DNA from: Candidatus Saccharicenans sp.
GTDB taxonomy: Bacteria; Acidobacteriota; Aminicenantia; Aminicenantales; Saccharicenantaceae
Assembly: GCA_026414545.1 (NCBI GenBank)
Contig: JAOAIU010000060.1
Location: forward strand, 62,001 to 126,000
Length of the DNA: 64,000 bases
Direction of reading: 5' to 3'
Under the pieces are notes generated by a model. That model searched no databases and was not told the origin of the DNA. It saw nothing but the letters and a program-made list of their open reading frames with translations. Of this stretch, positions 1 through 64,000 are shown piece after piece. Made by a program: the position numbers and the translations under genes. Positions within the stretch are counted from its first letter, which is position 1. Every line of letters begins with the position of its first letter.

Positions 1-74
1 TAATATGACTCAGTTATGTTCTGGCCCGACATTTGCTTCTTAAAATGGCGAAACTCAGGAAAAGGAGGTTAAAC

Positions 75-197
75 ATGAGGATTAAAAGTATGTTGAGGGC
101 AGTGGCCATCTGCTTTTTAGCGGTTGCCTTTGTTGCTTCCTATTCCTTCGCTCAGAAGAATACCGAGCAGACCAAGGAAAAAGCCAGCGTCGAATAG
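75..197 (+). CDS. Small secreted/periplasmic peptide, 40 aa, unknown function
   Basis: A short reading frame begins at an ATG behind a strong Shine-Dalgarno (AGGAGG, about 7 nt upstream). The product has a basic start (MRIKSML), a hydrophobic core and a likely signal-peptidase site after the Ala of SYSFA, leaving a mature part of only about 14 charged residues. It does not resemble a family I know. The frame stops at TAG (195-197) but stays open for another 11 Lys/Arg/Gln-rich codons to a TAA at 231-233, so the TAG may be a recent truncation or the second stop may be coincidence. That the signal peptide is real is likely; any function is unknown. Confidence 0.5.
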   Translation: MRIKSMLRAVAICFLAVAFVASYSFAQKNTEQTKEKASVE

Positions 198-235
198 AAA
201 GAACAGGTCAAGAATCAGCGCAGTCGGAATTAATT

Positions 236-274
236 TACCACTTGACTACCCCCACGGGCTTTGTGGTATTTTGT
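236..274 (+). terminator. Possible weak terminator after the small peptide
   Basis: TACCAC (236-241) can pair with GTGGTA (263-268) around a 21-nt loop, followed by a short T-rich stretch. The stem is short and the loop long, so this is only a candidate. The rest of the 198-386 gap shows no other recognisable element. Confidence 0.25.
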
Positions 275-386
275 TATCTTCATGAGTTCCAGCTTAGAGT
301 ATCTGATGCGGCCCCTGGCCGCCCCCTCAACATCCTTTCACTCCAACCATACCAAAACAACAAATCTTTAATAATCGGGAGGCATC

Positions 387-1793
387 ATGTCCGAAGAAAA
401 GAAATATTCTCCAGGAGTTGAAAAGTACATGCGGGAAGCGAAAGCCTTCCTGGCCCGGCAGGAAGAAATTAAAGCCAGAATGCAACGGATGAAATTCGAC
501 ACCATCGCCGTCCATGGTCTCTACTCACTGGAAGAAGCCCTGGACCGGAACCAGGGAGCAGTCATAGAACCTCTCTATCTGGCCACTTCCCAGGGCTACC
601 GCGACTCAGACGAACTGGAAGCGGCCCTGGCCTATTTGATTCCCACCTGGTGTTACACCAGAATCGCCAATCCAACCACCTACTACCTGGAGCACGTGCT
701 GGCCCTGCTTGAAGGTTACCAGACGGGTTACGAGACTTCCTGCGTGGTTACCTCTTCGGGCATGGCCGCTATCATGATGGCCATCGACCCCTTCCTGGTT
801 AAGCAGAAGGAAGGCCCGGAAAACATGAATTTTGTTTCTTCCATACAACTGTATGGCGGCACCTTCCAGCATTTTTCGGTCCGCAAAATGAAAGAAAGGG
901 GAATTGAGGTCCGCTGGGTCGTGCACCCCGAAGATATCGAGGAATGGAAAGCAAAAATTGATGAAAATACCCGCTTTCTTTATGTGGAAGCCCCGAGCAA
1001 CCCCCAGCAGTCGTTCTGCGACGTAAAGGCCCTGGCCGACCTGGCCCATTCCTGGGAAATCCCGCTGATCTTTGATGCCACCTGCGCCACCCCGGCCCTG
1101 ATGCGGCCGATAGCTTACGGCGTCGACATCGTGGTCCACTCCCTGACCAAGTCCATCACCACCGGCGGACTGGCCATCGGCGGGGCCCTGATCAGCAAGA
1201 AGCCCATAGTCACCAGGCTTAAGAACGACGATCCCAATTTCAAGGCCAGTTTTGCCGAATATGTTAAGTTCTGGCCCTACCGAGACAACGGGCCGGCCGC
1301 CTCTCCTTTCAACGCCCTGATGGCCATCAATGACCTGCGGACTCTGCGGATGAGAATGGATATCGTTAGCCAGAACTGCCAGAAGGTGGCCGAATTCCTG
1401 GAAAAACACCCGCGCGTTTACCAGGTTGACTATCTCGGCCTGCCCGGTTACAAACTTCATGCCCTGGCCAAGAAATACATGAAACTGGTTGACTCCGATG
1501 ATGGCCATGGACAGGAAGTTAACCGCTACGGGCATCTGATGAGCTTCAGGGTTGACGGCCCCCCGGAGAATGCCAGGAAGGTTTTCGACCGATTCAAGAT
1601 AATCTTCCGGGCAACCGACTTGGGTCGCATCAAGAGCGTGGCCACCATCCCGGCCATCTCCACCCACCAGCAGCAGGGTGAAGAAGCCAGGCGGATGGCC
1701 GACATCCCGCCCCAGCTAATCAGGCTATGCGTGGGAGCAGAAAACCCCGACGATATAATTGAAGACCTCAACCAGGCCCTCAATTCTCTCTGA
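387..1793 (+). CDS. Cys/Met metabolism PLP-dependent enzyme (cystathionine gamma-synthase / methionine gamma-lyase family)
   Basis: A fold-type I PLP enzyme acting on sulfur amino acids. Visible landmarks are YTRIANPT (90-97), the phosphate-binding SSGMAAI region (123-129), Tyr156 in LYGGT, Asp230 that contacts the pyridine nitrogen, the Schiff-base Lys255 in HSLTK, and a C-terminal LIRLCVGAENPDDII typical of the family. At 468 aa it is longer than the usual 380-420 aa, with about 35 extra charged residues at the N-terminus. The ATG follows GGGAGG at a suitable distance. The sequence places it in the family but does not separate gamma-synthase, O-acetylhomoserine sulfhydrylase and gamma-lyase activity; the neighbours give no sulfur-pathway context. 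Confidence 0.9.
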   Translation: MSEEKKYSPGVEKYMREAKAFLARQEEIKARMQRMKFDTIAVHGLYSLEEALDRNQGAVIEPLYLATSQGYRDSDELEAALAYLIPTWCYTRIANPTTYYLEHVLALLEGYQTGYETSCVVTSSGMAAIMMAIDPFLVKQKEGPENMNFVSSIQLYGGTFQHFSVRKMKERGIEVRWVVHPEDIEEWKAKIDENTRFLYVEAPSNPQQSFCDVKALADLAHSWEIPLIFDATCATPALMRPIAYGVDIVVHSLTKSITTGGLAIGGALISKKPIVTRLKNDDPNFKASFAEYVKFWPYRDNGPAASPFNALMAINDLRTLRMRMDIVSQNCQKVAEFLEKHPRVYQVDYLGLPGYKLHALAKKYMKLVDSDDGHGQEVNRYGHLMSFRVDGPPENARKVFDRFKIIFRATDLGRIKSVATIPAISTHQQQGEEARRMADIPPQLIRLCVGAENPDDIIEDLNQALNSL

Positions 1794-1817
1794 CCCGCCC
1801 TGGCTTCGCGGCCGGGT

Positions 1818-1846
1818 TTGAATTTTGCCACCGGCTCGACTACAAT
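1818..1846 (+). promoter_or_regulatory. Promoter of murA, predicted to give a leaderless transcript
   Basis: TTGAAT (1818-1823), a 17-nt spacer and TACAAT (1841-1846) form a good sigma70-type promoter. Only 6 nt separate the -10 box from the murA ATG at 1853, so transcription should begin at or next to the A of the start codon. No Shine-Dalgarno precedes the ATG. Confidence 0.6.
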
Positions 1847-1852
1847 CAGGGC

Positions 1853-3139
1853 ATGGAAGCGCTGAGAATTTACACGGAAAGGCCGTACCAGCTCCGGGGA
1901 GAGGTAACCATCAGCGGGGCCAAGAACGCCGTTCTCCCGGCCCTGGCCGCCTCACTCCTGACGGGTGAAGAGGTCCATCTGACCAATATTCCACTGGTCA
2001 AGGATGTTCAGACTATGCTCACCCTTCTGGCCGAGCTGGGAGCAGAATACGAGCTCAACAAGAAATCTCTCACCCTCAGAACGAAAAGAATCCTCTCCGA
2101 CCAGGCATCCTACCAGCTGGTCCGGGCCATGAGGGCCTCCATCCTGGTGCTGGGCCCGCTGCTGGCCAGAAAAGGCCGGGCGGTGGTGGCCCTGCCCGGC
2201 GGCTGCGCCATCGGCACCAGACCGGTGGACCTGCATATCAGCGGGTTGCAGAAGCTCGGCGCTGACATAAAAATTGAACATGGATACATAGTGGCCGAGG
2301 CCAGAAGGCTTAAGGGCGCGGAGTTCGAGTTCGAAAAAAAGACGGTCACCGGGACTGAAAACCTGGTGATGGCCGCCGCCCTGGCCCGGGGAGAAACCAT
2401 TCTTAAGAATTGTGCCCTGGAACCAGAGGTCAGCAGCCTGTGCGAGCTGCTGGTAAAGATGGGGGCCCGGATTGATGGCATAGGAGAAGAAACGCTCTGC
2501 ATAAGGGGGGTGGACGACCTGGGACCGGCCAGCCATCGTATCATTCCCGATCGGATTGAAGCCGGAACCTTCATGGTGGCCGCCGCTCTGACCGGAGGCG
2601 ACCTTACTTTGAGGGAAGTGGAGCCGGCTCATCTCCAGGCCCTGGCCGACAAGCTGACCATCTCCGGCACCAGAATAGAAAAGATTGGAAAACGGTCGCT
2701 GCGAATAATCGGCAGCCAGGAAATTAAACCCCAAGACGTAACCACGGCTCCCTATCCCGGATTTCCTACGGACATGCAGGCCCAGTTCATGGTCCTGATG
2801 ACCCAGGCCAGCGGGACTTCCATCATTACCGAGACTATCTTCGACCGGCGCTTTTCCCACGCCAACGAGCTGACCAGGTTGGGGGCCAGCATCGAAATCC
2901 AGGGAGACAAGGCCATCGTCAGGGGCCGCACGCCGCTTTCCGGGGCAGAAGTGGTGGCCACTGACTTGCGGGCTTCGGCCTGCCTGGTGCTGGCCGGCCT
3001 GGTGGCCACCGGTCAGACCACCATCAACGACATCGAGCACCTGGACCGCGGCTACGAGAAAATAGAGGAAAAACTGATCAAGCTTGGAGTAAAGATTGAA
3101 CGCTTAAAAAACAACAATAACCACAGAACGGGGGGATGA
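1853..3139 (+). CDS. murA: UDP-N-acetylglucosamine 1-carboxyvinyltransferase
   Basis: MurA catalyses the first committed step of peptidoglycan synthesis, transfer of enolpyruvate from PEP to UDP-GlcNAc in the cytoplasm. The 428-aa length is normal. The active-site loop PGGCAIGTRPVDLH carries Cys118, equivalent to E. coli Cys115, the residue alkylated by fosfomycin, so a Cys-type rather than Asp-type enzyme is predicted. SGAKNA (21-26) holds the conserved lysine near the N-terminus, and PTDMQAQFM contains the catalytic Asp. The promoter lies so close to the ATG that the mRNA is probably leaderless. The HIT-family gene begins 1 nt after the stop, suggesting one transcript. murB is about 2 kb away on the other strand. 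Confidence 0.97.
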   Translation: MEALRIYTERPYQLRGEVTISGAKNAVLPALAASLLTGEEVHLTNIPLVKDVQTMLTLLAELGAEYELNKKSLTLRTKRILSDQASYQLVRAMRASILVLGPLLARKGRAVVALPGGCAIGTRPVDLHISGLQKLGADIKIEHGYIVAEARRLKGAEFEFEKKTVTGTENLVMAAALARGETILKNCALEPEVSSLCELLVKMGARIDGIGEETLCIRGVDDLGPASHRIIPDRIEAGTFMVAAALTGGDLTLREVEPAHLQALADKLTISGTRIEKIGKRSLRIIGSQEIKPQDVTTAPYPGFPTDMQAQFMVLMTQASGTSIITETIFDRRFSHANELTRLGASIEIQGDKAIVRGRTPLSGAEVVATDLRASACLVLAGLVATGQTTINDIEHLDRGYEKIEEKLIKLGVKIERLKNNNNHRTGG

Positions 3140-3140
3140 C

Positions 3141-3485
3141 ATGAGCGATTGCATCTTCTGCAAAATTATCCGCAAGGAAATACCGGCCAGAATTATTTAC
3201 GAAGACGACGAGGTTCTGGCCTTCGACGACATCCGGCCGCAGGCACCTGTTCATACCCTGATTATACCCAGGAAACACCTGGCCAGCTTGAAAGAAATCG
3301 GTCAGGAAGAAGCCAGCTTGCTGGGCCGAATCTTGATCAGGGCCGCTGAAATCGCCAGGCTCAAGGGCATCGACCACAGCGGTTATCGGGTGGTGGTCAA
3401 CACTGGACCCGACTCCGGCCAGGAAGTCTTCCACATTCATTTTCATGTGCTGGGCGGACGGCGGCTGGGCTGGCCACCCGGTTAA
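3141..3485 (+). CDS. HIT family (Hint/PKCI-like) nucleotide-binding protein
   Basis: A 114-aa histidine-triad protein. The signature HIHFH (98-102) followed by VLGG is intact, and Cys4/Cys7 in DCIFCKI match the zinc-binding pair common in the Hint branch. Known members hydrolyse nucleoside phosphoramidates or dinucleotides; the in vivo substrate in bacteria is often unclear. The ATG starts right after the murA TGA, so it is likely translated from the murA transcript. Length and ending (RLGWPPG) match the family. Confidence 0.93.
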   Translation: MSDCIFCKIIRKEIPARIIYEDDEVLAFDDIRPQAPVHTLIIPRKHLASLKEIGQEEASLLGRILIRAAEIARLKGIDHSGYRVVVNTGPDSGQEVFHIHFHVLGGRRLGWPPG

Positions 3486-3533
3486 GAGGCAGTCCCGGGA
3501 AAAGTACACCGCGGGGGAAAGAAGCTATCCGGC

Positions 3534-4007
3534 ATGGCCTATCTAATCGACGGAAACAACCTGATGGGACAGGCTGATCCCTACTTCAAGCTGGACCCGG
3601 CCAGTCGCAACAAGCTGGTGGCCAGGCTGCTGCTTTTTCAGAAAATAACCCGCACCCGGATCTTCCTGGTATTCGACGGGAAACCTCCCCTAGATGAACG
3701 TGAAATAAAACTGAACCCGAAGTTCACCGTGCTTTTCCCGGAGCCGGGACAGCCGGCCGACAGCCTGATCGAAGAGATGCTGTCCGGAAAAAAGGACCGG
3801 CGCTATTTTCTGGTGGTCAGCTCCGACCGGGGGTTAAGAGAAATTGCCCGGGCCCATGGCGCCAGGTCGATGAGTACGCCAGAATTTCTGAAACAACTCA
3901 AACAGACACTAAAAGACCATCGGGAGGAAAGGGAGCTGATAAAACAAAATGATGATTCCACTCCCCTGGAAATATCATTGTGGAAGGAACTATTCGGGGG
4001 AAAATGA
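3534..4007 (+). CDS. NYN-domain protein, YacP-like putative endoribonuclease
   Basis: A 157-aa protein of the YacP/NYN (PIN-like) family. The N-terminal YLIDGNNL places the first catalytic Asp at residue 6, IFLVFDGKPP contains the second acidic strand, and VVSSDRGLREIA contains the third, which is the expected metal-binding arrangement. Family members are predicted RNases, and B. subtilis YacP (Rae1) cleaves mRNA on the ribosome; that function is not proven for this protein. The stop overlaps the start of the next gene (ATGA at 4004-4007), so the two are translationally coupled. Confidence 0.8.
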   Translation: MAYLIDGNNLMGQADPYFKLDPASRNKLVARLLLFQKITRTRIFLVFDGKPPLDEREIKLNPKFTVLFPEPGQPADSLIEEMLSGKKDRRYFLVVSSDRGLREIARAHGARSMSTPEFLKQLKQTLKDHREERELIKQNDDSTPLEISLWKELFGGK

Positions 4008-4864
4008 AAACTTTCTCGGTAATCGGTTCAGGAAGGGTGGGCACGGCCCTGGCCCTGGCTCTCTGCCAGAGGGGTCTGGAGCTGAGATACCTGACTGACG
4101 TCTCCCCAGCCAGAGCCAGACAGGCCAGGAAACTTATAGGCCGGGGGCAGGCCGCGACCGATAACCTGCTGGCGGTCAGCTCAGCCGGGCTGACCTTTAT
4201 CTGCGTCCCGGACGATATGATACCGGAAGTGGTGAAAGAAATATCAGCGGCCGAACTGGGCGGCAAATTTGTCTTCCACACCAGCGGCGCCTGCTCCTCA
4301 GAATTGCTTCAGCCCCTGGCCCAAAAAGGAGCCAGGATAGGCTCATTCCACCCCGCTCAGACCTTCGCCGAACCCCTCAGTGAACCCGGAATTTTCAAGG
4401 GCATTTATATAGGAATAGAAGGGCAGCCCGAGGCTGTTGAGCTCGCAAAAGGACTGGCTGCCCGGCTCGGAGCCCATGCCCTTTTGTTATCGGCCGCAGA
4501 AAAACCTCTCTATCACCTGGCCCTGTCCATGTCCTCCAACTTTCTGATTGTGTTGCTCCACGAGGTTAAAGAGCTTCTGAAAACGGCCGGGCTGGAGGAA
4601 GAAACGGTCCTGGAAATCCTTTGTCCCCTGCTTAACAAAACTTTACAGAATGTAAAAAACCTTGGTATCAGCGCCAGTCTGACCGGACCAGTGGTCCGTG
4701 GCGACCTTAAAACGGTAGAAAAACACCTGGCCATAACAGACAGGAAACCCGGACTGGACCAGATCTACAGGTCCATGGCTCTCGAAGCCCTGAAATTGGC
4801 AGGCAACAGAGGTTTGAGCCGGGAAAAAATTAAAGCATTGAAGCATTTGCTGGAACAAAAATAA
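4004..4864 (+). CDS. Rossmann-fold DUF2520 oxidoreductase-like protein
   Basis: A 286-aa protein with an N-terminal NAD(P)-binding Rossmann fold (VIGSGRVG, residues 6-13) and the DUF2520 signature region with HTSGACSSELL and GSFHPAQTF. It resembles ProC/6-phosphogluconate dehydrogenase-type proteins, but no substrate is established for the family. An ATG 24 nt upstream is in frame, but I prefer 4004 because it overlaps the preceding stop (ATGA), follows GGGGGAAA and begins directly at the nucleotide-binding strand. Its 3' end overlaps the convergent murB gene by 35 bp. Confidence 0.8.
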   Translation: MKTFSVIGSGRVGTALALALCQRGLELRYLTDVSPARARQARKLIGRGQAATDNLLAVSSAGLTFICVPDDMIPEVVKEISAAELGGKFVFHTSGACSSELLQPLAQKGARIGSFHPAQTFAEPLSEPGIFKGIYIGIEGQPEAVELAKGLAARLGAHALLLSAAEKPLYHLALSMSSNFLIVLLHEVKELLKTAGLEEETVLEILCPLLNKTLQNVKNLGISASLTGPVVRGDLKTVEKHLAITDRKPGLDQIYRSMALEALKLAGNRGLSREKIKALKHLLEQK

Positions 4865-5783
4865 CTTCTTCTTCCAGCTTGATTCCCGAGGACTGCCAGA
4901 CTTTTTCTTTAAGCTCGGCAGCCAGAGTCAGTACCTGGCGGGCGGTGGCCCCACCGAGGTTGATGATAAAATTGCAGTGGCCCGGATAAACGGCCGCCTG
5001 TCCCACTCGCATTCCCCGGGCACCAGCCTGCTCCAGAAGTTGTCCCGCCGGAATCTTGCGCCCTCCCGGGAGCACGGGGTTCTTGAAGTAACTGCCGGCG
5101 CAGGGGATCTCTCCGGGCGGATGCTTCCTGGCCCTTTGATTGAGATAATCCTCCACTTTTTTGAGCATGTCGGGCCTGGATCCAGGCTCGACCTTCAGGG
5201 CTGCCTTGAGGATGATTTTATGGTCTTTTTTAAGGGAAGAATAACGATATTCAAAATGGAGTTCTTCCGGGCTCAGGGTCTGTTCCTGCCCATCGCCGGA
5301 AAGCACGGTCACCTCGGCCACCCTGTCTCCGATGGCCTGGCCGAAAGCTCCGGCATTGCCAAAAATAGCCCCGCCCACCGTGCCAGGAATCCCGGCCAGG
5401 AACTCTATCCCGGCCAGGCCTTGCTTGAGCGCTTGACCGAGCAGGTCAGAAAGATTGGTCCCGCTGGCTGCTTCCAGACAGCTCTTCTCCGGCTGGAATC
5501 TCAGGCCGCGGGCTGAATTCCTGATGATGAGCCCGCGGTAACCGGCATCGTCGAATAAAAGATTATAACCACCGCCTATCACATAGAATGGAAGCCCGCA
5601 CTTACGGGCCGCCTTAATAGCCGTGGCCAGGTCAGCCAACCCGTGAACCTCAAGAAAATAATCGGCCGGGCCGCCTATCCTGAAGCTGGAATAGCTGGAC
5701 AGGGGGACATTCCTGGATAGAGACAGGGCGGTCTCTTCAAAAAAAAGCCGGTCTAAGTCTTGCAACTCTGTCATATTTTGCAT
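4830..5783 (-). CDS. murB: UDP-N-acetylenolpyruvoylglucosamine reductase
   Basis: MurB is the FAD/NADPH enzyme that reduces the MurA product to UDP-MurNAc. Visible are the FAD-binding GGGYNLLFDD (70-79), IPGTVGGAIFGNAG (132-145), Arg180 in EYR, the catalytic proton donor Ser231 in PCAGSYFKNP, and Glu residues near 304-306 in LEEEV. The 317-aa length suits the shorter type. The start could be Met1 or Met4: a TATAAT (complement of 5788-5793) lies only 4 nt upstream of the first ATG, so a transcript from it could reach only the second ATG intact. It converges with the DUF2520 gene. Confidence 0.95.
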   Translation of the reverse strand: MQNMTELQDLDRLFFEETALSLSRNVPLSSYSSFRIGGPADYFLEVHGLADLATAIKAARKCGLPFYVIGGGYNLLFDDAGYRGLIIRNSARGLRFQPEKSCLEAASGTNLSDLLGQALKQGLAGIEFLAGIPGTVGGAIFGNAGAFGQAIGDRVAEVTVLSGDGQEQTLSPEELHFEYRYSSLKKDHKIILKAALKVEPGSRPDMLKKVEDYLNQRARKHPPGEIPCAGSYFKNPVLPGGRKIPAGQLLEQAGARGMRVGQAAVYPGHCNFIINLGGATARQVLTLAAELKEKVWQSSGIKLEEEVIFVPANASML

Positions 5784-5881
5784 ATTTATTATATGGAATA
5801 GAAAAGACGAAGTCTAATTCGCTTTCTGGCATATAAATTGCAATAATTAAAGCAGGATGCCCTGGATTTAAAAATCTGCTA

Positions 5882-5910
5882 TTGACATTTTTAGCGTTAA
5901 TGGGCAAGAT
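5882..5910 (+). promoter_or_regulatory. Candidate promoter of the secreted TPR gene
   Basis: A consensus -35 TTGACA (5882-5887) is followed 17 nt later by CAAGAT (5905-5910), a weak -10. The gene starts 34 nt further on behind GAGG. The -35 is convincing; the exact -10 is not. Confidence 0.4.
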
Positions 5911-5944
5911 ATTGAGCAAATTAATTTTTTGTGTGAGGTTAGAG

Positions 5945-9233
<3,289 letters not shown>

Positions 9234-9234
9234 G

Positions 9235-10692
9235 TTATTTCTTTTTCTTAAAAATCTTCGACAAATCCAGTTCCATAAGCCCCTTGAGTCCGGTCTTTTT
9301 CTCTCCTTTTTCCAGCTCCTCCAGGGCTGAGCGAGCCTGACGGTGGTCAGGGTCGATGTCCAGGGCTTTTTGCAGTTGTTTCTTGGCTCGGACTTTCAGT
9401 CCTTCTCCCAAATAGAGCAGCCCCAGCCCGACATAGCCTTCAGCGTTCCAGGGCTCCATCTCTATGGCCCGCAGGAAATCTTCCTCAGCTTTCTTCTTAT
9501 AGGCCGGGAGCTTGGACTCGGCCATGGCCAGGAGCAGGTAATAATCGGCCTTAGCCCTTTTCAAGCGGATGGCTTCTTCCAGGAATATGATGGCTTCTTC
9601 ATACATTCCCTGGTTGTATAGGGTCTTTCCCTGTCGGTACTTGATTTCAGCCTTCCGGGCCAGGTCGTCAGCCGTTTCCTGGGCAGGAGCTACCAGTTGC
9701 TGGTCATACTGTTTTCTCTTATCCGGTTCGCTCAGGGTGCGGTAGGCGGTGGTTATGGCGTTAAAGACCTCGTTAATCAGGTTGTGGTCGGCCAGGGCGG
9801 TATTGAAACGGTCAGGATGGTATTTTCTGGCCAGGTTAAAATAGGCCTTCTTTATTTCTTCCTCGTTGGCTACCCTGGAAACACCCAGCAGTTCGTAGTA
9901 GTTGCGCGTCTTTAGCTGGGACTTGATTTCTTTGAGTTCTTCAATCCGGGCTTCGAGCTCGTCCAGCTCCAGCTTCTTGCGGCTTTCGGTCGCGTAATCA
10001 TCTTTCTTAAAACTGGTATCGGCCGCTGAAACTTCCACCATGTCCAGGCAATAGAACAGATACAGGCAGCGGAAGAAATTCTCGTTGCTGAATCGGGCCG
10101 GGACGGCCATGCGGTCGATAATCTGGGCGGTGGAAAACCTCTCCAGCAGAGCCTTTTCTTCCTCAGTCAGAAAATAGGCATAGCGAATATTCTTCAGGGC
10201 TACCTTTCGGCCGTTAAAAAACTTCTGCAGGCTGGAATCATATTTCATCCGGCGCAACCCGTAATCGATGATAAAGGGGACATCGACGGCCGGGAGTTCT
10301 TCGGTCGGAGGCTGAACTTCCCTATCCTGGAAGCTCAGCTCGCCGTCAAAATATGAAAATATGCCCAGCAAGGCTTCACGAATCTGAAAGCCCAGGGCTT
10401 CCCGCAGGTCGCCCTCCTTAATGACTCCACCACGTTTCAACGATTCCCCCAGGGGCTGGTTGGGCTGGATAAAGTCCTCGATGTTGTTGAAGGTCTGGTC
10501 CTGGATCTTCTGCAGCTTGAACAGTATTTCGCCCAGTCTCTCCGACCTGACGTTGGTCTTGACCTGGATTGGCTTCCCCTTGATAAAGAAAAAATGCTTC
10601 TCAATTTCCTGGCGCTTGAAGGACAGGCGACCAGTCCGATTGTTGAAAAAAACATCCTTCAAAAAAGCGCCAATATGATTTACCGAATTCAC
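9235..10692 (-). CDS. DUF4388 (PATAN-like) - DnaJ domain - TPR fusion protein
   Basis: A 485-aa fusion. Residues 1-125 resemble DUF4388/PATAN domains (TGRLSFKRQ, FFFIKGKPI, LFDGELSF-like turn), which in other bacteria occur on signalling proteins. A charged linker (about 235-262) leads into a J-domain (264-331) with an intact HPD motif (292-294), so it could stimulate an Hsp70. Residues 345-470 hold TPR repeats (AIIFLEEAIRLK, AEEDFLRAIEMEP, AKKQLQKALDIDP). There is no zinc finger or G/F region, so it is not a canonical DnaJ. The start is GTG behind a GGAAAGGG. Its role is inferred only as linking a sensory or protein-interaction domain to DnaK. It is transcribed divergently from the amidase gene. 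Confidence 0.82.
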   Translation of the reverse strand: MNSVNHIGAFLKDVFFNNRTGRLSFKRQEIEKHFFFIKGKPIQVKTNVRSERLGEILFKLQKIQDQTFNNIEDFIQPNQPLGESLKRGGVIKEGDLREALGFQIREALLGIFSYFDGELSFQDREVQPPTEELPAVDVPFIIDYGLRRMKYDSSLQKFFNGRKVALKNIRYAYFLTEEEKALLERFSTAQIIDRMAVPARFSNENFFRCLYLFYCLDMVEVSAADTSFKKDDYATESRKKLELDELEARIEELKEIKSQLKTRNYYELLGVSRVANEEEIKKAYFNLARKYHPDRFNTALADHNLINEVFNAITTAYRTLSEPDKRKQYDQQLVAPAQETADDLARKAEIKYRQGKTLYNQGMYEEAIIFLEEAIRLKRAKADYYLLLAMAESKLPAYKKKAEEDFLRAIEMEPWNAEGYVGLGLLYLGEGLKVRAKKQLQKALDIDPDHRQARSALEELEKGEKKTGLKGLMELDLSKIFKKKK

Positions 10693-10784
10693 AATCAGGC
10701 CCTTTCCGCAATTCTCTTATTGCTTTTAATACTTTATATAAACGGGGCCGATTTTTCAACCCCGCACTTGACCTTGCCTGGCAT

Positions 10785-10814
10785 TGGACAGAATATCCTG
10801 ATTTGTGCTATTTT
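10785..10814 (+). promoter_or_regulatory. Candidate leaderless promoter of the NAD synthetase glutaminase gene
   Basis: TGGACA (10785-10790), an 18-nt spacer and TATTTT (10809-10814) end 6 nt before the ATG at 10821, so the mRNA would start at the initiation codon. An alternative is TTGACC-N17-GAATAT a little upstream, which would give a short leader. No Shine-Dalgarno is visible. Confidence 0.4.
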
Positions 10815-10820
10815 CAATTT

Positions 10821-11684
10821 ATGAAAATCGCTCTGGCCCAGATTTCACCCGTCCTCGGTAACCCGGAACGCAACCTGAAAAGCCACCTGGACCACATCAG
10901 GAAAGCCACGTTGGCAAAAGCCAGTTTGATAGTCTTTCCTGAGCTCAGCCTGACGGGTTATACCCTTAAAGACCTGGCCCCCGAACTGGCCCTCAATCCC
11001 AGGAAATCGCCGGTCTTCAAGAAACTGCTCGAAGCCTCCCGGGCTATAGACCTGGTATTCGGGTTCGTGGAAGAAGCGGCCGACGAGCCTGGCCTGGTTT
11101 ATAATGCGGCGGCTTATCTATCCCGGGGACGAATTCTCCATATCCACCGCAAGGTCTTCCTGCCAACGTCCGGGATGTTCGAAGAGGGCCGGTTTTTTGC
11201 CGCCGGCCGGCAATTCAGGCCTTTTAATACCGCTCGAGTCAAAACCGGGTTGCTGGTCTGCCGTGACTTCTTGCATTATGGTTCAAGCTATTGTCATTTC
11301 GCTGGCGGAGCCGGCCTGATCATTACCATCTCCGCGGCCCCCGGACGCGGGATAGACGAACCGCAGAGCCAGGGTTTTGAGACCAGCCAAATGTGGGAAT
11401 TGATGGGCCAGGCGGTATCCTTTTTCTCCAGCGCCGTGGTGGTCTATTGCAACCGGGTCGGTTACGAAGACGGGGCGGTCTTTGCCGGCGGTTCTTTCAT
11501 CTATTCTCCTTTCGGCAAACTGGTAGCCAGGCTGCCTTACCTGGAAGAGGATTTGGCCTTCATCGAGGTCGATCTGTCTGAAATCGGAAGGGCCAGGAAA
11601 AGCTGGCCTTTCAGGCGCGACGAACGCCCCGAAGTAATCTGGCAGTCCCTGGAGAAAATCATTAGAGAAAGCCATGAAGATTAA
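10821..11684 (+). CDS. Carbon-nitrogen hydrolase, likely glutaminase partner of NAD synthetase
   Basis: A 287-aa nitrilase-superfamily amidase with the full Glu-Lys-Cys triad: Glu41 in FPELSLTGY, Lys111 in HRKVFLP and Cys147 in LVCRDF. The family hydrolyses amides. Sequence style (MKIALAQISPVLGN at the start) and position match the N-terminal glutaminase domain of glutamine-dependent NAD synthetases. It overlaps nadE by 11 bp, which supports a two-subunit enzyme in which this protein supplies ammonia. I place the start at 10821, since the few codons upstream lack conservation and the promoter would lie inside them. Other amidase roles remain possible. Confidence 0.85.
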   Translation: MKIALAQISPVLGNPERNLKSHLDHIRKATLAKASLIVFPELSLTGYTLKDLAPELALNPRKSPVFKKLLEASRAIDLVFGFVEEAADEPGLVYNAAAYLSRGRILHIHRKVFLPTSGMFEEGRFFAAGRQFRPFNTARVKTGLLVCRDFLHYGSSYCHFAGGAGLIITISAAPGRGIDEPQSQGFETSQMWELMGQAVSFFSSAVVVYCNRVGYEDGAVFAGGSFIYSPFGKLVARLPYLEEDLAFIEVDLSEIGRARKSWPFRRDERPEVIWQSLEKIIRESHED

Positions 11685-12486
11685 CGCTCCCCTGGTTGTT
11701 AAGACCTTAACCGGATTCATCAGGGAAGAAACCAGGAAAGCCGGTTTTGACCGGGTCATACTCGGTCTTTCCGGGGGACTGGACTCAACCGTCTGTGCCT
11801 ACCTGGCGGCCAGGGCTCTCGGACCCAAAAAGGTATTGGCCCTGATCATGCCCTACCGCGATCTGGATAAGGAGGGAGTGACTCACGCCCGCCTGGTGGC
11901 CGGCCTGCTGAAGGTCAGGTCCCGAGAGATAGATATTTCCCCACAGATAGATACCTACTTCGCCGCCCTACCCACGGACAATCCGGTACTCAAGGGCAAC
12001 AAGATGGCCCGGGAAAGAATGTCCATCCTGTATGACTTTTCAGCCCGGGAAAAAGCTCTGATCCTGGGAACGAGCAATAAGACCGAACTGCTCATTGGCT
12101 ACGGCACAATTCACGGGGACCTGGCCTGCGGCATCAATCCCATGGGCGACCTGTACAAGACCCAGGTCCGGGAACTCGGCCGCCACCTGAAAATTCCGGA
12201 AGAAATACTGGTCAAAAAGCCCACCGCCGGGCTGTGGCCAGGCCAGACTGACGAGGGAGAAATCGGCCTGACCTACGAAGAGCTGGACCGTATCCTTTAC
12301 CTCCTGGTGGACCGCCGCCAGAAGCCGGATGAGGTAATAAAGGCGGGGTTTGAGAGGAAAAAGGTCCGGCGCATCGTGGAGATGATCAAGAAATCAGAAT
12401 TCAAGAGAAGAATGCCCCCCATAGCCAAGATTTCTACCCGGACAGTCGGCCATGATTTTCTTTATCCCTACGACTGGGATAAATAG
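11674..12486 (+). CDS. nadE: NAD(+) synthetase
   Basis: NadE adenylates the carboxyl of nicotinic acid adenine dinucleotide and amidates it to NAD+, the last step of NAD synthesis. The 270-aa protein has the PP-loop SGGLDS (33-38), LILGTSNKTELLIGYGT and the KKPTAGLWPGQTDE segment typical of this enzyme. It is the short synthetase-only form, but the overlapping upstream amidase suggests that glutamine can be the nitrogen donor. nadD, which makes the NaAD substrate, is about 4 kb away in the ribosomal/obgE operon. Confidence 0.95.
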   Translation: MKINAPLVVKTLTGFIREETRKAGFDRVILGLSGGLDSTVCAYLAARALGPKKVLALIMPYRDLDKEGVTHARLVAGLLKVRSREIDISPQIDTYFAALPTDNPVLKGNKMARERMSILYDFSAREKALILGTSNKTELLIGYGTIHGDLACGINPMGDLYKTQVRELGRHLKIPEEILVKKPTAGLWPGQTDEGEIGLTYEELDRILYLLVDRRQKPDEVIKAGFERKKVRRIVEMIKKSEFKRRMPPIAKISTRTVGHDFLYPYDWDK

Positions 12487-12531
12487 AAACCCCGTCTGGG
12501 ACAGCGGCGGGCTGAGAACGGAAACATACAT

Positions 12532-13209
12532 ATGACACAGAAAGGTTGCCTGTACGTGGTGGGGACTCCAATCGGTAATCTAGAAGACATAACCCTGCGC
12601 GCCATCAGAATCTTAAAAGAAGTAGAAATCATTGCCTGTGAAGATACCAGGCAGACGATAAAGCTCCTTAACACCTACGGGATAAAGAAGCGTCTAATCT
12701 CATACTTTCACCCCAGGGAAAACCAGAAACTGCCGGAAATCCTGTCCTGTCTGGAAGCCGGTCAGGACGTGGCCCTGGTTTCCGATGCCGGGACGCCTGG
12801 CGTTTCCGACCCCGGATTTCCGCTGATAAGGGAAGCAATCCGGAGAAATATAAGGGTAATCCCGATACCCGGACCGAGCGCTCTGACCGCCGCCCTTTCG
12901 GCCTCTGGTCTCCCCACCCACCGGGTTGTTTTTGCCGGGTTCCCTCCGCCCAAGAGGGGCAGCCTAAAAAATTTTCTGGTCAGGCTAGCAGAGGCAGAAG
13001 GAACCCTGGTCTTTTTTCTGCCCATGCGCAAACTGAAGCAGTTCCTGGAAGTGGCTGCAGAAACCCTGGGAGAAAGAGAGGCGGTCCTGGCCAGGGAACT
13101 GACGAAGATACACGAAGAATTTATCAGAGGAACCATAACCACCCTCGGGGAAGCTATAACTGAAGAAAAAAATAAAGGCGAAGCCACCCTTCTAATAAAG
13201 GGAAAATAA
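12532..13209 (+). CDS. rsmI: 16S rRNA (cytidine(1402)-2'-O)-methyltransferase
   Basis: RsmI methylates the 2'-OH of C1402 in the decoding centre of 16S rRNA using SAM. The 225-aa protein begins with the family hallmark VVGTPIGNLEDIT, followed by CEDTR, SDAGTPGVSDPG and IPGPSALTAALSASG, all typical of the tetrapyrrole-methylase fold of RsmI. It is slightly shorter than E. coli RsmI (286 aa) because it lacks the C-terminal extension, as in many other bacteria. It follows nadE by 45 nt. Confidence 0.95.
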   Translation: MTQKGCLYVVGTPIGNLEDITLRAIRILKEVEIIACEDTRQTIKLLNTYGIKKRLISYFHPRENQKLPEILSCLEAGQDVALVSDAGTPGVSDPGFPLIREAIRRNIRVIPIPGPSALTAALSASGLPTHRVVFAGFPPPKRGSLKNFLVRLAEAEGTLVFFLPMRKLKQFLEVAAETLGEREAVLARELTKIHEEFIRGTITTLGEAITEEKNKGEATLLIKGK

Positions 13210-13225
13210 ATTTTTTTAAAAATAC

Positions 13226-13254
13226 TTGACAAAAACATACTCAAAATATATATT
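13226..13254 (+). promoter_or_regulatory. Strong sigma70 promoter of hsp20
   Basis: Perfect -35 TTGACA (13226-13231), 17-nt spacer and TATATT (13249-13254) in an A/T-rich stretch. The leader is about 30 nt and carries AAGGAGGTGA ahead of the ATG. I see no CIRCE repeat or obvious ROSE-type RNA thermometer, so heat regulation is not shown by the sequence. Confidence 0.8.
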
Positions 13255-13290
13255 AATATTGCACTAAACATTTTATAAGGAGGTGAGACC

Positions 13291-13776
13291 ATGGCCATCA
13301 CTAAATGGGATCCTTTCCGGGACATCATGGTGCTGCGCGACCGGATGAATCGGCTGTTTGAGGACCTGGTTTCCTCTCCAAAATTTGAGGAGTCGGACAT
13401 TATCCAGAGTACCTGGTCTCCGGCAGTGGACATTTATGAAACCGAAAACGAGCTGGTCCTGACGGCTGAACTCCCGGGCGTTGACGAGAAGGATGTCGAG
13501 ATCAAGGTCGAGGATAACACCCTGAGCCTTAGAGGCGAGAGAAAATTCGAAAAGGAAACCAGGGAAGAAAATTATCACCGCATAGAGCGGGCCTATGGTT
13601 CTTTCTTCCGGTCTTTCAGCCTGCCTAACTACGTGGACCAGGAGAAGATCAGCGCCGAGTATGAAAACGGCCTGCTCAAAATTCATATGCCTAAGAAAGC
13701 GGAGGTTAAACCCCGCAAGGTCAAGATCGTAAAGCCTCAGGCAGCCGAAAAATCTGGCGAAAAGGCAAGCAAATAA
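13291..13776 (+). CDS. Hsp20/alpha-crystallin family small heat shock protein
   Basis: A 161-aa small heat-shock protein that binds unfolding proteins without ATP. The N-terminus MAITKWDPFRDI with a following LFEDL is typical of bacterial class A Hsp20. The alpha-crystallin domain runs from about 47 (SPAVDIYETENELVL) to 142 and contains AELPGVDEKDVEIKVEDN. The C-terminal anchor lies in a Lys/Pro tail (KKAEVKPRKVKIV). Very good promoter, Shine-Dalgarno and terminator flank it, so it is a strongly expressed single-gene unit. Confidence 0.96.
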   Translation: MAITKWDPFRDIMVLRDRMNRLFEDLVSSPKFEESDIIQSTWSPAVDIYETENELVLTAELPGVDEKDVEIKVEDNTLSLRGERKFEKETREENYHRIERAYGSFFRSFSLPNYVDQEKISAEYENGLLKIHMPKKAEVKPRKVKIVKPQAAEKSGEKASK

Positions 13777-13792
13777 CGGGTCGCCTGTACCG

Positions 13793-13826
13793 AACCCCCG
13801 TCTCCGGACGGGGGTTTTTTATTTTT
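13793..13826 (+). terminator. Rho-independent terminator of hsp20
   Basis: AACCCCCGTC (13793-13802) pairs perfectly with GACGGGGGTT (13807-13816) around a TCCG loop and is followed by a T-rich run. The hairpin lies just beyond the end of convergent comF, but the T-run is on the hsp20 side. Confidence 0.92.
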
Positions 13827-14538
13827 AAACTGCCCTGGCCATGGTCAGGGCCCTTACCTCCCTGGCTCCCGCCCGAAGGAGCTCTCCGGCACACTCTCTA
13901 AGCGTCGACCCGGTGGTGAAAACATCATCAACCAGCAAGGTGATCCGACCGGCTACCTTCCCCGGCTTTCTAACCTCAAAGGCTCCCCTGAGGTTTCTTT
14001 CCCGTTCAGCCGCCTCCAGGGAAACCTGAGCCGGGGTGTTTCGAGCCTTGATCAGGACTCCGGCCAGCATGGGAACGCCACTCAGGTCGGAAAGGGCCCG
14101 ACCCAGGAGCTCGGCCTGGTTGAAACCCCGTTGTTTTTCCCTTTTCCGATGAAGGGGAACCGGCACGATAAGATCCAGCCCGTCAAACAAGCCCTGGGCC
14201 GCAAAATGTCGATAGGCGATTGAGGCCAGGGGCCGGCTGAGTATTTCGCAATCTTTATATTTGAAAAGCAAAATGATTTCCTTTAGCCGTCCAGCGTAGG
14301 GACCGAGCGAGCGATGCCAGGAAAATGGCGGGGATTGTTCCAGGCACTGGCCACAGGAATGGCCGGCAGCTGCCGCCTGCTGATAAAAACGACCACAGAC
14401 CGGGCAGACCGGGCCGCGATGGACCTCCACCCGCTCCAGACAGCAGCCACAGATTACCTTCTCGCCCGGTTCACCCAGAGCCCGGCCACACAACCGGCAG
14501 AAGGAAGGAAAGACGGTTAAGGCCACCGGGTGCATCAT
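13825..14538 (-). CDS. comF: ComF family phosphoribosyltransferase-like protein
   Basis: About 237 aa from the chosen start. The N-terminus is a cysteine-rich zinc-ribbon region (CRLCG, CGCC, CPVCG, CGQC) and the C-terminal half is a PRTase fold with the PRPP-binding LLVDDVFTTGSTLRECA. ComF proteins take part in DNA uptake in competent bacteria, but many bacteria carry them without known competence, so the role here is open. An in-frame ATG at 14610 would extend the protein by 24 basic residues and overlap dksA; I prefer 14538 because the alignable region begins just after it, though no clear Shine-Dalgarno is visible. Last gene of the rlmH-dksA-comF group. Confidence 0.85.
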   Translation of the reverse strand: MMHPVALTVFPSFCRLCGRALGEPGEKVICGCCLERVEVHRGPVCPVCGRFYQQAAAAGHSCGQCLEQSPPFSWHRSLGPYAGRLKEIILLFKYKDCEILSRPLASIAYRHFAAQGLFDGLDLIVPVPLHRKREKQRGFNQAELLGRALSDLSGVPMLAGVLIKARNTPAQVSLEAAERERNLRGAFEVRKPGKVAGRITLLVDDVFTTGSTLRECAGELLRAGAREVRALTMARAV

Positions 14539-14561
14539 CCGGCTAAGCCGAAAGCGCAATT

Positions 14562-14939
14562 TCACCGCCCTTTTGATTCGCCCTCTTTCTTTTCCTGACA
14601 CTCGATGCAATATGGGGCCCAGGGTATGATTTTCAATCTCTTCTTGCTAATTTCTTTATGGCAGACGAGACACAGTCCAAATTCGCTCTTCTGCAGTCTC
14701 TCCAGGGCCTGGTCTATCAGCGACAGCTGTTCCCGTTCGCTGTCGGTCAGCCCCAGCAAGAACTCCTTGGTATACGAAGTTTCGGCCTTGTCCACCAGGT
14801 CCAGAGCCGTATCAGTCTCGATTTCCTTGCTGTCGTTGTAATACTGACTAAGCTTTCTGATGATGCTGTTCTTTTTTTCCAGCAGCAGTTTCTTGAACTC
14901 TTCTTTTTCTTTCTTGCTGAGTTTGGATTTAACCGTCAT
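14562..14939 (-). CDS. DksA/TraR family zinc-finger protein
   Basis: A 125-aa DksA-like protein predicted to enter the RNA polymerase secondary channel. A coiled coil spans about 8-85, with the tip motif DLVDKA (Asp47, Asp50, Ala52) matching the DxxDxA of DksA that is needed for activity with ppGpp. The C-terminus holds a four-cysteine zinc finger (Cys90, Cys93, Cys111, Cys114) with the standard 17-residue gap. A GAGGGGG Shine-Dalgarno precedes the ATG. It lies 11 nt after rlmH. Confidence 0.92.
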   Translation of the reverse strand: MTVKSKLSKKEKEEFKKLLLEKKNSIIRKLSQYYNDSKEIETDTALDLVDKAETSYTKEFLLGLTDSEREQLSLIDQALERLQKSEFGLCLVCHKEISKKRLKIIPWAPYCIECQEKKEGESKGR

Positions 14940-14950
14940 TTAACCCCCTC

Positions 14951-15418
14951 TCATTTCGGATATGAATATCCCTTTATCAGATTCATGGCCCGATAGACCT
15001 GCTCCAGCAGTATTACCCGCGTCAGCTCGTGCGAAAAAGTCAGCGGAGACAGCGATAGCTGGAGGTCGGCTCTTGTCATGAGCTCTGGAGCCAGCCCCAG
15101 GAAGCCACCCACCAGAAACATAATTTTCCCGGCAGAAACCATCGCTTGCTTTTCCAGCAATTTGGCCAGCTGCTCCGAGGTCATCATCTTTCCTTTATCT
15201 GAGAGGCAGATAATATAGCCATCCTTAAGATGTTTTTCAAGCCCCCTGGCCTCCATCTCTAGGACCCGACCTGGCTGGTTTTTTTTCACCCCCCGGGCTT
15301 CGGCCGTTTCGACTATCCTGGCCCGGCAGAAGAACTGCAGCCTGGACAGGAACTCTTCCTGTAGGGCCCGCAGGTGTTGATTCTTAGTTTTACCGGGCCA
15401 TAAAAAAACCAGTTCCAT
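14951..15418 (-). CDS. rlmH: 23S rRNA (pseudouridine(1915)-N3)-methyltransferase
   Basis: RlmH methylates pseudouridine 1915 in helix 69 of 23S rRNA on assembled ribosomes. The 155-aa length fits this SPOUT enzyme. The SAM-binding knot region reads FLVGGFLGLAPEL, and the C-terminus has the characteristic SLSPLTFSHELTRVILLEQVYRA helix. The ending KGYSYPK differs from the more usual G-x-PYHK. There is no Shine-Dalgarno, and a promoter ends about 14 nt before the ATG, so the leader is very short. Pairing next to rsfS is common in bacteria. Confidence 0.92.
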   Translation of the reverse strand: MELVFLWPGKTKNQHLRALQEEFLSRLQFFCRARIVETAEARGVKKNQPGRVLEMEARGLEKHLKDGYIICLSDKGKMMTSEQLAKLLEKQAMVSAGKIMFLVGGFLGLAPELMTRADLQLSLSPLTFSHELTRVILLEQVYRAMNLIKGYSYPK

Positions 15419-15432
15419 CAGAAACGGGATTT

Positions 15433-15461
15433 AATTAAATAGATTACGGCCAAAAAGTCAA
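15433..15461 (-). promoter_or_regulatory. Candidate promoter of rlmH-dksA-comF
   Basis: On the minus strand, TTGACT (complement of 15456-15461), a 17-nt spacer and TTAATT (complement of 15433-15438) precede rlmH. The predicted start of transcription is only about 7 nt from the ATG. Confidence 0.45.
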
Positions 15462-15487
15462 GCTATTTTTACAGGATTCTTTCTGGC

Positions 15488-15865
15488 TCAGTAATCCAGC
15501 CTGGGAGCGTCGGCCCAGAGTTTCTCCAGGGCATAAAAATCCCGGGCCCGGCGGGAGAAAATGTGAACTACAAAGCTGCCATAATCCAGGAGTATCCATT
15601 CGGCAGTTTCCAGGCCTTCGATGCCAAAAGGTTTTATTTTTTCCCCGGCCAGTTCTTCCTCAATGCTCTCGTATATGGCCACGTTCTGGCGGGAAGAGTT
15701 GCCATGCATGATGATGAAAAAATCGGTGAAACTGGTTAATTCCCTCAGGTCTAGGACACACAGGCCCTCGGCCTTCTTGGCCAGGGCAGCCTTGACCGAA
15801 AGTCTGACTTCCCTGGGCAGAGTTCTTTTGGTGAATTTTTTTGGTCTCTCTTGGGTTTCAGCCAT
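15488..15865 (-). CDS. rsfS: Ribosomal silencing factor RsfS
   Basis: RsfS (Iojap/RsfA) binds ribosomal protein L14 and blocks subunit joining when nutrients are scarce. The 125-aa protein shows VLDLRELTSFTDFFIIMHGNS-type core, EWILLDYGSFVVHIF and the hallmark ending FYALEKLWADAPRLDY. It has a basic N-terminal extension of about 20 residues. A GAGGGG Shine-Dalgarno precedes the ATG. It sits directly after nadD, the usual arrangement. Confidence 0.96.
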   Translation of the reverse strand: MAETQERPKKFTKRTLPREVRLSVKAALAKKAEGLCVLDLRELTSFTDFFIIMHGNSSRQNVAIYESIEEELAGEKIKPFGIEGLETAEWILLDYGSFVVHIFSRRARDFYALEKLWADAPRLDY

Positions 15866-15872
15866 TTTCCCC

Positions 15873-16523
15873 TCAGCGATAAAGTTTATATTTCTCGATG
15901 TACCGTTCCACCCCCGGCGGCACCAGACCGGTAATTGGCAATCCGGCCTTCAACCGCTTCCTGATCTCGGTGGATGAGATATCCGGGGTTGAGGCCTCCA
16001 GCAGAAAGAGGCTGCCCGGCAACAGCTTCTCGGTTTTCAGGACAGACCGGCGGCCAGGGACCAGAATGGCAGCAGGCTTAATTCTTTCTATCACTTTCTG
16101 CAAAGATTTTATCCCGAAGCCGGGCCGGCTGACAACAATAAAAGAACATTCCCGTAGCAACTGGTCATAATCTTTCCAGGTCTCAATCTCCAGGAAAGCA
16201 TCGGTCCCGACGATGAAAAAAAATTGGTCTTCAGGCCGGGAACGCTTCAGCTTTCTAAGGGTAACTATGGAATAAGAGCGACCCGGGCGGCGAGCCTCCA
16301 CCTCTGAAACCATAAAAGCCGGGTGAGACCGGCAGGCTATTTCCACCATTTTGAGGCGGTGTCTGACCGGGACCACCTCTACCGAATCCTTGTGCGGAGG
16401 GATGTAGGAGGGGATGAACAGAATCCTGTCCAGCGGTAGACGGTTGATGACCTCTTCCGCCACTTTCAGGTGTCCGAGATGGACAGGATTAAAAGTGCCG
16501 CCGAACAAGCCGGTCAGAGCCAT
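15873..16523 (-). CDS. nadD: Nicotinate-nucleotide adenylyltransferase
   Basis: NadD converts nicotinate mononucleotide and ATP to NaAD, the substrate of NadE. The 216-aa protein begins with GLFGGTFNPVHLGHL, including the nucleotidyltransferase HxGH motif (His15, His18), has FFIVGTDAFLEIETW in the middle and ends with the second motif ISSTEIRKRL. It follows obgE by 3 nt, and its AAGGAA Shine-Dalgarno lies at the end of obgE, so the genes are translationally linked. Confidence 0.96.
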   Translation of the reverse strand: MALTGLFGGTFNPVHLGHLKVAEEVINRLPLDRILFIPSYIPPHKDSVEVVPVRHRLKMVEIACRSHPAFMVSEVEARRPGRSYSIVTLRKLKRSRPEDQFFFIVGTDAFLEIETWKDYDQLLRECSFIVVSRPGFGIKSLQKVIERIKPAAILVPGRRSVLKTEKLLPGSLFLLEASTPDISSTEIRKRLKAGLPITGLVPPGVERYIEKYKLYR

Positions 16524-16526
16524 AGT

Positions 16527-17582
16527 CTATTCCTTTTTACTTTCTTCCCTTTCGGCCACCAGGCCATGGTCCCGCTCTGATTTCATTTCCGCTAGAAGCC
16601 CGGCCAGCAGGTTGACCAGGTCTCTGAGACCCTCGCCGGTCAGGGCGGAGATGGCCAGGAAGGGTTTTTTCTCTCTGGCCGCCAGCCTCCTTACGGCCAC
16701 CAGCCTCTTTCTATCCTCGCCCAGCAGGTCAATCTTGTTGGCCACAATAACCTGCTTTCTCTCACTCAGTTCCGGATTGAAGGCCTTCAGTTCAGACTGG
16801 ATGACGCGGTAATCCTTGACCGGGTCACGACCGCTCAGCGGGGAGACATCGACCAGGTGCACCAGGATTCTGGTCCTCTCTATGTGCCTCAGGAACTGAA
16901 TTCCAAGTCCGTGTCCCTCGTGGGCCCCCTCTATAAGCCCGGGGATATCGGCCACCACGAAACTCCTCTCCTCATCCACGTCAACCACCCCCAGGTTCGG
17001 AGTCAGGGTGGTAAAGGGATAATCAGCTATTTCCGGCCTGGCTGCTGAAATTTTGGAAATCAGGGTGGACTTGCCGGTGTTGGGAAAGCCCACCAGCCCG
17101 ACATCGGCGATCAATTTTAATTCCAGTATAAGTTCTTTTTCTTCCCCTGGTCGGCCCTTCTCAAATTCCCGCGGTGCCTGATGAGTTGGAGTGGCAAAAG
17201 AAGCGTTCCCGCGACCGCCGCGGCCGCCCCTGGCTGCCAGATAAATTTCGCCCGGTTTCAAGAAATCGTGCAGGACCTGCCCGGTGGCAGCGTCCTTGAC
17301 CATGGTTCCAACCGGAACCTTAAGGTAAAGGTCACGACCTCTCTTGCCCTGTTTGTTTGAACCCTGGCCCGGAGCTCCCTTCTTGGCCTTGTTGATGGGA
17401 TGGTATCTGAAATAGGACAGGGTATTGAGGTTGGGGTCGCTAACCAGGTAAATATTCCCTCCGTCGCCACCCCGGCCTCCATCTGGTCCACCTTTCGGAA
17501 CCCGGTATTCCCGCCGGAAGCTGACGCAACCATCCCCGCCTTTTCCGGCAATCAGAATTACACGGACCTGGTCAACGAACAA
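16527..17582 (-). CDS. obgE: Obg family GTPase
   Basis: ObgE/CgtA is an essential GTPase of 50S assembly and the stress response. Residues 1-158 form the glycine-rich Obg fold ([20 protein letters not shown]), followed by the G domain with P-loop [10 protein letters not shown] (163-172), [16 protein letters not shown] and NKID. The 351-aa length means the optional C-terminal OCT domain is essentially absent. The start codon is TTG, preceded by AGGTGG. It lies downstream of rplU and rpmA, the classical order. Confidence 0.97.
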
Positions 17583-17686
17583 TTTACCACCTGTCTGGAA
17601 AAAAACCGGTCAATCTAACCGTGAGGACAGAAGTTCTGGCGGAAAATATGGTTCCAACAAAGGCGACAGCGGGAACCGGTCCCATC

Positions 17687-17956
17687 TTAGGAGGCTGTCC
17701 CGGTTGACTCCTCCAGGGGAATTACCGAGACATACTTGCCCATCCTTCCTTTATCTTCAAACCTGACCACCCCGGTGACCAGGGCAAAAAGAGTGTCATC
17801 GCTTCCCCGGCCGACATTCATGCCCGGCCGGAAAGGGGTCCCCCTCTGGCGCACCAGGATCGAGCCCGCCTTGACCAGCTGGCCACCGAACCTTTTCACG
17901 CCCAGACGCTTGGGGTTTGAATCTCGGCCGTTTACTCCTGACCGTTTATGAGCCAT
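17687..17956 (-). CDS. rpmA: 50S ribosomal protein L27
   Basis: L27 reaches the peptidyl-transferase centre with its N-terminus. The 89-aa protein begins [25 protein letters not shown], and the body IVRQRGT-like segment and [11 protein letters not shown] match the family. An ATG two codons upstream would add Met-Thr, but from 17956 the Shine-Dalgarno AAGGAG is 8 nt away, whereas for the upstream ATG it is about 2 nt, so the shorter form is right. No N-terminal cleavable extension of the Firmicutes type is present. Confidence 0.96.
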
Positions 17957-17958
17957 GG

Positions 17959-18435
17959 TCATTTCTCCTTGGATTTGCTGGTTGTTTCTTTCTTAGCAGT
18001 TTTCCGGGCAGCTGGAGCTTCCTTGCCAGTAGCTGGTTTTTCTGCCTCAGTGGTTGTTTCCTTTTTCCTGGTCTTCCTGGGGGCCGGTTCGGCGGCGGGT
18101 TTTTCGCCTTCAACCGCCTGCCCTTCGGGATAAATTCCGGAAATTCTGACCTTGGTCAGTAATTGACGATGCCCCTTTTTGCGACGGTAACCCTTGCGCC
18201 TTTTCTTCTTGAAAACGATTACTTTTTCGTCCTTATAATCTTCCAGGACTTCAGCCGCTACCCGGGCCTTCTCCAGATAAGGTGTCCCGACCTGGACCTG
18301 CTCGCCGTCTTCCAGCAGTAGAACCTGGTCAAAATGAACGACCTGTCCCTTTTCTGCTTCGAGTTTCTCGACGGAAAGGATATCACCTTCTTTAACTCGA
18401 TACTGTTTTCCGCCTGTCTTGATTACCGCAAACAT
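17959..18435 (-). CDS. rplU: 50S ribosomal protein L21 with extended C-terminal tail
   Basis: L21 binds 23S rRNA. Residues 1-102 are a normal L21 ([43 protein letters not shown]). Beyond this are about 55 extra residues rich in Lys, Glu, Ala, Thr and Pro that should be disordered. The standard length is near 103 aa, so the 158-aa product is unusual. The coding frame is closed by a TGA that overlaps the region just upstream of rpmA. The gene has its own strong promoter and a GGAAGG Shine-Dalgarno and heads the rplU-rpmA-obgE-nadD-rsfS operon. Confidence 0.95.
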
Positions 18436-18473
18436 TGGATTTCACCTTCCAGGGAGATAAAAGTTGGAGCTTA

Positions 18474-18502
18474 AATTTAACATATATGGCTATTTATGTC
18501 AA
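18474..18502 (-). promoter_or_regulatory. Promoter of the rplU operon
   Basis: Minus-strand TTGACA (complement of 18497-18502), 17-nt spacer and TAAATT (complement of 18474-18479). Transcription should begin near 18467, giving a leader of about 30 nt. In the rest of the 18436-18709 gap I see only the tRNA-Val promoter described separately. Confidence 0.8.
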
Positions 18503-18664
18503 CCTCACCCGACAACGGCCGGACCGCCCCCGGTCAGCTTTCTTCCAGGTCGCAGCCGGGTAATTTAAGCAGGCCAGAAAATAGAACGATGGAAGACATA
18601 ATTTATTCCGAGTTTGCGGTATAAACCCAGTCAGGCCACCCCGGCTGGAATCCGTCTCTCATTC

Positions 18665-18693
18665 TTGACAATCCGGTTTCTTTCCCTTAAGTT
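18665..18693 (+). promoter_or_regulatory. Candidate promoter of tRNA-Val(UAC)
   Basis: A perfect -35 TTGACA (18665-18670) is followed after 17 nt by TAAGTT (18688-18693), a mediocre -10. Transcription would start roughly 10 nt before the tRNA, a suitable distance. Confidence 0.45.
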
Positions 18694-18709
18694 AATGTTT
18701 AGGAAACCA

Positions 18710-18784
18710 GGGCGGTTAGCTCAGGGGCAGAGTGTCGGTCTTACAAACCGGAGGTCACTGGTTCGAACCCAGTACCGCCCACCA
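18710..18784 (+). tRNA. tRNA-Val (anticodon UAC), CCA encoded
   Basis: The sequence folds as a complete cloverleaf: acceptor GGGCGGT/ACCGCCC, D-arm GCTC/GAGT, anticodon stem TCGGT/ACCGG with loop CTTACAA (anticodon TAC), and T-arm ACTGG-TTCGAAC-CCAGT. Discriminator A is followed by an encoded CCA (18782-18784). A GCCCT/AGGGC hairpin is possible just downstream. Confidence 0.95.
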
Positions 18785-18823
18785 TCGCCCTGCTTCCTGA
18801 AAAAGGGCAATAAAGGAAGGGGG

Positions 18824-20101
18824 ATGAAAGGCAAAAGGGTTCTGCTGGTAGAAGATGAACTGCTGATAGCCCGCCATATCGAACAGATGGTCAAAAACCT
18901 GGGTTACCAGGTGGAAGGAGTGGTGGAAAGCGGCGAGCGCGCCCTCCAGGTGGCTGGCGAGAAATTGCCGGACCTAGTCCTGATGGATATCAGGTTGAAG
19001 GGGCAGATTGACGGAATCGAGGCCGCCACCAGGATCTGGAAACTATATTCCATCCCGATAGTCTACCTCACTGCCTACACCGACGAGGACACTCTGATCA
19101 AGGCCACCCTGGCTGAGCCCTTCGGCTACCTGATCAAGCCCTTCGATGAAAAAGAACTGCTGGTGGCCATAGAGCTGGCTTTTTATAAACACCAGGTGGA
19201 TATGGAAAACAAGGAAAAGAGGCGCTGGCTGAACGCCATACTTTCCAGCATAACAGATGGACTGATTTCCACCGACCCGGAAGGACTGATTAATTTTATC
19301 AACCCTGTGGCCGAAAAGCTCCTCGGAAAAAGTTCCGAGGTTGTGGTCGGCCAGCCGCTGGAAAAGATTTTTATGATCCAGGAAGGACCCGCCGGAAGGA
19401 CTTCTGGCCTGAATCTGGAATGGCTGGCTTCGGGCTTCGCCGCCGACCAGGATTTCTACCTGCTGAGAGGGGAAGAACGGTTGCCGGTGGAGCTGCGCGG
19501 CTCCCTGATATGGGACGAAGCCGGACAGGTTGTTGGTTCGGTGCTGGTTTTCCGTGATATTACTCAGAGAAAGCTCCAGGAGGAGCGCCTCAATTATCTG
19601 GCCATCCACGATGCCCTGACCGACCTGCCCAACCGCCTGCTGTTCAACGACCGGTTAAAAATCGGCCTGGAGCAGGCCAGGCGGAGAAACTTGAAGCTCG
19701 GGGTAATCATGCTCGACCTGGATTTTTTCAAGGTCATCAACGACACCTACGGTCATTCCTTTGGCGACCTGGTGCTCATAGAAGCGGGGAGAATATTGAA
19801 GCAGCTCACCAGGAAGACAGACACTGTGGCTCGTTTCGGCGGGGACGAATTCACCATCCTGCTGGGAGAACTTCACACCGAGGCCACTGGACTCCAGATT
19901 GCGGAGAGAATTGTCCAGGCCTTTAATCTGCCGATGACGGTCGATAACAGAAAACTGGTGATAACGGCCAGCCTGGGTCTGGCCATCTTCCCCGACCACG
20001 GGCAGGAGCCAGAGGAACTGTTAAAGCGCGCCGACCTGGCCCTGTATGCAGCCAAGGATGCCGGGCGCAACCAGGTCCGGCTCTATTCCGAAAAGATCTA
20101 A
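18824..20101 (+). CDS. Response regulator with REC, PAS and GGDEF domains (diguanylate cyclase)
   Basis: A 425-aa signalling protein. REC domain (5-120): acidic pair Glu10/Asp11, phosphoacceptor Asp55 in LVLMDIRLKG, Thr83 and Lys105 in YLIKPF. PAS domain (about 135-255): AILSSITDGLISTDPEG with NPVAEKLLG, ending in VFRDITQRK. GGDEF domain (265-425): ARFGGDEF with the full active motif, so it should make c-di-GMP from GTP. Five residues upstream is RKTD, an RxxD inhibitory I-site, so product feedback is likely. The ATG at 18824 follows GGAAGGGGG and begins exactly at the REC domain; the open frame upstream crosses the tRNA and is not coding. It starts the three-gene signalling cluster. Confidence 0.94.
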   Translation: MKGKRVLLVEDELLIARHIEQMVKNLGYQVEGVVESGERALQVAGEKLPDLVLMDIRLKGQIDGIEAATRIWKLYSIPIVYLTAYTDEDTLIKATLAEPFGYLIKPFDEKELLVAIELAFYKHQVDMENKEKRRWLNAILSSITDGLISTDPEGLINFINPVAEKLLGKSSEVVVGQPLEKIFMIQEGPAGRTSGLNLEWLASGFAADQDFYLLRGEERLPVELRGSLIWDEAGQVVGSVLVFRDITQRKLQEERLNYLAIHDALTDLPNRLLFNDRLKIGLEQARRRNLKLGVIMLDLDFFKVINDTYGHSFGDLVLIEAGRILKQLTRKTDTVARFGGDEFTILLGELHTEATGLQIAERIVQAFNLPMTVDNRKLVITASLGLAIFPDHGQEPEELLKRADLALYAAKDAGRNQVRLYSEKI

Positions 20102-20128
20102 GAAGCAGCCCGCCAGCATAAAAAAAAT

Positions 20129-20157
20129 TTGTTAACCGTTGCGGTTTTTTGTACAAT
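20129..20157 (+). promoter_or_regulatory. Promoter of the histidine kinase gene
   Basis: TTGTTA (20129-20134), a 17-nt spacer and TACAAT (20152-20157). Transcription should start near 20164. A short AACCG/CGGTT stem followed by T6 (20134-20150) lies inside the spacer and might also terminate transcription from the upstream gene. A three-codon ATG-GAG-TAA frame at 20172 lies in the leader. Confidence 0.6.
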
Positions 20158-20189
20158 ATCGGAAAGCCTGGATGGAGTAAAAAAGAAAG

Positions 20190-22067
20190 TTGGTTTCAAC
20201 GGCCAACCAAAATATGAAAGTCTATTCATATTTCCTCAGCCCTTCTTTCAAAAAGATCTGGCTCTCAGGAGACCTGGCGGAGCTCCTGCACCTCGCCGGC
20301 CCGGAACCCGTCTGGCTGGAATACCGGGAATGGCTGAACCTCGTCCATCCCGACGACCGGGAGAAGGCGGAAATATCGGTCAAGAAAAGAGGCGGACTGT
20401 TATCCAGACGGGTGACTTACAGGTTAAAAACCTCCAATTCGGAATACCTGAATGTTGAGGACTTCAGGCAGGAAATCTCTGTGGAGGGGACCGGGAAAAA
20501 GCTTGTCCAGGGGATGCTGTACCCAGTTGAGACCACCCGACAATCAACCAGGGCCCAGGAAGCGCTCTATGAGATTGCCCGGCTGAGTGTGGAAAAAGAC
20601 AACCTGGTGGAACTGCTCCAGGCCATTCATCTGACCATCAGGAACCTGATGCCGGCCGAGAATTTTTACATTGCCCTTTATGATAAAGAAACCGGGCTGG
20701 TTTCCTTCCCTTATTTTGTCGACGAGTATGACCAGCCACCACCACCCCAACCGCTCGGCCGTGGTCTCACCGAATACGTGCTCAGGACGGGTGAGCCGCT
20801 CCTGGCTTCCCCGGAGGTTTTCGCCCGGCTGGAAAGCGAGGGCCAGGTGGAGTCGGTCGGGGCCCCTTCGGTTGATTGGCTGGGCGTCCCGCTGAAGGTC
20901 CAGGATGAGGTCTTCGGGGTGATGGTGGTTCAGAGCTACACCAGCGGGCTACGGTACAGCGAGGAACATCTCCGGGTGCTATCCTTTGTGGCCAGCCAGG
21001 CCGCCCTGGTTATAAAAAAGAACCTGGCTGAGGAGCTGCGGAAAGAAACGGAGCGTCTTCTGACCGATTCCTTCGCTTCTATCCAGGACGGAATTTCCAT
21101 ACTGGATATGGAGATGAGAATAGTCCGGGTGAACCCGGTAATGGAAAAGTGGTATGCCCATGCCCTGCCCCTGGTGGGCAAGAAATGCCACCTGGCCTAT
21201 CACGGGAAGGAGGACTTCTGCGACCCCTGCCCCAGCCTTGAAACCCTCAGAACCCTCAAACCGGCCTGCGAAATCGTTCCCAGGACCGGAGCCGGAGGAA
21301 AAATAACCGGCTGGCTGGAACTCTTTTCTTTCCCCCTTATCGACCATAGAACCGGAAGGTTAAAAGGGGTAATAGAATACGTCCGGGACATCACCGAAAG
21401 GAAAAAAGCCCATGACGTTATGATGACCTCTCTGAAGGAAAAGGAAGTTCTGCTGAAAGAGGTCCATCACCGGGTCAAGAATAATATGCAGATAATTTCT
21501 TCCCTGCTGAACCTGCAATCAAATTACTTAAAAGACCCGGAAGCCCGCAACGCCCTCAAGGAATGCCAGAACCGGATCTATTCCATGGCCCTGGTCCATG
21601 ACAAGCTTTACCGGGAAAAGGACCTGTCTTCCATCGATTTTGGCGACTACGCTGATAAATTGCTGGTACACCTGTTTCAGGTTCATATCCCGAACAGCGA
21701 GGGAGTGAATTATTCGGTCAGGGTTGAGGCCCCGGCCCTGACCGTGGACATGGCCATTCCCCTGGGCCTCATCCTGACCGAGCTCGTTTCCAACAGCCTG
21801 AAGCATGCTTTCAGTCCGGGGCAGGGAGGCTCGCTGCAAGTATCCCTGCTGTTTGAGGGGAAAAACCTGGTGCTCGAGGTCAGGGACAACGGTCGTGGGT
21901 ACCAACCCGGGGCTGGCAGCCGCTTTGGCCTGGAAATCGTCAGGTTGCTCGCGGCCCAGCTGGGTGGAGAATTTGACATAACCGGAGTGCCCAGCGGGGG
22001 TACTCTGGCCAGGGTGTCTTTCCCGAGCCCCGGCCAGTCCCAAGATGAGACTCCTGCCCGAGACTAA
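20190..22067 (+). CDS. Sensor histidine kinase (PAS-like, GAF, PAS, HisKA_2, HATPase)
   Basis: A soluble 625-aa kinase; no membrane segment is visible. An N-terminal PAS-like region (10-115) with a WLNLVHPDDR motif is followed by a GAF domain (125-280) and a PAS domain (290-405) carrying three cysteines (Cys333, Cys344, Cys347) near its ligand site. The dimerisation domain has LLKEVHHRVKNNMQ of the HisKA_2 class, with phospho-His at 426 or 427. The ATPase domain has ELVSNSLKHAF (N box) and DNGRGY (G1). The start is uncertain: TTG at 20190 lies 12 nt after GGAG, while ATG at 20214 lacks a Shine-Dalgarno. It is flanked by two related response regulators, its likely partners. Confidence 0.9.
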   Translation: MVSTANQNMKVYSYFLSPSFKKIWLSGDLAELLHLAGPEPVWLEYREWLNLVHPDDREKAEISVKKRGGLLSRRVTYRLKTSNSEYLNVEDFRQEISVEGTGKKLVQGMLYPVETTRQSTRAQEALYEIARLSVEKDNLVELLQAIHLTIRNLMPAENFYIALYDKETGLVSFPYFVDEYDQPPPPQPLGRGLTEYVLRTGEPLLASPEVFARLESEGQVESVGAPSVDWLGVPLKVQDEVFGVMVVQSYTSGLRYSEEHLRVLSFVASQAALVIKKNLAEELRKETERLLTDSFASIQDGISILDMEMRIVRVNPVMEKWYAHALPLVGKKCHLAYHGKEDFCDPCPSLETLRTLKPACEIVPRTGAGGKITGWLELFSFPLIDHRTGRLKGVIEYVRDITERKKAHDVMMTSLKEKEVLLKEVHHRVKNNMQIISSLLNLQSNYLKDPEARNALKECQNRIYSMALVHDKLYREKDLSSIDFGDYADKLLVHLFQVHIPNSEGVNYSVRVEAPALTVDMAIPLGLILTELVSNSLKHAFSPGQGGSLQVSLLFEGKNLVLEVRDNGRGYQPGAGSRFGLEIVRLLAAQLGGEFDITGVPSGGTLARVSFPSPGQSQDETPARD

Positions 22068-22121
22068 GGAGGTTGCACCCGCCCGGTCGTCCGTATAGAA
22101 TGTAATAGTCACGAGGTCAGA

Positions 22122-23465
22122 ATGAGCAAGGCCAGGATGCTGATCGTCGAGGATGAAAACCTGGTAGCCAGAGACCTCCATAACATGGTCAGGCTTCTTG
22201 GCTACGAAGTTACCGGCGTGGTCCAGACCGCGGAAGAGGTCATCGCCAGCATCAACCAGAAAAGGCCCGACCTGGTCCTGATGGACATCGTGCTCAAGGG
22301 CAACCTTGACGGCATATCCGTGGCCGCCGTCGTCTGGGAAGAATACTCCATCCCGGTGGTTTACATCACCTCATTTGCCGATGACCTGACCTTTGAGCGG
22401 GCCAAGCTGACCGAACCTTTTGGCTACTTGATCAAGCCCTTTGAGGAACGAGAGCTGGAACTGACTATCGAGACGGCCCTCTATAAAGCCCGGATGCAAC
22501 TGCTGCTCAGAGAAAAAGAACAGTGGCTGGCCACCATTCTCAGAAGCATTGGCGACGGAATAATAGTCCTCAATGCCGAAGGTCTAATTTCATTCATAAA
22601 CCCGGTAGCCCAGAGTATAACTGGCTGGACAGAGAAGGAAGTTCTCGGTCAGAAATTCGAACAGGTCTTTTATCTTAAGAGCCAGACCGCACCGTCCCCT
22701 GGCCTAGAACCATTTACTCTCCAGGAAGCCGTCCTGATTTCCAAGAACGGGCTGGAAATTCCGATTGAACAAACCACGGCTCCTTTGCCCCAGGACAGGG
22801 GGGTGGGCCCCGGACAGGTCATAGTCTTCCGCGACATCACTTCACGCAAAAAGGTCGAAAGGGAGCTACAGGAGAGCTGGGCCAGGTTGCAGCGGGCCTT
22901 GCAGGGGACCATCCAGGCTATCTCCACCACGATTGAGATGCGTGACCCTTACACTGCCGGTCACCAGAGGCGGGTGGCCAAGCTGGCCGAAGCCATTGCC
23001 CGGGAACTGGGCCTTCCCGCCAATCAGGTCGAAGGGTTGACCCTGGCCGCCGAAATTCATGACATCGGGAAGATTTATGTGCCCTCGGAAATCCTGAGTA
23101 AACCGACCAAACTCACCGAGCTGGAATATACGATCATCAAGACCCACCCTCAGGCCGGGTTTGAAATTCTCAAGAACATCGAATTCCCCTGGCCGATAGC
23201 CCAGATCGTCCTCCAGCATCACGAGAGAATCAACGGCTCCGGCTACCCCAACGGCCTGAAAGACGGAGAGATACTGCCTGAAGCCCGAATCCTGGCCGTG
23301 GCTGATGTGGTCGAAGCCATGTCCTCGCACCGTCCCTACCGCCCGGCCTTTGGAATCGACCGGGCCCTGGAAGAAATCAAGCAAAACAGGGGAGTGCTGT
23401 ACGGACCCGCTGAGGTGGATGCCTGTCTCTACTTGATCACCGAAAAAGCTTTTACCCTGGATTGA
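22122..23465 (+). CDS. Response regulator with REC, PAS and HD-GYP domains (c-di-GMP phosphodiesterase)
   Basis: A 447-aa protein. REC (5-120) has Glu10/Asp11, phosphoacceptor Asp55 in LVLMDIVLKG and YLIKPF, and is closely similar to the REC of the GGDEF protein two genes upstream. PAS (about 135-255) contains ILRSIGDGIIVLNAEG and ends at VFRDITSRK. HD-GYP (270-447): AEIHDIGKIYVP, KTHPQAGFEIL, LQHHERINGSGYPNGL and ARILAVADVVEAMSSHRPYRPA, with catalytic HD and GYP residues intact. It should degrade c-di-GMP to pGpG or GMP. The repeated REC-PAS architecture suggests the two regulators arose by duplication with exchange of the output domain. Confidence 0.94.
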   Translation: MSKARMLIVEDENLVARDLHNMVRLLGYEVTGVVQTAEEVIASINQKRPDLVLMDIVLKGNLDGISVAAVVWEEYSIPVVYITSFADDLTFERAKLTEPFGYLIKPFEERELELTIETALYKARMQLLLREKEQWLATILRSIGDGIIVLNAEGLISFINPVAQSITGWTEKEVLGQKFEQVFYLKSQTAPSPGLEPFTLQEAVLISKNGLEIPIEQTTAPLPQDRGVGPGQVIVFRDITSRKKVERELQESWARLQRALQGTIQAISTTIEMRDPYTAGHQRRVAKLAEAIARELGLPANQVEGLTLAAEIHDIGKIYVPSEILSKPTKLTELEYTIIKTHPQAGFEILKNIEFPWPIAQIVLQHHERINGSGYPNGLKDGEILPEARILAVADVVEAMSSHRPYRPAFGIDRALEEIKQNRGVLYGPAEVDACLYLITEKAFTLD

Positions 23466-23557
23466 GCCGACTCCCTCTGAAGTCTTTCCGGATAATCATT
23501 CGGGCCCGCTTATCAAGCGACGGTTGCGCTCAACAACTTTTTTTTAAAATAAAAAAG

Positions 23558-23632
23558 CGCCCCCGACGGGATTCGAACCCGTGTTGCCGCCTTGAAAGGG
23601 CGATGTCCTAGGCCGGGCTAGACGACAGGGGC
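23558..23632 (-). tRNA. tRNA-Glu (anticodon UUC)
   Basis: Complete cloverleaf on the minus strand: acceptor GCCCCTG/CGGGGGC, anticodon stem TCGCC/GGCGG with loop CTTTCAA (anticodon TTC), T-arm ACGGG-TTCGAAT-CCCGT, discriminator G. CCA is not encoded. A T6-A-T4 run follows directly and may end transcription. It is transcribed after tRNA-Lys. Confidence 0.95.
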
Positions 23633-23637
23633 GCAAA

Positions 23638-23709
23638 TGAGCCGTGCTGGACTCGAACCAGCGACACCCGGCTTAAAAGGCCGGTGCTCTCCCTCTGAGC
23701 TAACGGCCC
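23638..23709 (-). tRNA. tRNA-Lys (anticodon UUU)
   Basis: Cloverleaf on the minus strand: acceptor GGGCCGT/ACGGCTC (one G-U pair), D-arm GCTC/GAGC, anticodon stem CCGGC/GCCGG with loop CTTTTAA (anticodon TTT), T-arm GCTGG-TTCGAGT-CCAGC, discriminator A. CCA is not encoded. It is separated from tRNA-Glu by 5 nt, so the pair is one transcript. Confidence 0.95.
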
Positions 23710-23734
23710 CTTTTCCAGACCGCAAGAAAGATTA

Positions 23735-23762
23735 TTTATAGCTGAAAATCGCAAAAAGTCAA
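23735..23762 (-). promoter_or_regulatory. Promoter of the tRNA-Lys/tRNA-Glu unit
   Basis: Minus-strand TTGACT (complement of 23757-23762), 16-nt spacer and TATAAA (complement of 23735-23740). The predicted start lies about 20 nt upstream of tRNA-Lys. Confidence 0.65.
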
Positions 23763-23805
23763 TAATGACAGACTATGATTTTAAGGCCGGCTGAGCAAAA
23801 TTCTT

Positions 23806-24501
23806 TTAGCTGACCGCCACGAAATCGATAATCTTCCACTGTCCGTTGTAAGCCACCTTGCCGGTTTCATCCTTGAGTACATATCTTCTCATTTCGACTT
23901 TATACTTTTTCTCGGCACCGGCTTTGTTCTTAACGCTGATGACCAGTTGCTTGGAATGAACGTCTCCGTTCAGGCTCCGGATACCGGGCAGGCTTTTCAG
24001 CCCCAGAGAGAATAGGGTAATCTGCTCTTCCTTGGCAGCCGCGTCCTTGGCCTCGGCATAAAGCCTCTGCAGTTCACGATGAACATTGTATTCCTCGTCA
24101 TACTTGGCCTGCAGCTGTTCGACCTTTTTCTTCAGGGCGGCCCGGGCCGCTGAGGTTCTGGCGTTATCCAGCTCATCCTTGGCCGCATCCAGTGCGTCCT
24201 TGGCATCAACCACAGGGCCGATATGGTCGTCAACTTTCTTCTTGGCTTCGGCCTCTTTATCGTTCAGGGCAGGCAGGCTGACTGGATCCACTTTCTCCGG
24301 AGTAACCTCCAGAATGGTAAAGCTGGCATAATCGATTTCCAGGGGCTTCCAGGCCATGGCCGCCATGGTCTGATTATCCTTCATGGATACGGCATGGAAA
24401 TATTTATCCAGCAGGGTTTTTTCGGGAGATGAGGAACAGCCCGCAGCAATAAGGATGGCAACCGTAAGAAGACCGATCAACCAAAGGCTTTTAATTTTCA
24501 T
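23806..24501 (-). CDS. Putative lipoprotein with central coiled coil
   Basis: A 231-aa exported protein. It begins MKIKSLWLIGLL and has a lipobox IAAGC followed by SSSPEK, so it is predicted to be acylated on that cysteine and membrane-anchored. Residues about 80-160 are Ala/Lys/Glu/Asp rich and predict a coiled coil; the last 60 residues look like beta strands (QLVISVKNKAGAEKKYKVEMRRYVL). The early segment resembles the fold of DUF4878-type lipoproteins (LLDKYFHAVSMKDNQTMAAM), a weak guess. The chosen ATG has GGAGG at the right distance; its first codons overlap the end of gatA by 11 bp. Function unknown. Confidence 0.72.
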   Translation of the reverse strand: MKIKSLWLIGLLTVAILIAAGCSSSPEKTLLDKYFHAVSMKDNQTMAAMAWKPLEIDYASFTILEVTPEKVDPVSLPALNDKEAEAKKKVDDHIGPVVDAKDALDAAKDELDNARTSAARAALKKKVEQLQAKYDEEYNVHRELQRLYAEAKDAAAKEEQITLFSLGLKSLPGIRSLNGDVHSKQLVISVKNKAGAEKKYKVEMRRYVLKDETGKVAYNGQWKIIDFVAVS

Positions 24502-25963
24502 TCTTCCTCCTTCCTCTGGTATTAATTCCATTCATATTATTTTTGAATTTTATATTATTTTCAAGTAAAAAAGCAAATTTAAATAATCTGTTTTCGGCAA
24601 AGGGCGGAGATAGCACCTGAAGACCCAGAGGCAGTCCGTCGGGCGTCAGCCCGCAGGGAATCGAAATTCCGGGAATGCCAGCCAAACTGGCGGCCACCGT
24701 GAAATAATCCTGCAGGTACATGGCTATCGGGTCCTGCTTTTCCCCGAGTTTGAAGGCTGGCTCGGGTGTGGTCGGAGTCAGGATGAAATCAACCCGCTCG
24801 AAGGCGGCCCGGAGCTCGGCGGTGATGGCCTGGCGGGCCCGGGCCGCTCTGGCATAGTAAGCCTCGTAGTAGCCCGAACTCAGAGCAAAAGTCCCCAGCA
24901 GGATCCGTCGCTTGACCTCACTCCCGAAACCAGCGGTCCGGGTCCTGATATACATATCGGCCAGCTCGGCTGCTTCAGCCCGAAAGCCGTATCTCACCCC
25001 GTCATACCTGGCCAGGTTGGAGCTAGCTTCAGAAGGTGCGATTATGTAATAACAGGGCAGGGCAACCTCCCAGGATGGAAAATCCATCGACACAACTTCA
25101 AATCCCAGGGCGGTAACCATTTGCTGGACCCGGCGGTAGCTGGCAGCCACCTCGGGGTTAATCCCTCTTAAAGAAGTCTCTTTCAGAAAGCCCACTCTTA
25201 TTCTGTCCTGGAAACTGCCCAGATCAGCCAGATAATCGGGCACCGGTCGGTCAGCACAAGTAGAGTCCCGGCGGTCAAAGCCAGAGATGACCGAAGTGAG
25301 AAGAGCACAGTCCTCAACCGAGCGGGCCAGGGGGCCAATCTGGTCCAGGGAGGAGGCAAAAGCCACCAGCCCATATCTCGAAACTCGCCCGTAGGTGGGT
25401 TTCAATCCCACTATTCCACAGAAGGCGGCAGGTTGACGGACGGAGCCGCCGGTATCAGAACCGAGGGCGGCCATGGCTTCAAAGCCAGCCACGGCGGCGG
25501 CCGACCCACCGCTCGAACCACCCGGCACCCTTTCCAGATCCCAGGGATTTCGGGTCGGGAAGTAAGCCGAGTTCTCGGTGGACGAGCCCATGGCAAACTC
25601 ATCCATGTTGGTTTTTCCGATGATGATAGCATCCTCGGCTTCCAGGCGCTCGACCACCGTGGCATCGTAAGGCGGCACAAAATTTTCCAGGATTCTGGAG
25701 CCGCAGGTGGTTCTTAGACCGCGGGTCACGATGTTGTCCTTTATGGCCACAACAGCCCCGGCCAGACGCCCCTTTTCCTTTCGGCCGTCGATTTTCCTGG
25801 CCCGGTTCATCGCCCGGTCAAAAGCCAGGGTCAGGTAAGCCTTGATTTCCCGGTCGGCTGATTCAATATGGACAAGGTAAGATTCCAATATTTCAGCAGC
25901 TGTTATCTGGCCGCTCCGGACCAGGTCCACCGCTTCTCTCAGTCCAAGTTCAAAATACTTCAT
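24491..25963 (-). CDS. gatA: Asp-tRNA(Asn)/Glu-tRNA(Gln) amidotransferase subunit A
   Basis: GatA is the amidase of the GatCAB complex, which turns misacylated Glu-tRNA(Gln) or Asp-tRNA(Asn) into the correct form. The 490-aa protein carries the Ser-cis-Ser-Lys triad: Lys75 (VVAIKDN), Ser150 (PGGSSGGSAAAVAG) and Ser174 (GSDTGGSVRQPAAFCG), with the same spacing as S. aureus GatA. It overlaps gatC (TGA/ATG) and its last codons overlap the lipoprotein. The C-terminal 20 residues are Asn/Lys/Arg rich, unlike the family core. gatB is not in the window. Confidence 0.97.
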   Translation of the reverse strand: MKYFELGLREAVDLVRSGQITAAEILESYLVHIESADREIKAYLTLAFDRAMNRARKIDGRKEKGRLAGAVVAIKDNIVTRGLRTTCGSRILENFVPPYDATVVERLEAEDAIIIGKTNMDEFAMGSSTENSAYFPTRNPWDLERVPGGSSGGSAAAVAGFEAMAALGSDTGGSVRQPAAFCGIVGLKPTYGRVSRYGLVAFASSLDQIGPLARSVEDCALLTSVISGFDRRDSTCADRPVPDYLADLGSFQDRIRVGFLKETSLRGINPEVAASYRRVQQMVTALGFEVVSMDFPSWEVALPCYYIIAPSEASSNLARYDGVRYGFRAEAAELADMYIRTRTAGFGSEVKRRILLGTFALSSGYYEAYYARAARARQAITAELRAAFERVDFILTPTTPEPAFKLGEKQDPIAMYLQDYFTVAASLAGIPGISIPCGLTPDGLPLGLQVLSPPFAENRLFKFAFLLENNIKFKNNMNGINTRGRRKNEN

Positions 25964-26241
25964 TTTTCTCGAAAAACTCTGGGCACCTTGACGAAATCGC
26001 CCTGTTTATCCGGGGCCATGGCCAGGACCTCGGCCTGGGGCAGCGAGGGATGCACCTCGTCGTCTTCCAGCCGAAGGGTGAAATCCACCTGAGTGTATTT
26101 TTCTTCTTCCTCGGTGGCCAGACTGGACAGCCGCCCTACCCAGTCGATTATCTTTTCCATCTGTCCGGGCAGAAGTTTTCTTTCTTCCTCGGTCAGCTCC
26201 AGGTTGGCCAGCCGGCTGAGATGTTCCAGGTCAACTTTCAT
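25960..26241 (-). CDS. gatC: Asp-tRNA(Asn)/Glu-tRNA(Gln) amidotransferase subunit C
   Basis: GatC wraps around GatA and stabilises its interface with GatB. The 93-aa protein starts with VDLEHLSRLANLELTEEERK, the usual GatC opening, and has LRLEDDEVHPSLPQAEVLAMAPDKQGDFVKVPRVF, the usual end. There is no Shine-Dalgarno, and the promoter -10 ends 7 nt before the ATG, so the message is probably leaderless. It is the first gene of gatC-gatA-lipoprotein. Confidence 0.95.
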   Translation of the reverse strand: MKVDLEHLSRLANLELTEEERKLLPGQMEKIIDWVGRLSSLATEEEEKYTQVDFTLRLEDDEVHPSLPQAEVLAMAPDKQGDFVKVPRVFREK

Positions 26242-26248
26242 GTTTTAG

Positions 26249-26277
26249 ATTATAGAGAATGCGAGGAAAATTCACAA
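26249..26277 (-). promoter_or_regulatory. Leaderless-type promoter of gatC-gatA
   Basis: Minus-strand TTGTGA (complement of 26272-26277), 17-nt spacer and consensus TATAAT (complement of 26249-26254), then 7 nt to the ATG. Transcription is predicted to begin at the start codon. Confidence 0.7.
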
Positions 26278-26312
26278 GATAACTCTTTGTAAAAAACGGG
26301 CTTTATGATATA

Positions 26313-26318
26313 TATAAT
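26313..26318 (+). promoter_or_regulatory. Candidate -10 element for the hydrogenase operon
   Basis: A consensus TATAAT lies 23 nt before the hoxF ATG, but no good -35 is seen at 16-18 nt (TAAAAA at 17, TTGTAA at 20). This may point to an activator-dependent promoter. The Shine-Dalgarno is AAGGGG. Confidence 0.35.
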
Positions 26319-26341
26319 TCTATTTTTACAAGGGGTCTGAT

Positions 26342-28141
26342 ATGAACTATAAAAGAATACTTCAAGAATACAAAAAAGACCGGACCCGGCTGATAGAGAT
26401 CTTAAAAGAACTCCAGTCCAGGGAAGGCTACATTTCGGAAAAAGCTACTTTATCTGTGGCCGAAGAACTCGGCCTTTCCCGGGCCGAAGTGGAAGGGGTC
26501 ATCAGCTTTTACCACTTTCTTCAGGCTCGGCCGCTCGGAAAATATGTGGTCTATCTCAACAATTCCATCACCGCCCAAATGGCCGGACGGGAAAAAGTGG
26601 CCCTGGCCTGGGAGCGGGAAGTCGGCTGCGGTTTCGGCCAGACCTCCACGGACGGCCTGGTCACCCTGCTGGAGACCTCCTGCATTGGAATGAACGACCA
26701 GGAACCGGCAGCTCTCATCAACGGCCTGGTGTTCACTTCCCTCAACCCCGAAAAGGTTAAAAAACTGGTGGGCTGGATGAGAGAGGGCAGGGCGGTTGAG
26801 GACATGGTGGAAGAAACGGGCGATGGGGCTAACAGCCATGAGCTCGTCCGGGCCATGGTCAGGAATAATATCAGGAAAACCGGTCCAGTCGTTTTTGGCG
26901 ATTATTCGGCTGGGCAGGCCATATTCAAGGCCCTGCAAACAACCCCGGAGTGTATTATCGATGAAGTTAAAAAGGCCAATTTGCTGGGCCGGGGTGGGGC
27001 CGGCTTTCCCACCGGTCTGAAATGGGAATTCTGCCGGAAAGAAAAGGGCGAGCAGCATTTTGTCATCTGCAATGCTGATGAGGGCGAACCCGGAACCTTC
27101 AAAGACCGGGTCATCCTGACCGAAAGACCGGAGATGGTATTCGAAGGTATGGCCATCGCCGGCTATGCCGTCGGGGCTAATCGGGGAATCCTTTATCTAA
27201 GGCATGAATATACTTACCTGCGTCGTTACCTGGAACACATACTTAAAAAGATGAGAGAACAGGGCTGGCTGGGACAGAATATTGCCGGCCGGGGATTCGA
27301 CTTCGACATCGAGATCAAGATGGGCGCCGGAGCCTATGTCTGTGGTGAAGAATCGGCCCTGATCGAATCGGCCGAAGGCAAACGGGGAGAGCCCCGCGAC
27401 CGGCCCCCGTTCCCGGTGCAGAAGGGCTATCTGAACTTGCCCAGCACAGTCAACAATGTGGAGACTCTGGCCACGGCCACCCAGATTATTAATCGCGGAG
27501 CAGGCTGGTTCAGGTCGATGGGTACCCCGGTTTCAGCCGGGACCAAGCTGCTGAGCGTTTCCGGGGATTGTCAGAGGCCGGGCATATATGAGGTGGAATA
27601 TGGCCTGACAGTCAAGGAGCTGCTGGAAATGGTCGGAGCAGAAGACACCCTGGCCGTCCAGGTGGGTGGGCCTTCGGGTAACTGTATTTCGGAAGCCGGT
27701 TTCGGTCGGAAAATTTGCTTCTCCGACCTGCCTACTGGAGGCTCAATCATCATTTTCAACCGCAGCCGAGACCTGTTTTCAGTGGTACGCAATTTCCTCG
27801 ACTTCTTCATAGAAGAAAGTTGTGGCTGGTGTGTCCCCTGCCGGGCCGGGAATGTCCTGCTGAAGAAAAAGTTTGAGAAGATCGCCTCCGGCCTGGGCAC
27901 GGCCCGGGATCTCCGGGAAATCGAAGCCTGGGGAAAAATCATCAAGTCGATGAGCCGCTGCGGCCTGGGCCAGACTTCGCCCAACCCGGTGCTGACCACC
28001 CTGGCCAGTTTTCGAGGACTCTATGAAAGCCGGGTCAGCCAAGAAGCAGACTTCATTTCAGAATTCGACCTCAACCGAGCTGTGGCCGAAGCCTGCGCCA
28101 TAACCGGCAGAAAATTCCAGGAGGAACAGGAACATGCCTGA
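26342..28141 (+). CDS. hoxF: NAD-reducing [NiFe] hydrogenase diaphorase subunit HoxF
   Basis: A 599-aa flavoprotein that exchanges electrons with NAD(H). Residues 1-155 form a NuoE-like domain, but only Cys114 (TSCIG) remains at the four positions that normally bind the [2Fe-2S] cluster, so that cluster is probably missing. Residues 175-580 are NuoF-like: GRGGAGFPTGLKW and CNADEGEPGTFKDR for FMN, GAGAYVCGEESALIES for NADH, and a [4Fe-4S] site Cys494, Cys497, Cys500 and Cys540. This fused layout matches HoxF of group 3d hydrogenases. hoxU overlaps its end by 8 bp. Confidence 0.93.
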   Translation: MNYKRILQEYKKDRTRLIEILKELQSREGYISEKATLSVAEELGLSRAEVEGVISFYHFLQARPLGKYVVYLNNSITAQMAGREKVALAWEREVGCGFGQTSTDGLVTLLETSCIGMNDQEPAALINGLVFTSLNPEKVKKLVGWMREGRAVEDMVEETGDGANSHELVRAMVRNNIRKTGPVVFGDYSAGQAIFKALQTTPECIIDEVKKANLLGRGGAGFPTGLKWEFCRKEKGEQHFVICNADEGEPGTFKDRVILTERPEMVFEGMAIAGYAVGANRGILYLRHEYTYLRRYLEHILKKMREQGWLGQNIAGRGFDFDIEIKMGAGAYVCGEESALIESAEGKRGEPRDRPPFPVQKGYLNLPSTVNNVETLATATQIINRGAGWFRSMGTPVSAGTKLLSVSGDCQRPGIYEVEYGLTVKELLEMVGAEDTLAVQVGGPSGNCISEAGFGRKICFSDLPTGGSIIIFNRSRDLFSVVRNFLDFFIEESCGWCVPCRAGNVLLKKKFEKIASGLGTARDLREIEAWGKIIKSMSRCGLGQTSPNPVLTTLASFRGLYESRVSQEADFISEFDLNRAVAEACAITGRKFQEEQEHA

Positions 28142-28832
28142 CAAGATAAAATTCACGGTTGACGGCAAGGAGTGTCAGGCCGAAGCCGGCCTGACCATCT
28201 ATGAGGCGGCCAAGGCCAACGGAATATACATCCCGGTACTTTGTCACTTTGAAGGGTTAAAGCCGGTGGGCAGCTGCCGCATCTGTTCGGTCCGGGTAAA
28301 CGGACGCTGGATGGCGGCCTGCACCCAGCCGGTAACGCCCGGAATGGTCATCGAGAACAGCTCCCCGGAAGTTGAAGAGTACCGGAAAGCCATAATAGAA
28401 ATGCTGTTTGTTGAGGGCAACCACTTCTGCCCGGCTTGCGAGAAAAGCGGCAACTGCGAACTCCAGGCCCTGGCCTACCGCTACCAGATCATGGTTCCTC
28501 AGTTCCCCTACCTGTTCCCGAAAAAAGAAATCGAAGCTTTCCCGAAATTCCTGCTGGAACACAACCGCTGCGTTCAGTGTCAGCGTTGCATCCGGGCTAT
28601 TCAGACACCGGATGGGAAGAAGGTCTTTGCCATGAAAAACCGCTCCGGCCGGGTCCGGATCAACGTAGACCGGAAACTGGCTGCCCGGTTGAGCGACGAG
28701 CAAGCTCAAAAAGCCATGGACATCTGCCCGGTGGGGGCCATTCTCAAAAAAGAGGTGGGCTTCCGCGTTCCCATCGGAAAGCGCAAGTACGACCGCCAGC
28801 CCATCGGCAGTGACATCGAAGAGAAGAAATAA
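28134..28832 (+). CDS. hoxU: NAD-reducing hydrogenase diaphorase subunit HoxU
   Basis: A 232-aa iron-sulfur protein equivalent to the N-terminus of NuoG; it passes electrons between HoxF and the hydrogenase module. It has a plant-type [2Fe-2S] site (Cys37, Cys48, Cys51, Cys63), a His-Cys3 [4Fe-4S] site (His97, Cys99, Cys102, Cys108) and a further [4Fe-4S] site (Cys146, Cys149, Cys152, Cys198 in DICPVGAIL). The length is that of HoxU, not of full NuoG. It overlaps hoxF and is followed 12 nt later by hoxY. Confidence 0.93.
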   Translation: MPDKIKFTVDGKECQAEAGLTIYEAAKANGIYIPVLCHFEGLKPVGSCRICSVRVNGRWMAACTQPVTPGMVIENSSPEVEEYRKAIIEMLFVEGNHFCPACEKSGNCELQALAYRYQIMVPQFPYLFPKKEIEAFPKFLLEHNRCVQCQRCIRAIQTPDGKKVFAMKNRSGRVRINVDRKLAARLSDEQAQKAMDICPVGAILKKEVGFRVPIGKRKYDRQPIGSDIEEKK

Positions 28833-28844
28833 CGGGGTAGGAAA

Positions 28845-29390
28845 ATGAGTAAACCAGTAATCGCCACCGCTTCGTTGGCCGGATGTTTCGGCTGTCACAT
28901 GTCCTTTCTGGATATTGACGAAAGAATTCTGGATTTGATCGAGCTGGTAGAATTTGACAAATCTCCCATCGACGACATCAAGAAGTTCAGCCGCCCGGTG
29001 GACATCGGGTTGATTGAGGGCGGCTGCTGCAACGCCGAGAATGTCGAAGTCCTGAGGTATTTCCGGAAAAATTGCAAAATCCTGGTCTCGGTCGGGGAAT
29101 GTGCGGTCATGGGCGGACTGCCGGCCATGCGCAACACCATATCCCTTAAAGAATGCCTGGAGGAAGCCTATCTGAATTCTCCGACCGTGGCCCCCGAAGA
29201 CCGCCTGATACCAGCCGATGAGGATATCCCGATTCTCCTGGACCGGGTCTATCCCTGCCATGAAATAGTCAAAATAGATTATTTCCTACCGGGCTGTCCA
29301 CCCTCAGCCGACCTGATCTGGGAAGCCCTGACCGCCCTTATCCAGGGAAGGCCTCTGCGGCTGGAATACGAACTGGTAAAATATGATTGA
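28845..29390 (+). CDS. hoxY: [NiFe] hydrogenase small subunit HoxY
   Basis: A 181-aa small subunit carrying the proximal [4Fe-4S] cluster. Conserved cysteines are Cys14/Cys17 (GCFGCHMS), Cys86 (GECAVMGG) and Cys151 (PGCPPS). It lacks the Tat signal peptide and the C-terminal cluster region of periplasmic uptake enzymes, so it is a cytoplasmic, group 3-type subunit. It sits between hoxU and hoxH with short spacings. Confidence 0.95.
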   Translation: MSKPVIATASLAGCFGCHMSFLDIDERILDLIELVEFDKSPIDDIKKFSRPVDIGLIEGGCCNAENVEVLRYFRKNCKILVSVGECAVMGGLPAMRNTISLKECLEEAYLNSPTVAPEDRLIPADEDIPILLDRVYPCHEIVKIDYFLPGCPPSADLIWEALTALIQGRPLRLEYELVKYD

Positions 29391-29402
29391 GGATAGAAAA
29401 CC

Positions 29403-30851
29403 ATGAGCAGAAAGCTAACCATAGAACCCGTAACCAGAGTCGAAGGACACGGCAAGGTCACTATCCAGCTTGACGACCACGGAAAGGTGGCCCAGGCCCG
29501 TTTCCACGTGGTGGAATTTCGTGGCTTCGAGCGCTTCGTGCAGGGAAGGCCCTACTGGGAAATTCCAGTCCTGGTGCAGCGGTTGTGCGGCATCTGCCCG
29601 GTTAGCCATCACCTGGCCGGGGCCAAAGCCATGGACATTATCGCCGGGGTTGCCCCTGAAAAATTGACCCCGACCGCGGAAAAGATCCGCCGCCTGATGC
29701 ATTACGGACAGATGCTCCAGTCCCATGCCCTGCATTTCTTCCATCTGGCTTCTCCCGACCTGCTGTTTGGCTTTGACGCCGACCCGGCCATCAGGAACAT
29801 CATCGGGGTGGCCAAGAGCCACAGGGAAATAGCCGTTAAGGGCGTTTTGCTCCGGAAGTTCGGGCAGGAGATAATAAAGGCCACGGCTGGCAAGAAAATC
29901 CACGGCACCGGGGCCATACCGGGCGGGGTCAATAAAAGCCTGACGCCGGAAGAAAGGGATTTCTTCCTTAAGTCCCCAGCTCCCTTCAACATCGACACCA
30001 TGATTGACTGGGCCCAGGAGGCCATCCAGCTTTTCAAGAAGCTGCATGCAGAAAATAAGGATGTCCTGGATAATTTTGCCCATTTCCCCTCCAACCACCT
30101 GAGCCTGGTCAGAAAGGACGGGGCCCTGGACTTTTACCACGGGGTGCTGCGGGCAGTGGACGCCGAAGGCCGGAAGATACTGAACGATGTCGATTATCAG
30201 GATTACCTGAAATACATCGGCGAAGAAGTCCGCAATTACAGTTATATGAAATTCCCTTACCTGAAGAAACTGGGAAAAGAAAAAGGCTGGTACCGGGTCG
30301 GACCCATCGCCAGGCTTAACACTTGCGACTTCATTCCCAGCCCGCGGGCCCAGAAAGAATTTGAAGAATATAAGGCTTACACCGGTGGAAAACCAAACAA
30401 CATGACGCTGCACAGCCACTGGGCCAGGCTGATTGAGGCCCTGCACGCCGCTGAGGTTATCAAAGAACTGCTGAACGACAAGGATATAACCGGGGACAAC
30501 CTGGTCAAAAAAGGCAAGAAGAAACACGAAGGCGTTGGCCTGATAGAAGCTCCCCGCGGCACGCTCTTCCATCATTACCGGATTAATGATGATGACCAGG
30601 TGACCATGGCTAACCTGATCGTTTCCACCACCAATAACAACCAGGCCTACAATGAAGCGGTGCGGCTGGTAGCGGAAGAATACATCTCAGAAAAGCCCGA
30701 GATAACTGAGGGCATGCTCAACCGGGTGGAAGTGGCCATCCGGGCTTACGACCCCTGCCTGAGCTGCGCCACCCACGCCCTGGGCCAGATGCCGCTTGAA
30801 GTCGAGCTTTATGATTCCAAGGGTCGCCTGCTGGATCGCAAGAGGAAATAA
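29403..30851 (+). CDS. hoxH: [NiFe] hydrogenase large subunit HoxH
   Basis: The 482-aa catalytic subunit, which oxidises H2 or reduces protons. It has RVEGHGKV near the N-terminus, the first nickel-binding pair Cys62/Cys65 (RLCGICPVSHH) and the second pair Cys452/Cys455 (DPCLSCATH). Cysteine, not selenocysteine, is present at these positions. The 24 residues after His458 should be removed by the maturation protease encoded directly downstream. With HoxFUY it forms a soluble NAD-linked enzyme that could dispose of reductant as H2 during fermentation or recover it. Confidence 0.96.
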   Translation: MSRKLTIEPVTRVEGHGKVTIQLDDHGKVAQARFHVVEFRGFERFVQGRPYWEIPVLVQRLCGICPVSHHLAGAKAMDIIAGVAPEKLTPTAEKIRRLMHYGQMLQSHALHFFHLASPDLLFGFDADPAIRNIIGVAKSHREIAVKGVLLRKFGQEIIKATAGKKIHGTGAIPGGVNKSLTPEERDFFLKSPAPFNIDTMIDWAQEAIQLFKKLHAENKDVLDNFAHFPSNHLSLVRKDGALDFYHGVLRAVDAEGRKILNDVDYQDYLKYIGEEVRNYSYMKFPYLKKLGKEKGWYRVGPIARLNTCDFIPSPRAQKEFEEYKAYTGGKPNNMTLHSHWARLIEALHAAEVIKELLNDKDITGDNLVKKGKKKHEGVGLIEAPRGTLFHHYRINDDDQVTMANLIVSTTNNNQAYNEAVRLVAEEYISEKPEITEGMLNRVEVAIRAYDPCLSCATHALGQMPLEVELYDSKGRLLDRKRK

Positions 30852-30853
30852 CC

Positions 30854-31405
30854 ACGAAAGCCGCGGTTAAAAAGAAAGTCCTGGTTTACGGCATAGGTAA
30901 TCCGGGCCGACGGGATGATGGCCTGGGCCCGGCTTTCATTGCCCAGCTCGAAACAAGGCGACTGCCCGGGCTGACCCTGGAAGCCGATTACCAGCTTCAG
31001 GTGGAAGATGCTCTGCTGTTCTCTGAACATCAAACGGTTATCGTCGTCGACGCTCTAAAAACGGGAGATAAGCCTTTCCTTTTCCAGAAAATAGCGCCAG
31101 CCAGGAACTTTAGTTTTACCAGCCATTCTTTGTCGCCAGAAGCCGTGGCTTACCTCTGCCTGGAGCTATACCAAAAAAGGCCTGACGTCATGACCCTGGC
31201 CATCAGGGGTTACGAGTTTGAAGTGGGAGAAGGATTGAGCCCGGCTGCCAGGAATAACCTGGAAGCGGCCCTGGATTTTTTAGTGAAAAAACTAATTCCG
31301 ACCAGGGCCGAAGAGCGAGCATCTGCTATAATGAATAAACCAAGCCGACTTAAATCAAAGAGAAACAGCCATGGAAAAAAGAAAAAAAGAAGTCCTGGTA
31401 ATTGA
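30854..31405 (+). CDS. Hydrogenase maturation protease (HoxW/HyaD family) with apparent ACG start
   Basis: A protease that trims the HoxH C-terminus after nickel insertion. The reading frame encodes VLVYGIGNPGRRDDGLGPAF, the family's N-terminal motif, then VIVVDALK and TSHSLSP; Asp of the GRRDDG segment, Asp of VVDALK and His of TSHSLS would be the nickel-sensing ligands of HybD-type proteases. No ATG, GTG or TTG lies upstream of the motif within the hoxH-protease junction. ACG at 30854 has AGAGGA 7 nt upstream, so it is the best start (183 aa). A GTG at 31001 would delete a third of the enzyme, including a ligand. The 3' end overlaps hypB by 35 bp with a Lys-rich tail. Confidence 0.8.
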   Translation, partial: TKAAVKKKVLVYGIGNPGRRDDGLGPAFIAQLETRRLPGLTLEADYQLQVEDALLFSEHQTVIVVDALKTGDKPFLFQKIAPARNFSFTSHSLSPEAVAYLCLELYQKRPDVMTLAIRGYEFEVGEGLSPAARNNLEAALDFLVKKLIPTRAEERASAIMNKPSRLKSKRNSHGKKKKRSPGN

Positions 31406-32048
31406 GGACATCCTGGGCTCAAATAAAAAAATTGCTTCTTCCATCCGCCAGAAGCTGGAAGAAAAGGGCATACTGGCCGTTAACCTTTTAAGCTCACCCG
31501 GCTCCGGGAAGACCACCCTGCTGGAAAAAATCGGGCTGAAGCTCAAGGACCGCTATAAGGTTGGCGTGATTGAAGGCGATATAGAAACAGAAAGGGATGC
31601 CGAAAGGATTCGAAAGGTCGGGCTGCCGGCCTGGCAGATTACTACCCACGGGGCCTGCCATCTGGAAGCCAGGATGCTGGCCCGGCTTTTTGACCAGATC
31701 CCGGCCGACCTGGATTTCCTGTTCATCGAGAACGTGGGTAACCTGGTCTGCCCGGCCAGCTTTGACCTGGGCGAAAGATTGCGCTTTGTTTTGCTTTCCG
31801 TTCCTGAAGGTGATGACAAGCCCAGGAAATACCCGGAGGCTTTTATCACTTCCCACGTTTTTATCATTACCAAGGCTGACCTTCTGCCCCATCTCCCCTT
31901 TGACGCCAACCGGGTGACCCAGGAAGCCCTGGAGATTAATCCCAAACTAGAAATCTTCCGGACCTCGGCCTGGAACGGAGAGGGCCTTGATAATCTCTGC
32001 GCCTTTCTGGAAAAGAAACTTCAGGAGCTGCGGGCCAAAAATGCATGA
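31371..32048 (+). CDS. hypB: Hydrogenase nickel incorporation GTPase HypB
   Basis: HypB is the GTPase that, with HypA, delivers nickel to the hydrogenase large subunit. The 225-aa protein has a P-loop SSPGSGKTT, EGDIETERDAERIR, the metal site GACHLEARML, and FIENVGNLVCPASFDLGE. The guanine-specificity motif reads TKAD. It lacks the N-terminal CxxCGC high-affinity nickel motif of E. coli HypB and any His-rich nickel-storage stretch. It overlaps hypA by 8 bp. hypC, hypD, hypE and hypF are not in the window. Confidence 0.95.
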   Translation: MEKRKKEVLVIEDILGSNKKIASSIRQKLEEKGILAVNLLSSPGSGKTTLLEKIGLKLKDRYKVGVIEGDIETERDAERIRKVGLPAWQITTHGACHLEARMLARLFDQIPADLDFLFIENVGNLVCPASFDLGERLRFVLLSVPEGDDKPRKYPEAFITSHVFIITKADLLPHLPFDANRVTQEALEINPKLEIFRTSAWNGEGLDNLCAFLEKKLQELRAKNA

Positions 32049-32400
32049 GCTCTCTATCGTCGCCGACCTCTTCACCATCATTGAAGAAAAGGCCAGTCAG
32101 GCCAAAGCTTCCAGGGTTACCAAAGTTCGGGTACTGATCGGAGAACTTTCGGGCGTGGTGCCCGAGCTCTTCCGCTCCGCCTTCAATAGCTATAAAAAGG
32201 GAACCATTGCCGACCGAGCTCGGCTGGAGATAAAGATAACTAAGGTTAAGTTCCGGTGCCAATCCTGCGGCCGAGAAATCAGAACGCGCGACATCTCTGC
32301 TCCAGACTTTTCGCACTCCTGCCCCTTCTGCGGCTCTAAGGAGGTCGAACTCATAAGCGGGCGCGACCTATATTTAGAAAAGCTGGAAATTGAGACCTGA
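32041..32400 (+). CDS. hypA: Hydrogenase nickel incorporation protein HypA
   Basis: A 119-aa nickel metallochaperone that works with HypB. It begins MHELSIV, with the nickel-binding His2, and has a zinc ribbon with Cys73, Cys76, Cys94 and Cys97. I set the start at 32041 rather than at an in-frame ATG 54 nt upstream because the essential Met-His is there. It is the last gene of the hydrogenase cluster; the 400-bp gap that follows marks the operon end. Confidence 0.95.
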   Translation: MHELSIVADLFTIIEEKASQAKASRVTKVRVLIGELSGVVPELFRSAFNSYKKGTIADRARLEIKITKVKFRCQSCGREIRTRDISAPDFSHSCPFCGSKEVELISGRDLYLEKLEIET

Positions 32401-32761
32401 AAACTGCCGAAGCCATCCGATCCAACAGGTCAGCGTCGAGAGGATGATGTTCTCAGAAACTGTCAGCTGCTGAAAGTAGCATATAGCTTGAGGCTGCTTA
32501 CAGGGCATGGTATTCCAGGCCTTATTTTTATCTTTAATCCAATAAATCATACAGTCCTGCGACTGCCAACCTGATTGAACTCCACCTCCTCCCTGGGCTC
32601 TGGTCTCGGGAAAAGCATCCTTAAATATATTTACGCCCCCGCCTGTCCAGCACCCAAGTTCATCTAAAGCACATCTATCGAATCACAAAAAAGTAAAACA
32701 CCAGAAAAAACCTTCTGGCCCTCTTATTAATACCTATCCAGAAGCATCATTCTGGCGGACC
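32401..32761 (+). other. Non-coding gap between hypA and the guaA promoter
   Basis: I see no credible gene on either strand in about 360 bp. The base composition is more A/T rich than the neighbours, mainly in the second half. The visible structure is confined to the last 60 bp, two hairpins described separately. The early part (32401-32640) could be decayed coding sequence, but I recognise no protein similarity. Confidence 0.5.
32701..32755 (+). promoter_or_regulatory. Tandem hairpins with identical stems upstream of guaA
   Basis: CCAGAA-AAAACC-TTCTGG (32701-32718) and CCAGAA-GCATCA-TTCTGG (32738-32755) share the same 6-bp arms and loop length, separated by 19 nt. They end 10 bp before the guaA -35 box. 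As DNA they could be two operator half-sites; as RNA they could be a terminator or processing element for the hydrogenase transcript, though no T-run follows. Confidence 0.5.
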
Positions 32762-32794
32762 GGCGTTGAAACGCCAACAGTCGTCTGCTAAAAT
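32762..32794 (+). promoter_or_regulatory. guaA promoter with palindrome over the -35 box; predicted leaderless
   Basis: TTGAAA (32766-32771), 17-nt spacer and TAAAAT (32789-32794), then 6 nt to the ATG at 32801. The palindrome GGCGTT-GA-AACGCC (32762-32775) covers the -35 box and is a natural place for a repressor or activator. No Shine-Dalgarno is present. Confidence 0.65.
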
Positions 32795-32800
32795 CTGTCT

Positions 32801-34333
32801 ATGAATAAAGCCCTCATCCTTGATTTCGGGTCGCAGTATACCCAGCTCATCGCCCGCAAGGTACGAGAGCTCGGGATTTATTCCGAGATCCATCCCTATC
32901 ATACTGGCCTGAAAAAAATTAGAAGCCTGGAGCCGGGGGCCATCATATTCTCCGGAGGACCGAAGAGCGTCTACGAGGCCGATTCCCCCCATCCCGACCC
33001 TGAAATTTTTAACCTCGGAATCCCGATTCTAGGAATCTGCTACGGCCTTCAGCTTATCGCTCATCATTTAGGCGGGCAGGTACAGAAGGCACCGGAGCGC
33101 GAGTACGGATTCGCTTCGCTCCACATCCTCGACCGCTCGGGATTGCTGCACGGCTTGAAGGAAAAAACCCAGGTCTGGATGAGCCACGGCGACCGCCTGG
33201 AAGCTATACCGGAAGGTTTTACCATCACCGGACGAACCTCGAATTCCAGAGCCGCGGTGGTAGAGAATCCGGCCAGAAAAATCTTCGGGGTTCAATTCCA
33301 CCCGGAAGTGGCCCATACCCAGGAAGGCAAGAAGGTCCTGGCCAATTTTCTCTTCCGTCTGGCCGGCCTTAGGGCCGACTGGAACATGAGCTCCTTCATC
33401 AGGGACAAAGTCAGGGAAATCAGGAGGCTCGTGGGCCAAGAAACGGTCATCTGCGGCCTGAGCGGCGGCATTGACTCCCTGGTGACTTCACTCATCATCC
33501 AGAAAGCAATCGGCCGGCAGCTACATTGCGTCTTCGTCAACAACGGGCTGCTGCGCAAGGGCGAGTACGAAACGCTGCTCGATGAGTTCCGGCGGAAGTT
33601 TTCTCTCCAGGTCACCGGAGTTGAAGCCGAAGAAAGATTTCTGGAGAGGCTCAAGGGAGTTACCTCACCCGAGAAGAAACGCAAGATAATCGGCCAGGTT
33701 TTCATAGAAATATTTGAGGAGCAAGCCCGAAAACTTGGTAACGTAAAATTCTTAGCCCAGGGAACCATATATCCGGATGTTATCGAGAGTACCTCGGTCA
33801 AGGGCCCCTCTCACACTATTAAATCCCATCACAACGTCGGCGGCCTGCCCGAGCACCTGAAATTCCAGCTGGTCGAGCCTCTGCGCGAGCTGTTCAAGGA
33901 CGAGGTCCGGGCCCTGGCCCTGGAACTCGGGGTGAGCCGCGACTTTATTCACCAGCATCCCTTTCCCGGGCCCGGCCTGGCCGTGCGCATCGTCGGAGAA
34001 GTCAGCCGGGAGAACTTGCGTATCGTCAGGGAAGCCGATGCCATCCTGCTCGAAGAAGTCCGCCGGGCTAAAATTTATAAGAAGCTATGGCAAGCCTTTG
34101 CCGTTCTTCTTCCGGTGCGATCGGTCGGCGTCATGGGCGACCAGAGAACCTACCAGCAGGTGGTAGCCATCCGGATGGTTCAGAGTTCTGACGGCATGAC
34201 CGCCAACTGGTACCAGGCCTCTCCCCAGCTGCTCAAGAGAATTTCAACCAGAATAGTCAACGAAGTTGACGGAGTCAACCGGGTGGTTTACGATATCACC
34301 TCAAAGCCGCCCGGAACCATCGAATGGGAATAG
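32801..34333 (+). CDS. guaA: GMP synthase (glutamine-hydrolysing)
   Basis: GuaA aminates XMP to GMP. The 510-aa protein contains an N-terminal class I glutamine amidotransferase with Cys80 (GICYGLQ), His167 and Glu169 (QFHPEV), then the ATP-pyrophosphatase domain with SGGIDS (221-226), and the C-terminal dimerisation domain ending in the universal KPPGTIEWE. No GATase residue is altered. Promoter geometry predicts initiation on a leaderless mRNA. dnaE begins 33 nt after the stop and may be cotranscribed. Confidence 0.98.
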   Translation: MNKALILDFGSQYTQLIARKVRELGIYSEIHPYHTGLKKIRSLEPGAIIFSGGPKSVYEADSPHPDPEIFNLGIPILGICYGLQLIAHHLGGQVQKAPEREYGFASLHILDRSGLLHGLKEKTQVWMSHGDRLEAIPEGFTITGRTSNSRAAVVENPARKIFGVQFHPEVAHTQEGKKVLANFLFRLAGLRADWNMSSFIRDKVREIRRLVGQETVICGLSGGIDSLVTSLIIQKAIGRQLHCVFVNNGLLRKGEYETLLDEFRRKFSLQVTGVEAEERFLERLKGVTSPEKKRKIIGQVFIEIFEEQARKLGNVKFLAQGTIYPDVIESTSVKGPSHTIKSHHNVGGLPEHLKFQLVEPLRELFKDEVRALALELGVSRDFIHQHPFPGPGLAVRIVGEVSRENLRIVREADAILLEEVRRAKIYKKLWQAFAVLLPVRSVGVMGDQRTYQQVVAIRMVQSSDGMTANWYQASPQLLKRISTRIVNEVDGVNRVVYDITSKPPGTIEWE

Positions 34334-34366
34334 CCAGCTTTCGGCTGCTCGGGAAGGGTCGCAATT

Positions 34367-37300
34367 ATGGATAATGCTTTTATTCATCTCCACGTTCACA
34401 GCGAGTACAGCATCCTGGACGGCTGCCTACGCCTGAACGACCTGGTGGAGACAGCCTCAAGATACAATATGCCGGCCGTGGCCCTGACCGACCACGGGAA
34501 CATCTTCGGGGCAGTCGAGTTTTTCAAGGCTGCCAAAAAACAGGGGATAAAGCCCATCGTTGGCTGCGAAGTCTACGTGGCTCCCAGGTCCAGGTTTGAT
34601 AAAAAACCAGGCAACGGAGACGAAACCAATAACTACCACCTTCTTCTTCTGGTCAAAGACGAAAGGGGCTACCGCAATCTATGCAAGCTGCTTACCGCAG
34701 CTTACCTCGAGGGCTTCTACTACCGGCCTCGCATTGACAAGGAAATCCTGAAAGAGTGTTCGGCTGGCCTGGTGGCCCTGTCCAGTTGCCTGAAGGGCGA
34801 GGTCAACGACTACCTGGTTAAGGACATGGAGGACCGGGCAGAACAGGCCGCCAGAGAATACCTGGAAATCTTCGGCGAGGAAAACTTCTGCCTGGAACTC
34901 CAGGACCATGGCCTGCCAGAGCAGAAGAAAATAATTCCAGGGATAGCCGCTCTATCCAGAAAACTGGGCCTGCCGCTGGTGGCCACCAACGACGTCCATT
35001 TTCTCAAAAAGGAAGACGCCCAGATCCAGGATGTCCTGCTGTGTATCCAGACCGGGAAAAAACTTTCCGACACCGACCGGATGCATTTCTCCAGCGACCA
35101 GTTCTATCTCAAATCAACGGAAGAAATGCGCGAGTTATTCCGCGATTACCCAGAGGCCCTGGCTAATACCCGCCACTTAGCCGCCCGCTGTAATTTTGAG
35201 TTCCCGCTGACCGGACATTTTCTGCCCAACTTCCAGGCGCCCGGCCAGCAGAACCTCCGCGATTATTTTGAAGAGGTGGTACGCCGGGGCTTTGAGCAGC
35301 GGTTGCCCGGCATTCAGGAAAAGATTAACCGGGGACTGAATCCCCACACCCTGGAAGAATACCAGCTCCGCCTGGACCGGGAAATCAAGCTCATCGAGCA
35401 GATGGGTTTTGAAGGCTATTTCCTGGTGGTCTGGGACCTGATCAGCGCTGCCCGGAGGAAGGGCATACCGGTGGGACCGGGACGCGGTTCGGCCGCCGGC
35501 AGCCTCATCGCCTACTGCCTGGGCATAACCCAGATTGACCCCATCGAGTACGACCTGCTGTTCGAGCGTTTTCTCAACCCCGAGAGGATCAGTCTCCCCG
35601 ACATCGATATTGACTTCTGCGGCCGCCGCCGGCAGGAAGTAATAGATTATGTCACCGAAAAATATGGCCAGGAAAATGTCTGTCAGATCATAACCTTCGG
35701 AACCATGGCTGCCCGCCAGGCCATCAGGGATGCCGGCCGGGTGATGGAAATCCCCCTGAACGAAGTGGACCGCGTGGCCAAACTCATCCCGGCTCAGGGA
35801 CCGGACGCCAGCATCGAGGGGGCGTTAAAGAGCGTGCCGGAGCTCAAAGATTTATACCAGAAGAACGAAAGGATTGCTCATCTCCTGGACATAGCTCGCA
35901 AGCTCGAAGGACAGGTGCGACATCCTTCCATTCATGCTGCTGGAATCGTCATCACTCCCCGGCCGCTGGTGGAATTCATCCCGCTGTATCAATCCAATAA
36001 GGGTGAAATCACCACCCAGTTCCCCATGGGCGACATTGAAGCCATCGGCCTGCTGAAAATGGACATCCTGGGCCTGCGCAACCTCACCGTCATAACTGAT
36101 GCCCTGGAGCTCATTGAAAAAGATACGGGCCAGAAGCCGGACCTGGACAGAATACCCCTGGACGACCCGGCCACCTTCGAAGTCTTCAAGCAGGGACGGA
36201 CCAACGGGGTCTTCCAGTTTGAAAGCTACGGGATGAAGGACCTGCTGCGAAACTTCAAGCCCGAAGAATTCCGCGACCTGATCGCCCTGAACGCCCTCTA
36301 TCGCCCCGGCCCGCTGAAAAGCGGCATGACCGCCGAGTTCGTCCAGCGCAAGCACCATCCGGAAAAGGTCTCCTACGAAGTCCCGCAGCTGGAGCCAATC
36401 CTCAAGGAAACCCGCGGCATCATCGTCTACCAGGAACAGGTGATGCGCCTGGCCACAGTCCTGGCCGGGTTCACCATGGCCGAGGCCGACCTGTTGCGCA
36501 AGGCCATGGGCAAAAAGATAAAAGAAATGATGAAGGCCCAGCGGGAAAAATTTATCCAGGGCTGCAGGAAGAATGGAATTCACCAGTCCAAGGCAGAAAA
36601 GATATTCGACCAGATCGTCCAGTTTGCAGAGTACGGCTTCAATAAATCTCACAGCGCTGCCTACGCCTACCTGGCCTACCAGACCGCTTACCTCAAGGCC
36701 CATTACCCCGTTCACTTCCTGGCCGCGCTGTTGACCTCGGAAGCTGAAAAAGGCGACACCTCCCAGATAGTTAAGTACATCAACGAATGCCGCGAGCTGG
36801 GTATTCCGGTGCTTCCACCCGACATTAACCATAGCTTTTATCACTTCTCGGTCGAAGGCCAGCAAATCAGAATCGGGCTATCGGCCATTAAGAATGTGGG
36901 TGAAAATACCATACAGGAACTGATTGCTCTGCGGGAAAAAAGGGGTGGCTTCAAGAACCTGTTTGACCTGTTTGACGACTACGATTCCCGCCTCCTCAAC
37001 CGCAAGGCTCTGGAAAGCCTGATCAAGGCCGGAGCCCTGGATTCGCTGGGCTGGAAGCGGGCCCAGCTTTACCAGTTGATTGACGTCCTGATTGAATACG
37101 GTCACCAGAGGCAAAAGGCCCGCGAGGAAAAGTCCATCTCGCTGTTCGGCGACGAATGCGTCCGCCGTCCCGACTTCCCGCCCGAGGTCCTGGCCCTGAA
37201 CGAGTGGGATGAAGACACTCTCCTGGCCTACGAAAAAGAAGTGCTGGGAACCTATCTTTCCAGCCATCCTCTGGCCCGCTACCGGAAGCGGCTGGCCAAC

Positions 37301-37849
37301 CTGGTCAGCCATTCGGTGGAAGCCCTGGACCCGGAAGAGGATTTCGACCGGGAGGTCAGGCTGTGCGGGATAATCATCTCGGTCAAACTGCTCAAGACCA
37401 GGAAAGAAGAACGGATGGCCTCTTTTGTCCTGGAAGACCTCAGCGGACAGGTGGATGTCACAGTATTTCCCGAGGCTTACAACAAGTTCAATCCCTACTT
37501 AAAAGAAGGGCAGCTGGTCTGGTTAAAGGGCAGGATGGCCACCGATAGTTTCGAAGCCAGAAAGATCATCGTTTCTCAGATCATGCCCCTGACTGAAGCC
37601 CTGGAAAAGATGGCCCGGAAAACCGTCATCAGGATCAACCTGGATTCTCTCGACGAGGACCTTATTCTCCGGATGAAGAGTGTTCTGGACTCTTTCGCCG
37701 GCGATTGCCCGCTCTACCTGCAGCTGGAAAACAGCTCCACCTGCTGCCTGGTTCAATCGGCCGAGGCCCAGAGTGTCAGGCCCTCCGAAGAATTCATCGA
37801 AAAAATGGAAGAGCTGTTCGGCCCGGGCTCGGTCCTGGTCGAATATTAA
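34367..37849 (+). CDS. dnaE: DNA polymerase III subunit alpha
   Basis: The replicative polymerase, 1160 aa, E. coli-type DnaE1 size. It opens with a PHP domain (FIHLHVHSEYSILDG, AVALTDHGNIFGAVEF), followed by the palm with GPGRGSAAGSL and PDIDIDF (about residue 410-416) carrying catalytic aspartates and MDILGLRNL (about 564), helix-hairpin-helix, an OB fold (about 1000-1070: VRLCGIIISVKL, MASFVLEDLSGQVDVTVFPE) and a C-terminal tail. There is no inserted exonuclease, so it is not PolC. It follows guaA closely. Confidence 0.97.
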   Translation: MDNAFIHLHVHSEYSILDGCLRLNDLVETASRYNMPAVALTDHGNIFGAVEFFKAAKKQGIKPIVGCEVYVAPRSRFDKKPGNGDETNNYHLLLLVKDERGYRNLCKLLTAAYLEGFYYRPRIDKEILKECSAGLVALSSCLKGEVNDYLVKDMEDRAEQAAREYLEIFGEENFCLELQDHGLPEQKKIIPGIAALSRKLGLPLVATNDVHFLKKEDAQIQDVLLCIQTGKKLSDTDRMHFSSDQFYLKSTEEMRELFRDYPEALANTRHLAARCNFEFPLTGHFLPNFQAPGQQNLRDYFEEVVRRGFEQRLPGIQEKINRGLNPHTLEEYQLRLDREIKLIEQMGFEGYFLVVWDLISAARRKGIPVGPGRGSAAGSLIAYCLGITQIDPIEYDLLFERFLNPERISLPDIDIDFCGRRRQEVIDYVTEKYGQENVCQIITFGTMAARQAIRDAGRVMEIPLNEVDRVAKLIPAQGPDASIEGALKSVPELKDLYQKNERIAHLLDIARKLEGQVRHPSIHAAGIVITPRPLVEFIPLYQSNKGEITTQFPMGDIEAIGLLKMDILGLRNLTVITDALELIEKDTGQKPDLDRIPLDDPATFEVFKQGRTNGVFQFESYGMKDLLRNFKPEEFRDLIALNALYRPGPLKSGMTAEFVQRKHHPEKVSYEVPQLEPILKETRGIIVYQEQVMRLATVLAGFTMAEADLLRKAMGKKIKEMMKAQREKFIQGCRKNGIHQSKAEKIFDQIVQFAEYGFNKSHSAAYAYLAYQTAYLKAHYPVHFLAALLTSEAEKGDTSQIVKYINECRELGIPVLPPDINHSFYHFSVEGQQIRIGLSAIKNVGENTIQELIALREKRGGFKNLFDLFDDYDSRLLNRKALESLIKAGALDSLGWKRAQLYQLIDVLIEYGHQRQKAREEKSISLFGDECVRRPDFPPEVLALNEWDEDTLLAYEKEVLGTYLSSHPLARYRKRLANLVSHSVEALDPEEDFDREVRLCGIIISVKLLKTRKEERMASFVLEDLSGQVDVTVFPEAYNKFNPYLKEGQLVWLKGRMATDSFEARKIIVSQIMPLTEALEKMARKTVIRINLDSLDEDLILRMKSVLDSFAGDCPLYLQLENSSTCCLVQSAEAQSVRPSEEFIEKMEELFGPGSVLVEY

Positions 37850-37859
37850 CCCGTCCTGA

Positions 37860-37888
37860 TTGACAGAAAAAGGCTAAAAATGTAGATT
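37860..37888 (+). promoter_or_regulatory. Promoter ahead of the pseudo-receiver/valS genes
   Basis: Consensus TTGACA (37860-37865), 17-nt spacer and TAGATT (37883-37888). The leader to the TTG start at 37937 is about 40 nt and contains GAGG. Confidence 0.6.
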
Positions 37889-37936
37889 AAATTATCTGTT
37901 TTCAGAAGGTTTACAGTCCGAGAATCGAGGTTTAAG

Positions 37937-38536
37937 TTGGCCTACAACCTGATAGTAGCCGATAGCAGCCCGGCCATCCGCCGGCTCTGCCAGTCCATTT
38001 TTCCAGAGGAGACCTTCCGGCTGCACCTGGCCGGCAGCCTCGAGGAATTGAACCAGTTGCTGGAAACGACGAATCCGGAGGCCCTGATTCTCGGCTCAAC
38101 ACTCCTGGAAGCTTCCGATAGCTTGCTGCCGCTTCAGGCCCGGCTGTCGGCCGGAAACCGGGTCCCGGTCTTTCTGCTGGCCGGTACTTTCGAACCTCTG
38201 CCGCGCGACTGCCGGGAATGGCTCAAGCCGGAAAAGGTTTTCCTTAAGCCTTTTTATTCCGAAAGCCTGGCCGAGGCCGTCCGGGAAGCAGTGGAGAAGA
38301 GGCGGGTCCCGGACACCCTGCCGGAAGAACTGCCGGACAGCCCGCTTAAAGAGACTTCGGCCGCCGGCAGTCAGGTCAACCCGGGTCTGCTCAGGGAACT
38401 GCGCCATATCATTCAGCAGGAAGTCCTGGAAGCCGAGCGGGAGCTGGAAAAAAGGCTGAGGGCCAGCCTGCAGGCGACCGACCGCGGCGAGCCCAAAACC
38501 AGGGAGCCCGGAGGCGGTCAGCAAAGCGGCCGCTGA
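37937..38536 (+). CDS. Receiver-like protein lacking the phosphoacceptor Asp
   Basis: A 199-aa protein starting at TTG behind CGAGG. Residues 1-120 have the receiver (CheY-like) pattern: a hydrophobic strand and ADSSPAIRRL in place of the usual acidic pair, and VFLKPF with the conserved Lys-Pro. The strand that should end in the phosphorylated Asp reads EALILGSTLL, with no Asp, so this looks like a non-phosphorylatable pseudo-receiver. A Pro-rich linker (about 125-150) leads to a helical, charged C-terminal segment (LLRELRHIIQQEVLEAERELEKRL) that could form a coiled coil. It lies 24 nt before valS. Its partner or signal is unknown. Confidence 0.72.
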   Translation: MAYNLIVADSSPAIRRLCQSIFPEETFRLHLAGSLEELNQLLETTNPEALILGSTLLEASDSLLPLQARLSAGNRVPVFLLAGTFEPLPRDCREWLKPEKVFLKPFYSESLAEAVREAVEKRRVPDTLPEELPDSPLKETSAAGSQVNPGLLRELRHIIQQEVLEAERELEKRLRASLQATDRGEPKTREPGGGQQSGR

Positions 38537-38560
38537 ATCCAATAAAAGGTTGATGAAGAC

Positions 38561-41185
38561 ATGAGACAGAAGAAACTGCTGGACAAAGCTTACGACCCCA
38601 AACCGGTGGAAACCCGCTGGTCTAAGTTCTGGCTGGATGAAAAACTATTCGTGGCCGACGTTCACTCCTCCCGGCCGAAATTTTCGATGGTGCTGCCCCC
38701 GCCCAATGTGACCGGGGTTCTGCACATGGGGCACGCCCTGTGCTTCACTCTGCCCGACATAATCGTCCGCTGGAAGAGAATGCAGGGCTATAACACCATG
38801 TGGCTTCCGGGCACCGACCACGCCTCGATTGCCGTGCACAATGTTATCGAACAAAGCCTGGCTGAAAAGGGCCTCAGCCGGGAGAAAATCGGGCGTGAGG
38901 AATTCCTGAAGGTGGCCTGGGAGTGGAAGAAGAAGTACGGCGGGGTTATCATCGACCAGCTTAAGCGACTGGGATGTTCCCTGGACTGGTCCCGAGAGCG
39001 ATTCACGATGGACGAGGGATTTTCCCGGGCAGTTAAGTACGTTTTTGTTTCCCTGTACCGGGAAGGTCTGATTTACCGCGATTATTACCTGGTCAACCGC
39101 TGCCCGCGCTGCCAGACCGTTCTGTCCGACATCGAGATTGAACACCGGGAGCTTCAGGGCAAGCTCTGGTACATCAAGTACCCGCTTCCGGGAAGCGATG
39201 ACGGAATCGTGGTGGCTACCACCCGGCCGGAAACCATGCTGGGCGACACCGCCGTGGCCGTTCATCCCGAGGATGAAAGATACCTCAAGTATCACGGCAA
39301 ACAGGTCCTCCTGCCGCTCCAGAACCGGCTCATACCCGTCATCACTGACGAACGGGTGGAAAAAGACTTTGGTACCGGAGCAGTCAAGGTTACCCCGGCT
39401 CATGACCCGGTTGACTTCGAACTGGGCAAAAAGCACAACCTGGAACAGGTGATAGTAATTGACGGCAGCGGCCGGATGACCGAGGCCGCCGGAAAGGATT
39501 TCCAGGGCCTGGACCGCTTCGCCTGCCGCCAGAAGGTGGTAGAAAAACTGAAGGAACTTGGTCTGTTGCTCAGGACCGAGGATTACACCCACGCCGTGGG
39601 CCATTGCTACCGCTGCAAGACGGTAATTGAGCCTCACCTGTCCTGGCAGTGGTTCGTGAAAATTGAGCCCCTGGCCCGGGAAGCAATCAGAGCGGTGGAA
39701 GAAAAGCAGATCGTCTTCATCCCGGAAAACTGGACCAAAACCTACTTTGAATGGATGTACAAAATCCACGACTGGTGCATTTCCCGACAGTTGTGGTGGG
39801 GCCACCGCATACCCGCCTATTACTGCCAGAACTGCCAGCACCTGATGGTGGAAATGGAGGATCCACCAGCCTGTGAAAAATGCGGCGGCCCGGTCAGGCA
39901 GGATGAGGACGTCCTGGATACCTGGTTCTCCTCGGCCCTGTGGCCCTTCGCCACTCTGGGCTGGCCGGAGCAGACCGAAGACCTTAAGGTCTTCTATCCC
40001 ACCGACCTGATGGCTACCGGCTTTGACATCATCTTTTTCTGGGTGGCCCGGATGATCATGATGGGCCTGAAATTCATGAAGGACATTCCTTTCCGGGAGG
40101 TCTTCATCAACGGCCTGGTCAGAGACATGAAAAGGCGCAAGATGAGCAAATCAGAGGGCAACATAATCGACCCCCTGGAAATGATAGAAAAGTACGGAAC
40201 CGACGCCCTGCGCTTTACCCTGTCCTCGCTGGCTGTTCCGGGAATGGATATCGCCCTGTCCGAAGAGCGAATGGCCGGCTATCGCGCCTTCGCCAACAAG
40301 ATCTGGAACGCTTCGCGTTTCGTCCTGATGAACCTGGATGAAGAAGCCTTGCCGCCCGACCCGGACAAGCTGAGCCTGCCCAACCGCTGGATCAGAAGCC
40401 GGCTGGCCCGGGTCGGCCAGCAGCTCAACGACTCCCTGCGGGAATACAGATTTTACGAAGCTTCGGAAACCATCTATCACTTCATCTGGCATGAGTTCTG
40501 CGACTGGTACCTGGAATTCATCAAGCCCGAGCTCAGAGAAGGGAACAGACATACCAGGGCGGTTATGGAAGACACCCTGGAAAAAATACTCCGCCTGCTC
40601 CATCCCTTCATGCCTTATATTACCGAAGAAATCTGGCACCACCTCCCCGGCACCGGGCGCTCATTGCTGGAGGCCGAGTGGCCGGAGTTCCCGGCTTCCT
40701 GGCTGGATGACCGGGCCGAAGCCACGATGAAATTTCTGCAGGAAGTCATCTCCGAAGTTCGCACCATCAGGGCTGAAAACCGGGTTCCGGTAAAAGACAA
40801 AGTCAACCTCTGGCTATCCGGCGGGCAGAAGAGCCGGTCGGTAGCCGAACCCTACCAGGCTGCCATCAAGCTCCTGGCCGGGGTGGAAAACATTGAGTAC
40901 GTGGAGGTTCTCCCCCAGGATAAGAAGCTGCTCAAAGGCCTGGCCGGGACGACGGAAATTGGCCTGCTGGTGGCCCGGGCCATCAATCTGGAACAGGAAA
41001 AAGAGAGGCTGGAAAAAGAACTAACCAGGATTCGAGAAGATATCGATAAGCTCGAGGTCCGCCTTAACAACCCCGACTTTCTGGCCAAGGCTCCGGCCAC
41101 CGTGGTCGAAGAGCACCGTAAAAGACTGGATGAACTGCGGCTGAAACGCACTGCCCTGGAAAAAAGCCGCCAGGAGCTTCTTTAA
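38561..41185 (+). CDS. valS: Valyl-tRNA synthetase
   Basis: ValRS charges tRNA-Val; two of its tRNAs are in this window. The 874-aa class I enzyme has PPPNVTGVLHMGHAL with HIGH-type HMGH (55-58), an editing (CP1) domain with TTRPETMLGDTAVAVHP, the catalytic KMSKS (527-531), and a C-terminal coiled-coil arm (residues about 805-874) that contacts the tRNA. It is preceded by the pseudo-receiver gene and followed 27 nt later by birA. Confidence 0.97.
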   Translation: MRQKKLLDKAYDPKPVETRWSKFWLDEKLFVADVHSSRPKFSMVLPPPNVTGVLHMGHALCFTLPDIIVRWKRMQGYNTMWLPGTDHASIAVHNVIEQSLAEKGLSREKIGREEFLKVAWEWKKKYGGVIIDQLKRLGCSLDWSRERFTMDEGFSRAVKYVFVSLYREGLIYRDYYLVNRCPRCQTVLSDIEIEHRELQGKLWYIKYPLPGSDDGIVVATTRPETMLGDTAVAVHPEDERYLKYHGKQVLLPLQNRLIPVITDERVEKDFGTGAVKVTPAHDPVDFELGKKHNLEQVIVIDGSGRMTEAAGKDFQGLDRFACRQKVVEKLKELGLLLRTEDYTHAVGHCYRCKTVIEPHLSWQWFVKIEPLAREAIRAVEEKQIVFIPENWTKTYFEWMYKIHDWCISRQLWWGHRIPAYYCQNCQHLMVEMEDPPACEKCGGPVRQDEDVLDTWFSSALWPFATLGWPEQTEDLKVFYPTDLMATGFDIIFFWVARMIMMGLKFMKDIPFREVFINGLVRDMKRRKMSKSEGNIIDPLEMIEKYGTDALRFTLSSLAVPGMDIALSEERMAGYRAFANKIWNASRFVLMNLDEEALPPDPDKLSLPNRWIRSRLARVGQQLNDSLREYRFYEASETIYHFIWHEFCDWYLEFIKPELREGNRHTRAVMEDTLEKILRLLHPFMPYITEEIWHHLPGTGRSLLEAEWPEFPASWLDDRAEATMKFLQEVISEVRTIRAENRVPVKDKVNLWLSGGQKSRSVAEPYQAAIKLLAGVENIEYVEVLPQDKKLLKGLAGTTEIGLLVARAINLEQEKERLEKELTRIREDIDKLEVRLNNPDFLAKAPATVVEEHRKRLDELRLKRTALEKSRQELL

Positions 41186-41212
41186 CCCCGGGGCTCCATC
41201 AATGTAAATACG

Positions 41213-41977
41213 ATGCCAGTCCGTTCTGATAATTTTCATCCGGGCCTGCCTCTGTTCAGATTCGCCCTGGCCTTTTCCACCATGGATATCGCCCGACGAC
41301 TGGCCGGCCTCAATTTCCCGGAAGGAACTGCGGTCATGGCCGAGGAGCAAATTGCGGGAAGGGGGACCAAGGGACGAAGCTGGCACTCGGCCCGGGGCAA
41401 AGGACTGTACGTCTCCTTCATCCTCAGACCGTCAACCCGGCGTCTCAACCTTCTGCCGGCGGCAGTCGGGCTGGCCGCGGCCGAAGCCATCCAGAACTTA
41501 TCAGGAGTCAGGGTCAATCTAAAATGGCCGAACGACCTGGTTTTCCGCGGGCAGAAGCTGGGGGGGATTCTCTGCGAGGGCGGCATCTCCTCCGGCAACA
41601 ATTCCTGGACGGTAGCCGGAATCGGTATCAACCTCAATCACCGCCAGCCTGATTTCCCCCGGGAACTTTCTGGACAGGCCACATCCCTGTTTATCATCAC
41701 CGGAAAAACCTGGACAGCTCTTGAGCTTCTGGACCAGCTTGGTTCCAGCTTAAAAATCTGGTATAATGTTTTAGAAAAAGGGCAGAAAGATTTCCTCTTA
41801 GCAAGCTACCTGAAAAGATTATCCTTCCATCCCGGTCAAAAACTTCAGCTGCGCACCGGGGATGGTGAACTGGAAGGCCAATTCCTGGGCCTGGATGAGG
41901 AAGGCGGCCTGAGACTCAAGGTCGGTTCCGAGACCAAGATTTTTTATGCCTCGGAGATAATCAGGGTTTTTTCATAA
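41213..41977 (+). CDS. birA: Biotin-[acetyl-CoA-carboxylase] ligase
   Basis: BirA activates biotin with ATP and attaches it to the carrier lysine of biotin-dependent carboxylases. The 254-aa protein contains the biotinyl-AMP loop AGRGTKGRSWHS, GLYVSFILRP, LKWPNDLVFRGQKLGGIL with the catalytic lysine, and a C-terminal SH3-like domain (GELEGQFLGLDEEGGLRL). It lacks the N-terminal helix-turn-helix of E. coli BirA, so it should not repress biotin genes. It is followed by coaX, a frequent pairing. Confidence 0.95.
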   Translation: MPVRSDNFHPGLPLFRFALAFSTMDIARRLAGLNFPEGTAVMAEEQIAGRGTKGRSWHSARGKGLYVSFILRPSTRRLNLLPAAVGLAAAEAIQNLSGVRVNLKWPNDLVFRGQKLGGILCEGGISSGNNSWTVAGIGINLNHRQPDFPRELSGQATSLFIITGKTWTALELLDQLGSSLKIWYNVLEKGQKDFLLASYLKRLSFHPGQKLQLRTGDGELEGQFLGLDEEGGLRLKVGSETKIFYASEIIRVFS

Positions 41978-41997
41978 ACCGACAGCAGGAGAAAAAA

Positions 41998-42783
41998 ATG
42001 TTGATAGTTTTTGACATTGGCAATACCACTACCGGAGTGGGCCTTTTCCAAGGCAAGAAGCTCCTGGCCGACTGGAAAATAAAGAGCGACCGGGAGAAAA
42101 CGGCCGATGAATACGGGATCATGCTGAGAAACCTGCTCGACCACGGAAAGTTTTCGGTCCAGAAAATCAAGGGGGCAATAATTTCCTCGGTGGTTCCGCC
42201 CCTCACCCCGGTCATTCAGTCAGCCTGCGAAAAGTTCTTTCAAGTCAGACCACTGGTGGTCGGGCCGGGAATTAAAACCGGAATTCCGATTCTCTATGAA
42301 AACCCGGCCGAGGTGGGCTCCGACCGGATTGTGGTAGCCTGCGCCGCCTACGAAAAATATGGCGGCCCCTGCCTGGTGGTGGACTTTGGCACGGCTACCA
42401 CCTTCGATGTCATTTCGGCCAGAGGCGAGTATCTGGGCGGAGCCATAGCGCCGGGTCTCGAGATTTCGGCCGAGGCCCTCTACCTGAAGACAGCCAAGTT
42501 GCCCCGGATTGAAGTCCGAAAGCCAAAATCAGCCATCGGCCGGACAACCGTCAGCAGCATGCAATCTGGTTTGTTTTTTGGCTATGTTGGCCTGGTCAGG
42601 AACATAATCGACCAGATTGCCAGCGAGCTCGGAGCCCGGCCAACAGTGGTGGCTACCGGTGGCCTGGCCAGCCTGGTGGCCGGGGAGATTCCGGAAATAG
42701 CCCACTGCGAGCCTGACCTGGTCCTGCAAGGCCTTCGCCTGATTTATGAAAAGAACCGGGCCTCGGAGAAGGTGGAGAGATGA
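41998..42783 (+). CDS. coaX: Type III pantothenate kinase
   Basis: CoaX phosphorylates pantothenate, the first step of CoA synthesis, and is not feedback-inhibited by CoA. The 261-aa ASKHA-fold protein has FDIGNTTTGVGLF (phosphate 1), VGSDRIVVACAAYEKYG, VVDFGTATTFD (phosphate 2), GGAIAPGLEIS and VVATGGLASL. Its end overlaps the start of the next gene (ATGA). Confidence 0.96.
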   Translation: MLIVFDIGNTTTGVGLFQGKKLLADWKIKSDREKTADEYGIMLRNLLDHGKFSVQKIKGAIISSVVPPLTPVIQSACEKFFQVRPLVVGPGIKTGIPILYENPAEVGSDRIVVACAAYEKYGGPCLVVDFGTATTFDVISARGEYLGGAIAPGLEISAEALYLKTAKLPRIEVRKPKSAIGRTTVSSMQSGLFFGYVGLVRNIIDQIASELGARPTVVATGGLASLVAGEIPEIAHCEPDLVLQGLRLIYEKNRASEKVER

Positions 42784-43421
42784 GCGAAGACTGGACCCGG
42801 CGCCAGGAATATTACCAGAAGATTGCCAGGGCTTTCCTGAAGCACCAGCCGGCTATCTTTTTCATCCCGCCGCGGGATCTGGAGCTGATCTCCGAGTGGG
42901 AAAAACTTGGCCTGCCTCTGGAAGTGATCATCGAAGGCATCGACCGGGCCTTCGCCCGCCGGCTGGCCGGCCGTAGAAAAAAGAATATTTACTCCTTGAG
43001 CCAGTGCGAAAAGGAAATTCTCAAGGCTTACGCCCAGCACCAGGAAAGGTTGGTCGGGCAACAGGCTCCACGGACCACTGGCCAGGCCGAGAAGGCAACC
43101 CGGCTGCTCCAGGAGATCCACTCCAGCCTCGAGTCCCTGCCCCCCGAATGGTCCGAGGTCCGACGAATCCTGTCCGAAGCCCTGGTGGCCCTGCAGGCCG
43201 ACCCGCCAGAGGAAGCCCGGCTGGAATCCCTGGATGAAGAGCTGGACCGGGTGCTCTGGGATTTGACGCCAGAACAGGAAAAACAACGGGCTATAGCCGC
43301 CGCCCGGCAGGATTATCCCGGACGCACCGACAGCCAGCTGGAAGAGATAGGGCGAATCAGGATGGCCAGGGAAAGGCGCCAGCAGTTCAGGCTGCCCCGC
43401 CTGGCCCTCTTTTACTATTAA
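42780..43421 (+). CDS. Protein of unknown function downstream of coaX
   Basis: A 213-aa soluble, helical, charged protein. It overlaps coaX by ATGA, so its translation is coupled. The N-terminal segment (AIFFIPPRDLELISEWEKLGLPLEVIIEGIDRAF, written here in parts: FFIPPRD, ISEWEKLGLP, EGIDRAF) suggests a helical domain reminiscent of replisome-organiser-type helices, but this is a weak impression. The C-terminus is Arg/Gln rich. No signal peptide, membrane segment or metal motif is present. Base usage is like the neighbours. I do not recognise the family. Confidence 0.7.
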   Translation: MSEDWTRRQEYYQKIARAFLKHQPAIFFIPPRDLELISEWEKLGLPLEVIIEGIDRAFARRLAGRRKKNIYSLSQCEKEILKAYAQHQERLVGQQAPRTTGQAEKATRLLQEIHSSLESLPPEWSEVRRILSEALVALQADPPEEARLESLDEELDRVLWDLTPEQEKQRAIAAARQDYPGRTDSQLEEIGRIRMARERRQQFRLPRLALFYY

Positions 43422-43461
43422 CCCTAGAAAATTTAAGAACTTAAGAAAAAAGGAATATTTT

Positions 43462-45519
43462 ATGGAAAACAGGATAATTGAGTTTATAAAAAATAATAAA
43501 AAGCCGGTCAGCTATAACCGCTTGATCGGAGCCTTAAAATTGAATAAGCAGGAAAGAAAAAAGTTGCCGGCAACCCTGAGGCACCTGGAAAAGAAAGGGT
43601 TACTGAAAATAATGGGAGACCGGGTGGGCCAGGTTCGCCCGGCCACCACCTTCAGGGGAATCTTTTCCCTCAACCCGCGCGGCTTCGGCTTCGTTACCCC
43701 GGAGGACCCGACCCAGGGAACGCGTGACATATTCATCCCGCCCCATCAAACCGCCGGGGCAGTGACCGGAGACCTGGTGGAAGTGTTGGTCAGGGAACAA
43801 GGACTGGCCGGCAAACCTGAGGGCCGCATCCTCAGAATCGTCAAGAAAGGCCGGAGCTCCCTCTACGGGCTTTTCCTGGAGATAAATTATCAGCCGTTCG
43901 TGCTGCCCATGGACACCCTGTTCGAAGAACCGGTACCGGTTAAGATCAAAGGTCGGAAAAAACCACGGCCCGGGCAGATAGTAGAGATAAACCGGACCTC
44001 CCTGGAGCTGCAACGGGTTCTCGGCTACCAGGACGACCCGGGTGTTGACCTGCAGGTGGTCATCAACCAGCACAACCTGCCAAAAGAATTTTCCGACCAG
44101 GCCCTGGCCGAGGCCGCCGCTCTGCCCGAACAGCCCGGCCCCCAGGATTTCCAGGACAGGGTTGACCTCCGCAACTGGACCACGTTTACCATAGATGGAG
44201 AAAAGGCCCAGGACTTCGACGACGCCGTCAGCATCAGAAAACTGGCTGGCGGGAACTACCTGCTCGGAGTTCATATCGCTGACGTCTCCCATTATGTGAA
44301 ACCAGGCTCAGCCCTTGACCGCGAAGCCTATCTTCGCGGCACCAGCGTTTATTTTCCCGACCTGACCCTGCCCATGCTTCCCGAGAAACTGTCCAACGGC
44401 CTGTGCAGCCTGCGGCCCAGGGTGCCAAGACTGACCGTCTCGGCCGTCCTGGAGATAGACCGCAGCGGCCAGGTGGTCAAAGCTGATTTTTATCCCTCGG
44501 TCATCCAGACCGTTGAGCGCCTGACCTATACCACGGTCAGCAGGATTTTCCAGGGCGACCTGGAGGAACAGAGCCGCTACCAGCATATCCTGCCGGACCT
44601 GATGCAGATGAGGGAACTGGCCAGAATTCTTAAGTCCAGGCGCCTGAGGCAGGGTAGCCTGGATTTCGACCTGCTGGAGCCAGAGCTGGTTTACCAGGAA
44701 GGATTGTTGACGGCTGTGGTTCCTTCCGAGCGGAACGAAGCCCACTGTCTGGTGGAAGAATTCATGTTAATGGCCAACGTAGCCGTGGCCAGCTACCTGA
44801 CTGAACAGGGCCAACCCTGCCTGTACCGCGTCCATCCTGCTCCCGTCCGCTCTGACCTGGAAAAGCTGCGGAACCTGCTGGTACACTTCGGCCTCGACCT
44901 GCCACGCTCCAGTCAGATAAAATCGGCTGACCTGCAAAAGATCATAGAGGCCTTCCGGGGTAAACCCGAGGAGAAATTCATCACCATCCAGGTGCTTCGC
45001 TCCCTCAGGCTGGCCGTGTACTCGGACGAAAACTGTGGCCATTTCGGGCTGGCCCAGTCAGCCTATACCCATTTCACCTCACCCATCAGGCGTTACCCCG
45101 ACTTGACCATTCACCGCATTCTGAAACGGGCTCTGTCCGGCCGGAAACCCCGACCGCTGCCCCTGGCCAGCCTGGCCCTGCACTGCTCCCAGCGAGAAAG
45201 AATCGCCGACGAAGCGGAAAGGTCGCTCATAGAGTGGCGAATACTCAGGCTGCTGAAGAACAAGCTCGGCCAGGAATTCTCTGGCATCATCACCGACATC
45301 AACCGGGCTGGCCTGGTGGTCGAACTCGATGATTATTTTATCGACGGGCTGGTTCCCTATTCGGCCCTGGGTGACGACTTTTTCCTGCGGAAAAATGAAA
45401 AGGTGCTTCGGGGCCGTTACACGGGCACCACTTTCTCCCTGGGAGACAGGATCAGGGTGGTCCTGGCCAGCTGCAACCCGCTCTTGAAAAAAGTAGAATT
45501 TGCCCTGGCCGGTCGCTAA
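43462..45519 (+). CDS. rnr: Ribonuclease R (RNase II/VacB family exoribonuclease)
   Basis: A processive 3'-5' exoribonuclease, 685 aa. An N-terminal winged helix (1-60: KPVSYNRLIGALKLNKQERKKLP) precedes two cold-shock domains (about 65-220), the RNB catalytic domain with TIDGEKAQDFDDAVS carrying the metal-binding aspartates and GLAQSAYTHFTSPIRRYPDL, and an S1 domain (about 605-685). It lacks the long basic tail of E. coli RNase R. The Shine-Dalgarno AAGGAA precedes the ATG. The SelB-like gene starts 27 nt downstream. Confidence 0.96.
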   Translation: MENRIIEFIKNNKKPVSYNRLIGALKLNKQERKKLPATLRHLEKKGLLKIMGDRVGQVRPATTFRGIFSLNPRGFGFVTPEDPTQGTRDIFIPPHQTAGAVTGDLVEVLVREQGLAGKPEGRILRIVKKGRSSLYGLFLEINYQPFVLPMDTLFEEPVPVKIKGRKKPRPGQIVEINRTSLELQRVLGYQDDPGVDLQVVINQHNLPKEFSDQALAEAAALPEQPGPQDFQDRVDLRNWTTFTIDGEKAQDFDDAVSIRKLAGGNYLLGVHIADVSHYVKPGSALDREAYLRGTSVYFPDLTLPMLPEKLSNGLCSLRPRVPRLTVSAVLEIDRSGQVVKADFYPSVIQTVERLTYTTVSRIFQGDLEEQSRYQHILPDLMQMRELARILKSRRLRQGSLDFDLLEPELVYQEGLLTAVVPSERNEAHCLVEEFMLMANVAVASYLTEQGQPCLYRVHPAPVRSDLEKLRNLLVHFGLDLPRSSQIKSADLQKIIEAFRGKPEEKFITIQVLRSLRLAVYSDENCGHFGLAQSAYTHFTSPIRRYPDLTIHRILKRALSGRKPRPLPLASLALHCSQRERIADEAERSLIEWRILRLLKNKLGQEFSGIITDINRAGLVVELDDYFIDGLVPYSALGDDFFLRKNEKVLRGRYTGTTFSLGDRIRVVLASCNPLLKKVEFALAGR

Positions 45520-45546
45520 GATATAAGAAGCTGAGAAGCCTGAAAA

Positions 45547-46653
45547 ATGAAAAAGAAAATCAGGTTAGAGTCAACCAGTTTTTATGCGGCCGCCGAATTA
45601 CGGCCGCTCCCCCCGGTGAAGGAGTTGAGCGGGAGACTCATATTGCCAGAGCGAAAATACCCGGCCTCGGTCCTGGTCACCTCGGCGAATTCCAACCGCA
45701 GCCAGCAGCCCTACCTGCTTGTAACCTCCAGACTGCCGGAACCTCCGGCCTGGAACGACCGGCTTCAATTTCAGCCGGCCGGTTCGGCCGAGCAGGTTCA
45801 ACTCCGGGTTATCTGCCCTGGCGCCGACCGCTTCGCCAAGCTCAAAGAAGAAAAACTCATAGCCTGGTTGGACCGTCTGGCCGGTTCGGCAGAAGAGATG
45901 CTGCTGGCTCTGGCGGAGGAAGCCGGTGTTCGTGGCCTCAGGCAGCAAGACCTGTCTACTTTCTGCCGGCTGGCTCCGGCCGAACTGCGCCGCCTGGCCA
46001 TGAACCTGGAAAAAGACGGACAGCTCTACATCCTGGAATTCTCACCGCTTTTTCTCCTGAGCCAGAGAAGTTTCAGCTTTCTGCTGGGTAAGATCGCCGG
46101 CTACGTGGAAAGCTACCATCAGAAAAGACCGGCCGAAACCGGAGTGCCTTTCAAAAAAATAAAGGAGAGGTTTGGTCTGCCCAGGCCTATTCTGCTACTG
46201 GCTCTCAACCGCCTGGCCCGGGACGGAAAATTCATGCTGGAAGGCGACCTGGTATCTCTGAGCAGCTTTCAAACCACTCTATCCGGGGAAGAGGCGGCCA
46301 TCCTCCGAGATATCGAGAACCTGCTGCTCCAGGAAAAATTTTCCTCTTCCTCCTTCGACCAGCTGGTCAAAAAATTCAGGCTCCATCCCAGCCGTCTGAC
46401 CACCCTGCTCGACCTTCTGCTCCGCCAGAAAAAAATCGTCAAGAGCCAAGAAGGCTTCCTGCTTCATGCCGACTGGCTGGAGAATCTTAAGCAACAGCTT
46501 ACCCTGATGAAAGCCAGGGGACAGAAGGAGCTGAGCGTCGCCGATTTTAAGAAATTGACCGGGCTGACCAGAAAATATGCCATTCCGCTTCTGGAATTCC
46601 TGGATGAACTGGGCCTGACCCGCCGGGTCGGCAACCGGCGCCTCATTCTCTGA
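45547..46653 (+). CDS. SelB C-terminal-like winged-helix protein lacking the GTPase domain
   Basis: A 368-aa protein. The last 45 residues (LSVADFKKLTGLTRKYAI, PLLEFLDELGLTRRVGNRRLIL) closely match the terminal winged helix of SelB, the domain that binds SECIS RNA. Upstream, about 130-320, three more winged-helix-like units can be traced (RGLRQQDLSTFCRLAPAELRR; GVPFKKIKERFGLPRPILL; FSSSSFDQLVKKFRLHPSRLT). The first 125 residues include QLRVICPGADRFAKLK, reminiscent of the end of SelB domain III. There is no P-loop, DCPGH or NKXD, so the EF-Tu-like GTPase is absent. It starts with a normal ATG and has an intact frame. It may be a decayed selB or an RNA-binding protein with a new role. No selA, selC or selD is nearby. 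Confidence 0.75.
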   Translation: MKKKIRLESTSFYAAAELRPLPPVKELSGRLILPERKYPASVLVTSANSNRSQQPYLLVTSRLPEPPAWNDRLQFQPAGSAEQVQLRVICPGADRFAKLKEEKLIAWLDRLAGSAEEMLLALAEEAGVRGLRQQDLSTFCRLAPAELRRLAMNLEKDGQLYILEFSPLFLLSQRSFSFLLGKIAGYVESYHQKRPAETGVPFKKIKERFGLPRPILLLALNRLARDGKFMLEGDLVSLSSFQTTLSGEEAAILRDIENLLLQEKFSSSSFDQLVKKFRLHPSRLTTLLDLLLRQKKIVKSQEGFLLHADWLENLKQQLTLMKARGQKELSVADFKKLTGLTRKYAIPLLEFLDELGLTRRVGNRRLIL

Positions 46654-46693
46654 GTTCCCTTACGAACTCCCGGGCTGATATCTGGACCACCCT

Positions 46694-46718
46694 AATTCCT
46701 ACTATTTTAGTAGGAATT
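46694..46718. terminator. Perfect 10-bp hairpin between convergent genes
   Basis: AATTCCTACT (46694-46703) pairs with AGTAGGAATT (46709-46718) around ATTTT. It sits between the ends of the SelB-like gene and the 698-aa gene. No T-run follows directly on either strand (a T6 comes 12 nt later on the plus strand), so it may be an imperfect bidirectional terminator or mRNA 3'-end stabiliser. Confidence 0.5.
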
Positions 46719-46727
46719 GCGGGCCGA

Positions 46728-48824
46728 TTATTTTTTCTCTTTCTCTTCTTCCTCGGCCGGCCCCGGCTGTTTCTTGCCCAGAGCCGACTTCAGCATCTCG
46801 GCGAAGAACCCGAATTTGGGTTCCTCCTTGGTCACCTCTATTTCTACCGGGATGGTTTCCTCACCGCCCGCGGCCGCCTCTTCCTGCTCTTCTTCCTGGG
46901 CTTTTATGGCTTCCAGGGCCTCAATTTCCGACTCTTCTTCCATTATCTTTTCTTCGATCACCCGCCTTTCGCTCTTCTTGGGCTTGGGCCCCTTTTCTTC
47001 GGCCTTGGGTTTTTTCTTCTTAAGCGGCTTTTCTTTTTCCTTTTCTTTTTCCTTCTTCAGAGGCTCCAGGTGTATCTGAATTTCGGGCTGGGCTGTGGCC
47101 GGGGGTGCTTCCTCTTCAACCGGGCCGGCTTCTTCCGGAACTTCGGCCTGGGCGGGGGCCTGTTCGGCTTCCACCCGGGTCTCCTCAGCCTCACCCGAAG
47201 CCAGCTGTTCGGCCAGCGACGATAGCAATGAGGCCTCGGCCCGGGCCTCTTCTTCGGCCGGGATTTCTACCGGGGCCTTGACTTCCTGGTAGAAATACAT
47301 TCCTTCCTTTTTCTCCGAGGCCACAAACTCCGGGGCAGCACTGAGGACGTATTCCACATCTTCGGCCGTGGTCGGCTTCAAGAGATCAACCATGTGATAA
47401 AGCCTCAGGAAGTGAACCGAACGGGTATTCCCGGTCAACTCGGGGGTGGTCAGAATTTTTACCAGAAGCTGCCTCAGGTCCAGGTCCTGACTCTCTTCAG
47501 ACAGCTGGAGTAATCTGGTCACCACCTCTTTTTCCAGGAGAATGCTCTTGTTGGGCATGGCCAGGGTAAAGACTTCCTGTCCGCTGAATATAAAGCGCCC
47601 GCTTTCCCGGTCATATTCCAGGAAGAAAGTCGAGGTTTTTTTCTTGGATTTCTTAATCCAGAAAGTCAACCGGTCGGGACCTTTCTTGTCCAGGGTCAGG
47701 CTGGTGCCCTGAGGAATGTTATTGGACCGGAAGAAATCGGCCAGACCCAGCAGGTAATTTCCTTCAGGGAAATAATAGACGGTGTAGACTTTCCCGTCCT
47801 CGTCATCGACCAGCTGGTACTCGCGCGAGTCAAACTCCCGGCTCAGGCTGCGGGGCACACGGATGGCCCCGGACAGGATTTCCCGCCAGGTCAGATAGAC
47901 CTTGAAGGGGAAATTCTCCACCCTGGTATGCTGCAGGCCCTCAACCTCGCCCAGGTCGGGCACAACCACCGGCTCGGCCGAAATGGGCAGACCAGAAGGC
48001 AGGTTGTTGAGCACGCTTTTAAGGTGCCACTTGCCCCAGTTGCTGGTTGACAGGCAGGTGAACTCGCGCCGGTACTTTTTCTCCAGCAGGTGATTAAGGG
48101 CCAGGCAATAGAGCTCAAACAGGTCGGAGGAAGGCTCCAAGCCAAAATGCTGCCGAACCAGGTTCTGGGTCGACTCGGAACTGATGGAACCGGCCAGGGC
48201 AGCAGAAATTTCCCTGACCTTATCTTCGGTTATCTCGGGTTTTTTGGAATTGTGCTGCCAGAAATCATTCCAGCCGAAAAAGCTGTCAGAAGCCGCCAGC
48301 ACCTTGCGCAGGTTTCTTTCCAGGGTTTTAAGGTCCTTTTCAGTGAGGGGCAGTTCGGTCAGCCTCGGGTCCTGTTCCTGGCCCAGGATGGCCGGTTCCA
48401 GACCCTTGTTCTCCAGGTTGGAGGGGAGCAGAACCTGAGTCTTGGTCTTCTTCATGTAATCGATGTACTTCCGGAAAGGACCGCCCCCGTCATAATCAAC
48501 TTCCAGCATTTCGCACTGGTAACCGGGAAAGCTCACCTTGTTGACTATCCTGAGCACCACCCCGCCCTGAAAATGCTCGGTTTGCTTGCTGCCGATCTGA
48601 AGATTCTCATCATATTCTTTGTAGATGAAATCACCGACCTCGTAACGGGCAGAAGGGTCGTAGACTTTGACCGGCTGATTTCTCTGGCTGGCCGTTTTGG
48701 CGAAGGCCAGCTTTTCGGCCAGCTCGGCCGTCGACAGCGGACGGTTGGTCCGAAGTAATTCCTGTTCAACCACAGCCATGTCTTCGGCAGTTATGGCTGT
48801 AAGCTTTTGTGTCTCTTTTTCCAT
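46728..48824 (-). CDS. Large protein of unknown function with long charged C-terminal tail
   Basis: A 698-aa cytoplasmic protein. Residues 10-40 (VVEQELLRTNRPLSTAELAEKL) look like a helix-turn-helix of the HARE/winged type. The middle (60-540) is a globular mixture I do not recognise, with a small beta domain near 60-130 (ARYEVGDFIYKEY, GGVVLRIVNKVSFPG). From about 545 the sequence is low-complexity: Glu/Ala rich, then a Lys/Glu block (about 605-650), then Glu rich again, ending in KFGFFAEMLKSALGKK and an acidic-lysine tail. It follows argF by 3 nt, so it is the last gene of the COG2403-arcC-argF operon. Function unknown. Confidence 0.75.
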   Translation of the reverse strand: MEKETQKLTAITAEDMAVVEQELLRTNRPLSTAELAEKLAFAKTASQRNQPVKVYDPSARYEVGDFIYKEYDENLQIGSKQTEHFQGGVVLRIVNKVSFPGYQCEMLEVDYDGGGPFRKYIDYMKKTKTQVLLPSNLENKGLEPAILGQEQDPRLTELPLTEKDLKTLERNLRKVLAASDSFFGWNDFWQHNSKKPEITEDKVREISAALAGSISSESTQNLVRQHFGLEPSSDLFELYCLALNHLLEKKYRREFTCLSTSNWGKWHLKSVLNNLPSGLPISAEPVVVPDLGEVEGLQHTRVENFPFKVYLTWREILSGAIRVPRSLSREFDSREYQLVDDEDGKVYTVYYFPEGNYLLGLADFFRSNNIPQGTSLTLDKKGPDRLTFWIKKSKKKTSTFFLEYDRESGRFIFSGQEVFTLAMPNKSILLEKEVVTRLLQLSEESQDLDLRQLLVKILTTPELTGNTRSVHFLRLYHMVDLLKPTTAEDVEYVLSAAPEFVASEKKEGMYFYQEVKAPVEIPAEEEARAEASLLSSLAEQLASGEAEETRVEAEQAPAQAEVPEEAGPVEEEAPPATAQPEIQIHLEPLKKEKEKEKEKPLKKKKPKAEEKGPKPKKSERRVIEEKIMEEESEIEALEAIKAQEEEQEEAAAGGEETIPVEIEVTKEEPKFGFFAEMLKSALGKKQPGPAEEEEKEKK

Positions 48825-48827
48825 TGC

Positions 48828-49748
48828 CTATTTTTTCCCCATTAATAGCATCATTATTACTTTCTGCACATGCAGCCGGTTTTCCGCCTGGTCGTAGACT
48901 ATGGAATTGGGCGAATCGATAACCTCGTCCGTTACCTCTTCGCCCCGATGAGCCGGCAGGCAGTGCATGAAATAAGTATCCGGCCTGGCCTTGGAGAACA
49001 ACTCCCGGTTGACCTGGTAAGGCTGGAAAATCTTTCTCCTGGCTTCTTTCTCCGCTTCCTGCCCCATGGAAGCCCAGACATCAGTATATATGGCATCGGC
49101 CTCGCGCACGGCTTCCACCGGGTCGTTGGTGATGGTCAGCTCAAAGCCCGTATCCCGGCCGTCTTCTTTAGCCCAGGCCACGATTTCCGGCTTTGGTTCA
49201 TAACCGGGTGGAGTGGCCACTGCCATTTTCGTCCCGGCCTTGGCCGCGGCCAGCATCAGGCTGTGGCAGACATTGTTGCCGTCACCGACGTAGGCCAGCT
49301 TCAGGCCGGCCAGGTGGCCCTTCTTTTCCCTTAAGGTGAAAAAATCAGCCATGGCCTGGCAGGGATGGAGCAGGTCGGTCAGGGCGTTGATTACCGGCAG
49401 CCTGGTGCTTTCAGCCAGCTCCAGGATGATGTGATGCCCGAACGTCCTGATCATGATGCCATCCACCCAGCGCTCGAGATTCTTGCCGATGTCCCGGACG
49501 CTCTCTCTTGACCCCATCTGGATATCCGAGGGAGCCAGGTAAACGGCCTCGCCGCCCAGCTGCAACATGCCGACCTCAAAGGTCATCCTGGTCCGCAGCG
49601 AGGGCTTTTGAAAAATCATGGCCAGAATCTTATCCTTTAAGACCTTGCGGTACTTCCCCGGATTCTTTTTCATCTTTTCAGTAAGGTCCATCATTTCCTG
49701 AAATTCATAAGTGCTCAGGTCGTGAATGGTGATGAAATCCTTTTTCAT
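48828..49748 (-). CDS. argF: Ornithine carbamoyltransferase
   Basis: OTC interconverts ornithine plus carbamoyl phosphate and citrulline. The 306-aa enzyme has the carbamoyl-phosphate site SLRTR (50-54), HPCQAMAD (128-135), DVWASMGQE (223-231) and HCLPA (262-266), the last of which favours ornithine over N-acetyl- or succinylornithine. Being next to carbamate kinase, it probably works in the catabolic direction or at a branch point, splitting citrulline to carbamoyl phosphate for ATP. There is no arginine deiminase in the window. It overlaps arcC by ATGA. Confidence 0.94.
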   Translation of the reverse strand: MKKDFITIHDLSTYEFQEMMDLTEKMKKNPGKYRKVLKDKILAMIFQKPSLRTRMTFEVGMLQLGGEAVYLAPSDIQMGSRESVRDIGKNLERWVDGIMIRTFGHHIILELAESTRLPVINALTDLLHPCQAMADFFTLREKKGHLAGLKLAYVGDGNNVCHSLMLAAAKAGTKMAVATPPGYEPKPEIVAWAKEDGRDTGFELTITNDPVEAVREADAIYTDVWASMGQEAEKEARRKIFQPYQVNRELFSKARPDTYFMHCLPAHRGEEVTDEVIDSPNSIVYDQAENRLHVQKVIMMLLMGKK

Positions 49749-50731
49749 ATCTGTCCTCCCATTTCCACAGCAGTCCTTGGTTTTTCCCCGGCGACAATCC
49801 TCGTCCCGGAGCGGTTGAGCAGGGCAGCTTTAAGATGGCTGGCGCAGGTTATCAGAACTTCCTGGCCGCCCGCCTCGATATACTCGATGGCTGCCCTGAT
49901 CTTAGGTCCCATGGAGCCGGGCGGGAACTGGCCCTCTTCCAGGTACTTCCTGGCTTCCTCCACGGTAATCACCGGCAACGGTCTCTGGTCGGGCTTTCCG
50001 AAATTATAATAGACCCGGGGTATACCGGTCAGGATGATGAACAGGTCGGCCCCCACTTCCCTGGCCAGCAGGCTGGCCGCGTAATCTTTGTCGATAACAG
50101 CTTCCACGCCTTCGTAAAGACCCCGGCTATTCAAGATAACCGGGATGCCGCCGCCACCGGCCGCAATAACCACCCTTCCTGACAAAACCAGGTCCCTGAT
50201 GATCCACTTGGGAACTACGTCTATGGGTCTGGGCGAAGCCACCACCTTGCGGTAGCCACGACCGGCATCCTCGACCATGGTCCACTTTTTCTGCCGGGCC
50301 AGCTGCTGGGCCCGGAACCTGGGGTAAAAAGGCCCGACCGGCTTGGTTGGCTTCTGGAAGGCCGGGTCGTCCCTGTCCACCACCACCTGGGTGATGATGG
50401 TGGCCACATCCTTGTCTATGGAATTCTTGCGCAATTCGTTGACGATGGCCTTTTCCAGCATGAAACCCATGCTGCCCTCGGTCATGGCATCGCAGACATC
50501 AAGGGAGAAAGGGGGGATTTTATTGGAAGCCTCTTCCATCTGGATCAGGAGGTTGCCGACCTGGGGGCCGTTGCCGTGGACCACGATCAGCTCATAGCCT
50601 TTCTTGATGATCTGGACCATGAGCTCGGCCGCTTTCTGGGAATTACGCATCTGCTCTTCCTGCAGACCTCTCTGGTCCTCGGGCAGAATGGCATTCCCGC
50701 CGAAAGCGATAAGGGCAATCCTCGTTTTCAT
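49745..50731 (-). CDS. arcC: Carbamate kinase
   Basis: ArcC makes ATP from carbamoyl phosphate and ADP. The 328-aa protein has AFGGNAIL, VVHGNGPQVG, the substrate site AAGGGGIPV and the DKDYAASLLA motif, all family signatures. Operon order COG2403-arcC-argF suggests that ATP is formed from citrulline or from purine/allantoin-derived carbamoyl groups. The Shine-Dalgarno AGGAAA precedes the ATG, 34 nt downstream of the COG2403 gene. Confidence 0.95.
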   Translation of the reverse strand: MKTRIALIAFGGNAILPEDQRGLQEEQMRNSQKAAELMVQIIKKGYELIVVHGNGPQVGNLLIQMEEASNKIPPFSLDVCDAMTEGSMGFMLEKAIVNELRKNSIDKDVATIITQVVVDRDDPAFQKPTKPVGPFYPRFRAQQLARQKKWTMVEDAGRGYRKVVASPRPIDVVPKWIIRDLVLSGRVVIAAGGGGIPVILNSRGLYEGVEAVIDKDYAASLLAREVGADLFIILTGIPRVYYNFGKPDQRPLPVITVEEARKYLEEGQFPPGSMGPKIRAAIEYIEAGGQEVLITCASHLKAALLNRSGTRIVAGEKPRTAVEMGGQI

Positions 50732-50765
50732 GCTTTCCTGGCCTCTATCTTCACCCTGTCCCGTT

Positions 50766-52070
50766 TCAAAAATCCTTGAGCACAGTCTTCAGGTTCGGGG
50801 TGCCAATCTCTTCCAGCTCGTAGCGAACCCGGAGCATCGGTTTATTGACCCTGATCACCCGGTTCAGGTCGATCGGGGTGGCGCTGACCACCAGGTCACA
50901 GTCAATCCGGTTGATGGTAGCGGCCAGCTCTTTCATCTGCTTTTCTCCGTAACCCATGGCTGGCAGAACCTTATCCAGGTGATTGTACTTTTCAAATGTC
51001 TTCTTGATGCTGCCCACGGCGAAAGGCCTGGGGTCGATTATCTCGGCGGCCTGGTATTTCTGGGCGGCCACGATTCCGGCCCCGTAGCGCATGCCGCCAT
51101 GGGTCAGAGTGGGGCCGTCCTCTATGACCAGGACTTTTTTGCCCGTAATCCGGGAACCGTCCTCCACGAAGATCGGAGAGTTGGCCTTGATGACCCGGGC
51201 CCCGGGGTTGATCCTCTTGATGTTGTTCAGCACCAGCTGGACTTTCTCCGGGTCGGCCGTGTCAATCTTGTTGACCACATAAACATCAGCCCGGCGGAAA
51301 TTGGTTTCGCCAGGATGATAGCTCAGCTCGTGTCCAGCCCGGTGCGGGTCGACCACCACGATCTCCAAGTCCGACTTGTAGAATGAGAAATCGTTGTTGC
51401 CGCCGTCCCAGAGAATTACATCGGCCTCTTTTTCGGCCTGTTTCAAAATGGCTCCGTAATCGACACCGGCATAAACGACTATGCCGTTGTCAATGTGAGG
51501 TTCGTATTCTTCCCTTTCTTCAATAGTGCATTCATGACGGTCCAGGTCCTCGTAGGTGGCGAACCTCTGGACTGCCTGTTTTACCAGGTCGCCGTAGGGC
51601 ATCGGGTGACGGATGACCACCACCCGGCGTCCCTTGGCCTTCAGGGTCAGGGCCACCTTCCTGGTGGTCTGGCTCTTGCCGGAACCAGTCCGGACGGCAC
51701 AGACCGAAACCACCGGTTTGCGGCTCTTGATCATGGTATCATTTGGCCCGAGCAGCACGAAGTTGGCCCCGGCCGCCAGCACCTGCGAGGCCTTATTCAT
51801 CACGTATTCATGGGAAACATCGCTGTAGGCAAAATGAACTTCATCAACCTTATAGGTCTTGATGAGGTCGGTCAGCTCGCCTTCAGAATAGATGGGGATT
51901 CCCTTCGGATAGAGCTTCCCGGCCAGGGCCGCCGGATACTTGCGGCCTTCGATGTCGGGAATCTGGGTAGCGGTAAAAGCCACCACCCGGTAATCTTTGT
52001 TGTCCCTGAAAAAAACGTTGAAGTTGTGGAAATCTCTTCCGGCAGCTCCCATGATAATGACTTTTTTCAT
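50766..52070 (-). CDS. COG2403-type P-loop GTPase (cyclic 2,3-diphosphoglycerate synthetase-like)
   Basis: A 434-aa protein. An N-terminal Rossmann-like domain (KKVIIMGAAGRDFHNFN) is followed by a P-loop VRTGSGKSQTTRK (126-138) and DGGNNDFSFYKSDLEIVVVDPHRAGHE, then NKIDTADPEKV in the nucleotide-binding position. It resembles cyclic 2,3-diphosphoglycerate synthetase (CPGS) and the COG2403 family often found with carbamate kinase and carbamoyltransferases. The product here is unlikely to be simply cDPG; the neighbouring genes suggest a role in carbamoyl metabolism, but that is inference. It has AAAAGGAG before the ATG. Confidence 0.85.
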   Translation of the reverse strand: MKKVIIMGAAGRDFHNFNVFFRDNKDYRVVAFTATQIPDIEGRKYPAALAGKLYPKGIPIYSEGELTDLIKTYKVDEVHFAYSDVSHEYVMNKASQVLAAGANFVLLGPNDTMIKSRKPVVSVCAVRTGSGKSQTTRKVALTLKAKGRRVVVIRHPMPYGDLVKQAVQRFATYEDLDRHECTIEEREEYEPHIDNGIVVYAGVDYGAILKQAEKEADVILWDGGNNDFSFYKSDLEIVVVDPHRAGHELSYHPGETNFRRADVYVVNKIDTADPEKVQLVLNNIKRINPGARVIKANSPIFVEDGSRITGKKVLVIEDGPTLTHGGMRYGAGIVAAQKYQAAEIIDPRPFAVGSIKKTFEKYNHLDKVLPAMGYGEKQMKELAATINRIDCDLVVSATPIDLNRVIRVNKPMLRVRYELEEIGTPNLKTVLKDF

Positions 52071-52179
52071 TCTGAAAAACTCCTTTTAGGCTTAAATTTC
52101 AACTCGGCCCGCCCTCGGGCAAAATTAATAGATAAGTATAGCAAAAAAAGGGGGTTAAAGTCTAATACCAGCTGGCTCT

Positions 52180-52317
52180 TCAGGCGCTCTTCTTACTCCC
52201 CTCTCCCCGTTTCTTTTTCCAGTCCGGATGGTTATAGCCGGGGGGAGAAGGATTCTTCTTGCCCGATTTCCTGACCGGCAACCAGGCCGGCTTCTGCCTG
52301 TTGCTTATGCCCTTCAT
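52180..52317 (-). CDS. Small basic protein, 45 aa, unknown
   Basis: Starts MKGISNRQKPAWLPVRKSG and ends in a Lys/Arg-rich tail, with an inner SPPGYNHPDW segment. The ATG at 52317 has AGAGG 6 nt upstream; an ATG 6 nt earlier has AGAGG directly adjacent and is less good. It lies 14 nt after the metallophosphoesterase on the same strand. Codon use is similar to the neighbours. No family is recognised; a nucleic-acid-binding role would fit the charge but is only a guess. Confidence 0.4.
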   Translation of the reverse strand: MKGISNRQKPAWLPVRKSGKKNPSPPGYNHPDWKKKRGEGSKKSA

Positions 52318-52331
52318 CAGCATCCTCTGCC

Positions 52332-52802
52332 TTACAGAGGAATTATATCCACCACCAGATTGGCCGGGTTCAGGAGGGCGACTGTGCTCACTCCCTTGAC
52401 CCAGCCGCAGACTTCCCCGGGATTGACCACGACCAGGTTTCCGTCACGATTAACCTGGGCCCGGTGTGTATGTCCGAAAACCACGATGTCGGCCGCAGCT
52501 GGAGGTTTTTCTACAGGATAATGAGAAACATAGAAGCGGAGATTCTCATGGTTGAAAACCAGAGGGCCGGGGACTATCTGGCCGAATTCCATGAAAACCG
52601 CGGCCAGTCCCTCTCTTTCGCCATCACAGTTGCCAAAAACCGCCTTAACGGGGCAGCGCAGGTTCTTTAACTCCCTGGCCGCAAAGGGAGCGACCACGTC
52701 GCCGGCATGGATTACCAGCGAGCACTGGACCCGGTTGAACAGGGCCACCGCCTGGCGGATAGCCGGCAGATAGTCATGGGAATCGGACATCAGGCCAATC
52801 AT
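52332..52802 (-). CDS. YfcE/MJ0936-type metallophosphoesterase
   Basis: A 156-aa phosphodiesterase/phosphatase. All calcineurin-fold motifs are visible: MSDSHD (Asp7, His9), HAGDVV (Asp36), FGNCDGE, SHYPVEK and FGHTHRAQV. Members hydrolyse phosphodiesters in vitro; substrates in vivo are mostly unknown. The -10 box lies 6 nt before the ATG, so it should be leaderless, and a 12-bp palindrome covers the -35 region. The small basic protein follows. Confidence 0.9.
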   Translation of the reverse strand: MIGLMSDSHDYLPAIRQAVALFNRVQCSLVIHAGDVVAPFAARELKNLRCPVKAVFGNCDGEREGLAAVFMEFGQIVPGPLVFNHENLRFYVSHYPVEKPPAAADIVVFGHTHRAQVNRDGNLVVVNPGEVCGWVKGVSTVALLNPANLVVDIIPL

Positions 52803-52808
52803 ATTTTT

Positions 52809-52837
52809 ATTATAGTCATCTCCCTGGCAATTGCCAA
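52809..52837 (-). promoter_or_regulatory. Leaderless-type promoter of the metallophosphoesterase with a palindrome
   Basis: Minus-strand TTGGCA (complement of 52832-52837), 17-nt spacer and TATAAT (complement of 52809-52814), then 6 nt to the ATG. TGGCAATTGCCA (52825-52836), a perfect palindrome, overlaps the -35 box. Confidence 0.65.
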
Positions 52838-52954
52838 AGGGGAAGCACCGCAGAGAGCTTAATTAAAGACCCTTCTCGCCAGGCCTTCGCCTCTCAGTTT
52901 CCGGGTAATCTCCCTTACCTGGACGTTCACCGGTAGCCTTAAAAATGGCCTTGC

Positions 52955-52984
52955 TTGACAGTTAAGGCCCGATTTAATTAATAT
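52955..52984 (+). promoter_or_regulatory. Promoter of tRNA-Val(GAC)
   Basis: Consensus TTGACA (52955-52960), 18-nt spacer and TAATAT (52979-52984). Transcription would begin near 52991, about 20 nt before the tRNA. Confidence 0.65.
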
Positions 52985-53009
52985 ATATGAGCTTATAAAA
53001 GCGTTGGAC

Positions 53010-53084
53010 AGGCGCGTAGCTCAGTGGGAGAGCGCTTCCTTGACGCGGAAGAGGTCGTGGGTTCAATCCCCTCCGCGCCTACCA
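53010..53084 (+). tRNA. tRNA-Val (anticodon GAC), CCA encoded
   Basis: Cloverleaf: acceptor AGGCGCG/CGCGCCT, D-arm GCTC/GAGC, anticodon stem CTTCC/GGAAG with loop TTGACGC (anticodon GAC), T-arm GTGGG-TTCAATC-CCCTC with one T-T mismatch. Discriminator A is followed by an encoded CCA (53082-53084). Position 37 is G rather than the A usual for tRNA-Val. Confidence 0.92.
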
Positions 53085-53170
53085 CCTTTTCTAATTTTTA
53101 TCTCCTGCGGATAAAAGTTAGCCCGTTTGTGATAAGATAGAACTAAAGTAAGAAGAGTTGAATTTAACCG

Positions 53171-55093
53171 ATGGAAGACCTGATCAGAATCAAGGTTGAG
53201 GAGTCTATTTTTTTTATAAAAAAGGGCACTCCTCTGTCCGAATTGCTGTCCGAGCTGCCGGTGGCTGAAAAACCGCTCCTGTTCCGCTCGGACGGCCAGT
53301 TGCTGGACCTGAGCTATCCGGCCGACCGGGAAAGGGAGATTTCACTGGTCTATTCTTCTGACCCCGAAGCTCTGGAAGTGCTGAGACATAGCGCCGCCCA
53401 CCTTCTGGCCCATGCCGTAACCGACCTTTTTCCCGGAATCCAGGTGGGAGTGGGTCCAGCCATCGAAAACGGCTTTTATTACGACTTTCTGCGCGACACT
53501 CCCTTTACCCCCGAGGACCTGGAAGCCATAGAAAAAAGGATGCGGGAGATTGTCGACCTCGACCAGCCGGTAAGGCGCCTGGTGCTCGACAAGGAAGAAG
53601 CCATAAAAATTTTCCGCGACCGGGGTCAAACCCTGAAAGTTGAGCTGATCCAGGAAAAAGGCGGCGAACATGTTTCCTGCTACCAACAGGGAGATTTCAT
53701 AGACTTCTGCCTGGGACCGCACCTGCCCTCAACCGGTCATATCCGGCATTTCAAGTTGCTTTCGGTCTCCGGTGCTTACTGGAAAGGCGACGAACGCGGG
53801 CCCCAGATGCAGAGGGTCTACGGCACGGCCTTCTTCAGCCAGAAAGAGCTCGAAGACTACCTCAATTTTCTGGAGGAAGCGAAAAAGCGCGACCACCGGC
53901 ACCTGGGTCAGGAGCTGGACCTCTACGGCACCAGCGAAGACCTGGGCGGAGGGCTGGTCATCTGGCATCCGAAAGGGGCCATCATTCGCCACCTGATAGA
54001 GGCCTTCTGGAAAGACGAACACTTAAAGGACGGCTACGATTTCATATATTCTCCCCATATCGCCAAGCTCGACCTGTGGAAGAGAAGCGGCCACACCGAA
54101 TTCTACGAGGCCATGTTCCCGCCGCTGGAGTTTGAAGGCTTCAAGTACCAGCTCAAGCCGATGAACTGTCCTTTTCACATCATCGCCTATAAGTCCAGGC
54201 AGCGCTCCTACCGGGAACTGCCGCTGCGCTGGGCTGAGCTGGGTACCGTTTACCGCTATGAAAGAAGCGGCGTGCTGCACGGCCTGTGCCGGGTGCGCGG
54301 CTTCACTCAGGATGACGCCCACATTTTCTGCCGCGGCGACCAGCTGGAGGATGAAATCAAAAAGGTTATCCGGCTGGCCATTAAATTGCTGAGCGCCTTT
54401 GGCTTCAAAGATTATGGCATCTACCTGGCCACCCGGCCCGACAAGTATGTCGGCCGGCTGGAAGACTGGGACAAGGCAGAAAAAGCCCTGGAAGAGGCCC
54501 TTAAACATGCCGGCCTTCCCTACCAGATTGACGAGGGAGAGGGCGTATTCTACGGCCCGAAAATAGACATTAAGATCAAGGACGCCATCGGCCGGCTCTG
54601 GCAGTGCACCACTGTCCAGCTGGATTTCAATCTGGCCGAGCGATTTGAACTGAGCTACGTCGGCGAGGACGGCAATTTCCACCGGCCGTTCCTGATTCAC
54701 CGGGCACTGCTGGGTTCCATGGAAAGATTTTTTGGGGTGCTGATAGAACATTACAAGGGAAGCTTTCCACTCTGGCTGGCCCCGGTGCAGTTGGTTATCC
54801 TGCCCATAGCTGACCGGCATGAAGCCTATGCTCGGGAACTACAGGAAACCTTCCGGGCCGAAGGCTTCCGGGTCCAGGTGGACGATTCCCGAGAGAAGGT
54901 CAACAAGAAGATCCGGCAGGCCGAGCTGCAGAAGATTCCCCTGATGGCCGTCGTCGGCGATAAGGAAGTGAGCAATCGCAACCTGTCGCTCAGAATTCAC
55001 GGCCAGGGCGACCGCGGCCAGCTCTCAGTCGCTGACCTGATGGCCCGGCTGAAAGACCTGGTAAACAGCAAATCCTTAGAAATAAACATATAA
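53171..55093 (+). CDS. thrS: Threonyl-tRNA synthetase
   Basis: ThrRS charges tRNA-Thr and edits Ser-tRNA-Thr. The 640-aa protein has a TGS domain (1-62), an editing domain with HSAAH (73-77) and DFCLGPHLPSTG, and a class II catalytic core with the zinc ligand Cys333 in MNCPFH and motif 3 near HRALLGSMERF, ending in the anticodon-binding domain (LVILPIADRH onward). Its stop codon overlaps the Shine-Dalgarno of infC, the classic thrS-infC-rpmI-rplT order. Confidence 0.97.
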   Translation: MEDLIRIKVEESIFFIKKGTPLSELLSELPVAEKPLLFRSDGQLLDLSYPADREREISLVYSSDPEALEVLRHSAAHLLAHAVTDLFPGIQVGVGPAIENGFYYDFLRDTPFTPEDLEAIEKRMREIVDLDQPVRRLVLDKEEAIKIFRDRGQTLKVELIQEKGGEHVSCYQQGDFIDFCLGPHLPSTGHIRHFKLLSVSGAYWKGDERGPQMQRVYGTAFFSQKELEDYLNFLEEAKKRDHRHLGQELDLYGTSEDLGGGLVIWHPKGAIIRHLIEAFWKDEHLKDGYDFIYSPHIAKLDLWKRSGHTEFYEAMFPPLEFEGFKYQLKPMNCPFHIIAYKSRQRSYRELPLRWAELGTVYRYERSGVLHGLCRVRGFTQDDAHIFCRGDQLEDEIKKVIRLAIKLLSAFGFKDYGIYLATRPDKYVGRLEDWDKAEKALEEALKHAGLPYQIDEGEGVFYGPKIDIKIKDAIGRLWQCTTVQLDFNLAERFELSYVGEDGNFHRPFLIHRALLGSMERFFGVLIEHYKGSFPLWLAPVQLVILPIADRHEAYARELQETFRAEGFRVQVDDSREKVNKKIRQAELQKIPLMAVVGDKEVSNRNLSLRIHGQGDRGQLSVADLMARLKDLVNSKSLEINI

Positions 55094-55105
55094 AGGAGGT
55101 CAACT

Positions 55106-55765
55106 ATTTATCATCGAGAACCTTACCGTCCGGCCAAAGCCAAGGAAAGACCGCACCGGATCAATGAGATGATCAGAGCTCCGGAAATCAGGGTGATTGA
55201 TGAAGACAAGAACCAGCTGGGAATAATGACCGTTCCCCAGGCCCTGGCCCTGGCCAGGGAAAAGGGCCTGGACCTGGTGGAAATCGCCCCCCAGGCCAGC
55301 CCGCCGGTTTGCCGGATCATGGATTATGGAAAGTTCCTCTATGAGCTTCACAAGAAAGAGCATGAAGCCAAGAAACACCAGAAACAGGTTCAGATCAAGG
55401 AGATCAAGTTCAGGCCAAAGATCAGCATCCACGATTACAATTTCAAGATGAAACATGTCCGGCGGTTCATCGAGGAAGGCAACAAGGTTAAGATAACCAT
55501 AATGATAAGAGGCCGGGAAAGAGCCCATCCCGAAATGGCCCAGCAGATCATGGACAGAATCCTGGCCGACGTTTCCGACATCGCCCGCCAGGACGGCGAA
55601 GTCAAGACCCACGATTGGGCCAGCACGGCGTTGATAGTGCCGATCAAAACAGGAGGTAAAGATGCCAAAACTAAAAACCAACAAAGCAGCCAGAAAGAGG
55701 TTCAAGATAACAGCCAGCAAAAAAGTGCTGCACAAAAAAGCCAACAAGAGCCACATTCTGACTAA
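55106..55765 (+). CDS. infC: Translation initiation factor IF-3, starting at AUU
   Basis: IF-3 controls start-codon choice and subunit dissociation. No ATG fits the conserved N-terminus: reading upstream from ATG 55169 gives RPHRINEMIRAPE, the usual IF-3 beginning, continuing to ATT at 55106. That ATT follows AAGGAGGT by 5 nt. AUU is also the start of E. coli infC, where it allows IF-3 to repress its own synthesis. The N- and C-terminal domains are complete (LVEIAPQASPPVCRIMDYGKFL, with MIRGRERAHPEMA). The protein is 219 aa because about 35 Gln/Lys/Ser residues extend into the rpmI region in another frame. Confidence 0.93.
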   Translation: MYHREPYRPAKAKERPHRINEMIRAPEIRVIDEDKNQLGIMTVPQALALAREKGLDLVEIAPQASPPVCRIMDYGKFLYELHKKEHEAKKHQKQVQIKEIKFRPKISIHDYNFKMKHVRRFIEEGNKVKITIMIRGRERAHPEMAQQIMDRILADVSDIARQDGEVKTHDWASTALIVPIKTGGKDAKTKNQQSSQKEVQDNSQQKSAAQKSQQEPHSD

Positions 55766-55862
55766 GAAAGCTGCCAAGAGAATCAGGCAGCTGGGCAAGC
55801 CGGCTGAACTCAGTCCGGCTGACCGCAAAACTGTCAAGAAAATGCTGCCCTATGATTTTTAG
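55662..55862 (+). CDS. rpmI: 50S ribosomal protein L35
   Basis: A 66-aa ribosomal protein beginning MPKLKTNKAARKRFKIT, with the HKKANKSHILTKKAAKRIRQLGK core and LPYDF ending typical of L35. The ATG follows AGGAGG. It overlaps the last 104 bp of infC in a different frame, an unusually long overlap for this conserved pair. Confidence 0.96.
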   Translation: MPKLKTNKAARKRFKITASKKVLHKKANKSHILTKKAAKRIRQLGKPAELSPADRKTVKKMLPYDF

Positions 55863-55915
55863 GCAGACTCTCCAGGCTGACTGTTGACACCATTTTCTAG
55901 AAAGGAGAAGCGCCG

Positions 55916-56272
55916 ATGCCAAGAGTAAAGAGAAGCGCCAAGAAAAGAGCCAGAAGAAAAAAGATATTAAAATTAGCCAAGGGTTACTGGGGAACCAAGA
56001 AAAGCAATTACCGGACAGCCAAGGAGACCGTGGAAAAGGGCCTACAGTACGCTTACCGCGACCGCCGGGCCAAGAAAAGAGATTTCCGCCAGCTGTGGAT
56101 CATCAGAATCAAGGCTGCGGCCGAAGCCAACGGCCTGTCCTACAGCCGTTTCATCAAGGGGCTGAAAGCTCTGAACATCGACCTTGACCGGAAAATACTG
56201 GCAGAAATCGCCGTCTCCGCTCCCCAGACTTTCGCTTTCCTGGTGGATAAGGCCAAACAAGCCCAGGTCTGA
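55916..56272 (+). CDS. rplT: 50S ribosomal protein L20
   Basis: L20 is needed early in 50S assembly and in many bacteria represses its own operon by binding rpmI leader RNA. The 118-aa protein begins [18 protein letters not shown] and has [16 protein letters not shown] and RLWIIRI-like [20 protein letters not shown]. The spacing to rpmI is 53 nt, with AAAGGAGAAG before the ATG. I see no obvious pseudoknot to support L20 autoregulation. Confidence 0.97.
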
Positions 56273-56280
56273 GCGGGGCC

Positions 56281-57315
56281 ATGAGCAGCCTGCTGAAGAA
56301 AATCGACCATTACCGTCAGCTATTCACCGAACAGGTTTCCAGGGTGAAGGAGGCCAGGGAGGTGGAAGAACTGCGCCAGGCCTTCCTGGGCAGAAAAAAA
56401 GGCCACCTGACCTTGCTGTTCGAAGAATTCAAGACCCTGGGGCCGGAAGAAAAAAAGAACGTCGGCCAGATGCTCAACGAGCTGAAGTCAGACATCCAGA
56501 ACAGCCTGGCTGAGATGGAGCAAAAACTAAAAGCTCCGGCCCGGGTGAAACAGCTGGAGGACCTGACCCTTCCCGGCCGGCAGCTTTACTGGGGAGCCCC
56601 CCATCCTATCACTCTGTTCCAGAGGGAAATAGAGAGAATTTTTATTTCCATGGGCTTTTCAGTGGAAGAGGGTCCGGAGATAGAAACAGACTATTACAAC
56701 TTTGAAGCCCTGAATTTCCCGCCGCACCATCCAGCCCGGGACAGCTGGGATACGCTCTACATAAATGACACCCTCCTGCTCAGAACCCACACTTCCCCGG
56801 TACAGATCCGAGTGATGGAAAAAAAGAAACCGCCCATCAGGATCATCATACCGGGAAAGGTTTTCAGGAGGGAGACGCCAGACCCGACCCACCTCCCGAT
56901 GTTCTACCAGGTGGAAGGGTTGGTGGTGGACAGGGGCATAACCTTCGCCCATCTCAAGGGCACCCTGGAATACTTCATCAAGGCCTTGTTCGGAGAAAAA
57001 ATCAAGCTGCGCTTCCGGCCGAGCTTCTTCCCGTTTACCGAGCCTTCGGCCGAGGTGGACATAGAATGCATCGTCTGCGGCGGCCAGGATTCTGCCTGCC
57101 GGGTCTGCGGCGGCAGCGGCTGGAAAGAAATCCTGGGAGCCGGAATGGTCGACCCCCAGGTTTTCAAAAATGTCAACATCGACCCGGAAGTTTATTCCGG
57201 CTGGGCCTTCGGCCTGGGAATAGACCGGACGGCCATGTTCGCCTTCCAGATTCCCGAAATAAGGCATTTTTACGAGAACGACCTGAGATTTTTAAGGCAA
57301 TTTAACCGAAGATGA
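56281..57315 (+). CDS. pheS: Phenylalanyl-tRNA synthetase subunit alpha
   Basis: The catalytic subunit of the (alpha-beta)2 enzyme, 344 aa. The N-terminal coiled coil (1-90) is followed by motif 1-3 regions: FISMGFSVEEGPEIETDYYNFEALN, RTHTSPVQIRVM and FRRETPDPTHLPMFYQVEG, and a Cys-rich insert (CIVCGG, CRVCGGSG) before GAGMVDPQV, common in bacterial PheS. It ends with GLGIDRTAMFAFQIPEIRHFYENDLRFL. pheT begins at the overlapping ATGA. Confidence 0.97.
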   Translation: MSSLLKKIDHYRQLFTEQVSRVKEAREVEELRQAFLGRKKGHLTLLFEEFKTLGPEEKKNVGQMLNELKSDIQNSLAEMEQKLKAPARVKQLEDLTLPGRQLYWGAPHPITLFQREIERIFISMGFSVEEGPEIETDYYNFEALNFPPHHPARDSWDTLYINDTLLLRTHTSPVQIRVMEKKKPPIRIIIPGKVFRRETPDPTHLPMFYQVEGLVVDRGITFAHLKGTLEYFIKALFGEKIKLRFRPSFFPFTEPSAEVDIECIVCGGQDSACRVCGGSGWKEILGAGMVDPQVFKNVNIDPEVYSGWAFGLGIDRTAMFAFQIPEIRHFYENDLRFLRQFNRR

Positions 57316-59354
57316 AGATATCATACTCCTGGCTCAAAGAGTTTGTGAACCTCAACCTCTCCCCACAGGAGCTGGCCAGCTCACTGAACCAGATCGGCCT
57401 GATGGTGGAGTCCATAACCGCGGCGGGTGAAGACACCGTCTTTGAAATAGAAACTTATGCCAACCGGCCCGATACCCTGGGCCACCTGGGAGTAGCCCGG
57501 GAGATAGCCACCCTGCTGGACCTCAACCTGAAGACCAGGAACTGGCCCTTGAAGGAACTGCCCCAGACGACCGCCGAAATGGTGGACATTAACATCCTGG
57601 ACCCCCAGCTCTGCCCACGCTACTGTGGCCTGGTGGTCAAGGGGGTTAAAGTCGGGCCATCGCCAGACTGGTTGAAGAAAAGACTGGAAGCTGTCGGGCT
57701 CAGGCCAATCAACAACGTGGTTGATGTCAGCAATTATGTTTGCTTTTCTCTCGGACAGCCCATCCACACCTTTGACCTCAGTAAGTTAAAGGGCGGCAAG
57801 ATCAAGATCAGGAAAGCCAGAAAGGGAGAAACCATCCGCACCCTCGAGGGAGAAACGGTAGAACTTGACCCCGAAATGTTGGTAATAGCCGACGAATCAA
57901 CCCCGGTAGCCATAGCCGGGGTGATCGGGGGGGAGGAATCGGGAATAACCGAGTCCACCAGCGACGTGTTCATAGAAAGCGCCAATTTCAACCCGGTCTC
58001 AATAAGGCAGACGGCCAAGAAGTTGGGGCTTAGCACCGATGCTTCTTACCGATTTGAACGGGGAGCTGACCCCAATGCTGCCCCGGCCGCGGCCGTCATG
58101 GCTGCTTCCCTTTTGTGCGAATTCGGCGGCCGGGTTTCCAAGGGTCTGCTGGATGTCTATCCGGCCCCCCGCAAGCCCAGAACCGTTACCCTGCGACTGA
58201 GGAGGGTCAATGAGCTTCTTGGCCTGGAAATTGAACCGGAATTCGTGGTGAAGATTCTCACCGGACTCGGCCTGAAACTCAAAGAACAGGGTCCTCAGGT
58301 CTGGACGGTGGAAATTCCCAGCTTCCGGGTCGACCTGGAAAGGGAAGCCGACCTGGTCGAGGAAGTGGCCCGGTTCTATGGTTACGACCGCATACCCAGC
58401 GCCATAACACCGGTCAAATCTTTTGAGCTGCCAGCCGACCGGAAAAGAGACCGGGTCTGGCGACTCAAAGAGGTTCTTTTTCATCATGGTTTTGACGAGG
58501 TCATAAATTTTAGCTTTACCGATCCGGAGAAGGAACAACTGTGGCAGACCGGTTGCCAGCCGATAAGACTTCAGAACCCCATCTCGGCCAAGTTGTCTAT
58601 CCTCAGGACCTCCCTACTCCCCGGCCTGGTTGAGAATGCAGTCTGGAACTTCAACCGGGAAGCGGAAGGCGTCCATATCTTTGAGGTCGGGAATATATAT
58701 TACTGGGAGCAGGAAGAAACTCACCGCGAAAACTTGAACCTGGGAATCCTGACCACCGGCCTGAGGTCGGGCCGAACCTGGAAAGAAACCGAAAAGCAAA
58801 CCGACTTCTATGTCCTGAAGGGAGCGGTGGAAGACATTTGCAACTATCTGGGCTACGAGAACTTTTCCTTCGAGCCGGTGGAGCACCCGTTCTTTGAACC
58901 GGGGCAGGGACTGAGAATCCTGGTTAAGAACGAGCCCGTCGGGTTGCTCGGACTGCTCAATGGCAACCTGGCCAGAAGCTATGACCTGGAACGCCCGGTT
59001 TACTGCGCTGAAATAGATTTGAACGAGCTCCTGCGCAAGCAACCCCGAACTTTCAGCTTCCAGCCGGTCCCCAGGTTCCCGGGCACCAGCCGCGACCTTT
59101 CGTTCCTGGTAGAAGACAGTCTCAACTACCAGCAGATCCAACAGCAACTGCAAAAACTGAACATCCCTTACCTCGAAAACTTCCTGATTTATGACCGATT
59201 TCAGGGAAAGGCTCTGCCCCCGGGGAAGGTCAGCTTTTCCGTCAGATTTTACTTCCGGCATTCAGCCCGAACCCTTCAGACCGAGGAGGTGGACCGGGCC
59301 ATGCAGGAAATAATATCTCAACTTAAATCTACCCTTAAGATTCAGTTGAGGTAA
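57312..59354 (+). CDS. pheT: Phenylalanyl-tRNA synthetase subunit beta, short form
   Basis: PheT completes the synthetase and edits Tyr-tRNA-Phe. The product is 680 aa, about 115 shorter than E. coli PheT (795 aa). The N-terminus MKISYSWLKEFV...LNQIGLMVES passes directly to FEIETYANRPDTLGHLGVAREIA; the EMAP-II-like OB (tRNA_bind) domain that normally lies between is absent. The B3/B4 editing and B5 domains are present (RPINNVVDVSNYV, GASYRFERGADP-like DASYRFERGADP) and the C-terminal anticodon-binding FDX-ACB domain ends the protein (FPGTSRDLSFL). Confidence 0.96.
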   Translation: MKISYSWLKEFVNLNLSPQELASSLNQIGLMVESITAAGEDTVFEIETYANRPDTLGHLGVAREIATLLDLNLKTRNWPLKELPQTTAEMVDINILDPQLCPRYCGLVVKGVKVGPSPDWLKKRLEAVGLRPINNVVDVSNYVCFSLGQPIHTFDLSKLKGGKIKIRKARKGETIRTLEGETVELDPEMLVIADESTPVAIAGVIGGEESGITESTSDVFIESANFNPVSIRQTAKKLGLSTDASYRFERGADPNAAPAAAVMAASLLCEFGGRVSKGLLDVYPAPRKPRTVTLRLRRVNELLGLEIEPEFVVKILTGLGLKLKEQGPQVWTVEIPSFRVDLEREADLVEEVARFYGYDRIPSAITPVKSFELPADRKRDRVWRLKEVLFHHGFDEVINFSFTDPEKEQLWQTGCQPIRLQNPISAKLSILRTSLLPGLVENAVWNFNREAEGVHIFEVGNIYYWEQEETHRENLNLGILTTGLRSGRTWKETEKQTDFYVLKGAVEDICNYLGYENFSFEPVEHPFFEPGQGLRILVKNEPVGLLGLLNGNLARSYDLERPVYCAEIDLNELLRKQPRTFSFQPVPRFPGTSRDLSFLVEDSLNYQQIQQQLQKLNIPYLENFLIYDRFQGKALPPGKVSFSVRFYFRHSARTLQTEEVDRAMQEIISQLKSTLKIQLR

Positions 59355-59364
59355 GGAGGCTAAA

Positions 59365-59625
59365 TTGACATCCGAGCTGGAGCGGATTAAAATACTTGAG
59401 GGCAAGATAACTCAGATTGTGGAGCATTTTTCCCGGCTTTCCCAGGAAAATGCCCGCCTAAAGGACGAACTAAAGCACCTGAAAGCTGATAAGAAGGAGC
59501 TGGAAGAGAAGCTCAGGAAGGCGGACAGCCTGGAAGAAGAGCTGAAGCGCCTGCAGGAAGAAAAAGAAGAAGTCCGAAGCCGGATAGAAGCCCTGATCAC
59601 TCAGATGGAAAAGCTGGGTGTATGA
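59365..59625 (+). CDS. Small coiled-coil protein (ZapB-like)
   Basis: An 86-aa protein that is almost one continuous coiled coil with heptads of Leu and Lys/Glu. It begins at TTG with AAGGAGG upstream. In place and character it fits a ZapB-like cell-division helper; sequence alone cannot confirm homology. The stop overlaps zapA by ATGA, so the two are coupled. Confidence 0.75.
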   Translation: MTSELERIKILEGKITQIVEHFSRLSQENARLKDELKHLKADKKELEEKLRKADSLEEELKRLQEEKEEVRSRIEALITQMEKLGV

Positions 59626-59951
59626 AAGAGAAAATAATTGAGATTGAAATTTTTGGAAATAAATACAGGATCTGCGTCAAAGGAGAAGAAGACGAGAGAT
59701 ACATCGGCCAGTTGACTTCTTTCGTTGACCAGAAGATGCGGGATGTGGCCCTGAAATCGCGGTCTTCGGACGTGGCCAAGATCGCCGTCCTGACCGCCCT
59801 GAACATCGCCGACGAACTGTTCGTATCGGAAAACCGCATCGATCAACTGAGAGAGGCCCTTGGCCGTCTGGAGACGGAACTGGCCAGGATCGAGGATCAG
59901 GTTAAGCAACATGAAAATGATTATGAAACTCTGGAAAAACTCACCCCTTAA
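59622..59951 (+). CDS. zapA: Cell division protein ZapA
   Basis: ZapA bundles FtsZ filaments and connects them to ZapB. The 109-aa protein starts with IEIEIFGNKYRICVKG (the ZapA head domain), contains YIGQLTSFVDQKMRDVA and ends in a coiled coil (IDQLREALGRLETELARIEDQVKQ). Translation is coupled to the upstream coiled-coil gene. The next gene is rny, after a 190-nt gap with structured RNA. Confidence 0.92.
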   Translation: MKEKIIEIEIFGNKYRICVKGEEDERYIGQLTSFVDQKMRDVALKSRSSDVAKIAVLTALNIADELFVSENRIDQLREALGRLETELARIEDQVKQHENDYETLEKLTP

Positions 59952-59966
59952 TGCAGGAGACTTTTT

Positions 59967-60090
59967 ATCTATTTCTTTTGATAGATTAGACTTCGAGTCT
60001 AATTGCGGGATGTTTTCAGAGGGAAAAACCTGTGGCTTCTGCCACGCTCTCAAGGGGCGGAAGCGCTGTACCTTTCCAGAGTGATGGCCT
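59967..60090 (+). ncRNA. Candidate structured RNA in the zapA-rny gap (position often held by 6S RNA)
   Basis: Several hairpins fit this gap: ATCTAT/ATAGAT (59967-59986) and ATTAGACT/AGTCTAAT with a TCG loop (59985-60003) overlap by two bases and cannot form together. Further on, GTGGCTTCTGCCAC can fold and GCTTC/GAAGC can close a larger stem. The slot between zapA and rny is where 6S RNA is found in a number of bacteria. I cannot match the 6S consensus, so this remains a positional suggestion. A 25-codon frame at 60010 is probably chance. Confidence 0.3.
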
Positions 60091-60092
60091 GA

Positions 60093-60133
60093 CCTCACCC
60101 CTGCTCCTTTGGCCCAATGGTCCGGTGAGGAGG
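60093..60133 (+). promoter_or_regulatory. Hairpin that overlaps the rny Shine-Dalgarno
   Basis: CCTCACC (60093-60099) pairs with GGTGAGG (60124-60130). The rny Shine-Dalgarno GAGGAGG spans 60127-60133, so the stem would mask most of it. This suggests control of rny translation by RNA folding. Confidence 0.45.
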
Positions 60134-60140
60134 TTTGACC

Positions 60141-61703
60141 ATGAAGGCCATACTAATCGCGGGAATTCCCCTTTTATCATTAATTCTTCTGTTCTTTATT
60201 TTCCTGATGCTCAAGCGGAGCCGCGGGCTGAAAGGGCTGCTCCGGGCCGAAGCCGAAGCCAAAGAGATACTGGCCAGGGCAGCCGAAGAAGCAGAAAGAA
60301 TAAAAAAGCAGGCTGAGGCCGAGGCCCGAGAAAAGGATGCGGCCAGGCAGGCTGAGTTCGAAGCCCAGACCAGGGAAAAAAAGCGAAAACTGAGCGAGCT
60401 GGAACGAAGGCTGCTCAACAAGGAAGAAGCCCTGGAACGGCGTTATCAGAACCTGGAAAGAAAAGAGAGAGACCTGTCGGCCAAAGAACGCCGGCTTTAT
60501 GGGAAAGAAAAAGAGCTGGAGGCCCTGGAACAAAAAATTACCGAAACCCTGCAGAAACAGACCGAGGAGCTGGAACGCATTGCCGGCCTGACCCAGGAAG
60601 AAGCTCGAAATACCCTTATCAGAAAGATAGAAGACGAGGCCAAGCTGCAGGCGGTCCAGGCTATTCGGCGGGTGGAAGAAGAAACCCGGGAGAAGAGCAG
60701 GGCCCTGGCCCGGGAGATAATTTCCAATGCTATCCAGCGCTCAGCCGCTGAGCATGTGGTCGAGACCACGGTCTCGGTGGTAGACCTGCCCTCAGACGAC
60801 ATGAAAGGCCGGATCATCGGGCGCGAGGGCCGCAACATCAGGGCCCTGGAGATGGCCACCGGCGTTGACATCATCGTCGACGACACCCCGGAGGCGGTTA
60901 TCCTTTCCAGTTTCGACCCCCTGAGGCGAGAGCTGGCCAGGATGGCCATCGAGAAACTGGTAGCCGACGGCCGTATTCATCCGGCCAGGATCGAAGATAT
61001 CGTGGAACAGGTGAAGGCCGAGCTGGAAGAAAAAATCAAGCAGGAAGGCGAAAACACCCTGTACGAGCTCGGCATCCAGAACATGCATCCAGAGCTGATC
61101 AAGCATCTCGGCAAGTTGAAATACCGTACCAGCTACGGGCAGAACGTTCTGCAGCACTCCAAAGAGGTGGCCATGCTGGCCGCCTTGATGGCCAGGGAAC
61201 TGGGGGCTGATGTCAACGTGGCCCTGCGGGCCGGCCTGCTCCATGACATCGGCAAGGCTGTTGACAAAGACTATGAGGGCACCCACACCGAGCTCTCGGT
61301 AGAGCTGACCAAGAAGTACGGTGAATCCGAGGCAGTCATCCAGGCTATTGCTTCTCACCACCGGGATATAGATTTCCCGTCGGTTGAGGCGGTGCTGGTC
61401 CAGGCCGCCGATACCCTGTCAGCCGCCCGACCTGGCGCCAGGCGCGAACTGCTGGAAACCTACATTCAGCGTCTGGAGAAGCTGGAACAGATCGCCACTT
61501 CCTTTGAGGGCGTGGCCAAGGCCTTTGCCCTGCAAGCCGGACGCGAAATCAGGATCATCGTCGACGCCCAGAAAGTTTCTGACGACCGGGCCATGGTTAT
61601 TGCCAGGGACATAGCCCAGAAAATCAAGGATGAGTTAGATTACCCCGGACAGATCAAAGTCATGGTCATCAGAGAGATGAGAGCGGTGGAATATGCCAGA
61701 TAA
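60141..61703 (+). CDS. rny: Ribonuclease Y
   Basis: RNase Y is a membrane-anchored endoribonuclease that starts mRNA decay. The 520-aa protein has an N-terminal transmembrane helix (about 3-23), a long coiled coil (30-200), a KH domain with [19 protein letters not shown] and an HD domain with [10 protein letters not shown] and ASHHRDIDF. The ATG at 60141 is 7 nt from GAGGAGG; a TTG 6 nt upstream is less likely. The end overlaps the YmdB-like gene by 11 bp. Confidence 0.97.
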
Positions 61704-62496
61704 GTTCGGAGTCCTGTTCATCGGAGACCTGATCGGCCGGCCGGGACGGCGGGCCCTGTCCCGATTCCTGCCGGAACTGCGCAAAAAGTACCAGCCAGAC
61801 CTGGTGGTAGCCAACGCCGAGAACGCCGCCGGCGGCAATGGCCTGACCGAAGAAACGGGCAAGGAACTATTTTTCCAGGTGGACGTGCTGACTTCCGGCA
61901 ACCATATCTGGGACAAGAAGGAAGTCCTGAACTACATGGAAAAGGAAAATCGGTTGCTGCGCCCGGCCAACTACCCGGCAGTCAATCCCGGTCGTGGTTA
62001 CTATATCTACCAGAATGAAAAAGGGGTCAAGGCAGCCGTGGTCAACCTCCAGGGGCGGGTCTTCATGGAACCGATTGACTGCCCCTTCCTGACCGCCGAC
62101 CGCCTGCTGGCGGAAATTATCCCGATTACTCCGATAGTTATAATAGATTTTCACGCCGAAGCCACCTCGGAAAAGCAAGCCCTGGGCTGGTATCTCAACG
62201 GCCGGGTGTCGGCCGTCATCGGTACCCACACCCATATCCCGACTGCTGACGAAAGGCTGCTGCCTGGCGGGACTGCCTATATAACGGACGTGGGGATGGC
62301 CGGCGGCCTGAACTCAGTCATCGGGATGAAACCGGAACAGGCCCTGCAGAGATTCCTGACGGCCAGACCGCAACGTTTCGAGCCGGCCACCGACGGCCTG
62401 ATGCTGAGTGCTGTCTATGTTGACATTGACCCGGCCACTGGAAAAGCCTTAAAAATAAAGAGAGAGCTTTTAACTGAGGAGCAGAGTGAAGACTGA
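61693..62496 (+). CDS. YmdB-like metallophosphoesterase (TIGR00282 family)
   Basis: A 267-aa member of the YmdB family; B. subtilis YmdB hydrolyses 2',3'-cAMP and affects biofilm and sporulation choices. Landmarks are [52 protein letters not shown] and [13 protein letters not shown], giving all metal ligands. It overlaps rny by 11 bp and xseA by 11 bp, so all three are translated together. The rny-ymdB pairing is conserved widely. Confidence 0.93.
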
Positions 62497-63859
62497 GAGC
62501 CTGATTGTCAAGGACCGTGTTTATACAGTCAGCGAGCTGACCCGGGTGGTCCGGCTGGAGCTAGAATCAGCCTTTCCCTTTGTCTGGGTGGAAGGAGAAA
62601 TCTCCAACCTCAGGCAACCGGCTTCTGGTCATTTCTACTTTACCCTCAAGGATGAGAATGCTCAGCTTCGGGCCGTTATGTTTCGTAGCGATGCCAGCCG
62701 TATCCGTTCGGAACTGAAGAAAAATAGCCTGTCGCCCAGTTTCGAGCTGAAAGATGGAATGAAGGTTATCTGCGGCGGCCGGATAACGGTCTATGAAAAG
62801 AGCGGCGATTATCAGCTGGTAGTAGAAAAGCTGGAACCGCGCGGCAAGGGGGCTCTGCAACTGGCCTTTGAACAGCTAAAGGCCAGGCTGCAGGCTGAAG
62901 GCTTGTTCGACCCCAAACATAAGAAAAAGCTTCCGCTGCTACCAAAGAAAATAGGTATCGTGACTTCCCCGACCGGGGCGGCCATTCGCGACATCCTCCG
63001 GATCATCGAACGCCGTTTTAACCGCCTGCATATAATCATCTATCCTTCCCTGGTCCAGGGCGAAGGGGCGGCCCAGAACATTGCCCAGGGCCTGGACTAC
63101 TTCAGTCGCCGGGATGATATCGACGTGGTCATCGTCGGCCGGGGCGGCGGCTCGATCGAGGATCTCTGGGCCTTCAACGAAGAGGTGGTGGCCAGGGCCA
63201 TCTTCAACTGCATGAAAACCAAGCCGGTGATTTCGGCCGTTGGGCACGAGATAGATTTCACCATCGCCGACTTCGTGGCCGACATCAGGGCTTCCACCCC
63301 CTCGGCCGCGGCCGAACTGGTTGTCTCCAAGGAGGAAGAATTCCGGGAGAAAATCGGCAACCTGCTCAACCGCCTCGTCCAGCTCGAAAAATATGGCCTG
63401 GAGAGATTGCGCAGCCGGATTAGCCACCTGACCGAAGAGCACATCATTCAAACTATCAAGTACCGCCGGATGAGCCTCGTCCAGAGGGTGGACGAACTGG
63501 ATACCAGAACCTGGAAGGCCATCCAGACCAGGAAACAGGTTCTGTCCGGCTATAAAAATCGCAGCCAGCAGCTCGGACAAAACATGTGCCACGCGCTGCA
63601 AATCAAGTTGAGCCAGCTGGACGGCCTCTGGCAGCGACTGGCTTCTTCCCTCGACAACCTGTCCCCGCTCAACGTCATCAAGAAAGGTTATACTATCTGC
63701 TGGAAAGCCGGGGGGCTGCTGCCAGTGCAGAAAGCCAGCGAAGTCACGCCCGGCGAGGACATCATAGTTTCCTTCTACCGGGGTGAGCTCGACTGCCGTG
63801 TTAACCGGGTTGACCCCAAGGCTAAGATTGAATCAAAATTCATCAAGGAGAGCCAATGA
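62486..63859 (+). CDS. xseA: Exodeoxyribonuclease VII large subunit
   Basis: XseA with XseB forms ExoVII, which degrades single-stranded DNA from both ends. The 457-aa protein starts at GTG, 11 bp inside the upstream gene. It has an N-terminal OB fold ([29 protein letters not shown]), the catalytic [16 protein letters not shown] and [28 protein letters not shown], followed by a long helical region and a C-terminal domain ([12 protein letters not shown]). It overlaps xseB by ATGA. Confidence 0.97.
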
Positions 63860-64000
63860 ATACTAAAGGAAAAGAGATGAGTTTTGAAAAGGCCCTGGCC
63901 GAGCTGGAGCAGATCGTCAGCAAGCTGGAAAAAGGAGACCTGACCCTGAACGAATCACTGGCCCTGTTTGAAAAAGGCATCAAGCTGACCAGATTCCTGC
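63856..64000 (+). CDS. xseB: Exodeoxyribonuclease VII small subunit (partial, cut by the window end)
   Basis: The first 48 codons are present: [19 protein letters not shown], then [25 protein letters not shown], which is the XseB signature. XseB helices coat the XseA coiled coil. The ATG overlaps the xseA stop. About 30 more codons should follow outside the window. Confidence 0.93.

Follow-up and report, generated by a model that had tools for sequence, protein, structure and literature searches.

A gene in the window, by which we mean the whole 64,000-nucleotide stretch of DNA analysed here, encodes SelB from domain III to the C-terminus, with the GTPase domain and domain II missing. The SelB tail evidently now has another RNA-related job in class Aminicenantia, since this paralogue, for which we have coined the name SelBL, is kept class-wide and most members of the class lack selenocysteine. 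Judged from sequence and predicted structure, SelBL most likely reads RNA hairpins and serves in RNA turnover or in translation, a reading that we consider probable. The gene and its parts are as follows.

45547-46653, forward strand: SelBL, GTPase-less SelB paralogue, open reading frame of 368 aa
45571-45831, forward strand: degenerate SelB domain III (beta-barrel), residues ~9-95, from hhalign and six strands in the AlphaFold model
45832-46062, forward strand: linker helix and winged helix 1 (WH1), residues ~96-172, from the 1lva alignment starting at residue 113 and AlphaFold helices and strands
46063-46269, forward strand: winged helix 2 (WH2, Pfam SelB-wing_2), residues ~173-241, PF09106 E 1.5e-6
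46270-46467, forward strand: winged helix 3 (WH3), residues ~242-307, from 1lva and 1wsu alignments and the AlphaFold model
46468-46650, forward strand: winged helix 4 (WH4, Pfam SelB-wing_3), residues ~308-368, PF09107 E 2.9e-18
46570-46578, forward strand: R342-K343-Y344, equivalent to R606-K607-Y608 of Moorella SelB

SelBL is SelB without its GTPase domain and domain II

The frame is uninterrupted over its 368 residues. In a Pfam search, SelB-wing_3 matches residues 325-366 and SelB-wing_2 residues 187-238, both above the curated cut-offs, and no match to GTP_EFTU, the EF-Tu-like GTPase domain, is found in the protein; against the NCBIfam SelB equivalog TIGR00475 it scores 36.3 bits, below the curated cut-off of 242.25 bits. 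The best PDB match found by phmmer is 1lva, a C-terminal fragment of Moorella SelB comprising four winged helices, of which residues 1-255 align with residues 113-367 of SelBL (E 2.1e-27), improving to E 1e-42 when a family profile is the query. An AlphaFold model (pLDDT 74.5, pTM 0.53), built on a shallow alignment of the window protein and five close relatives, shows an N-terminal six-stranded barrel followed by four HHH-EE units. Foldseek ranks 1lva (E 3.6e-15), 5lzb and 4zu9 at the top for this model, the latter two being full SelB structures that align over 366 and 361 columns. Sequence and model thus agree that all four C-terminal winged helices of SelB are present. The first-pass annotation, made from the letters of the window, had described an intact, seemingly retained frame with what appeared to be four winged helices, the last of them SelB-like, and no EF-Tu-like GTPase motifs, and in each of these respects it was right; the SelB similarity also extends well past the final 45 residues.

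That description was, however, incomplete, for residues ~9-95 are a remnant of domain III, which in SelB joins the tail to the body of the factor. Using hhalign, residues 9-112 of the main group of SelBL proteins, taken alone, align with SelB residues 273-380, which form domain III (prob 92, E 5.3e-7), and nowhere else in SelB aligns comparably with this N-terminal profile. The whole main group is collinear with SelB residues 272-635 (E 6.5e-35), and it is this collinearity, together with the barrel and the four winged-helix units of the model, that identifies SelBL as SelB from domain III to its end. For domain II, the tRNA-binding barrel, there is neither an alignment nor room in the main group, the match beginning at SelB residue 272. 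SelBL alone cannot hydrolyse GTP or deliver tRNA.

Domain III itself is dispensable. Most of family f6 lacks it, as does genus g14, their frames of ~256-284 aa containing the winged-helix part only, and because it has been lost at least twice we place the function in the winged helices. In family f11 the protein is longer (~470 aa), and the added N-terminal stretch, collinear with domain II, may represent that domain, although this alignment is not significant (P 0.07).

Selection is strongest in WH4, the winged helix that binds SECIS in true SelB

SelBL is under purifying selection: compared with five relatives at 80-84% identity, the whole protein has a dN/dS of 0.11-0.17. By domain, the values are 0.13-0.32 for domain III, which evolves fastest, 0.06-0.11 for WH2, 0.04-0.10 for WH3 and 0.03-0.14 for WH4, the last being lowest in most pairs.

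WH4 is the SECIS-binding unit in true SelB, where R606, K607, Y608 and R624 are, we take it, the residues that touch SECIS RNA (Moorella numbers here assume that 1lva starts at residue 377). The equivalents of this basic core are present in SelBL. Among 32 GTPase-less proteins R342 is conserved in 100%, K343 in 97% and Y344 in 94%; at the same positions in 15 full SelB proteins, R and K are conserved in 100% and Y in 87%. More broadly, R342, K343, Y344, E350, D353, T358 and R360 (Moorella R606, K607, Y608, E614, D617, T622 and R624) are each kept in at least 94% of the GTPase-less proteins, and full SelB is largely alike. Surrounding this common core is a WH4 signature specific to the paralogue, consisting of F334, T338, I346 and P347. 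WH2 differs in another way, having a mean net charge of +5.3 in SelBL versus +1.4 in the full SelB proteins of the class, values that are uncorrected for sequence relatedness; this basic domain may form a second nucleic-acid surface.

Gene order around SelBL and the link to RNase R

Two neighbouring features bear on the partners and possible targets of SelBL.

43462-45519, forward strand: rnr (RNase R), Pfam RNB E 2.3e-113, plus OB_RNB, CSD2 and S1
46694-46718, forward strand: hairpin with a 10-bp stem, terminator-like, between convergent genes, its stem conserved in relatives

The end of rnr lies 27 bases from the start of SelBL on the same strand. Across the order, rnr is directly upstream of SelBL and on the same strand at 35 of 35 loci (the window and 34 related ones), mostly with an overlap or a gap of less than 50 bases. 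The possible association with RNase R raised by the first-pass annotation is thus borne out by gene order at this level, but not deeper in the class: the order is rnr-pgi-selBL in families f9, f10 and f11, pgi is joined and rnr not near at the one scorable f8 locus, and neither gene is near SelBL in family f12. Moreover, in most of the order both genes belong to a longer collinear block, valS-birA-coaX-hyp-rnr-selBL followed by a 698-aa protein, otc and arcC. For these reasons the adjacency is modest-to-weak evidence of a working partnership, and a link between SelBL and RNase R is plausible on gene order.

Two artefactual readings of the locus were considered and rejected. SelBL is not a selB broken by a frameshift, as rnr and not a GTPase lies upstream in all relatives of the order; nor are long frames such as L047 (991 aa) fusions of SelBL with RNase R, rnr being in another, overlapping frame. 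In family f8, the 892-aa frame of L171 (4980-7655, genome G097) contains both a pgi-like part (40-440) and a GTPase-less SelB (603-891), and is a possible fusion; its relatives have pgi and SelBL as separate neighbours.

The hairpin was considered as a special target of SelBL and rejected. Its 8-bp stem, TCCTACTA...TAGTAGGA, is intact in the window and in four of five relatives, the left arm being altered in L006. The pattern is not enriched in the genome (8 occurrences against 7 for the reversed control), and since it is no commoner than this control the hairpin is probably a bidirectional terminator. Two proteins of the neighbourhood have no Pfam match at E 0.01: the 698-aa protein (46728-48824, reverse strand), which is convergent with SelBL and conserved in position across the order, and a 213-aa protein found order-wide between coaX and rnr (42780-43421, forward strand).

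Proposed function

We propose that a SelB paralogue shed its GTPase domain and domain II and persisted as a stand-alone RNA-binding protein independent of selenocysteine. WH4 would keep its grip on an RNA hairpin via the RKY...R surface, and the basic WH2, perhaps with WH3, would add a second contact to RNA or to the ribosome. SelBL could then work as an RNA-structure-specific adaptor or as a translation or decay factor, presumably co-expressed with RNase R. Reuse of a SECIS-binding module for RNA binding had been suggested by the first-pass annotation, and the suggestion is supported by selenocysteine-independent conservation across the class and by the WH4 core. A more specific proposal, which we put forward tentatively and think some way from likely, is that SelBL is a dedicated RNA-hairpin receptor that guides either RNase R or the ribosome towards RNAs with structure; if true, a post-transcriptional system universal in a class mostly without selenocysteine would have been made from the SECIS-reading module.

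The alternative that survives best, possible if some way from likely, is that SelBL is a ribosome-associated factor sitting near the 30S mRNA entry side, like the SelB tail on the 70S ribosome, and acting on mRNA with structure or on ribosomes that are stalled or still maturing, with hairpin specificity secondary. Full-length alignment of the model to ribosome-bound SelB (5lzb), a near-universal retention that suggests a housekeeping role, and RNase R as a neighbour are all in its favour; the loss of domain III in some lineages argues against it.

Winged helices can bind DNA as well as RNA, which counts against our RNA-binding reading and raises the idea that the tandem array has turned transcription factor. 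Many DNA-binding proteins have this fold, the WH2 of SelBL is more basic than that of SelB, and CRP/FNR-type regulators give weak structural matches to the SelBL model. However, the structural matches to SelB are far stronger, and the most conserved part of the protein is the WH4 surface that it has in common with RNA-binding SelB. We thus regard a DNA-binding regulator as unlikely.

SelBL is near-universal in a class where SelA is not

A match to SelB-wing_3 is present in 134 of the 142 genomes of class Aminicenantia and in 63 of the 64 good ones, the single good genome lacking it (G103) carrying a fragmentary match to the SelBL family. Most of these matches sit in stop-to-stop frames of 260-470 aa, and several that are longer are simply the short gene in a frame that runs on. 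SelA is above its cut-off in only 34 of the 142 genomes, and the 19 genomes of the window's genus give no SelA match at all. About 100 genomes that lack SelA keep SelBL. Frames of full-SelB size are found in roughly a quarter of the genomes, usually at loci with selA, selD or tRNA-Sec. Some genomes contain both forms, for example G111, with the full SelB L094 and the GTPase-less L093. The same genome has a selD with one in-frame TGA (C769 1437-2369), which is probably a selenoprotein SelD, and the single-contig genome G004 has two full-length SelB genes, L082 and L083, that are 84% identical.

Such co-occurrence, and the WH4 core common to both proteins, might suggest that SelBL modulates selenocysteine insertion by competing with SelB for SECIS hairpins. 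As a general function this is disfavoured, and we give it very little weight, given the many genomes that keep SelBL without SelA, the whole genus of the window included, and a host genome with neither SelD nor tRNA-Sec.

Beyond the class the search extended to the rest of the phylum, with the weakest matches sampled. The frames among the matches listed there are ~580 aa or more except for a handful of shorter ones, which may be contig ends, and the complete frames examined are full-length SelB. No relative of SelBL was found in viral contigs, and plasmids gave only weak partial matches of <28% identity, including one with a selB annotation.

The host genome and selenocysteine

The host assembly (2.52 Mb, 93% complete) was searched for the genes of selenocysteine insertion. 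Its single SelB-wing_3 match is the SelBL gene itself. SelA has no match, and SelD has none above the curated cut-off, only sub-threshold ones. No SelB GTPase is found: all other matches to the SelB model are below the cut-off and confined to its N-terminal GTPase part, and most lie either in frames of ~600-720 aa, which we take for IF-2, LepA and EF-G, or in short frames. The tRNA-Sec model gives matches in every genome, controls included, and its two best matches here are tRNA-Ser by ARAGORN. Nor is there a full-length selB elsewhere in the genome with SelBL better assigned to another winged-helix family.

The first-pass annotation had offered, as one of two possibilities, a split factor in which the SelBL tail and a separate SelB GTPase together insert selenocysteine. 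Only the architecture speaks for this. In the absence of selA, selD, selC and a SelB GTPase it is excluded for the host genome as assembled, and as selenocysteine-using relatives carry an intact one-piece SelB, we find it scarcely credible.

Relation to known systems

SelBL matches bacterial SelB (domains III-IV; 1lva, 1wsu, 2uwm, 5lzb) end to end in sequence and fold, sharing the order domain III, WH1-WH4 and the RKY...R core of WH4. It differs in having no GTPase domain, domain II, selenocysteine machinery in the genome or linkage to selA and selC, and in forming a separate clade. Among described systems, archaeal aSelBL comes closest: like SelBL, it is a SelB paralogue kept by organisms without selenocysteine, and its classical GTPase function is disrupted (PMC3037878). 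In architecture it is the mirror image of SelBL, retaining the elongation-factor body but not the C-terminal SECIS-recognition domain (PMC3037878). Tsr1 is a SelB/EF-Tu relative without GTPase activity that is used in 40S maturation; it is eukaryotic and retains an inactive GTPase fold, which SelBL lacks (PMC4895721). Searches of an open-access library, which covers no subscription papers, turned up no account of a bacterial SelB without its GTPase. SelBL is therefore a new arrangement of known domains, near-universal in one class.

SelB has been proposed as a signature gene of selenocysteine decoding (PMC1794560). In a class in which selA is present in only about one genome in four, the RNA-reading half of SelB is near-universal, and SelB-wing matches alone wrongly predict selenocysteine use. 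SelBL clearly exemplifies the reuse, on its own, of the RNA-binding module of a recoding factor, and poses a testable question, namely which RNA a SECIS-reading module binds when there is no SECIS.

Origin of SelBL

A tree of the winged-helix region with 100 rows places the 44 GTPase-less proteins in a single clade (SH-aLRT 99) that excludes the full SelBs, and 13 of the 14 full SelBs of the class group as a separate clade; a smaller tree agrees on the GTPase-less clade (99.5). That SelBL is a decaying remnant of a lost selB, as its missing domains and fast-evolving domain III might suggest, is refuted by this separation from true SelB together with class-wide intact frames, low dN/dS and conserved gene order, and we attach next to no probability to it. 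An AU test does not reject a tree in which the divergent form of f12 groups with full SelB (p-AU 0.15-0.33). The shared derived residues T338 and I346 favour one origin, as does shared gene order for f8-f11, and the tree does not favour the f12 form having arisen independently. SelBL thus probably arose once, near the base of class Aminicenantia. In family f12 (L076-L080, L093, L173), a conserved protein lies convergent to SelBL, and its L078 copy has TPR matches.
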